DNA of 31,159 nt from the IMG/VR virus record IMGVR_UViG_3300048839_001331, positions 1-31,159 of that record; one strand, written 5' to 3'. This DNA comes from a virus. This document shows, piece after piece, positions 1 through 31,159 of this stretch; within the stretch, counting starts at the first letter, position 1; each line of letters begins with the position of its first letter. The position numbers and the translations under genes are program-made. The notes under the pieces were generated by a model. That model saw only the letters and a program-made list of their open reading frames with translations. It made no database searches and was not told where the DNA came from.

Positions 1-27
1 AACTGCTCCGCTTAAAGCGGAGCAGTT
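1..27. repeat. fold-back palindrome at the contig start
   Basis: Bases 1-13 are the exact reverse complement of bases 15-27, with one base between them. The same sequence near 31034 is preceded by different bases, so positions 1-13 do not fit the circular genome. This is most likely a fold-back artefact of assembly or amplification. A real hairpin end is the less likely alternative. Confidence 0.8.
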
Positions 28-139
28 ACTCGGTCGGCGGGATTGACTTATGGGCATCTGGCGAGTAAGCTAAATAAATAACTAACCTTCTTCGCCCCCT
101 GGCGAATGACACCACCGGGCAACTCTGGCTTATCTAGCT
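14..139. repeat. terminal direct repeat, left copy
   Basis: These 126 bases are identical to 31034-31159. They contain the end of the last late gene (stop at the equivalent of 44-46) and the first part of the terminator hairpin before the protease gene. The simplest reading is a circular or circularly permuted genome whose assembly overlaps itself by about one k-mer length. A true short direct terminal repeat is possible. Confidence 0.9.
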
Positions 140-161
140 GGGGTTGCCCGGTATTTTTTTT
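114..161 (+). terminator. intrinsic terminator inside the late operon
   Basis: Ten-base arms ACCGGGCAAC (114-123) and GTTGCCCGGT (143-152) are perfect complements with a 19-base loop, followed by a run of eight T (154-161). A smaller hairpin (91-96 with 101-106) lies just upstream. The terminator stands between the connector genes and the protease gene, whose ATG follows eight bases after the T run, so it may lower expression of genes downstream of the portal unless read through. Confidence 0.75.
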
Positions 162-168
162 AAACATT

Positions 169-1314
169 ATGGCTAAATTTAATTTTTTTCTTGCGTGTGG
201 AAATATCACTAAAGCCGAACAGCGGATTGTTGAGGGCATTGCGTCTACGGAGACGGCTGATAACCAATCTGGGGTTTGGAATGGTGAGAAATATGATGGG
301 GACATTGTGGAGACTGGTGCCATCGAAGAAGCTCTGGCTGATTATCTAAAGTGGGGCAACATTCGAGAGATGCACCAGCCGTCGGCCGTGGGGAATGTGC
401 TGAAGGCACAAGTAGTAGATGGGCAATTTTTTATTTCAGCCAAGATTGAAGACGAATCGGCGTGGAATAAGGTTAAGAGCCGGGTTTATAAGGGTTTCTC
501 CATTGGGGGGAAAATCCTGAAAGCGGTAGTTGAGCAATTACCCGACGGCCGCAAGGTTCGACGGATATTAAAGTTTTTGCTGAGTGAAATTTCATTAGTA
601 GACCGCCCAGCTAATCCAGAGGCGGAAATTTTAGTGTGGAAAGCGGAGGCTTTTATGGATGAAGAAGAAAAAACACCACCTGAAGAAAAGCCGGTGGTAA
701 CTCCTGCTTCTATCGTGGCGGGGATTCAGGCATTACGCAACCAAGCGGAGCTAGAGGGGGACATGGAAGCGGCTTCTATGTACACCCAAGCAATTGCCAT
801 GATTACCCAGGCCAAAGGTGATGAAATGGGAGCTGAAGCAGAGGGTGAGATGGAAGCGGAAAAGGTACAAAAAGCTGGCCGCGCCATTGCTACCCCGCGT
901 ATGCAGGCTATGCACAAAATTCTTAAATCGTTGCTGGAAATTATGAGCGAAGCAGGGGATGAGCTGGCCCAGAAAATGATGGGTGTTTATGGCCCTGCGC
1001 CCAAAGAAGAGCAAAAGGGTGAGGGGTTTGATGCTGGCAAGCTGGCGGAAGCTATTCAAAAGGCTATGGCCGGGGAGCTGTCAAAACTCTCTAGTGCGGT
1101 AGAAGCTCTGGCAAAATCTCCTATGCCTGGCGGTCCCGTCATGCGGCCGGTAGACAAGCAGATTAACGGTAGCGGCGGGGGCGAGGCACCTAAACCGCCC
1201 TCGGAAGCAGAAGTTTTGCAAAAAATGTACAACGATACGGTTGACCCATTGGTTAAAGCCCGTATCGGCGAACAAATTGCGGGGCTTAAATTGCGGAATA
1301 TGTTCAGCAATTAA
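169..1314 (+). CDS. prohead maturation protease (XkdF-like) with scaffold-like tail
   Basis: This 381-residue protein looks like the serine protease that trims the capsid during head maturation. The N-terminal ~155 residues carry the family pattern: 'RIVEGIAST' (19-27), 'REMHQP' with candidate catalytic His69, 'YKGFSIGG' with candidate Ser111, and 'SEISLVDRPANPEA' (139-152). The remainder is Glu/Lys/Ala/Met-rich and mostly helical in character, which suggests a fused scaffolding region, a known arrangement when no separate scaffold gene exists. It lies directly before the capsid gene, as usual. The ATG at 169 is chosen because translation from 106 would run through a terminator hairpin. No Shine-Dalgarno sequence is visible before 169, which is unlike neighbouring genes. 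Confidence 0.85.
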   Translation: MAKFNFFLACGNITKAEQRIVEGIASTETADNQSGVWNGEKYDGDIVETGAIEEALADYLKWGNIREMHQPSAVGNVLKAQVVDGQFFISAKIEDESAWNKVKSRVYKGFSIGGKILKAVVEQLPDGRKVRRILKFLLSEISLVDRPANPEAEILVWKAEAFMDEEEKTPPEEKPVVTPASIVAGIQALRNQAELEGDMEAASMYTQAIAMITQAKGDEMGAEAEGEMEAEKVQKAGRAIATPRMQAMHKILKSLLEIMSEAGDELAQKMMGVYGPAPKEEQKGEGFDAGKLAEAIQKAMAGELSKLSSAVEALAKSPMPGGPVMRPVDKQINGSGGGEAPKPPSEAEVLQKMYNDTVDPLVKARIGEQIAGLKLRNMFSN

Positions 1315-1370
1315 ATTTTACTGAAGTATGAATTTAGAAGTGTGAATTAAGAATTTTAGCGGAGGATTTT

Positions 1371-2852
1371 ATGTCTGTTGTGGACGAAACTTTAGAGGCC
1401 ATTAAAAAGGCCATGCAAACGGGTAATGATGAGCTGAAAAAGAGCATCACTACCGCCACTGGCTTGGTGGCTTATGATTTACAGGCCCCGGCCAAAAATT
1501 TATATCCTGTAAATACCCCTATTCGCAATGCCATCCCTCGGCGCGGCGGTGGGGTAGGTACTGCTACAAACTGGAAGCAGATTACCTCTATTAACGGTAG
1601 TGGGTATGGGGCTATGGGATGGGTGCCGGAAGGTCAACGGTCGGCTCGGATGAGCTACACCACGGCCGACAAGGCGGCTAGTTACCGTACATTGGGTGAA
1701 GAAGACCAAGCCAGTTACGAAGCGGTGAGCGCGGCTCGCACGTTTGAAGACATCCGCTCTACCCAGACAATGCGCTTACTGCAAAAGCTCATGCAAAAAG
1801 AGGAAAATGCGTTTTTGGGTGGTAACAGTTCGGTAGCGTTGGGTGTACCGTCTACCCCTTCTCTTGCGGCCGGTGGCTCTGGGGCAACATTACCCGCCGC
1901 AACGTATTCGGTTATTGTGGTAGCTCTCACCCAAGAGGGGTACCAAAATTCTAGTGTAGCCAATGGGGTTGCTACCTCCCAATCCATTACCGGGGCAGAT
2001 GGTAGTAACTACACCTTGAATGGTGGTAGCTCTAATAAATCAGCGGCCGCTACCCAAGCCATTACGTTAGGGGAAGTTTTATCTTGCTCTGTTACGGCCG
2101 TAACCGGCGCGGTAGCTTATGCCTGGTATGTAGGGTTGGCTGGGGCTGAAAAATTGGAGGCCATTACCACTATTAACTCTGTGACCTTTTCCGCTCCACT
2201 GGCGGGTACTGGACAAGCGGCGACGGCTATCTCGGCCGATAGTAGCCGCAACGCCAATTACGCTTTTGATGGGTTGCTTTACAGTGCTTTCGCCGCTGGG
2301 AGCAATGCGTATATCAGCACATTGGCTACAGGTACACCGGGTACGGGTACGGTTTTAACTGCCTCTGGTAGTGGTGGGGTTACACAAATTGACACCATGC
2401 TCCAAACGATGTGGAACAACTACCAAGTTAGCCCATCGGTAATTTACGTTAATGCCCAGGAGTTGAAAAACATCTCCGCCAAAGCTCTGGCCGCTTCTGG
2501 CGGGTCTTCATTGTTGCTTTATAGCGATTCCAACGGTAAGGCTATTGTGACCAATACCACTGTAACGGGTTACTTTAACCCTTATAGCCCCAATGGGGGG
2601 GTTGTTATCCCCATCAAACTCCATCCCACATTAGCCCCTGGTACGATTATGGGTTGGGCGGAAAATCTACCCGTTCAGTATCAATCTACCAACGTGCCCA
2701 ATGTGGCCGAGGCTCAAGTACGGGTGGATTACTACCAAATTGATTGGCCGCAAAAAACGCGCCAATATGAGGTAGGGGTTTATGTTGAAGAGGTGTTGGC
2801 GGTCTATGCGCCTTTTGCCATTGGCATTATCAACAATATCGCTAACGGCTAA
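1371..2852 (+). CDS. major capsid protein (HK97 fold) with inserted Ig-like domain
   Basis: A 493-residue protein in the canonical position after the prohead protease and before the connectors. The helical N-terminus (1-30) and the segment 'TPIRNAIPRRGGG...TNWKQI' (49-71) resemble HK97-type capsids, as does the C-terminal part ending in 'QYEVGVYVEEVLAVYAPFA'. Between about residues 158 and 288 lies a Gly/Ser/Thr/Ala-rich segment with alternating beta pattern ('ATYSVIVVALTQEGYQ', 'AVAYAWYVG'). It reads as an Ig/FN3-like domain inserted in the capsid core, which would be exposed on the head surface. The Shine-Dalgarno sequence GGAGG precedes the ATG at good spacing. Family assignment rests on context and general pattern, not on an alignment. 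Confidence 0.85.
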   Translation: MSVVDETLEAIKKAMQTGNDELKKSITTATGLVAYDLQAPAKNLYPVNTPIRNAIPRRGGGVGTATNWKQITSINGSGYGAMGWVPEGQRSARMSYTTADKAASYRTLGEEDQASYEAVSAARTFEDIRSTQTMRLLQKLMQKEENAFLGGNSSVALGVPSTPSLAAGGSGATLPAATYSVIVVALTQEGYQNSSVANGVATSQSITGADGSNYTLNGGSSNKSAAATQAITLGEVLSCSVTAVTGAVAYAWYVGLAGAEKLEAITTINSVTFSAPLAGTGQAATAISADSSRNANYAFDGLLYSAFAAGSNAYISTLATGTPGTGTVLTASGSGGVTQIDTMLQTMWNNYQVSPSVIYVNAQELKNISAKALAASGGSSLLLYSDSNGKAIVTNTTVTGYFNPYSPNGGVVIPIKLHPTLAPGTIMGWAENLPVQYQSTNVPNVAEAQVRVDYYQIDWPQKTRQYEVGVYVEEVLAVYAPFAIGIINNIANG

Positions 2853-2864
2853 GAGATAGATGGA

Positions 2865-3461
2865 ATGGCAATAGACTACACCACAACGGCCGCAGTAAAA
2901 ACATATGGGGCAATTCAAACCGCCGGTGATGATACGCTCATCGGGCAAATGGTTACGGCGTTCAGTCGGAAGATTGACGAGTTTTGCAACCAGGCTTTTA
3001 GCCAAGAGACGTATACAGACGAGCGGGTTAAGCGGGTCATTGTTGACCGCGCCGGGATGCTTCATCTTTATTTTCCCGCCCCTGTTATTAGCTCGATTAC
3101 TGCGGCCAGTTACCGGGTGTTACCTAGCTCTAACTGGCTGGCATTAACCACCAGCCAGTTAGATGTTGAAAACAAAAAAAGTGGCTCTATTGTGCGGTAT
3201 TTAGACCATGATTTTTCCGCGTATCGCAATAAAGAAATGCAGGTCAAAATTTCGGGCGTGGCTGGCTGGGCTAATTTGGCGGCCGTGCCTGGTGATTTTG
3301 AGATGACCATGCGGCGGTTGGTTTTCTGGGCGTATAAGCAGAGAGAGGCCCCAATTAACAAAAGTGCTATTCCATCTCTGGGGCAAATTGTTTACCCGGC
3401 TCAAATTTGGCCGGGCGACATTAAGGACGCTTTCTCTCATTATTTTTGGACGGTTGTGTAA
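2865..3461 (+). CDS. head-tail connector (gp6-like adaptor)
   Basis: A 198-residue protein with the general look of the HK97 gp6/SPP1 gp15 adaptor family. It starts with a helical segment ('LIGQMVTAFSRKIDEFCNQAFSQETYTDER', residues 25-54), followed by beta-rich sequence about binding the portal ('LHLYFPAPVISSITA'), then a 'VKISGVAGWA...PGDFEMTMRRLVFWAYKQREA' helix typical of these adaptors. It would sit under the portal and join the head to the tail. Its stop overlaps the next start as TAATG, indicating translational coupling. Confidence 0.7.
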   Translation: MAIDYTTTAAVKTYGAIQTAGDDTLIGQMVTAFSRKIDEFCNQAFSQETYTDERVKRVIVDRAGMLHLYFPAPVISSITAASYRVLPSSNWLALTTSQLDVENKKSGSIVRYLDHDFSAYRNKEMQVKISGVAGWANLAAVPGDFEMTMRRLVFWAYKQREAPINKSAIPSLGQIVYPAQIWPGDIKDAFSHYFWTVV

Positions 3462-3676
3462 TGGCAAAGAAAAAAGTAGCTGAAGCAGTAGCCCCGGCCG
3501 TGGGGGATTTTGTTGTTTACGAAGCGGGTACACCCGAAAAGCCAGAACAGTGGAGCGCGGAGGTTTTAGTGATTCACGCTGACGGCCGGGCTGACTTGAA
3601 AGTAAGCAATGGCTCTTATGTGGGTTACACCACACTGACCCCGGCCGGGAATGGTTTTGGGTGTTGGCATGTCTAA
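3461..3676 (+). CDS. small late protein of unknown function
   Basis: A 71-residue protein, not recognised. The N-terminus is Lys/Ala rich (MAKKKVAEAVAPAVGD), followed by a short beta-rich stretch with charged turns. The start at 3461 overlaps the previous stop (TAATG), so it is probably translated by coupling. Its position between the head-tail adaptor and a tail-completion candidate suggests a small head-tail joining or accessory factor, but nothing in the sequence proves that. Confidence 0.6.
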   Translation: MAKKKVAEAVAPAVGDFVVYEAGTPEKPEQWSAEVLVIHADGRADLKVSNGSYVGYTTLTPAGNGFGCWHV

Positions 3677-4151
3677 CGATACCCTGATTACAGATGCTTT
3701 GGCCGCGCTCAAAACGCGGCTGGCAACTATTGCCTCACCAGCTCCTGCTTACATTTACGCTGACCCCGCGGCCGTAGTCTCGATTGCTGATTTTCCGGCC
3801 ATTATTCTAGGGGTTGACCCAGAGCGTGAAGACCATGCTTTTATGAGAAAAGGCGTGGGGGTGGCTCTTTATCAGTTTTATGCGGCCATTTGGGTACTAG
3901 TTGGGTCCTATGAGCTAGGGCAACTCCCAGCTTTACATTCCTCATGCTTGCAGTGGCCAGTGCCTATTGGGGTAGCTCTGGTGTCTGACCAGAGATTAAG
4001 CAATACCGTTAGCTGGTCAGGCGAGGGGGGTGCTGTAGGTACATTGTTTACCCACAGTGGCCCCCAGGGTATCCAGTGGGCAGATGGTAATTATTTTGGC
4101 ATGAAATTCTCTTTATCGTTGTCCATAAAAATGGCAACGGCGTTTGGGTAA
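3669..4151 (+). CDS. putative tail terminator/completion protein
   Basis: A 160-residue protein in the slot between connectors and tail tube, where siphoviruses carry the tail terminator (lambda gpU/HK97 gp10 neighbourhood). The N-terminus has an amphipathic helix ('DTLITDALAALKTRLATI') followed by a beta-rich body, 'ADFPAIILGVDPERED...ALYQFYAAIWVLVGS', then 'GGAVGTLFTHSGPQGIQWADGNYFGMKFSLSLSIKM'. That alpha-then-beta plan is typical of this group. I chose the ATG at 3669, which overlaps the previous gene by 8 bases; an in-frame ATG at 3651 is also possible. The function is inferred from position and shape. Confidence 0.55.
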   Translation: MSNDTLITDALAALKTRLATIASPAPAYIYADPAAVVSIADFPAIILGVDPEREDHAFMRKGVGVALYQFYAAIWVLVGSYELGQLPALHSSCLQWPVPIGVALVSDQRLSNTVSWSGEGGAVGTLFTHSGPQGIQWADGNYFGMKFSLSLSIKMATAFG

Positions 4152-4155
4152 AAAT

Positions 4156-4356
4156 ATGGATATTCAATTTAAGTATGTACCAGAAAAAAATCCGGCCGGG
4201 GTTTATTTTGAGGGCGTGCCGTTGGCTGATATTTCAGCAGAACGGTTTGCTCGCTACCGGCCGGATGTGCAAGAGCAAATTAAACAATGTGGGTTTTATG
4301 AGGAAGTTGTTCCGTCCGCGAAGCCCAAAAATAAGCCCGCAAAGGAAGGTGAGTAA
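4156..4356 (+). CDS. small late protein of unknown function
   Basis: A 66-residue protein, not recognised. It contains a compact motif 'GVYFEGVPLADISAERFARYRPDVQEQI' and ends in a Lys/Pro-rich tail. A similar pattern of 'G-V-P-x-x-D-I' plus a short helix occurs in small proteins placed just before the tail tube gene in other phages. The ATG at 4156 follows the previous stop closely; a TTG at 4144 is an alternative. The stop overlaps the tail tube start (TAATG). Confidence 0.6.
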   Translation: MDIQFKYVPEKNPAGVYFEGVPLADISAERFARYRPDVQEQIKQCGFYEEVVPSAKPKNKPAKEGE

Positions 4357-5375
4357 TGGCTTTTACAGAATTGGCTTTTGAGCGGCTTTTATTTGCGCTT
4401 GAAACAACGCGGGGGACGGCCATCACCAGCCCCACTCACATAATCAATATTGGGGGTAAGCTAACCCCCAAGCAAACCAAATATAAACCGCCTGATGCGC
4501 GGGGAACATTGGTGAAAACGTACCGCTCTAAAACGGTACGAAAGTGGGCGGAGTTGGAGGCTGATGGCGCGGCTGACCCAAATATTGTTCCTCTTTTTTT
4601 GAATATGGTGGTGGATAACCTAGCCTCCCCTAGCACACCTGGCGGGGCTACTCTTAGCCGCTTGTGGGAATTTATTCCAAATATCTCGGCTGATGATTTA
4701 AAAACTAGCACTTATTGGTTTGCTGACCCGGTAGCGGCCGCGGTGGAGCTTCGCGCTCCATTCGGTACTATTGATGAATTAACGTTTAGTAATGATGCTT
4801 CAGGCGAAGAAGTAGCTAAGGTCAGCATTAAAGGCAAAAGCAATTACCCCACAGAAGGCATTGCGGTGGCCGCGCCCGCTTCTATCGCCGGTGATTTGTT
4901 GCCCGGTCAATTTATGCAGATATGGATGGATACATCTTCTGCTATCGGTACCACGGCCGTCACCGGACGGCTGGTTAAAGCAGAGCATACCATCCGCGCT
5001 GGTATCGAGACATACAAGTACCTAGCGGCCGGGCCAGCCAGCTCACTCACTTACCAGGGTATTGGCCGGGGCAAGCGTGACATGACCACAAAAATCACGC
5101 TAGAAGTGCCAGATGATACTCAGTACGCTCTTTGGGATGCAGGTACAACAGTTAAATGTCGAGTACGGCACAACGGGGAGTTGATTGAAACCACGGCCGG
5201 GCCAGTGAACTGGTACAACTACATTGAATTTGACACCTACGGGCCGTTAGAAGATTTGGAATGGGCAGAGAATGGGGCTAATCGGGTAGTGAGTTTTACC
5301 ATCAATAGTCAGTATGACAGCACGCTAGGTGCTGATTTCCGTGTGGCCGTACAAAACGCTCGCACGGGTTTATAA
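4356..5375 (+). CDS. major tail tube protein
   Basis: A 339-residue protein likely to form the inner tube of the non-contractile tail. It sits immediately before the tail assembly chaperone and tape measure genes, the conserved location for this gene. The N-terminus 'FERLLFALETTRGTAITSPTHIINI' matches the opening seen in many phage tail-tube proteins (a beta strand, then 'E-x-x-x-G-T-A'). The rest is beta-rich with few helices, including 'ASGEEVAKVSIKGKSNYPTEGI' and 'GKRDMTTKITLEVPDD'. The Shine-Dalgarno sequence AAGGAAGGTGA is well placed. No sheath gene is present, which points to a siphovirus. Confidence 0.75.
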   Translation: MAFTELAFERLLFALETTRGTAITSPTHIINIGGKLTPKQTKYKPPDARGTLVKTYRSKTVRKWAELEADGAADPNIVPLFLNMVVDNLASPSTPGGATLSRLWEFIPNISADDLKTSTYWFADPVAAAVELRAPFGTIDELTFSNDASGEEVAKVSIKGKSNYPTEGIAVAAPASIAGDLLPGQFMQIWMDTSSAIGTTAVTGRLVKAEHTIRAGIETYKYLAAGPASSLTYQGIGRGKRDMTTKITLEVPDDTQYALWDAGTTVKCRVRHNGELIETTAGPVNWYNYIEFDTYGPLEDLEWAENGANRVVSFTINSQYDSTLGADFRVAVQNARTGL

Positions 5376-5379
5376 AAAA

Positions 5380-5395
5380 TGTTCGCGGGCGAACA
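5380..5395. promoter_or_regulatory. 16-bp palindrome, parS-like site 1
   Basis: TGTTCGCGGGCGAACA: 7-base arms separated by GG, in the gap between the tail tube and tail chaperone genes. This is the only one of five copies outside a gene. It resembles Bacillus parS (TGTTnCACGTGnAACA pattern) in length, symmetry and the outer TGTT/AACA. It is a candidate ParB or repressor binding site; a weak hairpin effect on mRNA is an alternative. Confidence 0.55.
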
Positions 5396-5422
5396 CAACT
5401 AACACCTAACGAAAGGATTTTT

Positions 5423-5851
5423 ATGGGAACATTTGTCAACACAAAAGCCAAACAGCGCATTGATTTAGACCAAGAGGGTAACTTTGTGGTTGTGCGCCAA
5501 AAAATGGATTTTTCTACCCAAGCCGCTCTGGAGCGCGATTTGATGCGTTTCCGCATTGACACCAAAGAGAAAGGGAATGTTGAAGTTTTGTTTTCCAAGA
5601 GTGGGCAAAACTTGGCAATTCTTAAACACAATTTGGTGAGCTGGGGCGGCCCTATGTTTTGTGATGATTTTGGCAAGCCCGTTCCGTGTACTGCGGAAAA
5701 TATTGAGCGGTTGGACCCGCTAGAAAACAACGATTGGATTAGCCTCGTGGCTGATAAAGTGGCAGAGCTAAACAAACCGCGAGTTATCGAAGCTGACCCT
5801 GAAAACAATTTACATGACCCAAACGAGTTAGCCCCAGACAGCGATTCTTAA
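5423..5851 (+). CDS. tail assembly chaperone, short (G-type) form
   Basis: A 142-residue protein directly upstream of the tape measure gene, where siphoviruses encode the chaperone that coats the tape measure during tail assembly. It has the mixed alpha/beta N-terminal plan of that family: 'FVNTKAKQRIDLDQEGNFVVVRQKMDFSTQAALERDLMRFRID'. The gene contains a classic slippery heptamer at 5818-5824, so a minority of ribosomes should shift to frame -1 and make a longer G-T form (see 5818-6057). A good Shine-Dalgarno sequence (AAAGGA) precedes the ATG. Location plus frameshift make the assignment strong even though the sequence family is not recognised. Confidence 0.8.
   Translation: MGTFVNTKAKQRIDLDQEGNFVVVRQKMDFSTQAALERDLMRFRIDTKEKGNVEVLFSKSGQNLAILKHNLVSWGGPMFCDDFGKPVPCTAENIERLDPLENNDWISLVADKVAELNKPRVIEADPENNLHDPNELAPDSDS
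5818..5824 (+). promoter_or_regulatory. -1 programmed frameshift site, CCCAAAC
   Basis: In the zero frame the heptamer reads C CCA AAC, which fits X XXY YYZ exactly. Both tRNAs can re-pair one base back (CCC, AAA). In the -1 frame a TGA at 5815-5817 lies just before the heptamer, and the frame is then open to 6057. The zero-frame stop is at 5849-5851. Confidence 0.8.
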
Positions 5852-6057
5852 ATCGTGTAGGGGAACAATGGGGCGCATTATTTAAAGGCAAACTAATTCC
5901 CTCTGAAGAAATAGGGGATTATGACCTGTATCACACATTGGCAATGCGGCATAACTGGACACCCGACCAAATCAACAGTATGCCGCATGATTTTTTAGAA
6001 GAGCGGTTGGCTATTATCAAAGCGGAAAACGAGGCATTAAAAGATGGCGGCTCTTGA
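5818..6057 (+). CDS. tail assembly chaperone, frameshift extension (T domain)
   Basis: This is the -1 frame segment joined to the chaperone at 5423 by frameshifting at CCCAAAC. It adds about 77 residues, giving a fusion near 211 residues. It begins NRVSPRQRFL, continues 'GEQWGALFKGKLIPSEEIGDYDLY' and ends 'ERLAIIKAENEALKDGGS'. It has no start codon of its own at its upstream edge and overlaps the tape measure start at 6044 by 14 bases. By analogy with lambda gpG/gpGT, the T part recruits tail tube subunits to the chaperone-coated tape measure. Confidence 0.78.
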   Translation, partial: PKRVSPRQRFLNRVGEQWGALFKGKLIPSEEIGDYDLYHTLAMRHNWTPDQINSMPHDFLEERLAIIKAENEALKDGGS

Positions 6058-8308
6058 CCTTATTCTTAGATTAACGGGCGTAGGCTCCACAACTGAGGGG
6101 TTGGATGCTGTTGGGTCTAAGGTGGCCGGGGTTGGTGAATCGGCCAGCGGTTCCAACTCAAGACTATCCTCGTTCTTTTCAAACGCGAAGTCCGGCGCGG
6201 CTTCGCTTTTAACTGTAGGTGGTTTGGCATTAGGGGCATTTGGGGCGGCGTTTGGTTTTGCGGCCGGGGAGGGATTGGCGTTTAACAATTCAATGGAAAT
6301 TGTGACCGCCCAGCTCTCGGCTTTTTTGCCAACCTCTGAAGCGGTGGAAGAGACGTTGGAAATGGTCAAAGCACGGGCCGCTCAAACCCCGTTTGCGTTT
6401 GAAGAGATGGCGCAAAGCGTGGCCGCTCTTATCCCTACCTCCAATGCTACCGGCCAAAGTTTGGAAAGTTTAATAGGCGTGGCTGAAATATTGGCCGCTT
6501 CCAATCCTGAGCAAGGGTTGGTAGGGGCCACTGTTGCTTTAAAAGAGGCTCTGGGCGGTGATTTTGTTTCCATTGTGGAGCGGTTCAATTTACCCCGCCA
6601 ACGGCTAAACGAGCTAAAAGAGCAGGGTGTACCTGCGATGGAAGCCGTAACAATGGTAATGACAGAGCTAGGGCTAACTAGCGAGCTTGTAACCAATCTG
6701 GCTAACACAGCATCCGGCCGGTGGTCATCTATTAGTGACAATTTGGTGGGGATTGCGGCGCAATTAACCGCGCCTATCTTTGACCGGGTAAGCGCAGGGA
6801 TGGGAACATTCCTGCAAATGCTGACAGACAATGAGGCCACAATTCAGGCATTTGTTGACCAGGGTGTGGCGCGGGTTGTTGAGGGGTTGAATGCCTTAGA
6901 ATTGGCTATCGGGGCGGTGCAAAACGGTGGACTAGATTTGTTGTTCACTGTATTTGAGGATGGCTCTAGTTATATCGGGAGTTTTGCTGAAGTTCTGGGT
7001 TACAGCGAGACAGAAGCCTCGGCTCTAGCCGTATCTATCAGCGATTTGTATAACAGCATATCCCCCATCGTGGAACAGGTTTACAGTGCGGTTAGTTCGT
7101 TTGTGGAGTGGCAAGATGTTTTAATGGCCGTTGGGTTAATTGTGGCCTCTGTGGTGGTACCGGCCGTGCTTTCTTTCTTAGCTCCTTTTGCGGCCGTGGG
7201 TTTGGCTATTGCGGCTCTTACCGGGCTAATTGCGTTGCTCCGCACAGGCTGGGAACAGAATTGGGGGGGGATACAGGAAAAAACGGCCGCGGTGGTTGGC
7301 TATATTGTGCCAGCTATTCAGGCTGGCCTAGCATTTATCCAACAGTATTGGGCAGACAATGGTCAGCAAATTATGACCAATGTGCAAACAGCTTGGAATA
7401 CAGTGGTGGGTTTTGTGACCACAGGTATCACAAATGCCAAAACGTTAATCTCAGCCGGACTAGCATTTATCCAACAGTATTGGGAAGACAATGGCGAGTC
7501 CATTATGGATTCTGTGGAAACTGCATGGGAGTTTATTGAATCCCTTGTGGATACTTACATTACATCTGTTTCGACCATTGTCAGCACTGTATTAACTGCG
7601 ATTCAAACATATTGGGCAAATCACGGTGACGCGATTATGCAAATCGCTACTTCGTTGTGGGGATATATAGAAGCCTCTATAACAAACTTCACCACAATTG
7701 CTGAAGCGGCTATTGATGCGTTTTTTGCGGTAGTAGAAGGGGATTGGTTTTCATTTGGTGAAAACTTGCGGATTATCGCAGAGACCGTATGGACTAACAT
7801 CAAAAACTCATTCAATTTAGCCGTTGGCATATTAACTACTGCAATGGGGGAAATAGTTGAATCCCTATTTTCCACGTTCAATGCAAAAAACTGGGGCGAG
7901 CTGGGTAGCAACATGATTAGCTCTATCTCGACTTCAATCAGAAATGGCATTGGGGTATTGATAGAAGCGGCGCAAGCGGCGGCGCAAGCGGCGTATGAGG
8001 CCGCTTTGGGCTTCTTGACTGGCGGTGGTTCCGAATCTGATTCAAACCCTGGGGCACAATCTGCCCAAACGCAAGGCTCTGGACGGGCGGCGTTGGCTCC
8101 TGCGGCGTTTGGTTCCCCTGCTTTGATTGGAGCTGGGGCGGGCCGCTCTTTAGGAGCTGGTGTTGCACCTATTGTGAATTTTTATATCACCATACCTGGT
8201 GGAGCAACCTCGACCGGCCGGGGGACAATAGAAGAACAAATTAAGCGCGGTATTCGGCAAGCGTTGCAAGAGAGCGGCTTCCGCGCCGACACTTACAATC
8301 GTATCTAA
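6044..8308 (+). CDS. tape measure protein
   Basis: The longest gene in the genome (754 residues), directly after the frameshifted chaperone, as expected for the protein that sets tail length. The N-terminus is Gly/Ser/Ala-rich with a helical hydrophobic stretch (about 55-80). A long hydrophobic region at about 365-405 contains probable transmembrane helices. Three W-containing ~44-residue repeats follow (starting near 429, 473 and 516; 'FIQQYW' core). The C-terminus has 'EEQIKRGIRQALQESGFR'. At the usual ~0.15 nm per residue the tail would be about 110 nm. No lysozyme or peptidase domain was seen. Confidence 0.88.
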   Translation: MAALDLILRLTGVGSTTEGLDAVGSKVAGVGESASGSNSRLSSFFSNAKSGAASLLTVGGLALGAFGAAFGFAAGEGLAFNNSMEIVTAQLSAFLPTSEAVEETLEMVKARAAQTPFAFEEMAQSVAALIPTSNATGQSLESLIGVAEILAASNPEQGLVGATVALKEALGGDFVSIVERFNLPRQRLNELKEQGVPAMEAVTMVMTELGLTSELVTNLANTASGRWSSISDNLVGIAAQLTAPIFDRVSAGMGTFLQMLTDNEATIQAFVDQGVARVVEGLNALELAIGAVQNGGLDLLFTVFEDGSSYIGSFAEVLGYSETEASALAVSISDLYNSISPIVEQVYSAVSSFVEWQDVLMAVGLIVASVVVPAVLSFLAPFAAVGLAIAALTGLIALLRTGWEQNWGGIQEKTAAVVGYIVPAIQAGLAFIQQYWADNGQQIMTNVQTAWNTVVGFVTTGITNAKTLISAGLAFIQQYWEDNGESIMDSVETAWEFIESLVDTYITSVSTIVSTVLTAIQTYWANHGDAIMQIATSLWGYIEASITNFTTIAEAAIDAFFAVVEGDWFSFGENLRIIAETVWTNIKNSFNLAVGILTTAMGEIVESLFSTFNAKNWGELGSNMISSISTSIRNGIGVLIEAAQAAAQAAYEAALGFLTGGGSESDSNPGAQSAQTQGSGRAALAPAAFGSPALIGAGAGRSLGAGVAPIVNFYITIPGGATSTGRGTIEEQIKRGIRQALQESGFRADTYNRI
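7328..7494 (+). repeat. 132-bp-period direct repeat in the tape measure gene
   Basis: Positions 7328-7362 and 7460-7494 are nearly identical (35 bases, one obvious substitution: GGGCAGAC against GGGAAGAC). They encode successive copies of a ~44-residue helical repeat, and a third, diverged copy begins near 7589. In-frame repeat gain or loss would change tail length in steps of one repeat. Confidence 0.75.
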
Positions 8309-8321
8309 CAAAAGGAGAAGT

Positions 8322-8330
8322 ATGTTTTAA
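8322..8330 (+). promoter_or_regulatory. two-codon leader minigene (Met-Phe-stop)
   Basis: AGGAG at 8313-8317 is ideally spaced for the ATG at 8322. That frame reads ATG TTT TAA, and its stop overlaps the ATG of the next gene as TAATG. The Shine-Dalgarno sequence is about 12 bases from the annotated start at 8330, so reinitiation after the minigene could drive translation of the tail gene. It may also be chance. Confidence 0.35.
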
Positions 8331-9745
8331 TGCCTGCAACTTATACAACGTTGACGCTAACTCAAGATGCTACCACTATTTATTTAGATGGTACTGATGG
8401 CAAATATATCCTTCAGGAAAACGGATGGGACCCGGCCGTTAGCCGTTGGGTAGCAAATGATGTGGGGGGGCGATTGCCCTACGAAGATGTAGAAGAAGAA
8501 ATAACTATCAACATCGTAGGAACATCGCCCAGCGATACCATTGCTAATGCAGAAGCATTAGCGGGGTTGCTCGAATCAGCCAATCGTTTTTGGCGCACAG
8601 GTCAAAACTCGCCCGTTTTGGTAAATTGCCAGCCAAACGGCTCTGTATTGGCATCACCTGTTAGTGCCATGCTGGTAGGGGGGGATTGCCGACTAGAATT
8701 GCCCCTTAACTGGTCAGAGTTTTTGATGGTTAATGAAATTCGCAATGCGCGGGTTGTTTTTATGCGGCGCGGATTGTGGACTGGGGCAGAAACAACCACA
8801 AATGGTTCAGCCTCGGTCGGGCATAAAAACAATGATTCTCTCACCGTGCTTTCGTTACCCAATTCAAAAGTACCTGCGTTATGTCGCTTTTCTTGGAAAG
8901 GTGCTGGATTTTCAGCAAATTCATTGATTAGTGGCATTGTGGCCATGGTTGGTTACACGGCCAACTCTAGCATTGGGCAAGATTTGCGATATGTCACTTT
9001 GTTAGTGGCTGGGTCAGCCGGTGCTGATGTGGTGGAAGCGAACAGTAGCCGGGGTAGTATTCGGCGGCTAACTCCCTCCGCCACAACCATGCAGACTGTG
9101 ACATTTGATACCGTGAACAGCTCGGTTAGTAACTCCCGTCAGTGGGACATTTATATTAAGCTCCGCAACCGTTCTACAAATTCTGTAAATTGGAGCGTGT
9201 ATGCTTCCGCTAGTTTGCCCTGGTCGAGTGTTAGTACCACTTTCACCCCTACCACAGTTATTCCCTACGGCTCCACGGGTCCCCAAGTAGTTAGCTTGGG
9301 TAGATTTTCTATTCCCACATTAGACGATTCTGGCTCACTCAGAAACCTAAATTTGGCAATAAACTGTACCCCTTCGGCCGCATCTGGGGCTGGGCATGAG
9401 CTGGATATAGATTCTATTTTGTTGGTAGCAGTCAGCGATGCGTCCAATATCATTCAAATCAACGGCGTAAAAACAGGCTCATCTTACGACAGCATCACAA
9501 TGGAGCATGGTTATTTGACGGCGTTAGAGCCGGTGATGTTAGTCGGCACAGCTACTACGGGCTTAAAGAGCTTCTCACGGCGCGGGGATGTTTTTTGCTT
9601 GATTCAATCAGAGCCATCCCTTACTACTCCTGTTTATGCCGCGTTGTATGTTGTGGACACGGCTGTGCCTGCTTTTACTCCTAGTACCTATGGCTCGGTG
9701 CAACCTATTTACACCTTCCGCCCACTATACCTAACCCCACAATGA
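8330..9745 (+). CDS. putative distal tail (Dit-like) or minor tail protein
   Basis: A 471-residue protein following the tape measure gene, the usual place for the distal tail protein. The N-terminal ~150 residues ('TLTLTQDATTIYLDGTDGKYILQENGWDP...VEEEITINIVGTSPSDTIANAEALAGLLESANRF...ELPLNWSEFLMVNEIRNARVVFMRRGLW') have the strand-helix-strand plan of Dit N-domains. The remainder is Ser/Thr/Asn-rich and beta-strand rich, resembling a jelly-roll or carbohydrate-binding extension. It would form the ring joining tail tube to tail tip. It overlaps the next gene by ATGA. Assignment is by location and pattern. Confidence 0.55.
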   Translation: MPATYTTLTLTQDATTIYLDGTDGKYILQENGWDPAVSRWVANDVGGRLPYEDVEEEITINIVGTSPSDTIANAEALAGLLESANRFWRTGQNSPVLVNCQPNGSVLASPVSAMLVGGDCRLELPLNWSEFLMVNEIRNARVVFMRRGLWTGAETTTNGSASVGHKNNDSLTVLSLPNSKVPALCRFSWKGAGFSANSLISGIVAMVGYTANSSIGQDLRYVTLLVAGSAGADVVEANSSRGSIRRLTPSATTMQTVTFDTVNSSVSNSRQWDIYIKLRNRSTNSVNWSVYASASLPWSSVSTTFTPTTVIPYGSTGPQVVSLGRFSIPTLDDSGSLRNLNLAINCTPSAASGAGHELDIDSILLVAVSDASNIIQINGVKTGSSYDSITMEHGYLTALEPVMLVGTATTGLKSFSRRGDVFCLIQSEPSLTTPVYAALYVVDTAVPAFTPSTYGSVQPIYTFRPLYLTPQ

Positions 9746-11280
9746 GACTTTGTGTAACCGTTTATTTAGGCAGTACCTTTGTGGCCGATTGGTCCGGCCG
9801 GTTAATGTCTGGAAACTTCTCTACCGGGAAATATGGGTTTCAGGACTTTTCTGGTTTGGTTCGTATGAGCCGTGATGAGGCTGGCCGTTACACAGAATTT
9901 CCACAAGCGTACAAAATTACAATTGCGGCCGGGGGGGTAGTGGCATGGGAAGGGCGAGTGGAAGATTTGCGCGTGACATCTCGTGGGGTGGAATTCAAGG
10001 CTCTTGGTTACTGGAGTGCATTGGCTGACTTGGTTTATACCTCGTTGTGGAGCGACACGAGGGTCGGTGAATTTCAGCCATTGACCAATGTGGTTTTTAC
10101 CGGTACCGCCCCAGAGTTGTACGAGATGGACAAAAACAACCGTCTGTTTATTGGTCTTCGTACCAATCAAACCTACACAAACGCCGAGCGCGGTCGGATT
10201 GGTTATGTTATCCCCCATCGCTCTCTCAATTCAGCGGCCGAGATAACATTTACTTATGAATTTCTAGCCCCTAATGCCACATGGAAAGCACGCTTTTTTT
10301 ACGCGCAAAGCGCAAGTGGATTTAATTCGGCATGGGCTACAACTGTTTTACCGGCCGGTTGGCCTCTATCAGGTAGTGGCGTGATTCAATCTGGCACCAC
10401 CACCATAGCACTCACCAATGCCCAGGGTATTGTTTTTGACCTCTATTATGACAGTGGGGTGGCGTATACCCACACTGGAGACAATGGCCAATATTATTTC
10501 AAAATTACCAGCATTAGAATAAAGAGTGTATCGGGTTCTGTTCGCTCTTCAGATATTGCGGCAGATGTGGCGAGCAAAGTAAATGGATTAAACTCGATGG
10601 CACTTTCCTCATCCACAGCCAAGATAGAGGCAACAAAAGGAGATTTGTTTCAAGAGGTTTACGAAGATGAAAACCCTCAAGATATTTTGCGACGATTGGC
10701 ATTTTTGGAAGGCTATGAAGTAGGGGTCTATGACGGGCAAATCCTGCATTACCGCCCGGCCGGTAGCGGAGGTCAAACGTGGTACATCAGTCTAAATGAT
10801 TTAGAAGTAGAATCCACGTTGAGCGGCATGTATAACCAGGCTTATGCCATTTACAAAGAGCCTAGCGGGTTTTTGCAACGCTTGGCCGATGTGACCGATG
10901 GACCAAGCGTGAGCCGCTATGGTGTAACCAAAGAATATGGGCTACAAACAAAAACCACCAGCTCTACCGAAGCTACAAACCAGCGTGACCTATTTTTGTC
11001 TGATTTTTCCAAAGTTTATGCGCGAGGGGATATTGCCGTTCGTCGAGTAATGGATATGGCTGGGTCTATCATGCCTGCTTGGGTTGTGAGAGCCGGGGAT
11101 ACCATTATTTTGAGGGATTTACCGCCTAACATGGGGACGGCCGTGGATAATGTTCGGCAGTTTGTGGTGGGTGAGACCCGATATAACATGATGACAGGGG
11201 AGTTGTTTCCTTTTCCAGAGGAACCATTACCTCAGTTGGAGCAGTATCTAGCCAAGCGAGAGGCGGGGATACCGTTGTAA
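9742..11280 (+). CDS. putative tail tip/hub protein (Gp37-like)
   Basis: A 512-residue protein after the Dit-like gene. The opening ('LCVTVYLGSTFVADWSGRLMSGNFS...FQDFSGLVRMS') and 'AGGVVAWEGRVEDLRVTSRGVEFKALGYWSALADLVY' resemble siphovirus tail-hub proteins of the ReqiPepy6 Gp37 type, which are related to T4 gp27-like hubs. A central beta-rich insert (about residues 120-270) may be a receptor-contact domain. The C-terminal part ('LRRLAFLEGYEVGVYDGQILHYRP') is also typical of hub proteins. It is translationally coupled to the upstream gene (ATGA) and its stop abuts the next ATG. No peptidoglycan hydrolase motif was recognised. Confidence 0.55.
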   Translation: MRLCVTVYLGSTFVADWSGRLMSGNFSTGKYGFQDFSGLVRMSRDEAGRYTEFPQAYKITIAAGGVVAWEGRVEDLRVTSRGVEFKALGYWSALADLVYTSLWSDTRVGEFQPLTNVVFTGTAPELYEMDKNNRLFIGLRTNQTYTNAERGRIGYVIPHRSLNSAAEITFTYEFLAPNATWKARFFYAQSASGFNSAWATTVLPAGWPLSGSGVIQSGTTTIALTNAQGIVFDLYYDSGVAYTHTGDNGQYYFKITSIRIKSVSGSVRSSDIAADVASKVNGLNSMALSSSTAKIEATKGDLFQEVYEDENPQDILRRLAFLEGYEVGVYDGQILHYRPAGSGGQTWYISLNDLEVESTLSGMYNQAYAIYKEPSGFLQRLADVTDGPSVSRYGVTKEYGLQTKTTSSTEATNQRDLFLSDFSKVYARGDIAVRRVMDMAGSIMPAWVVRAGDTIILRDLPPNMGTAVDNVRQFVVGETRYNMMTGELFPFPEEPLPQLEQYLAKREAGIPL

Positions 11281-11760
11281 ATGGCAAATGATTCATTACT
11301 GATTTTTTCTGTTATCGTCAATGTTGTGGTAGGAGGGGCGGTAGTCGCTCTGTTTTTCTATTTGCTGTTTTTTTCTCCTACCCCGCGCCAGATAAGAGAT
11401 GAGTTGAAACGGCTCAAGGAAGAAAATGACCAGTTAAAAGAAGAGGTAAGTGGGCTTAGGGAAGTGGTAGCAGAGCAGTCGGTAGAGATTAGAAACTTAC
11501 GTCAGGGGAGGGGTCATCACTCCCCTCACGATAAACACAAAGGCAGTCCACTAACCGCTTTGGCTGAAAAAATCCGTAATAGTTTTGACGAAAGTGAGTT
11601 AAACGACCTTTTGGTGCAATTTGATTTGTCGGCAGAAATGATTACAGGTAAGGCATTGTCCGATAAATGCCTTAATCTTGTGACATATTTTAACCGGCGT
11701 GGGGAGCTAGGGAAGCTCCGAGCGGCGTTGCGAGATGCACGGCCGAAGGGGGATTGGTGA
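11281..11760 (+). CDS. membrane-anchored coiled-coil protein with EAD-like C-terminal domain
   Basis: A 159-residue protein with three parts. A single transmembrane helix at 7-31 is followed by a Lys/Glu coiled coil at 36-74 and a His/Lys/Ser linker, then a compact helical domain at 91-156. That domain shows the pattern L..KIR.SF..SEL.DLL..F.L....G....K...LV.YF.RRG.L..LR....RP. This resembles the effector-associated domains (EAD, bacterial death-like adaptors) common in Chloroflexota and cyanobacterial conflict proteins. The pattern is seen directly; the family is recalled and not searched. It begins immediately after the hub gene stop and heads a three-gene membrane cluster, the position where lysis genes normally lie. 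It could be a lysis component, or a decoy for EAD-based host immunity. Confidence 0.6.
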   Translation: MANDSLLIFSVIVNVVVGGAVVALFFYLLFFSPTPRQIRDELKRLKEENDQLKEEVSGLREVVAEQSVEIRNLRQGRGHHSPHDKHKGSPLTALAEKIRNSFDESELNDLLVQFDLSAEMITGKALSDKCLNLVTYFNRRGELGKLRAALRDARPKGDW

Positions 11761-11916
11761 TTGTCAGCGTTCGAGTATACCGTTTTGGTGGTGGTGGTTT
11801 TAAGCAGTGTGACTACCACCGGGTGTGTAATTGGCTTAATTCGGCTAAATATAGCCATTGTGGAATTGTTGATTGAGGTGGTGAATGATAAAAAAGATTC
11901 ACAAAATCCGTGCTAG
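11761..11916 (+). CDS. small membrane protein, holin-like
   Basis: A 51-residue protein beginning with TTG directly after the previous stop. AAGGGGG lies about eight bases upstream as a ribosome site. The N-terminus is one strong hydrophobic helix (Phe4 to about Ile30, including VLVVVV). A second, amphipathic helix ('NIAIVELLIEVV') and a short charged tail (NDKKDSQNPC) follow. Its size, topology and position at the end of the late operon suit a holin or antiholin, but there is no family match. It overlaps the next gene by 32 bases in another frame. Confidence 0.55.
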   Translation: MSAFEYTVLVVVVLSSVTTTGCVIGLIRLNIAIVELLIEVVNDKKDSQNPC

Positions 11917-12001
11917 GGCAACCATGCTGGGAGCGATAGCACTATTGGCTACATTTGTAGGCACTATCTCGCTAGTTTTGTATATGGTTTTTCTGCAATA
12001 A
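11885..12001 (+). CDS. tiny single-helix membrane protein, holin-like
   Basis: A 38-residue protein preceded by GAGGTGG. The basic N-terminus (MIKKIHKIRARA) is followed by a hydrophobic helix over residues 13-37 and ends in FLQ. It is the last gene of the late operon, with its stop touching the bidirectional terminator. A short basic head plus a single helix resembles small holins and pinholin-like proteins. With 11761-11916 and the EAD-like protein it forms the best lysis-cassette candidate here. Confidence 0.55.
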   Translation: MIKKIHKIRARATMLGAIALLATFVGTISLVLYMVFLQ

Positions 12002-12029
12002 AAAAAGCTCCCTTTTGGGAGCTTTTTTT
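12000..12029. terminator. bidirectional intrinsic terminator between convergent operons
   Basis: Arms of 13 bases, AAAAAAAGCTCCC (12000-12012) and GGGAGCTTTTTTT (12017-12029), flank a TTTT loop and give T runs on both strands. It ends the rightward late operon (last stop 12001) and the leftward block (last stop 12045). Confidence 0.93.
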
Positions 12030-12044
12030 GTTTGGTGATTAAGT

Positions 12045-12236
12045 TTAAGGCGCAGGTGGTTCTTTGGGTACAACAGTTACAAACATGCGCCCGCTGTTGG
12101 GGTGTGGGCTATCTGTGTTACGGTAAATTTGGCTCGCTTTAATAATGTCGAACACTTTTTTTAGTCGGTTTAAGGCTTGCTGTATTTGGGCGTTAGTGCC
12201 TTGTATTCTAATTTCTGTGTCAGCTACTTTTTGCAT
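12045..12236 (-). CDS. small protein of unknown function, last gene of leftward block
   Basis: A 63-residue protein, not recognised. It opens 'MQKVADTEIRIQGTNAQIQQALNRLKKVFDII', a beta strand then an amphipathic helix, and ends in a Pro-rich tail (VVPKEPPAP). AAAGGAGA lies well placed before the ATG, and the start overlaps the end of the upstream gene by 17 bases. Confidence 0.65.
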   Translation of the reverse strand: MQKVADTEIRIQGTNAQIQQALNRLKKVFDIIKASQIYRNTDSPHPNSGRMFVTVVPKEPPAP

Positions 12237-12642
12237 CTGATTTCTCCTTTTGTTTTACAGGAACGGCTTGGTTTACATCATACAAATCATAGTGGCCTGA
12301 TTTATGGCCTTTAACCCAAGTTTTACGGGCTACAGGTGTTTGCCCACGGCCGGGGCGCAGTCCGTGTTCTTTTAGAAATTTGCGCGTTCTGAGGTGGGAA
12401 GGTACATCTTCCCAATTGGTATAACTTGTGGCGTTATATTCCTCTAGCCACGTTTTTGCTTTTTCAAGGTCAGAGAAATAAGCTCGGTTTTGATTGTCCA
12501 TAGGGTTGGCCTTGAACGCAGGCTCGCTTAAATCAAGGATATAAACGTACCCACAACAGCGCGTTCCCTCGTTGTCAGTTTTATAGAGCCAGTGACCAAC
12601 CAACTCTCCGTTTTCATCGTGCATCTCTTCCCATTTGAACAT
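12220..12642 (-). CDS. protein of unknown function
   Basis: A 140-residue protein, not recognised. It has an acidic, aromatic N-terminal half ('EEMHDENGELVGHWLYKTDNEGTRCCGYVYIL') and a 'YFSDLEKAKTWLEEY' helix, then a basic C-terminal tail ('VARKTWVKGHKSGHYDLYDV'). The ATG at 12642 is preferred over longer in-frame options because GGAGGT lies just upstream. It is part of the tightly packed leftward operon, a single base from the end of the upstream gene. Confidence 0.65.
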   Translation of the reverse strand: MFKWEEMHDENGELVGHWLYKTDNEGTRCCGYVYILDLSEPAFKANPMDNQNRAYFSDLEKAKTWLEEYNATSYTNWEDVPSHLRTRKFLKEHGLRPGRGQTPVARKTWVKGHKSGHYDLYDVNQAVPVKQKEKSDAKSS

Positions 12643-12643
12643 A

Positions 12644-13042
12644 CTAACCTCCGTAGTTGGCTGGGTTAGGAAAAAACACGGCTTGGGAAGGCTCTGCTTT
12701 TTCGTGCCAGGTAATGGTCCGGCAACCCCACCAAATTTCAGGCTGACCCGGCCGGGCTGGGGTGTGGTGGGTGTAAGGGTCGGAAATGTGAAAAACCTTG
12801 CTAAACACTTCATCAACCAAAACGGTGAGCAAAGCGTGGACAATATCTACCTCTTTTTGGGAGGGATAAATGGGGTTATCTGCTTTGGTTGATTTGCGGG
12901 ATAACGTTAGGCGATTTTTGTTTTCCTGATAAGAAAAGGCCAAAAACAAGCCACGTTGTAGGGATTTTTTTACTGGCACGCGGCTTTTTATCATTTCTTC
13001 TAAAATGCGGCGTAGGTAATTGGTGTAGCGGGGGTTAGACAT
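12644..13042 (-). CDS. protein of unknown function
   Basis: A 132-residue protein, not recognised. A basic helical N-terminus ('RYTNYLRRILEEMIKSRVPVKKSLQRG') is followed by a Lys/Arg/Ser stretch and a helix rich in V/L ('EVDIVHALLTVLVDEVFSKVFHI'). The C-terminus has aromatic and Trp residues ('EIWWGCRTITWHEK'). GGAGG precedes the ATG, and the start overlaps the end of the ParB-like gene by eight bases, so the two are probably co-translated. Confidence 0.65.
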   Translation of the reverse strand: MSNPRYTNYLRRILEEMIKSRVPVKKSLQRGLFLAFSYQENKNRLTLSRKSTKADNPIYPSQKEVDIVHALLTVLVDEVFSKVFHISDPYTHHTPARPGQPEIWWGCRTITWHEKAEPSQAVFFPNPANYGG

Positions 13043-14921
13043 GATTTGCCTCCGCTATTTTTAGGCCAAAATGGTCAAAAATGGGCTTCAGGGCGTTTAG
13101 CTCGTCGGCCGATAGCTCGGTGACATCTTGAGCAACCATCAGTACCCATTCACGAGGGACATCACGGCTGGCGTGGGAGCCGTACCAGCGATTGATGAGC
13201 CAGTGGGTTATGTCCGTGATTGAAAAATGTAGTTCTGGAAGGGGAATGTTCGTTTTTTTACTATGCTCAACTAAAAAATCATACCGTTGGTTAGTAGCCC
13301 AATAGCTTTTTTCGGGAACAGCTAGATTGGGGCTGATGCTGGCAAGGCAAAAAACAAGCAGATATTGCCAGTCTGTCATCTGTTTAATGGTGCTGGCGGT
13401 TAGGTGTGGTTGGACATTTTTTAGCCAGTCTGTGGTGGTTTGGCGAAGCAGGGCGATACCCTCGGCCGGATTCTTAAACTTACTCATTATCTCCTTTGCT
13501 AAATCTTCGGCATAAAAGGTAATGAGCCGGTTAGCCACATCGCGGGCTTTTTTGTCATAGGCCGTGTAGTTAGGGGCTTTTGGTGCGGCCGGGGTAGCTT
13601 CGTTTTTCTTGTCTATGTACCACGATTGGATTTTTTGGGCGTGTTCTGCGGAAGCAGGGGCAACGGCCAGAATCTCGCTTGGGAAACTAATGCCTGATGA
13701 AGAGTGTACCCATGACTGACCAAGCGGCCGGGTAGCATAGCCGGAAAAAGCCACGCCTATTAACATTTCTGGGTCATTGCGATGAGCTAAGGCATATTCA
13801 ATGAGGGCGGAGTAGTGAACCATATTTTCAGAGGTTAAATTCTCCCCTACCCATTGGTAGCCTGGGAATCTCTTTTGGGCTTCAGCTTTGCTCCATGCCA
13901 ACATTTTGGCGCGGAAGCAGGTTTGGTTAAGGCAATATTCATCCCCGCCTATTTTTTGTTTAGCGGGGCATTGCTTGCAGGTGGCTTGCAAAACCTCGCC
14001 CTCCTCCCCTAGAGTTTCGCTTTTGAGCGCGGGGGGAAGCTCGCGTCCGGCCGCTTCGGCAAACTCGCTGAGGTAACGGCGAATATCATCCCGTCCGATT
14101 TTGTCACCATGAGTCAGGACATAGTTGTAATAATCTTGGGGGTGGGGAGGGTGAGAATATTCACCGTTATGGCGTTCACCATCCCATTTACCCACTACCC
14201 AGGTGGAGCCATCAGCAGAGAAGGAAAATGATTTTATGCGGGCCAGAGCCAGTAGTTCCTCACAGTGGGATTGGCTTATTTTTCCGGCCATATTTGCCTG
14301 TTGCGCGTCTTCAGGTAAATCTCGCAAACGCCACAGGTTACGGGCGCGGCTCTCTGACATCTTTAGAAGCGCGGCTACATCCTTCAGTGTGGCAGTCTGA
14401 CCAAGTAAATTAAAGGCGTGGCGCATGTATTCTAAATCTTCAACGGCCGATTGGTTTTTGCGGGCAAAATTCTCTGTGCGTACCTCAGCGAGCATTTGCT
14501 CGTTGGGTAGTTGAATCACATCGAGAGGGATAAGGCCATGAGCGTACCGTTCGTCATTTTTGGCTAGGTAACGGATAGCCCGTACCCGACGATGGGCCAT
14601 GATAAGCTGTATACGATAGCCAACTTTTTCCCATGCTTGCCGTAAGCGGTCGGCATAGGTGGGAACAGCCTCGGCCGCGGGGAGGGAAGTGAGAAATAAC
14701 TTCTTTTCTATGATGAGCTTATTAGCTTCGCTGTAGCCGGGAACATCGGTTCCCATCACCAAGCGTCCCTGTGGTGGCACTTGCAAGCCCATTGTTTCCG
14801 GCCGGGATTCGATATAGGGCGCAATGTCCTGCGTAGCAAATTCGGCAATATCCGAGTAGTCACGGTGAGGTGATTGAAAGGGGTTGTCATCTATAAATTC
14901 AAGGGGGACATAAATTCTCAC
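13035..14921 (-). CDS. ParB-like DNA-binding protein with cysteine cluster
   Basis: A 628-residue protein with a ParB/Spo0J-type layout in its first third. The nucleotide-binding-type segment includes 'AHRRVRAIRYLA' (109-120, GERR-box position) and 'ENFARKNQSAVEDLEYMR' (150-167, ENLQR-box position). An HTH follows at about 178-207 ('TLKDVAALLKMSESRARNLWRL'), then 'GKISQSHCEELLAL'. A cysteine cluster, C-x2-C (315, 318) with C-x4-C (330, 335), probably binds a metal. The large C-terminal half is helical and unrecognised. The start is the GTG at 14921, because AGGAGGT fits it and not the later ATG. ParB proteins load on parS sites as clamps for DNA segregation or regulation. No ParA ATPase gene is present in this genome. 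Confidence 0.75.
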   Translation of the reverse strand: MRIYVPLEFIDDNPFQSPHRDYSDIAEFATQDIAPYIESRPETMGLQVPPQGRLVMGTDVPGYSEANKLIIEKKLFLTSLPAAEAVPTYADRLRQAWEKVGYRIQLIMAHRRVRAIRYLAKNDERYAHGLIPLDVIQLPNEQMLAEVRTENFARKNQSAVEDLEYMRHAFNLLGQTATLKDVAALLKMSESRARNLWRLRDLPEDAQQANMAGKISQSHCEELLALARIKSFSFSADGSTWVVGKWDGERHNGEYSHPPHPQDYYNYVLTHGDKIGRDDIRRYLSEFAEAAGRELPPALKSETLGEEGEVLQATCKQCPAKQKIGGDEYCLNQTCFRAKMLAWSKAEAQKRFPGYQWVGENLTSENMVHYSALIEYALAHRNDPEMLIGVAFSGYATRPLGQSWVHSSSGISFPSEILAVAPASAEHAQKIQSWYIDKKNEATPAAPKAPNYTAYDKKARDVANRLITFYAEDLAKEIMSKFKNPAEGIALLRQTTTDWLKNVQPHLTASTIKQMTDWQYLLVFCLASISPNLAVPEKSYWATNQRYDFLVEHSKKTNIPLPELHFSITDITHWLINRWYGSHASRDVPREWVLMVAQDVTELSADELNALKPIFDHFGLKIAEANHV

Positions 14922-14935
14922 GGTTTACCTCCTGT

Positions 14936-15781
14936 TTAGTATGTTCCGTTTAGGTTCAGGCGTTTTTTGCGCTCTGAAATGGTGCTGGCAGAAATGTTTA
15001 GCCGCTCTGCTAAACCAGTTTGGTTAAGTTCGGCGGTAATGTGGTTAAGTAAGATGGCGCGGTCTATTTCGTCCATTGCTTCAATGGCCTTACGGTAAAT
15101 TTGGAGTGCCTTTAGATGGGCTACAGCGTCTCTTAGCTTCTCTTCGGCCGCTTTCGCTTGGGATTCGGCTAGATTTGCTTGGGATTCGGCCGCTTTCGCT
15201 TGCTCTTTGGCGGTATTCGCTTCTTCTTCGGCCGCTTTTAGCTGGGATTTAGCAAGGGTTAAATCGCTTTGGGCTTCTGTTAGCTGGCTGGTTAGCCGGG
15301 CAATGGTAGCTAGGGCGGCGCGAAGTTTTTTAATGAGGCCGCGGCCGCGCCGCTTGCTATCCCGCCGTCGGTTGTCACCGGTAACTGTTCGCCCGCGAAC
15401 TTCTTCAGCTCGCCACGCCACCAGCAAAATGAGACCGGGGGCCACGGCCGCATAAACAACGGCTTCAAAGGAGAAGGTGGCTAGGCCACCCTCCCCATTG
15501 TAAAAAGCGTACTGGAGCAAAAAGCTGAGGGCGGTTGTAAACCCAGCGGCCACGCGCCAAACCCAGCGGCCGCTACTCACAGCTTCTCTGACCGAGCGGT
15601 AATGTGATAAATCCACCACAATGGCAATGGCGGCCGCTACAGGTAACGGGTCTCCGTGTCGGCCGAGAGCCTCAAAATAGTGATAAATGGTTGAGAGCAA
15701 AATAACGGGGATAACGTTCACCTCTTCTAAGAAGTCGCTCAACGCTTCCCATTTTTTGCCCATGTTGCTAAACAAGCTCAT
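14936..15781 (-). CDS. four-helix membrane protein with coiled coil and C-terminal helix-turn-helix
   Basis: A 281-residue protein. Four probable transmembrane helices lie near 23-40, 46-63, 73-93 and 105-123. An Arg/Lys-rich cytoplasmic stretch (129-150) is followed by a long Ala/Glu/Lys/Gln heptad coiled coil (about 155-225). The C-terminal HTH (about 242-275; 'TGLAERLNISASTISERKKRL') carries a clear recognition-helix pattern. It would tether DNA to the inner membrane. It overlaps the upstream membrane gene and lies 14 bases from the ParB-like gene, so the three probably act together. GAGGT precedes the ATG. I know no named family with this order of parts. Confidence 0.75.
   Translation of the reverse strand: MSLFSNMGKKWEALSDFLEEVNVIPVILLSTIYHYFEALGRHGDPLPVAAAIAIVVDLSHYRSVREAVSSGRWVWRVAAGFTTALSFLLQYAFYNGEGGLATFSFEAVVYAAVAPGLILLVAWRAEEVRGRTVTGDNRRRDSKRRGRGLIKKLRAALATIARLTSQLTEAQSDLTLAKSQLKAAEEEANTAKEQAKAAESQANLAESQAKAAEEKLRDAVAHLKALQIYRKAIEAMDEIDRAILLNHITAELNQTGLAERLNISASTISERKKRLNLNGTY
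15142..15246 (-). repeat. five imperfect 21-bp tandem repeats in a coiled-coil gene
   Basis: Five consecutive 21-base units (15142-15162, 15163-15183, 15184-15204, 15205-15225, 15226-15246), each with a core like TTCGGCCGCTTTCGCTT. They encode the heptads (AKAAESQ-type) of the coiled coil. Copy number change would lengthen or shorten the coiled coil in exact heptads. Confidence 0.8.
15386..15401. promoter_or_regulatory. 16-bp palindrome, parS-like site 2 (one mismatch)
   Basis: TGTTCGCCCGCGAACT on the plus strand, i.e. the same palindrome as site 1 on the minus strand with one outer base changed. It lies inside the membrane-HTH gene, about 460 bases from the ParB-like gene. Confidence 0.45.
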
Positions 15782-16871
15782 GTGTTACCTCGCTTAAATT
15801 GATTTCTATGCCAGCGTTGGCTAAAACTCCCCTCACCCATGCCTCTTGTTTTTTAGAAGCTCGTTTACCGTCAGCTTTGTAGCAATGGCTGGCGATGGCT
15901 GTCACACTGCGACAAATATTTGTGTGCCAAAGGTGAAGCATGTATTTTTGTTGCCATTCATCTGGCTCGGTAGCAATGCTCCATGGGAGTTTTACCTCTC
16001 GGCCGTCAAACAGTTCGTAGGCCCCGGCCGGGGTTGGAATTGGTTCTGAACTGTGCGGAATAAATTCCGCACTACCTGGTGAAAAAATCTGTTCTTCTCT
16101 GGTGGAATTGATTCCGAACTGTGCGGAACTGTGCGGAATAGGGGCATTTAGTGCATTTGTGACCGGCCGGGCAGGTGGGGGGGAAAGGGTGATTGTGGGT
16201 TTTTGAAGTGCCTTGTAGTTTGCCATGTGAACGGCGGTCATTGTCCACGCCACTATGCCAAAACAGACAGCTACCCAACCAACTAAGCCCACTGCGATAA
16301 GAGCGACTAGGCCAATGACGATTTGGGCTAGGGGGGAAAAGGTGGCTACTAGATTGGCTGTAGCCCGTTCTTTTTCTAAGGCCAGTTGGTTTTGTTCGCC
16401 GGCGAGAGCCACGGCCGTGCTGGTGGCGAGTAGGGCGGTTTGGGTAGCTAGGGCGTTATTCTCTACCTCACGGGCTTGGGCAGTAGCTTGGGCTACGGCT
16501 TGCCACCGCTCTATGTCATTGGTGAGAGCTATGCGCTCGTTTTCCAAACTCATCTGCTCGCGGAGTAGGGCGTTTTTTTGCTGTTGGTCGGCTTGGGCTA
16601 TCTCATTTGCCATGCGGGTCAACTCTAAGTCAATGGCCGCCCGTTGGTTCTCTAGCTCTAGCCGCTCATCCTGATTGGCTACGAAGTCACTCACGGCCGG
16701 GGTGGTTAGGGGTGAGGGAGCGAGTGGAGTTTGGCGAAAAACTGCTAACATACAGGCTACGAAGGGCACCGCCAGAAAAACGAACAGGAAAAAGCGGGAA
16801 GCTCGTCCCCCGGCCGGGGGTGCTGGCTGGTCAATGTCTAAATCGTCGTATTCGGTGTTTTTGTATCCCAT
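15768..16871 (-). CDS. two-helix membrane protein with extracytoplasmic coiled coil
   Basis: A 367-residue protein of unknown family. The acidic, Pro-rich N-terminus is followed by TM1 (about 27-45), a long Glu/Gln/Ala/Thr coiled coil (66-175), TM2 (181-212) and a cytoplasmic C-terminal part. That part has a Pro/Ser linker with repeated 'IPHSS' and a folded end ('YELFDGREVKLPWSIATEPDEWQQKYMLHLWH...'). The middle coiled coil would lie outside the membrane. The 'ATAQAREVENNALATQTALLATSTA' type of composition is common in Chloroflexota membrane proteins. AGAGAGG precedes the ATG. It overlaps the membrane-HTH gene by 14 bases, suggesting a two-protein membrane complex. Confidence 0.7.
   Translation of the reverse strand: MGYKNTEYDDLDIDQPAPPAGGRASRFFLFVFLAVPFVACMLAVFRQTPLAPSPLTTPAVSDFVANQDERLELENQRAAIDLELTRMANEIAQADQQQKNALLREQMSLENERIALTNDIERWQAVAQATAQAREVENNALATQTALLATSTAVALAGEQNQLALEKERATANLVATFSPLAQIVIGLVALIAVGLVGWVAVCFGIVAWTMTAVHMANYKALQKPTITLSPPPARPVTNALNAPIPHSSAQFGINSTREEQIFSPGSAEFIPHSSEPIPTPAGAYELFDGREVKLPWSIATEPDEWQQKYMLHLWHTNICRSVTAIASHCYKADGKRASKKQEAWVRGVLANAGIEINLSEVTHELV
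16053..16140. repeat. cluster of GTGCGGAA repeats and a palindrome
   Basis: A perfect inverted repeat, GTGCGGAAT-AA-ATTCCGCAC, lies at 16053-16072. Tandem copies GTGCGGAACT and GTGCGGAATA lie at 16121-16140, with ATTCCGAACT just before at 16111. All are within the linker of the membrane coiled-coil gene. It could be a protein-binding cluster or simply repeat growth in a loosely constrained linker. Confidence 0.5.
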
Positions 16872-16897
16872 AAACCTCTCTTTTTTGGGGTATAGGT

Positions 16898-16941
16898 TCG
16901 TGGTAGACTAAAACTAGGTTGTTAGTCGTGGTCTACCACGA
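16898..16941. promoter_or_regulatory. candidate operator upstream of the membrane gene pair
   Basis: TCGTGGTAGAC (16898-16908) is inverted at 16931-16941 (GTCTACCACGA). The second arm is itself half of a tighter palindrome, TCGTGGTCTACCACGA (16926-16941). The cluster lies 27-70 bases upstream of the start of the leftward gene at 16871, in a gap of 114 bases, which suits control of that gene. No convincing -35/-10 pair was seen. Confidence 0.45.
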
Positions 16942-16985
16942 GGCAAAGCTCCAAGCCGTTGCTTTCTGCGGTTTGGGGCTTTTGT

Positions 16986-17177
16986 TTATAAAACTGCGAC
17001 AAGAGCGTGACCAGCATCTGCCCGGCCCTGCTCCCAATCGGCGTAATGCCAAGTGCCCGGCCGGTAAGGGTTGGCCCCGGTGGGGTCAAGGCCAACCAAG
17101 TACCCGGCGATATAAGGGGCACTCTTGCCCTGGGCCTGAAGCATTTCAATGACAACTGTATGAGCTATATCTGACAT
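16986..17177 (-). CDS. small protein of unknown function
   Basis: A 63-residue protein, not recognised. It opens with a helix ('DIAHTVVIEMLQAQGKSAPYIAGYLVGL'), followed by a Gly/Pro/Trp/His segment ('DPTGANPYRPGTWHYADWEQGRADAG'). AGGAGG lies at ideal spacing before the ATG, which supports it over overlapping reading frames in the same place. It stands alone between gaps of 114 and 113 bases inside the leftward block. Confidence 0.65.
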   Translation of the reverse strand: MSDIAHTVVIEMLQAQGKSAPYIAGYLVGLDPTGANPYRPGTWHYADWEQGRADAGHALVAVL

Positions 17178-17290
17178 AAAAGCCTCCTGGAGTGATAAAA
17201 GATAGTAAAAAGCGACAAAATACCCGTTTTTTCTGCTTTTCTAGCCGTTGCCTAAAGAAAATAAGCTCACCTGCTTAATGCGGTGCATTT

Positions 17291-18280
17291 TCATTCCAGC
17301 CAATAGTTAACAGCATCCCAAAAACGAGCCTTGACATGGCGTTGCCTCGAATGAGGGTTAAAAACGAAATGAGTGTGTAACCGTCCTTTGCGTGGCATGT
17401 GTTCGTAGTAGAGACGTTGCTTACTTTTCCGCTGGGAACCCACGCGGTCATCGGGGACGGCCGCGCTCACCTGCTGTGATTGACTAAGGTGTGCTAACTT
17501 TTGTTGTAAGTGCTTTCTACTGCGCTTGACTGTGGGCAAAGAGGGGTTGTAGGAGTTGCCGATTTGTCGGCAAATAAGGAGCTTGGTGGGGGGGGTGGTG
17601 TTCGCGGGCGAACATTCCCCGTTGACATCATTGAACACAAAAGCGGGGCCGCCGAGGTGTTCTTTGTGGCTCTCGCCAAAGCTGTATGATTCCGCTTCTT
17701 CAGCTTTTACCTGTTGCCATGTGGGGATGCTGTAGCGGCTGATGATGGCGAAGTTTGATTTTTTCCCTACGCCTCGTTTTTGTTCGTATTTGCGTTGAGT
17801 GCGTCGCTCTACCTGGGTGTGTTCGGTGATGGTTTGGCGAGCAATGGGCTTGCTATCCCCATCCCCTGCCCGGCCAGAGTGCCCTGCATCGTAAAACAAG
17901 GCTCGGACGGCAGTTATACCGGCGGTGAGTTGGTTAACAGGTAGGGCGATAGCCCAGCCTGTGACCCGCAATGCTTGCTGGTCATTTAGGGTGTACAAAA
18001 CGCGGGCCTCGCTGTGGTAGTGAAGCCATTCCCCGCAGGTGGAGCGGTGCCAGAAGATATTTTCCCCTTTTGCGAGCAGTTGCCGGACCCGCGCCCAGCC
18101 CATTTTGCAATAAAGCTCGCTTTCTTTGGTGGTAAAGAGGGTGCGAATAGAGGTGACTGGCAACCGGCCGGACCCGCGCCGGTCTATGTGGCGCATGAGT
18201 GCCCACAACCGGCCGGGGTTTTCTAGGCCATGTTTTTGTATGGCCGCGCATGTTTGCCCGAAAAGTTTGACAGTGTTCAT
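17291..18280 (-). CDS. putative tandem winged-helix DNA-binding protein, candidate replication initiator
   Basis: A 329-residue protein. Residues about 22-95 look like a first winged helix ('LWALMRHIDRRGSGRLPVTSIRTLF...RVRQLLAKGENIFWHR', then a strand). Residues about 115-175 look like a second ('VRALFYDAG...KPIARQTITEHTQVERRTQRKYEQ'). The C-terminal half is basic and poorly structured. Two successive winged helices are typical of plasmid-type replication initiators, and no other initiator, helicase or polymerase was found here, so a role in replication is plausible. It may equally be a regulator. AGAGG precedes the ATG. A parS-like palindrome lies inside it at 17599. Confidence 0.5.
   Translation of the reverse strand: MNTVKLFGQTCAAIQKHGLENPGRLWALMRHIDRRGSGRLPVTSIRTLFTTKESELYCKMGWARVRQLLAKGENIFWHRSTCGEWLHYHSEARVLYTLNDQQALRVTGWAIALPVNQLTAGITAVRALFYDAGHSGRAGDGDSKPIARQTITEHTQVERRTQRKYEQKRGVGKKSNFAIISRYSIPTWQQVKAEEAESYSFGESHKEHLGGPAFVFNDVNGECSPANTTPPTKLLICRQIGNSYNPSLPTVKRSRKHLQQKLAHLSQSQQVSAAVPDDRVGSQRKSKQRLYYEHMPRKGRLHTHFVFNPHSRQRHVKARFWDAVNYWLE
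17599..17614. promoter_or_regulatory. 16-bp palindrome, parS-like site 3
   Basis: Exact TGTTCGCGGGCGAACA, inside the winged-helix protein gene. Confidence 0.5.
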
Positions 18281-18317
18281 AGTGCCTCTATTCGCTTGGT
18301 TAATAATGCTTGTCTGG

Positions 18318-18668
18318 TTATTCGTTTAACTGATAATGCTTGCCCAGCTCTGCCTGTTCCCTAACGAAAGGGAGCAGGCGATGGGCGTAGGTGGTTTGGC
18401 AGTAGCCGGTGGCTATTTCGATGAGGGCGCGTTCTACACAACATCTGGCAATGAGGGTGTCTTTTTTGCGGCGTTGCTTGCGCCGGTGGCGGGTGTGTCT
18501 AGCACATAGGCGTTGATACCAGCCGGGGTTTTGGGTGACGGCCACGCGGCGGCGGCGTTCGGTTGGTTCGTATTGGGGCAAGCTAGGGAGCAGGATAACG
18601 TGTAGGTTATGCTCGTATAGCTCGGACAACATGGCCTCGGCCGCTTTTCTCATTTCGTGTGTCACCAT
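18318..18668 (-). CDS. basic protein of unknown function
   Basis: A 116-residue, strongly basic protein, not recognised. It has an N-terminal helix ('MRKAAEAMLSELYEHNLHVILLP'), a cluster of Arg/Lys ('RRRRVAVTQNPGWYQRLCARHTRHRRKQRRKK', about 38-69) and a C-terminal helical part with cysteines. The charge suggests nucleic-acid contact. AGAGGG precedes the ATG. It is probably co-transcribed with the winged-helix gene, 37 bases downstream. Confidence 0.6.
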   Translation of the reverse strand: MVTHEMRKAAEAMLSELYEHNLHVILLPSLPQYEPTERRRRVAVTQNPGWYQRLCARHTRHRRKQRRKKDTLIARCCVERALIEIATGYCQTTYAHRLLPFVREQAELGKHYQLNE

Positions 18669-18677
18669 GTTTCCCTC

Positions 18678-18998
18678 TTAAAACGGGTTGTAGTCTTCTT
18701 CTGTGGCGGGGTAGTCAATAGGCCCTTGCGGGAATTGCGGTCCTTCGTAGCCTCTGGTAATGGCTTTTAGCCAAAGCTCATAATCGTTCCCTATCATTTC
18801 TGTGTTGTCTCCGCTTATCTGAAGATGGAGAGTGGTGTTGCACTGTGGGCAAACTGCCCGGCCGGTGTTGATACCTACCTGCATCAAAATAGATGGTTCT
18901 GCGGAAAACTCATGGGTGCAAAAGGGGCAACAAACGGGGTAACGAGGGAGCAACTGTGCATTTTCGGGCATTGGTGGCAAAAGGTCAGTGGGTGGCAT
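18678..18998 (-). CDS. zinc-ribbon-like protein
   Basis: A 106-residue protein. Two CxxC knuckles (CPFC about residue 25 and CPQC about residue 51) flank a short hydrophobic segment, the usual layout of a zinc ribbon. The acidic C-terminus (YPATEEDYNPF) is probably flexible. The ATG at 18998 is chosen because AAAGGAG lies just upstream, and a longer in-frame reading would run through it. Its function is unknown; such small ribbons often bind DNA or partner proteins. Confidence 0.65.
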   Translation of the reverse strand: MPPTDLLPPMPENAQLLPRYPVCCPFCTHEFSAEPSILMQVGINTGRAVCPQCNTTLHLQISGDNTEMIGNDYELWLKAITRGYEGPQFPQGPIDYPATEEDYNPF

Positions 18999-19008
18999 TT
19001 TTTCTCCT

Positions 19009-19467
19009 TTACAGTGGGTTAGCCGCGTCCTGATTTGCTTCGGCTCTAGCTTCATCATCGGCCGAGGGAGCCGTGATTCCCAACTCGACGGCTTTTTTTC
19101 TGACAATTTCCATCGCCTCTTTCCCGTAACCCCATGGATCCCCATCGTTGAGCCAATCAGGAAATGGGCCAAAAGTTTTATGGTAAAGGAGTTTGTTCTT
19201 GCTTATGTATTTGACTAGCTGGCGACACATCGCCTCCAGCGTACCGCCCTCTGAAAACCCCCTCCATCCGTATCTGTAGTGGGCATAAATGCGCCGCTCG
19301 TTACCAGCATCTAGTAGCCAAACCCGGCCGCGGGGGTCTAGTTTAAAGCGGGTCAATCGTCCGTTGTGGTTGAAAAACTTTCGCCCTACTTCGCTGATAA
19401 CTTGAATTAGTTGATTTGCTTTTTCTAGGCGTTTTTGCTTTTCGTATCTCTTTTCGTGCGTTTTCAT
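19009..19467 (-). CDS. protein of unknown function
   Basis: A 152-residue protein, not recognised. It has a basic helical start ('HEKRYEKQKRLEKANQLIQVISEVGRKFF'), then a beta region ('GRLTRFKLDPRGRVWLLDAGNERRIYAHYRYGW'), a helix with 'EAMCRQLVKYI', and an acidic Ala-rich tail. AAAGGA precedes the ATG. Confidence 0.6.
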   Translation of the reverse strand: MKTHEKRYEKQKRLEKANQLIQVISEVGRKFFNHNGRLTRFKLDPRGRVWLLDAGNERRIYAHYRYGWRGFSEGGTLEAMCRQLVKYISKNKLLYHKTFGPFPDWLNDGDPWGYGKEAMEIVRKKAVELGITAPSADDEARAEANQDAANPL

Positions 19468-19479
19468 AATTCACATCCT

Positions 19480-19740
19480 TTACAGTGGGTCAGCCCCGGC
19501 CGTGACCATGATGTTTATGAGGTGGTTTAGCTCGTCGGTGGTTTGGGCAGTGGGGAGCTTGGCTTTTAGTGAATCCATCCCTTCAAAGCAATTTACCCAA
19601 TTGATTAGATAAGCTCTGAGGGTGTTTAGTTGCTCTGGTGATGGGGCGGGATGGGTGTCGGGATAGGCAGAGTGGAGCAAAAACACCCGTACCGCTTCCT
19701 GAACTTTGTCTTCACAAAACATCCAAAATAACGGGACCAT
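19480..19740 (-). CDS. protein of unknown function
   Basis: An 86-residue mainly helical protein, not recognised ('MFCEDKVQEAVRVFLLHSAY', 'EQLNTLRAYLINWVNCFEG', 'TDELNHLINIMVTAG'). AAAGGAG precedes the ATG at good spacing. The upstream gene ends two bases before the start, so the pair is likely to be coupled. Confidence 0.6.
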   Translation of the reverse strand: MVPLFWMFCEDKVQEAVRVFLLHSAYPDTHPAPSPEQLNTLRAYLINWVNCFEGMDSLKAKLPTAQTTDELNHLINIMVTAGADPL

Positions 19741-19742
19741 GA

Positions 19743-20807
19743 TTACTCCTTTAGCTCTAGGTGAACTGTTACGTTAACTGTGACATTGACCACACACCCT
19801 ACCCGCTCTAGCCGTTGCTTTAATTCCATAATTTGCTGTAAGAGGTCAGTGGGATGGGGAGCGGTTGGCTCTTCTTTTGTTTCGGCCGGGGCGGATTGTT
19901 CTGGTGGAGCTGGTAGTTCTGGTGGTGTTCGCGGGCGAACAGTGGGCAAGCCGGCTTGGGCAAAGGCTTTTTTGATGGTTTTTATGGTGTAACCGGCTTT
20001 TTGTTCTAACGTAGCCAGAGGGGAGCCGCTGAGGTAGAGCTGGTTTAGTTCGTTAAGTTGCTCTGGTGTCCATTTGGGCGGCGGGGGTTCTTTGCGTGAC
20101 CCGCGCAAGGGCAAGCCGTGTTTTTGGAACTGGTAGTAAAGAACGTGTTCTGGGAGCTTCCAGTCTCTGGAGATGTGAGACATTGGCTCTTCGTTCATAT
20201 ACCGCCGGTGAACTTCTTCTACCTGGGCGACGGTGAGGTGAACCGCCTCCTTTTTTTGTTTTTGAGGGGGCTTGACCACGGCCGGGGTGGGCGGTTTGGG
20301 AGCGGCTAGAGCGATGGGTTTTTTTTCTGGCTTATCGGTGGGGCGCGGTTGGTTTGGTGCCACGGCCGGGGTGGGGTTGATTTGGGTAGTTTTGCGGAAC
20401 TCTGCGCGGCGTTCCTCTAGTTGCTCGTCTAACAAAATGAGTAGCCCGGTGCTATTGAATAGTTGCTCTAGCTCTGTGAGCTTTTTGCGGCAACTGGCGA
20501 GTAGTAGCTCGCGGGGGGATACACCACTTTTGTATAGTTCGTACCAGTAAATGATGTGGTCACGGCTGGCCTCGCTGAGTTGGATAAATTTCTCTTCTCT
20601 CTCATCGTTAGACACTAGCTCTAGGTTGTGGCGGGTAAAGATATTGAGTAAATCTTTGTAGTTGTGGCCGGTGATTTGCTCTAGGTGTGAGGCTGGTACA
20701 CCTGTTTTATAGTGGGTGTACCAGCGGCCGATGTGTGGGGTATCTTGCCCGTTATCGCGAAAAATGATTGTGGGGGGGGCTGGTGTGGCCCCGTTGGTGG
20801 TGGTCAT
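19743..20807 (-). CDS. protein with four helix-turn-helix-like repeats
   Basis: A 354-residue protein. Four repeats share the pattern W/Y-x-x-Y-x-x-G-x-P-x-x-x-L-(x)n-G-L at about 26-64, 83-125, 193-235 and 248-292, for example 'YTHYKTGVPASHLEQITGHNYKDLLNIFTRHNL' split over the first. Each reads as a homeodomain-like HTH. A Pro/Lys-rich linker (140-190) separates the pairs. The C-terminus has a short coiled coil (321-336) and an alternating beta strand (VVNVTVNVTVHLELK) that may drive oligomerisation. Multiple DNA contacts by one chain would suit origin binding, DNA looping or a Cox-like excision factor. AAAGGA precedes the ATG. I know no named family with this architecture. Confidence 0.6.
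   Translation of the reverse strand: MTTTNGATPAPPTIIFRDNGQDTPHIGRWYTHYKTGVPASHLEQITGHNYKDLLNIFTRHNLELVSNDEREEKFIQLSEASRDHIIYWYELYKSGVSPRELLLASCRKKLTELEQLFNSTGLLILLDEQLEERRAEFRKTTQINPTPAVAPNQPRPTDKPEKKPIALAAPKPPTPAVVKPPQKQKKEAVHLTVAQVEEVHRRYMNEEPMSHISRDWKLPEHVLYYQFQKHGLPLRGSRKEPPPPKWTPEQLNELNQLYLSGSPLATLEQKAGYTIKTIKKAFAQAGLPTVRPRTPPELPAPPEQSAPAETKEEPTAPHPTDLLQQIMELKQRLERVGCVVNVTVNVTVHLELKE
19926..19941. promoter_or_regulatory. 16-bp palindrome, parS-like site 4
   Basis: Exact TGTTCGCGGGCGAACA, inside the four-HTH-repeat gene. Confidence 0.5.
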
Positions 20808-20811
20808 TGGT

Positions 20812-21075
20812 TTATCCTTTGTGGGTGTTTAGCACCTCCCGGCCGCGGCGGGGGCGGTGCCAAACGAGCAGAATTTCTTGCATGTTTATGGCAATTTGGA
20901 GGGCGTTGTTGATGTGCCCCATTGTGGCTATGCCTAGCTTCATGTATTCGAGGGGGGATAGGATACTAAGGTGTTGCATCCGCTCTAGTTGTCTACTAGC
21001 TAGGTTTAGCTCGCCTAGTAAATCGGCTACTAGCTCCTTCATTCTGTCACCCGTCGGTTTGATGGGACTAGCCAT
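20812..21075 (-). CDS. small helical protein of unknown function
   Basis: An 87-residue helical protein, not recognised ('ELVADLLGELNLASRQLERMQHLSILSPLEYMKLGIATMGHINNAL'). The C-terminus is basic (RPRRGREV). The start overlaps the upstream membrane gene by eight bases, suggesting coupling, as its own ribosome site is weak. Confidence 0.6.
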   Translation of the reverse strand: MASPIKPTGDRMKELVADLLGELNLASRQLERMQHLSILSPLEYMKLGIATMGHINNALQIAINMQEILLVWHRPRRGREVLNTHKG

Positions 21076-21367
21076 GTTTTTGCTCTTTGCGTTTCATGCC
21101 TAGCTTTTTCAGGGCGTTGGCTTTTTGAAATAAATCGGCCGTGGTGCCGATGCTCCAACTGATGATATAGGTGGCATGAGAGCTAAGGAGTATCCCGGCC
21201 GCTTGCCATGTTATTTCAGGGGGGGTGAGCCACCCTAGCCCGGCCGATACGGTGATTTGGACAAATATCCAAGCGTATAAATGGCTGAGGGAGCGGTTTT
21301 CTATGTAGATGGGGACTGAGAGCAGGGAAACGGCGAGAGAGATGGTTGTTACCGGCCAGTTTATCAT
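21068..21367 (-). CDS. small membrane protein
   Basis: A 99-residue protein with probably three hydrophobic helices (about 4-22, 29-47 and 52-75) and a basic C-terminal tail (LKKLGMKRKEQKHG). AAGGAGGG precedes the ATG. The topology with a positive tail recalls class I holins, but its position at the head of the leftward block, away from the late genes, argues instead for a superinfection or membrane-related early role. Not recognised as a family. Confidence 0.6.
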   Translation of the reverse strand: MINWPVTTISLAVSLLSVPIYIENRSLSHLYAWIFVQITVSAGLGWLTPPEITWQAAGILLSSHATYIISWSIGTTADLFQKANALKKLGMKRKEQKHG

Positions 21368-21394
21368 GTGCCCTCCTTTGGTTGGGGGTATGGG

Positions 21395-21508
21395 TTACTT
21401 GTCATCGTTTCGGTTGCCCTTTTTCCACGGTTGAAGCCAGAGCCAAAAAACGATGAAGCCGAGCCAGATGGCAATACACAAAATCCACATTAACGTTGAT
21501 TCGTCCAT
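21395..21508 (-). CDS. 37-residue single-helix membrane protein
   Basis: A 37-residue protein: acidic start MDEST, then a hydrophobic Trp-rich helix (about 6-26) and a basic tail (PWKKGNRNDDK). AGGAGA precedes the ATG at good spacing. It is the first gene of the leftward block, starting 100 bases from the divergent integrase gene. Confidence 0.6.
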   Translation of the reverse strand: MDESTLMWILCIAIWLGFIVFWLWLQPWKKGNRNDDK

Positions 21509-21608
21509 AAATAAATCTCCTGTAACTGCTTGGTTGGTTGCCCCGTTAATGCCCTTTTTGCCCTGTGCCCTTATTTTTTCTGTAACATATTACCTGTAAG
21601 GAGTTTTT
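21509..21608. promoter_or_regulatory. divergent control region between leftward block and integrase
   Basis: The only gap between two divergent gene sets, so it should hold promoters for both. CTGTAA occurs three times (near 21530, 21580 and 21594), and GTAA-CATA-TTAC forms a small inverted repeat near 21583, a candidate operator. AAGGAG serves the integrase. No clear -35/-10 pair was found on either strand. Confidence 0.4.
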
Positions 21609-22640
21609 ATGATTTTGCGCGAAGCCGTTGATAGGTTTTTGATGTTGCTAAAAGAAAAAGGAGGGTCAGAAGCCCACCTGAAGCGGACCCGCCACGCGCT
21701 GATGCTGGTGGTGGAGCGATGGGGTAAGGCAGAGGTAAGAACGATTAAGCGAGGTGAATTGGTTGATTTTTGCCATGCCCTGCACCGCAAGGACGGCCGG
21801 GCATATGCTAAGGCGAGTAGGGCGGGGATTCACCGAGCCATAAAGTCTTTTTTCCGCTGGGCGGAAAAGAAGAAGCTGGTGGAGAAAAATCCGGCTAAGA
21901 AGTTACCTGCTTATGATTACACCCCTACCCGTGACCGAAGCATCCCGGCCGGGGAACTGCGGAAGCTGATGGGAGCTATTGAGCCGTTGGTGGCTCGTTA
22001 CCGGGGAAGCAGGGCAAAAAAAACAGCGTATGCCAGAGATGTTAGGGATGCGCTTATTGTTTGCCTGGTGTTGGATAGCTCTGGTCGGCGGGGTGAGGTG
22101 AACAATATAGAGCGGGGTGAGGCGGAGCGGGCGTTGCGTTACCCGGTGGAGGTGGATTTTTTAGACGGCCGGGGGATGAAGCATAAGGGGCATGTCTACC
22201 CTATCTCTACCTGGGGGAAAACGGATAATGCCCAGCTGGTGATGACTGAACGCACGGCCGAGTTGCTGAGGGAGTGGTTAAGGCTGACACCCAAAGCGGT
22301 TTGGCTTTTTACCAGTGAGAAAACGGGCCGGGCTATTGACCCGCGTAGTATTAACCGTGCTTTTGAGAAATTATGTAAATTTGCTAAGATTCCCACTTAT
22401 CACCCTCACAGTATCCGCAAGAGAAACATCACTGACTTGGCCCGTAGTGCTGATACACAAACCGCCTCTAAGGTGGCGGGGCACAAGGACATTAACGTGA
22501 CTTTGAAGCATTACATCATGGCTGACGGCGGCCGGGTGCAAGCGGCCGCGCTGATGCTTAACCATGAAAGAGAGGGGGATAATCGCCCTAGTGACGAAGA
22601 TTTGTTGGGTAACTTTTTCCGCCACGCGGGGGGAAATTAG
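21609..22640 (+). CDS. int: tyrosine recombinase (phage integrase)
   Basis: A 343-residue site-specific recombinase that should catalyse integration at, and excision from, the attP site about 110 bases downstream. The N-terminal SAM-like core-binding domain (about 1-95) includes 'AYAKASRAGIHRAIKSFFRWAEKKKLVEKNP'. The catalytic domain shows Arg160 (SSGRRGE), Lys204 (TWGKTDN), His267-x-x-Arg270 (HSIRKR), His292 (AGHKD) and the nucleophile Tyr302 (LKHYI). All expected catalytic residues are present, so it is likely active. AAGGAG precedes the ATG at seven bases. The gene is followed by an inverted repeat, an intrinsic terminator and attP. Confidence 0.93.
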   Translation: MILREAVDRFLMLLKEKGGSEAHLKRTRHALMLVVERWGKAEVRTIKRGELVDFCHALHRKDGRAYAKASRAGIHRAIKSFFRWAEKKKLVEKNPAKKLPAYDYTPTRDRSIPAGELRKLMGAIEPLVARYRGSRAKKTAYARDVRDALIVCLVLDSSGRRGEVNNIERGEAERALRYPVEVDFLDGRGMKHKGHVYPISTWGKTDNAQLVMTERTAELLREWLRLTPKAVWLFTSEKTGRAIDPRSINRAFEKLCKFAKIPTYHPHSIRKRNITDLARSADTQTASKVAGHKDINVTLKHYIMADGGRVQAAALMLNHEREGDNRPSDEDLLGNFFRHAGGN

Positions 22641-22647
22641 CGGGTAA

Positions 22648-22671
22648 GCAATTGATAGTATTATCAATTGC
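22648..22671. repeat. 10-bp inverted repeat after the integrase
   Basis: Perfect arms GCAATTGATA (22648-22657) and TATCAATTGC (22662-22671) around GTAT. There is no T run, so it is a poor terminator. ATCAATTG recurs in the attP core (22761-22768), so it may be an integrase or excisionase contact. Confidence 0.5.
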
Positions 22672-22682
22672 TCAAAACGGGC

Positions 22683-22705
22683 TTCTACCTCTGGTAGAAT
22701 TTTTT
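22683..22705 (+). terminator. intrinsic terminator of the integrase gene
   Basis: Seven-base arms TTCTACC (22683-22689) and GGTAGAA (22693-22699) with a three-base loop, followed by six T (22700-22705). Confidence 0.7.
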
Positions 22706-22718
22706 GGAAAAATGGCTC

Positions 22719-22740
22719 AAATTTTGGCAAAAATTTTGGC
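22719..22740. repeat. direct repeats beside the attP core
   Basis: AAATTTTGGC occurs at 22719-22728 and again at 22731-22740, i.e. every 12 bases, immediately before the attP core. Short direct repeats beside a core are typical arm sites for tyrosine integrases. Confidence 0.5.
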
Positions 22741-22746
22741 CTTATA

Positions 22747-22796
22747 GCAGTTGACTTTTAATCAATTGGTCGCAAGTTCAATCCTTGCACGGCTCA
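22747..22796 (+). other. attP: attP core carrying the 3' half of tRNA-Lys(UUU)
   Basis: The sequence folds as the 3' part of a tRNA: anticodon stem GTTGA (22750-22754), loop CTTTTAA with anticodon TTT (22757-22759), and stem TCAAT. A variable loop follows, then T stem GCAAG (22772-22776), loop TTCAATC, stem CTTGC (22784-22788), acceptor strand and discriminator A22796. CCA is not encoded. The 5' half is missing, so it is not a functional gene. It would restore the host tRNA after integration, the classic arrangement for tyrosine integrases. Confidence 0.85.
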
Positions 22797-22835
22797 CTTT
22801 TACAACACAATGCAATCTCCCCAGAGAGGTAGGTA

Positions 22836-23348
22836 GTGAAAAAAGTAGGTTGGTCACTGCTGTTTGGTTTGTTCGCTATTTGTGGTTCGTGTTTTTGTTT
22901 GGGGTTGGCTGTGAACGTTGGTCAGGAGTTGGGTATTTTGCCCACAAGAACACCCCGACCAACCGAATCACCCCCTGACACTCCTTTGCCGACGGCAACG
23001 GAGACAGATACGCCCACGCCCAGCTTGACCCCGTTGCCAACGGATACTTTGTTGCCGACTAAAACGGCAACGAGTACACCGACGGGAACGGCAACATTAA
23101 CTCCTGCTTTGACATCTACCCCTACTCTGAGGGCGACTATCCCACCCACTCGGCCGCCCGCGCCTTCTCCTACCCAACCACCTACCTCAGCCGAGGTGTG
23201 TGATTGCAGTGGTGATGTTTACAAGTGCGATGATTTTAAGAACACGCCCTTTACAGGCCAGGCTTGTTTTAATTATTGCATGGAGCAGGGGCGAGGGGAC
23301 ATTCATCGGCTTGATGGCGATGGGGATGGCCTTGTATGTGAAAACTAA
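22836..23348 (+). CDS. secreted or anchored protein with Thr/Pro linker and Excalibur-like domain
   Basis: A 170-residue protein starting with GTG after AGAGGTAGG. The N-terminus is a signal-type segment (MKKVGWSLLFGLFAICGSCFC); it lacks a clean lipobox, so it may be a membrane anchor. A Thr/Pro-rich linker (about 35-120) is typical of Chloroflexota surface proteins. The C-terminal domain has six cysteines and the Ca-binding-like motif DGDGDGLVCE (159-168), matching the Excalibur domain. It lies just outside the attP core and ends before a terminator, so in the prophage it would be an edge gene downstream of the tRNA. It is a candidate lysogenic-conversion gene acting at the cell surface. Confidence 0.75.
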   Translation: MKKVGWSLLFGLFAICGSCFCLGLAVNVGQELGILPTRTPRPTESPPDTPLPTATETDTPTPSLTPLPTDTLLPTKTATSTPTGTATLTPALTSTPTLRATIPPTRPPAPSPTQPPTSAEVCDCSGDVYKCDDFKNTPFTGQACFNYCMEQGRGDIHRLDGDGDGLVCEN

Positions 23349-23418
23349 AAAAATATTGTTAAGGTGCTACTGTGGCCTCGCGGCCGTCAAGCGAAAGAAG
23401 ACAGGTAGCCAAGACGAC

Positions 23419-23453
23419 AAAAGCCTCACTTGCATTTAAAGTGGGGCTTTTTT
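23419..23453. terminator. bidirectional terminator between surface gene and repressor
   Basis: Arms AAAAGCCTCACTT (23419-23431) and AAGTGGGGCTTTT (23439-23451) pair with one G-T type mismatch around a seven-base loop, with T runs on both strands. It serves the rightward surface-protein gene and the leftward repressor gene. Confidence 0.8.
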
Positions 23454-23454
23454 G

Positions 23455-23691
23455 TTATTCCGCAGGGGCAAATTCCAATAAATCGGAAAGCGAGCAGTCA
23501 AAAAACTTACACAAGCGAATCAGAGTATCCTCGTCATAGCGGCGGATTGTTCCGTTTGCATATGAGGAAAGAATAGAGGTTGATACACCTGTTTCCGCGT
23601 AAATTTCCCGAAAAGAAATATTGCGGCCGGTTTGTTGCTCTTTTTTTGCCCTGAGAATCTTGAAGTTGTTTCTTATTTTTTCTTCAGTCAT
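23455..23691 (-). CDS. Xre-family repressor (putative lysogeny regulator)
   Basis: A 78-residue protein with one Cro/CI-type HTH at about 25-50 ('SFREIYAETGVSTSILSSYANG') and a short C-terminal helical part ('DTLIRLCKFFDCSLSDLLEF') typical of small Xre proteins. It has no peptidase domain, so it would not be cleaved like LexA. The ATG at 23691 has AGAGGT upstream; a longer in-frame reading from 23832 would run through the promoter and is rejected. Its own promoter (23714-23742) faces away from the early promoter at 23784, and palindromes lie in both. That is the layout of an immunity switch. Confidence 0.8.
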   Translation of the reverse strand: MTEEKIRNNFKILRAKKEQQTGRNISFREIYAETGVSTSILSSYANGTIRRYDEDTLIRLCKFFDCSLSDLLEFAPAE

Positions 23692-23713
23692 GGCATACAC
23701 CTCTTTAATTTCT

Positions 23714-23742
23714 ATTCTATAGGGCGCGTCGTGACTTGTCAA
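23714..23742 (-). promoter_or_regulatory. repressor promoter
   Basis: On the minus strand TTGACA (23742-23737) and TAGAAT (23719-23714) are separated by exactly 17 bases, a near-consensus sigma-70-type promoter. Its -35 overlaps the left arm of the ACTTGTC/GACAAGT operator. Confidence 0.8.
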
Positions 23743-23805
23743 CCGTTTGGAGTGACAAGTTAAAACGAATTTTACAAAAAGTATTGACAAATGTCTCGAC
23801 ATGTC
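23734..23805. promoter_or_regulatory. operator cluster of the immunity region
   Basis: Three symmetric elements share GACA/TGTC half-sites: ACTTGTC (23734-23740) with GACAAGT (23754-23760), GACAAATGTC (23786-23795) and GACATGTC (23798-23805). The last two are centred about 11 bases apart, one helical turn, and lie in the spacer of the rightward promoter. The first overlaps the leftward -35. They are likely repressor sites. Confidence 0.65.
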
Positions 23806-23812
23806 GTAACAT
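23784..23812 (+). promoter_or_regulatory. rightward early promoter
   Basis: TTGACA (23784-23789), 17-base spacer, TAACAT (23807-23812). It drives the early operon from 23896. Palindromic operators fill its spacer. Confidence 0.8.
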
Positions 23813-23830
23813 ACACCTATTAGACAAAAC

Positions 23831-23870
23831 AAAAGACCCCGCCCGAACTACCAATCCAGAGGGGTCTTTT
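23831..23870. terminator. hairpin in the early leader, possible attenuator
   Basis: Ten-base arms AAAAGACCCC (23831-23840) and GGGGTCTTTT (23861-23870) with a 20-base loop, lying between the early promoter and its first gene. The T run is short (four). It may be an attenuator that needs antitermination, or a stabilising leader hairpin. Confidence 0.6.
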
Positions 23871-23895
23871 ATCACAAAAACACACGAGGTGTAAA

Positions 23896-24360
23896 ATGTT
23901 AAATTCAATCGTAACCCCAAATAATCAACCTGTCAATCAAATATCTTTGGCCGATTTCCACTGCTGGCTAACAGACAATTTTGGCGATGCTTGCGCCACT
24001 ATTGAGTTTGCTGGGGCCACTAATGAGGGTATCCCCTTTGTCCATGCAGTGGGCTTAGATGAGGTTTCTGCCGGGCAATATTTTTTTGAGTATGACGCTT
24101 TGGTAAACGGCCGGGTAATAACTTTTGCTGGCGCACATACGGCCGCTGGTTTGGCGCGGGCTATTGTGGAGCTGGATAGTGTGGTGAGTTTCACCTGCTA
24201 TGAAGCTGGGGATTTAGAGCCTGTCACTGTGGGTTCACTGAACAGCGGGCAAGTGTTCGCGGTGGTGGAAGATGAGTTAGAAGTGTTCGCGGGCGAACAC
24301 AACGCTCTGGCTCTCTTCCCTGAGTTTGCCCATCTTTCCCCTGCTGAGTTGCCTTTCTAG
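23896..24360 (+). CDS. early protein of unknown function
   Basis: A 154-residue, acidic, strand-rich protein, not recognised ('SLADFHCWLTDNFGDACATIEFAG', 'QYFFEYDALVNGRVITFAGAHTAAGLARAIVELDSVVSFTCYEAGD'). It is the first gene after the early promoter and leader hairpin, with GAGGTG before the ATG. It has no membrane segment and no obvious DNA-binding motif. First genes of early operons often counter host functions, but this is only an inference from place. It contains a parS-like palindrome near its end. Confidence 0.65.
   Translation: MLNSIVTPNNQPVNQISLADFHCWLTDNFGDACATIEFAGATNEGIPFVHAVGLDEVSAGQYFFEYDALVNGRVITFAGAHTAAGLARAIVELDSVVSFTCYEAGDLEPVTVGSLNSGQVFAVVEDELEVFAGEHNALALFPEFAHLSPAELPF
24284..24299. 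promoter_or_regulatory. 16-bp palindrome, parS-like site 5
   Basis: Exact TGTTCGCGGGCGAACA near the end of the first early gene. The following bases CAAC also match site 1. A half-site, TGTTCGCG, lies at 24254. Confidence 0.5.
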
Positions 24361-24384
24361 TTTGGTTTATTTAGGAGATATACG

Positions 24385-25206
24385 ATGAACACGCAACATA
24401 CCCAAGACTTTTTTAATCAATTGAGTGCTTTGTTTCCTGCTAACCGGGTTAAGTTTCGGGCAGGGGCCACTAATAAAGAGAAAACTCGCGCCCAGGCGTT
24501 GGCCTATATTGATGCGCGGGATGTTATGGAACGGTTGGATATGGTTGTGACCCCGGCCGGTTGGAGCGATAGCTACCAAATTGTGCGCCAAACCCCGGCC
24601 GGGGTTGAGGTGGAGTGTGCCCTGACCATTGGGGAGATTACCAAGCGGGATGTGGGCACGGGTGAGGATTGTAAAGCGGCTTACTCTGATGCGTTTAAGC
24701 GGGCGGCCGTGAAGTTTGGTATCGGCCGCTACTTGTATGATTTCCCCCGTGTGTGGGTGGATTATGATGAAAAGCGCAAGGCCCTCACCGTTACCCCCTC
24801 TTTGCCTGCTTGGGCTGTTCCGGCCGGTGAGAAAAGCACCAAAGCAACCCCGGCCGTGGAGCAACAACCTGCCCCTACCCCACCAGCGGCCGCGGCGGTT
24901 GTTGCTGAACCAACCCCGGCCGTGGTAGTGGAAGCCCCGGCCGAGCAAGGTATACAAAATCTTTTCGTGAAGATTACGCGGCCACAACAGCAACGCTTTC
25001 ATGCGCTCGGCCGGGCGGTGTATGGGGTTGATTGGGATAGTAAGCGGGCGGAGCTGGTGAAGTGGTATACCAACGGCCGGATTGATTCTAGCCGTGACCT
25101 AACCCGCGCTGAGGCTGACAGCCTGATAGCCAAGTTGGTTAAAAAAGCTGAAGAGTTGGGTGTACCAGCTTATAAGATGCAGGATGCGAATGATGTTTTG
25201 TTTTAG
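24385..25206 (+). CDS. Rad52-like single-strand annealing protein
   Basis: A 273-residue protein. Residues about 35-125 carry the Rad52/Rad22 core pattern: 'AYIDARDVMERLDMVVTPAGW', 'VECALTI', 'KRDVGTGEDCKAAYSDAFKRAAVKFGIGRYLY'. An Ala/Pro linker (about 140-190) leads to a C-terminal helical domain (192-273, 'ITRPQQQRFHALGRAVYG...LVKKAEELG'). Such proteins bind single-stranded DNA and anneal complementary strands during phage recombination and replication. No partner exonuclease or SSB gene was seen nearby. AGGAGA precedes the ATG. It is the only clearly recognisable DNA-metabolism gene in the early operon. Confidence 0.85.
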   Translation: MNTQHTQDFFNQLSALFPANRVKFRAGATNKEKTRAQALAYIDARDVMERLDMVVTPAGWSDSYQIVRQTPAGVEVECALTIGEITKRDVGTGEDCKAAYSDAFKRAAVKFGIGRYLYDFPRVWVDYDEKRKALTVTPSLPAWAVPAGEKSTKATPAVEQQPAPTPPAAAAVVAEPTPAVVVEAPAEQGIQNLFVKITRPQQQRFHALGRAVYGVDWDSKRAELVKWYTNGRIDSSRDLTRAEADSLIAKLVKKAEELGVPAYKMQDANDVLF

Positions 25207-25215
25207 CTAATTGGT

Positions 25216-25267
25216 TAGGCGGTTGCCCCGTTCCCTGAGCTTGTCAAAGGGTGAGGGCAACCGCCTA
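25216..25267. repeat. long hairpin with REP-like core
   Basis: Arms of 13 bases, TAGGCGGTTGCCC (25216-25228) and GGGCAACCGCCTA (25255-25267), enclose a core CCCTGAGCTTGTCAAAGGG (25233-25251) with its own ccct/aggg pairing. The core is nearly the CCTGAGCTTGTCGAAGG palindrome scattered in many bacterial genomes. It lies between the Rad52-like gene and the next gene and could act as a terminator-like or mRNA-stabilising element. Confidence 0.7.
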
Positions 25268-25283
25268 GTAAATGAGGTGTGGC

Positions 25284-25490
25284 ATGAGTGATTATGAGGT
25301 TGATGTTTTCCAGATGACCCCAGAGGAACAGATGCGTTTTATTGTGCGTCGGCTTATTCGTGTGGGTACGGATGTGCGCTTACTGGCTCCTAACGTGACC
25401 CCGGCCGAGGCGGAGAAGTTGGCACAGGCCAAGATTGCCCTAGAGCGGGCGGAGCGATTGGTGGCTGAGGCGTTGGAATTGAAACGGTGA
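25284..25490 (+). CDS. small helical protein of unknown function
   Basis: A 68-residue protein, not recognised. It is acidic at the N-terminus, then two helices ('PEEQMRFIVRRLIRVG' and 'TPAEAEKLAQAKIALERAERLVAEALELKR'). GAGGTG precedes the ATG at 25284, which is why the in-frame ATG at 25272 is not used. It follows the hairpin after the Rad52-like gene and might be a partner of it. Confidence 0.6.
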   Translation: MSDYEVDVFQMTPEEQMRFIVRRLIRVGTDVRLLAPNVTPAEAEKLAQAKIALERAERLVAEALELKR

Positions 25491-25511
25491 TTTTTTTTAG
25501 CCTTTTTCTTG

Positions 25512-25534
25512 CCTATTTTCTGCTTGAAAATAGG
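25512..25534. repeat. 9-bp inverted repeat between early genes
   Basis: CCTATTTTC (25512-25520) and GAAAATAGG (25526-25534) pair around TGCTT. It lies in the 90-base gap before the gene at 25581. No T run follows, so it is more likely an mRNA structure or operator. A weak promoter (GTGACA, then TAAAGT) may follow. Confidence 0.45.
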
Positions 25535-25580
25535 TAAGGGTGACAGTTAAAAAATTTATAGACTAAAGTGAGGTGTTGTT

Positions 25581-25907
25581 ATGAGTAAAAAGGGTAATGA
25601 TGGCAATGATGCAAAAGAGCCGCTTTTTGAGCCTAGTTTTGTGCGGTATCGGATTCATTCTGTTTTGGATTGTGACACAGGGGAGGTTATCCCATATGAC
25701 CCGTATTTATTCCGTGCATCGGATATAAAGGAGTTCCGAGAGTTTGAAAAGAAGCTAACTAACCAGTGGCTCAAAAAGATGGGTGAGTTGCGCCGGGAAC
25801 TTAAACCGTACCATGAGACGGAGATGGAGAAGGGGATGCGTGAACGGCAGTTGATGCGCGGCTTTTTCTCTAAAGCGAAGAAGGAGGGTGAGGAGGGTGA
25901 GGGTTAA
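25581..25907 (+). CDS. charged protein of unknown function
   Basis: A 108-residue protein, not recognised. After an Asn/Asp/Lys start comes a beta segment ('RYRIHSVLDCDTGEVIPYDP'), then long charged helices ('SDIKEFREFEKKLTNQWLKKMGELRRELKPY') and a Lys/Glu tail. GAGGTG precedes the ATG. It is the last gene of the early operon, before the palindrome-rich gap at 25908-26092. Confidence 0.6.
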   Translation: MSKKGNDGNDAKEPLFEPSFVRYRIHSVLDCDTGEVIPYDPYLFRASDIKEFREFEKKLTNQWLKKMGELRRELKPYHETEMEKGMRERQLMRGFFSKAKKEGEEGEG

Positions 25908-25942
25908 CGATACCCTTTTGAGGGTATGCAGGCTAATGTGCG

Positions 25943-25974
25943 CACAATTTGTTAACCTCGGTTAACAAATTGTG
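25943..25974. repeat. perfect 32-bp palindrome in the early/late gap
   Basis: Arms CACAATTTGTTAACC (25943-25957) and GGTTAACAAATTGTG (25960-25974) match over 15 bases around TC. An overlapping palindrome TGTGCGCACA lies at 25937-25946, and CAGGC/GCCTG pair outside. AT-rich cruciform potential fits an operator or a replication-origin element; no iterons were seen. Confidence 0.7.
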
Positions 25975-26014
25975 GCCCGCCTGTGCCCTCATGCGCCGGG
26001 CAAGGCTAAGGGGC

Positions 26015-26054
26015 AAAAAAGGCGGCCGAGTGTATGAACTCGGCCGCCTTTTTT
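26015..26054. terminator. strong bidirectional terminator between early and late operons
   Basis: Sixteen-base perfect arms, AAAAAAGGCGGCCGAG (26015-26030) and CTCGGCCGCCTTTTTT (26039-26054), with an eight-base loop and T runs both ways. It isolates the early operon from the late promoter that starts nine bases later. Confidence 0.92.
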
Positions 26055-26062
26055 GTGTTTAA

Positions 26063-26092
26063 TTGACAAGCGGTGAACGGATTTTCTAAAAT
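26063..26092 (+). promoter_or_regulatory. late promoter, probably giving a leaderless mRNA
   Basis: TTGACA (26063-26068), 18-base spacer, TAAAAT (26087-26092). The expected start of transcription, about seven bases on, is 26098-26100, at the ATG (26099) of the first late gene. That gene has no Shine-Dalgarno sequence. Confidence 0.65.
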
Positions 26093-26098
26093 TTGATT

Positions 26099-26515
26099 AT
26101 GTTTTTGTATAAGCTAAACGCGGATACCGCAGAGATTGCGGTTAATGATATTGTTTATCAGGTATCCCTAGCCCAGGCTGAAAAGCTGGCGCGGGATATT
26201 TTGGCGCGTTTGGCCCCGGCCCCGGCCGGGGAGCTTTCGCCTATGGCGCGGCGTATTCTTAACACGGTGTACACCCATAAAAAGGCTAATGGGGGTAATA
26301 ACCCTAGTTTGCGGGAATTGTGTGACAAGCTCCAGTTTCGTTCTTATCAGGCGATTGAGCCGTATTTGAATGAGTTGGAAGCGGCTGGTTGGTTGCTTCG
26401 GCCGGATGGGCGCAAGGCGCGGGGTTTTGATTGGGGTGGGGATTACACTCCACCGGCGCGGCCGTTTCGTGTTGTTCACCGGCGAGTACGGCCGGGGTAT
26501 GTTAGGGGGAAATGA
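26099..26515 (+). CDS. LexA-type winged-helix protein, first gene of the late operon
   Basis: A 138-residue protein. The central domain (about 46-110: 'LSPMARRILNTVYTHKKANGGNNPSLRELCDKLQFRSYQAIEPYLNELEAAGWLLRPDGRKARG') matches the LexA N-terminal DNA-binding fold. There is no LexA peptidase domain. The N-terminal 40 residues are a small alpha/beta segment. The start is the ATG at 26099, where a leaderless transcript would begin; a TTG at 26093 is in frame. It overlaps the small terminase gene (ATGA). It may regulate the late promoter or assist DNA packaging. Confidence 0.7.
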   Translation: MFLYKLNADTAEIAVNDIVYQVSLAQAEKLARDILARLAPAPAGELSPMARRILNTVYTHKKANGGNNPSLRELCDKLQFRSYQAIEPYLNELEAAGWLLRPDGRKARGFDWGGDYTPPARPFRVVHRRVRPGYVRGK

Positions 26516-26928
26516 GCAAAAGTAAAAAAACGGATTACTCGCCAGAGACAAAAGCGGCGGTGATGGCGGCCTTGCTTACGGGCCAGGCGGTGGGGGAAAT
26601 TTCGGCACAATATAATGTGCCAGCGGCTACGATTAGAAGCTGGAAAAGTCGGCAAGCGCATGGTGGTGGCAATGGTGTTGCAACTGTTGCAACACAAAAA
26701 AAAGAGGAAATTGGGGAGCTTCTTATTCAGTATTTGCGGGAAAGTGTAAAGTCATTAACTGCCCAAGCTCAGTTCTTTGCTGACCCTAATTGGTTGCGCC
26801 AGCAAGAGGCCAGCCAATTGGCTGTTTTGCATGGGGTTCAGGCTGATAAGGCGATGCGGTTATTGGAGGCGTTTGAGGGTGATGATGGGGTAAATGGCGA
26901 AGCTGGTCATACCGAAGCCTCAAATTAA
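26512..26928 (+). CDS. terS: terminase small subunit
   Basis: A 138-residue protein directly before the large terminase. The N-terminal HTH (about 8-45: 'YSPETKAAVMAALLTGQAVGEISAQYNVPAATIRSWKSRQ') would recognise the packaging site. The C-terminal helical part ('EELLIQYLRESVKSLTAQAQFF' region and 'QLAVLHGVQADKAMRLLEAFEG') suits oligomer formation. It overlaps both neighbours, by ATGA upstream and by 35 bases with the large subunit, so the three are co-translated. Confidence 0.8.
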   Translation: MSKSKKTDYSPETKAAVMAALLTGQAVGEISAQYNVPAATIRSWKSRQAHGGGNGVATVATQKKEEIGELLIQYLRESVKSLTAQAQFFADPNWLRQQEASQLAVLHGVQADKAMRLLEAFEGDDGVNGEAGHTEASN

Positions 26929-28456
26929 GATTGGTGGGTTTAGCTTTCGCAGTAAATCTGTGGGGGCGGTTTTGGCTAAGTGGGCACCTAATGCCGACCA
27001 TCCCGACGGCCGGCCGAATCCGCAGAGATTGGCTTTAGAATCTAAGGCGGATATTTTGGGGTATGGGGGGGCGGCCGGTGGGGGTAAGACAGATTTGTTG
27101 TTGGGGCTGGCCGCTACGGAGCATCACCACAGTGTTATTTTTCGGCGTACATTTCCCAACCTGCGGGGAATTATCGAGCGTAGCCGTGATGTTTTTGGGC
27201 CATTATCGGCTGACCGGGAAAACAGCTATAACGAGGCTCTGCATCGTTGGGTAATGGGTGATGGGAAAATGGTGGAGTTTGAGGCGTGTCAGTATGAGAA
27301 GGATAAAGAGAAGCAACGTGGGCGGCCGCGGGATTTTTACGGCTTCGATGAGGCTACGGAGTTTACCCTGACCCAGATTCAATTTATCACGGGTTGGCTT
27401 CGCTCTACCCGGCCGGGGCAACGGAAGCGGGTGGTGATGACTTTTAACCCTCCATCGAGCGAGGCGGGTAATTGGGTGATTGATTATTTTTTGCCCTGGT
27501 TGGCTTATTTGTTTCCTCAGCAATTTACTCACCCTAAACCAGCCCGGCCGGGGGAATTGCGCTGGTATACCACGATAGACGGGAAGGAAATGGAGTTGGA
27601 AAGCGGGGAGCCTGTTTTGCACAATGGGGAGCTAATACGGCCGTTGAGCCGGACTTTTATCCCTGCGCGATTACAGGATAATCCCTACTTAGCTAACACC
27701 AATTACAGTTCTATTATTGATTCCATGCCAGAGCCGTTGCGTAGCCAACTGAAGTATGGGGATTTTGCTACTACCACCTCGGAACATCCTTTTCAGGTTA
27801 TTCCGACGGCGTGGGTGTTGGAAGCCCAAAAACGTTGGCAAGAGCGGGAACGGCCGGATGTGCCGTTAACTGGTGTTGGTGTGGACCCGGCGCGGGGCGG
27901 CCGGGATAACACGGGGGTTGCCAAGCGTTATGATAATTATTTTGAGATTGCTAAATTTCCCGGCTCTTTGACCACAACGGGTGGAGCTGTAGCGGAGGTG
28001 GTTCGGCAAGTGGTGGGGGATGATAAGCCGGGGTATGTGAATGTGGACATCATTGGGGTTGGTTCGTCAGGGTATGACCATCTGAAAATTTTGTTTGACA
28101 ATGTGGTGGGGGTTAATGCGGCGGGGGGGACGCAGATGCGTGACCGTAGTGGTACGTTGAAAATGAGAAATGTTAGAGCGGCTTATCATTGGGCTATGAG
28201 GGAGGCGTTGGACCCGGTTAATGGGCTTGATTTGGCTTTACCGCCTGACAAAGAGCTTATGGCTGATTTGTGCGCGGCGCGGTATGAGGTGACGGCGGCC
28301 GGGGTGACTATCGAGAGTAAGGATGAAATTAAAGCCCGTATCGGCCGCTCGCCTGATATGGGTGAGGCGGTGATGTTGGCCTTATACTATGATAATCCGG
28401 CGGGCAAATTGTTAGACGCTTACAAGAATTTATTAGCCAATCGTGGCAAGGGGTAA
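26894..28456 (+). CDS. terL: terminase large subunit
   Basis: A 520-residue packaging motor with both activities. The ATPase has Walker A GGAAGGGKT (58-66), an arginine-rich stretch 'IFRRTFPNLRG', Walker B-type 'FYGFDEATE' with Asp152/Glu153, and coupling motif TFNP (183-186). The nuclease domain (RNase H fold) shows acidic residues Asp331 (GVDPARGGRD), Asp385 (VNVDIIGVG) and Asp488 (SPDMGEA). It would pump DNA into the prohead through the portal and cut it. All key residues appear present and the length is normal. The start at 26894 lies inside the small subunit gene. Confidence 0.93.
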   Translation: MAKLVIPKPQIKIGGFSFRSKSVGAVLAKWAPNADHPDGRPNPQRLALESKADILGYGGAAGGGKTDLLLGLAATEHHHSVIFRRTFPNLRGIIERSRDVFGPLSADRENSYNEALHRWVMGDGKMVEFEACQYEKDKEKQRGRPRDFYGFDEATEFTLTQIQFITGWLRSTRPGQRKRVVMTFNPPSSEAGNWVIDYFLPWLAYLFPQQFTHPKPARPGELRWYTTIDGKEMELESGEPVLHNGELIRPLSRTFIPARLQDNPYLANTNYSSIIDSMPEPLRSQLKYGDFATTTSEHPFQVIPTAWVLEAQKRWQERERPDVPLTGVGVDPARGGRDNTGVAKRYDNYFEIAKFPGSLTTTGGAVAEVVRQVVGDDKPGYVNVDIIGVGSSGYDHLKILFDNVVGVNAAGGTQMRDRSGTLKMRNVRAAYHWAMREALDPVNGLDLALPPDKELMADLCAARYEVTAAGVTIESKDEIKARIGRSPDMGEAVMLALYYDNPAGKLLDAYKNLLANRGKG

Positions 28457-28458
28457 TT

Positions 28459-30411
28459 ATGAAGCGAGATTTAAGTACATTGGCCGGGCGTTTGGGCGCG
28501 GCGTGGGATGCTTTGCGGGGTATAGATTTTGGGCCGGGGGTGCCACTGGAGCCAGCCCGGCCGGGGGATGTGTCTCCGCGTGGGTTTCAGTACCCGGTGG
28601 CGGTTAATACAAATATTTCCCCGCGCACTGATTACCCAATTAACCTGACACCATTTGAGCAGTTGCGGAATTTGGCTTCTTTGTATGATGTGGCGGCTAT
28701 TTGCATTGCTACCTTCATCGAAGAGATGCAGAGAAAGAAGTGGGTTATTGCCCCGCGTGACAAAAAGCGACAAAAGGAGCTGGCGGGGAAAATAGATGAG
28801 TTGACTGATTTTTTCCGTTTTCCTGATGGGAAAGAGCCTTATCAGATGTGGCTCGGCGAGGCGTTGTATGAGACGCTGAGTATTGATGCTTTGACTGTTT
28901 TTAAGCGCAAAAACAGAGCGGGCGGGTTGTATGGCCTGGAGGTGGTAGATGGTAGCACGATTAAGCCGTTGCTCGATGAGCGGGGAGCAACGGCAGGCTA
29001 CCAGCAAGTTTTGTGGGGACGAGTTGAGAGTGAGTACAGTACCGAGCAGATGCTTTACCGGCCGCGGTGGACCCGTCGCTTTACGCCGTATGGCTTCCCT
29101 CCTACTGAGTGGATTATTTTGCGGGTGAATACGGCTCTGAGAAAACAGACGTTTGACCTGGGGCATTTTACGGATGGTAATATCCCCCCTTTGCTGATTT
29201 CCGCTCCTGAAGGGATGCTTTCACCTGAGCAGGTTTTGGAGTTTGAAAAGGTGTTTAATGCTTTGCTGGAAGGTAATGATGCGGCGCGTAACCGAGCCAA
29301 GTTTATGCCCTGGAAAGGGGAGGTAAAGGAGCTAAAGCCGTTTAGCTACGATACCATGTTAGATAAGTTTATGATGCAGATTACTTGCGCGGCTTATGGG
29401 CGTATGCCCCAAGCTCTGGGATTTATTGAGGATGTAAACCGCTCTAACGGTGAGGTGCAAAATGATATTACCGAACTACGGGAAGAGGGATTGGCTAACT
29501 GGCTTAAATCGGCTCTTTTTGACCAGATTTTAGCTCAGGATTTAGATGCTCCTGAGTTGGAATGGGTGTGGTTAAAAGACCGGCTCATTCAGGATAGATT
29601 GACTGAGGCTCAGATTCACCAAATAGATATTGCCAATGGGGTTATTCGGCCGGACGAGAGCCGAGCTTTACGATATGCAGATGAGCTAAAGGCAGATGAT
29701 ACCCCTGCCCCACCGACCGAAGTGGAAAACAGTAAGTTGCAAAAAATGAGCATCCCCGGCCGGGGGGAAGTGGATAAGGAAGCGCAAAAGATTTTTGCGC
29801 GGGCTTACGCAGAGCAACACCAGCGCATTGTGGCCGCGCTAGAAGCTGGTAAGCAGGAAGAGGTGGTTGCTATTTTGGCGAATGAATTTGCGAATGAGCC
29901 AAACGATGTGGCGCAGGCGGTGGTGGGATTTTATGAGAAGGTGGCTGTAGGGGTAGCGGTTGAGACTATGGAGCAGATTCCGGCCGTGGATTGGGGTTTG
30001 GTTAATTCCGAGGCTTTAGCTATGGCACAAAACAATGCTATGGCTTTTGCTACAGAAATGAGTGCTACAAGCCAGCTTCAGGTAGCTAAAATCATAGAAA
30101 ATTGGATAGAGATGGGGGGTAGTATGCCCCAGCTTATTAAGCGGATTGAAAAAGTTTGGGATGGCCCGCGGCCGGATGTGGCGGCCGTGACGGAAATTAC
30201 GAAGCTGTATAGTAAGGCACAGCAAGTGGCATGGAAAGCGAGCGGGGTGGTAAAGGAATGGGAGTGGGCTACGGCTGAAGATGAATTGGTTTGTCCTATT
30301 TGTCGGCCGTTAAACGGCACCCGTTACTCTATAGATGATGACACTCACCTTCCCCCAGCTCACCCGCGTTGCCGTTGTGATGTTTCCCCTATCGTGGAAG
30401 GTGTGGAATGA
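28459..30411 (+). CDS. portal protein fused to a MuF-type minor head domain
   Basis: A 650-residue protein two bases after the large terminase. Residues about 60-420 look like a portal protein, for example 'PFEQLRNLASLYDVAAICIATFIEEMQRKKWVI', and the 'AAYGRMPQALGF...NRSNGEVQND' region is typical of portal cores. The C-terminal ~150 residues carry the SPP1 gp7/Mu gpF (MuF) signature: C612-x2-C615, 'LNG', and 'LPPAHPRCRCDVSP' with His635, Cys638 and Cys640. The two are often separate genes; here they are one chain with no frameshift. The portal is the DNA gate at one capsid vertex, and the MuF domain may be carried into the head. Confidence 0.88.
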   Translation: MKRDLSTLAGRLGAAWDALRGIDFGPGVPLEPARPGDVSPRGFQYPVAVNTNISPRTDYPINLTPFEQLRNLASLYDVAAICIATFIEEMQRKKWVIAPRDKKRQKELAGKIDELTDFFRFPDGKEPYQMWLGEALYETLSIDALTVFKRKNRAGGLYGLEVVDGSTIKPLLDERGATAGYQQVLWGRVESEYSTEQMLYRPRWTRRFTPYGFPPTEWIILRVNTALRKQTFDLGHFTDGNIPPLLISAPEGMLSPEQVLEFEKVFNALLEGNDAARNRAKFMPWKGEVKELKPFSYDTMLDKFMMQITCAAYGRMPQALGFIEDVNRSNGEVQNDITELREEGLANWLKSALFDQILAQDLDAPELEWVWLKDRLIQDRLTEAQIHQIDIANGVIRPDESRALRYADELKADDTPAPPTEVENSKLQKMSIPGRGEVDKEAQKIFARAYAEQHQRIVAALEAGKQEEVVAILANEFANEPNDVAQAVVGFYEKVAVGVAVETMEQIPAVDWGLVNSEALAMAQNNAMAFATEMSATSQLQVAKIIENWIEMGGSMPQLIKRIEKVWDGPRPDVAAVTEITKLYSKAQQVAWKASGVVKEWEWATAEDELVCPICRPLNGTRYSIDDDTHLPPAHPRCRCDVSPIVEGVE

Positions 30412-30827
30412 GTTTGGAGATAGATTTATCCAAAGATTGGCAACGGCTAGAGGTGGGGTGCAAAAATGCGGCTCAAGTATTTGAGCAGGCATTAGAGAAA
30501 ACCACCAGGGGCGCGTTAATTCTTTTGGTGGGGGAAATGAAGCGTTATCCCCCTGTGAAAGAAACGTACACTCGCACTCTTACCCTGCGGCGCACATGGA
30601 CGGCCGCGTTGCCCACATGGAAAACCATTACCAATGGGTATATGGGGAAAGTGGGGAACAACACGCCCTACGCTCCCCGTGTGCAGAGTAAAGAGCTTCA
30701 AGCCTGGATGCACAAAGGGTGGTGGAAAACAGACGAGGAAATTATGGCAGAAAATGAAGGGCGGATAGAGCGGTATTTTGATACCAGCATTAGCCGAGCA
30801 GTAGGGCGGATAGAGCGGGGGGAATGA
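30408..30827 (+). CDS. putative head-tail joining protein (HK97 gp10-like)
   Basis: A 139-residue protein overlapping the portal gene by ATGA. The pattern 'KRYPPVKETYTRTLTLRRTW...MGKVGNNTPYAPRVQS...AWMHKGWWKT' is typical of HK97 gp10-like proteins: a Pro-rich loop, an Arg-rich strand, then 'NxTPYAPxV'. These join tail to head. It is placed unusually early, before the protease and capsid, compared with the usual order in which gp10 follows the connector. Confidence 0.6.
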   Translation: MSLEIDLSKDWQRLEVGCKNAAQVFEQALEKTTRGALILLVGEMKRYPPVKETYTRTLTLRRTWTAALPTWKTITNGYMGKVGNNTPYAPRVQSKELQAWMHKGWWKTDEEIMAENEGRIERYFDTSISRAVGRIERGE

Positions 30828-31066
30828 GTAAAACTATTTACCCAGGCCAAAACGGGGGGTACGCTAGTCAGCAACCGGCCGTTGATACCAGTTTTATGAG
30901 ATACCTGGAGTCGCGGGTTTTGCTGTTGCGCTCTAGCATTGCAATTAACGAGGCTTATATAGCCCAACTTCCGGCCGGGGCGTTGCGTGAATACATCGTT
31001 GAGATTCGGCGGGGGGAATTGGCAGAACTGAGAAAAGCGGAGCAGTTACTCGGTCGGCGGGATTGA
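30824..31066 (+). CDS. small protein of unknown function before the terminator
   Basis: An 80-residue protein, not recognised. The N-terminus is polar (MSKTIYPGQNGGYASQQPAVD), then two helices ('FMRYLESRVLLLRSSIAINEAYIAQ' and 'LREYIVEIRRGELAELRKAEQLLGRRD'). It overlaps the previous gene by ATGA and ends within the terminal repeat. On the circle, the terminator at 114-161 follows it. Confidence 0.6.
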   Translation: MSKTIYPGQNGGYASQQPAVDTSFMRYLESRVLLLRSSIAINEAYIAQLPAGALREYIVEIRRGELAELRKAEQLLGRRD

Positions 31067-31159
31067 CTTATGGGCATCTGGCGAGTAAGCTAAATAAATA
31101 ACTAACCTTCTTCGCCCCCTGGCGAATGACACCACCGGGCAACTCTGGCTTATCTAGCT
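31034..31159. repeat. terminal direct repeat, right copy
   Basis: Identical to 14-139 over 126 bases. The gene at 30824-31066 ends inside it, and the sequence stops in the loop of the terminator whose second arm lies at 143-152. Joining the copies restores an intact terminator and a continuous late operon, which supports circularity. Confidence 0.9.

Follow-up and report, generated by a model that had tools for sequence, protein, structure and literature searches.

We have identified, in the genome of a phage, a ParB-like protein that is encoded without a ParA ATPase and that is very likely matched to a 16-bp parS-like sequence scattered over the same genome, a pairing backed by comparison among related elements in the absence of binding data. 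In our main reading, to which we give a probability of roughly 0.62, this ParB would load at its own scattered sites, clamp onto the DNA and spread, and would mark or organize the DNA of the element that encodes it. The comparisons support three parts of this reading (the pairing of ParB with its site, the restriction of each site to its element, and the absence of ParA); the remainder is inferred, as discussed below.

The phage genome and its probable host

The window (the whole stretch of DNA analyzed) is virus record IMGVR_UViG_3300048839_001331, 31,159 bases long, and it encodes terminase, portal, head, tail and tape-measure proteins, a Rad52-like protein, and the following:

21609-22640: tyrosine integrase
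22836-23348: Pro/Thr-rich secreted-type protein
near 23691: true start of an Xre-type repressor gene

No direct terminal repeat was found in the window. A 27-bp hairpin, AACTGCTCCGCTTAAAGCGGAGCAGTT, lies at positions 1-27, exactly at the contig start, and a near-perfect 32-bp inverted repeat, CACAATTTGTTAACCTCGGTTAACAAATTGTG, lies at 25943-25974, upstream of a LexA-HTH-like gene (26093-26515).

The hexamer CGGCCG occurs 127 times in the window against 7.6 expected, a HIP1-like overrepresentation; the excess is common to loci of two Anaerolineae genomes, G367 and G397 (about 5-8x), and is seen again in an IMG/VR phage contig, L016 (64 against 7.0 expected), so that it may serve as a useful host signature. 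Because the Pro/Thr-rich protein and the CGGCCG signature common to the G367 and G397 loci point in this direction, we infer from sequence alone that the host of the phage is a Chloroflexota bacterium. Relatives of the phage recognized by their major capsid protein (L017-L035) have neither the ParB nor the 16-mer.

A repeated 16-mer of parS layout

The sequence TGTTCGCGGGCGAACA occurs exactly at four positions in the window, and a fifth copy differs from it by one mismatch:

5380-5395, plus strand: parS-like site TGTTCGCGGGCGAACA, 5 bp past the stop of the tail-tube gene, between that gene and the next
15386-15401, minus strand: parS-like site that differs by one mismatch (AGTTCGCGGGCGAACA); it lies in the gene at 14936-15781 and precedes the parB start codon by 465 bp
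17599-17614, plus strand: parS-like site TGTTCGCGGGCGAACA, inside the open reading frame 17291-18280
19926-19941, plus strand: parS-like site TGTTCGCGGGCGAACA, inside the open reading frame 19743-20807
24284-24299, plus strand: parS-like site TGTTCGCGGGCGAACA, inside the open reading frame 23896-24360

The sites recur every 2-12 kb. When up to three mismatches are allowed, 10 strand matches to TGTTCGCGGGCGAACA are found, compared with 0.25 expected and a maximum of 2 in 100 shuffles, and with the exception of one CCCCGG family this is the most repeated inverted repeat with 6-8 bp arms in the window. Each site consists of two 7-bp arms (TGTTCGC and GCGAACA in TGTTCGCGGGCGAACA) on either side of a central GG; all five copies share this GG and are identical over the inner 14 bases, GTTCGCGGGCGAAC.

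A first-pass annotation of the window had reported these five copies, four exact and one with a single mismatch, as far above chance, dispersed, and with four of the five inside genes; it had also described a ParB-like protein with a cysteine cluster and no ParA ATPase. All of this held, the last part by way of ParB models and a Walker-A scan (see below). Its description of the 16-mer as an exact palindrome failed in part, the two arms flanking an invariant GG that keeps the whole from being perfectly palindromic, and the likeness to parS that it saw in length, symmetry and outer TGTT/AACA held as to the layout GTT-N8-AAC.

Several simpler explanations of the repeat were considered and set aside. 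The flanks of the five copies have nothing in common, which rules out a larger dispersed repeat as their source. The four intragenic copies are read in three different codon phases and yield different peptides (EVRGRT, CSPANT, TVRPRT and VFAGEH), so that coding constraint is rejected and it is the DNA word, not a peptide, that is under selection or being copied. An intrinsic terminator is disfavored by the intragenic position of four of the five copies and by the absence of a T-run after them.

The ParB-like protein and the genes beside it

The features of the parB region are as follows:

13035-14921, minus strand: parB-like gene, 628 amino acids, GTG start
about residues 150-230 of its product: helix-turn-helix (HTH)
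residues 315-335 of its product: Cys4 cluster CKQC...CLNQTC, pattern CxxC-N11-CxxxxC
further motifs of its product: NPxQ, a Box II-like AHRRVRA and a Box III-like ENFARKN
14936-15781, minus strand: gene immediately upstream of parB; its product has a hydrophobic N-terminal half, an Ala-rich coiled coil and an HTH at the C-terminus
15768-16871, minus strand: membrane-protein gene overlapping the start of 14936-15781; its product has a hydrophobic N-terminus, a stretch of coiled coil and a pair of transmembrane segments (about 172-210)

The open reading frame is recognized as ParB-like by the models HTH_ParB and TIGR00180, and the protein continues in a long, unassigned C-terminal part beyond the Cys4 cluster. 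The ParB HTH domain PF17762 scores 24.8 bits against a cut-off of 22.6 (a borderline 21.7 bits in another search) in the window ParB and 52-72 bits in its relatives; PF02195, the N-terminal ParB-CTPase fold that holds Boxes I-III, is detected in relatives L194 (7.5e-11) and G212 (7.6e-8) and not in the window protein, which is the most divergent member of the family (PF02195 undetected, and the G of Box II replaced by A). Across the family alignment the columns NPxQ, H.R..A and EN..R are conserved, Boxes II and III are retained, and the four-cysteine cluster is invariant. One ParB relative matches solved Noc structures over the CTPase fold and HTH at 3e-27. The window protein itself scores only 20.2 bits with the NCBIfam Noc model TIGR04285 (cut-off 315), and its conserved P-L-x-x-I is preceded by only 5 residues, which leaves no room for the N-terminal membrane-binding amphipathic helix of Noc. 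An AlphaFold2 model built from two sequences had a pLDDT of 38 and was unusable.

No deviant Walker-A motif of the ParA type is encoded in the window, where the only Walker A belongs to the large terminase, nor in the related elements of G367, G405 or the G622 region described below; the G212 stretch has one, at 242 kb, outside the integrase that we take as the edge of the element. The ParA-binding motif [LFI]G[KR]G[LFI] (PMC12704722) is absent from every ParB family member tested.

Related elements carry their own dispersed palindromes

Direct searches of phages, plasmids, IMG/VR and GTDB returned no close relative of the window ParB. Among 396 genomes of the class to which an Anaerolineaceae MAG belongs, two clear relatives, which cover residues 1-342, came up in G397 and G367, together with weaker ones; a phylum-wide search with the ParB family alignment added G622. 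In all, five sets of elements with a Cys4 ParB (the window and four further Chloroflexota sets) each have a repeated 16-bp GTT-N8-AAC palindrome. The first-pass annotation had suggested looking in related phages and hosts for the same 16-mer beside parB; what we found in the relatives are other words of the same layout.

In G367 the ParB relative sits in a prophage with tail genes, and the palindrome shared with G397 is TGTTGGCGCGCCAACA. All 17 copies of TGTTGGCNNGCCAACA in this 6-Mb genome lie inside two related prophages, seven on contig C14 and ten on the end of C45 plus C107 (two contigs that overlap by 127 bp); G397 has one palindrome copy, on its parB contig. The palindrome of G212 is CGTTTCYGTRGAAACG, present three times, once inside parB, and the only three copies of CGTTTCNNNNGAAACG in the 3.7-Mb genome are at C23:220-236 kb, around parB. 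The IMG/VR phage G405 carries GTTTGCGCGCAAAC four times in 53 kb, one copy being just upstream of the parB start. The G622 element (17 kb, integrated between host genes) encodes an integrase and ParB and contains six GTTTGCGCGCAAAC copies, out of seven in the whole 6.7-Mb genome (the seventh is on contig C170), and none occurs in eight other genomes. G405 and G622, which are unrelated elements, thus have the same palindrome, TGTTTGCGCGCAAACA. In Markov-shuffled controls, three equal palindromes arose in at most 1 of 60.

Every set has a site inside parB, adjoining it or no more than about 1.5 kb away. Neighboring sites are 2-18 kb apart, with the exception of one G622 pair separated by 56 bp, and a clustered centromere beside par genes was not found, the sites being dispersed. 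The sites of the ten-site G367 prophage are spaced more evenly than expected at random (P 0.008 for the minimum gap, P 0.005 for the CV); in the seven-site prophage the evenness is marginal. A repeated palindrome of parS layout was not found in four further family members, G358 (40 kb) and the short contigs G299, G034 and G364, nor was a repeated palindrome found with the more distant ParBs of cyanophages Sc-Yong805-1 and Nsp-JY21, and scans of viral contigs with the G358 and G212 ParBs gave no match. Within the G622 ParB element, tandem 18-bp palindromic repeats (ACGATCA...) at C106:249926-250013 are possibly iterons.

Membrane or coiled-coil genes adjoin parB in the window, G367, G405 and G622. 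The gene at 14936-15781 resembles the parB neighbor of the G367 prophages in architecture, without significant sequence similarity, and no homology was detectable among the membrane/coiled-coil neighbors of the window, G367 and G405. The position comparable to that of 15768-16871, whose product has no P-loop, is held in G367 and G622 by a membrane FtsK/HerA-like ATPase (a call resting on a sub-threshold Pfam match in G367, and on a P-loop and sequence in G622). These proteins adjoin parB at G367 C107:31924-33921 and G622 C106:246740-248188; a similar one is found at C14:34291-35964, without parB.

A host repeat or the Xre operator?

Two alternatives named in the first-pass annotation as able to refute its proposal, a common host repeat and the site of the Xre repressor, could be tested by sequence; both came out negative, and the proposal survives. 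Under the first, the 16-mer would be a host or composition-driven repeat (HIP1-like, or an unrelated operator of the host) that has nothing to do with ParB. In its favor, CGGCCG is a second, massively repeated word in the window. Against it, TGTTCGCGGGCGAACA is absent from five Anaerolineae genomes carrying ParB relatives and is a single match, in scattered phyla, in every GTDB stretch listed; moreover, the palindromes of the relatives are almost restricted to the elements (17 of 17, 3 of 3 and 6 of 7 sites) in host genomes of 3.7-6.7 Mb. We regard this alternative as all but excluded. Twelve IMG/VR contigs with one TGTTCGCGGGCGAACA each have no protein match to the window and look like chance matches.

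As an Xre operator the 16-mer is rejected both by its position and by the presence of a different dyad in the repressor region: the intergenic region 23692-23895 contains no copy even at three mismatches, and it does contain a TGTCTCGACATGTCG dyad overlapping a promoter-like TTGACA...TAACAT. This dyad is the likely Xre operator, an inference from its sequence and position.

Which protein binds the palindrome

The link between ParB and the palindrome, at first a guess, is now strongly supported by comparison, because the two occur together in all five element sets and because the residues that determine specificity covary with the site. In the numbering G1 T2 T3 T4 C5 A6 for parS, R173 contacts G1, and R201 contacts C6 with K/R at 179 or 184 (PMC7383237). 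The half-sites here are G1-T-T-C4-G5-C6 in the window, G-T-T-G-G-C in G367, G-T-T-T-G-C in G405 and G622, and G-T-T-T-C-C in G212. We mapped the specificity residues by eye on an alignment to Noc. The ParBs of G367, G405 and G622 have R173, R201 and K/R179, and their sites carry G1 and C6; those of G405 and G622 match at the specificity positions (R173, K179, R/K184, R201) and use the same palindrome, whereas the G367 ParB departs from them in the second part of its HTH, and its site carries G at position 4. The ParBs of the window (E173, S201) and of G212 (E173, H201) fall outside the published contact code, which therefore fits only three of the five.

The sites are also maintained, as judged from a comparison of the G367 prophages with their G397 relative: five aligned pairs of sites are identical at 16 of 16 positions, with flanks at 75-96%, and a sixth pair at 15 of 16. 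This comparison leaves out the window copies, for which no close relative was found.

A referee may object that the palindrome is bound by the membrane/coiled-coil/HTH neighbor or by the FtsK/HerA-like ATPase, with ParB merely linked. The observation in favor of this, and against the pairing with ParB, is the G367 prophage on C14, which retains seven sites and both membrane neighbors and in which parB was not found. The C14 palindrome is the same word as in the co-resident prophage that does carry parB, so that ParB supplied in trans, or a recent loss of the gene, would account for it. Against the objection, no DNA-binding family other than ParB was seen in all five sets, since the G212 element has ParB and sites without any membrane/HTH neighbor beside parB; further, the neighbors are not detectably homologous between elements whereas ParB is, and it is the ParB residues that covary with the site. 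We consider this alternative very unlikely. The C14 prophage (32-83 kb) shares about 80-93% identity with the ParB-bearing one in the parts that can be aligned, and where parB and its neighbor would lie it has, at 32489-33862, a protein with a DnaA-like C-terminal segment.

Proposed mode of action and competing functions

Binding, nucleotide-gated clamp closure and spreading are the working mode of ParB, Noc and KorB (PMC12704722, PMC8429893, PMC11790492), and the window ParB is likely to be a spreading clamp of this kind, its CTP binding and clamping being inferred. In the model that we propose, a ParB dimer would bind the 16-mer through its central HTH, would most likely close into a CTP-gated clamp and would slide off the site, to be replaced by further clamps; clamps loaded at sites every 2-12 kb would coat much of the phage genome. 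They would mark and organize the DNA of the element in the manner of Noc, probably contacting the membrane proteins encoded beside parB. Such a membrane link is plausible as an inference from the gene neighborhood, and long-range silencing like that of KorB is another possible output. The first-pass annotation had offered marking or compaction, gene regulation, and segregation without ParA as functions; the choice among them is undecided, with marking or organization favored by inference.

One competing view is that ParB is a KorB-like global repressor that silences phage promoters at a distance and keeps the prophage quiet, with no role in organizing or anchoring DNA. KorB, a CTP clamp of the ParB family, exerts silencing from operators that lie kilobases away (PMC11790492), the sites here are dispersed and mostly not at promoters, and the A1 profile weakly matches KorB structures (4e-6). 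Against this, no KorA-like partner was identified, the phage already encodes an Xre repressor with its own dyad, and the fairly even, intragenic sites suit coverage better than promoter control. Because of this spacing and position we lean, by inference and with modest confidence, toward coverage or organization over pure repression, and we place the repressor view clearly behind.

Classical ParABS segregation is unlikely, given the absence of ParA and the intragenic position of four of the five sites. A further view is ParA-independent partition of an extrachromosomal form, with a membrane ATPase or a host factor in place of ParA. For it speak the FtsK/HerA-like ATPase beside parB in G367 and G622, a partial P-loop ATPase upstream of the G034 parB, and the lack of the ParA-binding motif throughout the family members tested; against it, integrases are encoded by the window phage and by the elements of G367, G212 and G622 (the last three lie in chromosomal contigs), and the window membrane protein lacks a P-loop. 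We think it improbable. A bolder reading, which we offer only as a possibility, is that temperate phages and integrated elements have a ParA-independent means of positioning DNA. In it, a ParB clamp with a zinc cluster, loaded at evenly dispersed sites specific to the element, would cover the element entirely and would be coupled to a membrane-anchored FtsK/HerA-like ATPase, or an ATPase-less counterpart, in the place of ParA, each element having its own orthogonal ParB-site code.

Whatever the function, several phage-type orphan ParBs are now matched, from sequence alone, to DNA sites, and the pairs can be put to direct tests. With sites that carry C, G or T at position 4 and G or C at position 5, the matches widen the range of sequences covered by the ParB/Noc recognition code, and they could supply new orthogonal ParB-parS pairs for labeling DNA in cells.

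Comparison with known systems

The closest likeness is to Noc of Bacillus and its NBS sites, also a ParB-family protein without ParA whose 16-bp palindromic sites are scattered rather than clustered; the best solved-structure matches of the relatives are to Noc, and the R201-C6 code is common to three of the ParBs. The present system differs from Noc in being phage-encoded, with sites only on the phage, and in its Cys4 cluster and long C-terminal part; there is no room for the N-terminal amphipathic helix, and a membrane link could come instead from neighboring genes. KorB of the IncP plasmid RK2 and its OB operators, of which RK2 has 12 (reference title cited in PMC11790492), likewise pair a clamp of the ParB family with several operators spread across a mobile element, but KorB has ParA (IncC) and KorA partners, neither of which was found here, where most sites are intragenic. 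Plasmid-prophage ParABS systems (P1, mycobacteriophage RedRock) share a phage-encoded ParB with cognate sites, which in RedRock are parS loci of eight direct 8-bp repeats (PMC7157519); here, in contrast, there is no ParA, ParA-binding motif or clustered centromere, and an integrase is present.

A 2025 survey (PMC12704722) found that orphan ParBs occur widely, with enrichment on mobile elements, and that what they do is for the most part open. The proteins described here resemble those orphans in having a ParB fold outside parAB operons, on mobile elements, without a ParA-binding motif; they differ in that element-specific sites have been identified, no cognate sites of phage orphan ParBs being described in the relevant passages of that survey. 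ParB, Noc, KorB and the orphan ParBs of mobile elements were thus known already, and what appears new, within the literature that we searched and as an inference from sequence alone, is that phage ParBs without ParA form a family whose members are matched to dispersed parS-like sites specific to each element.
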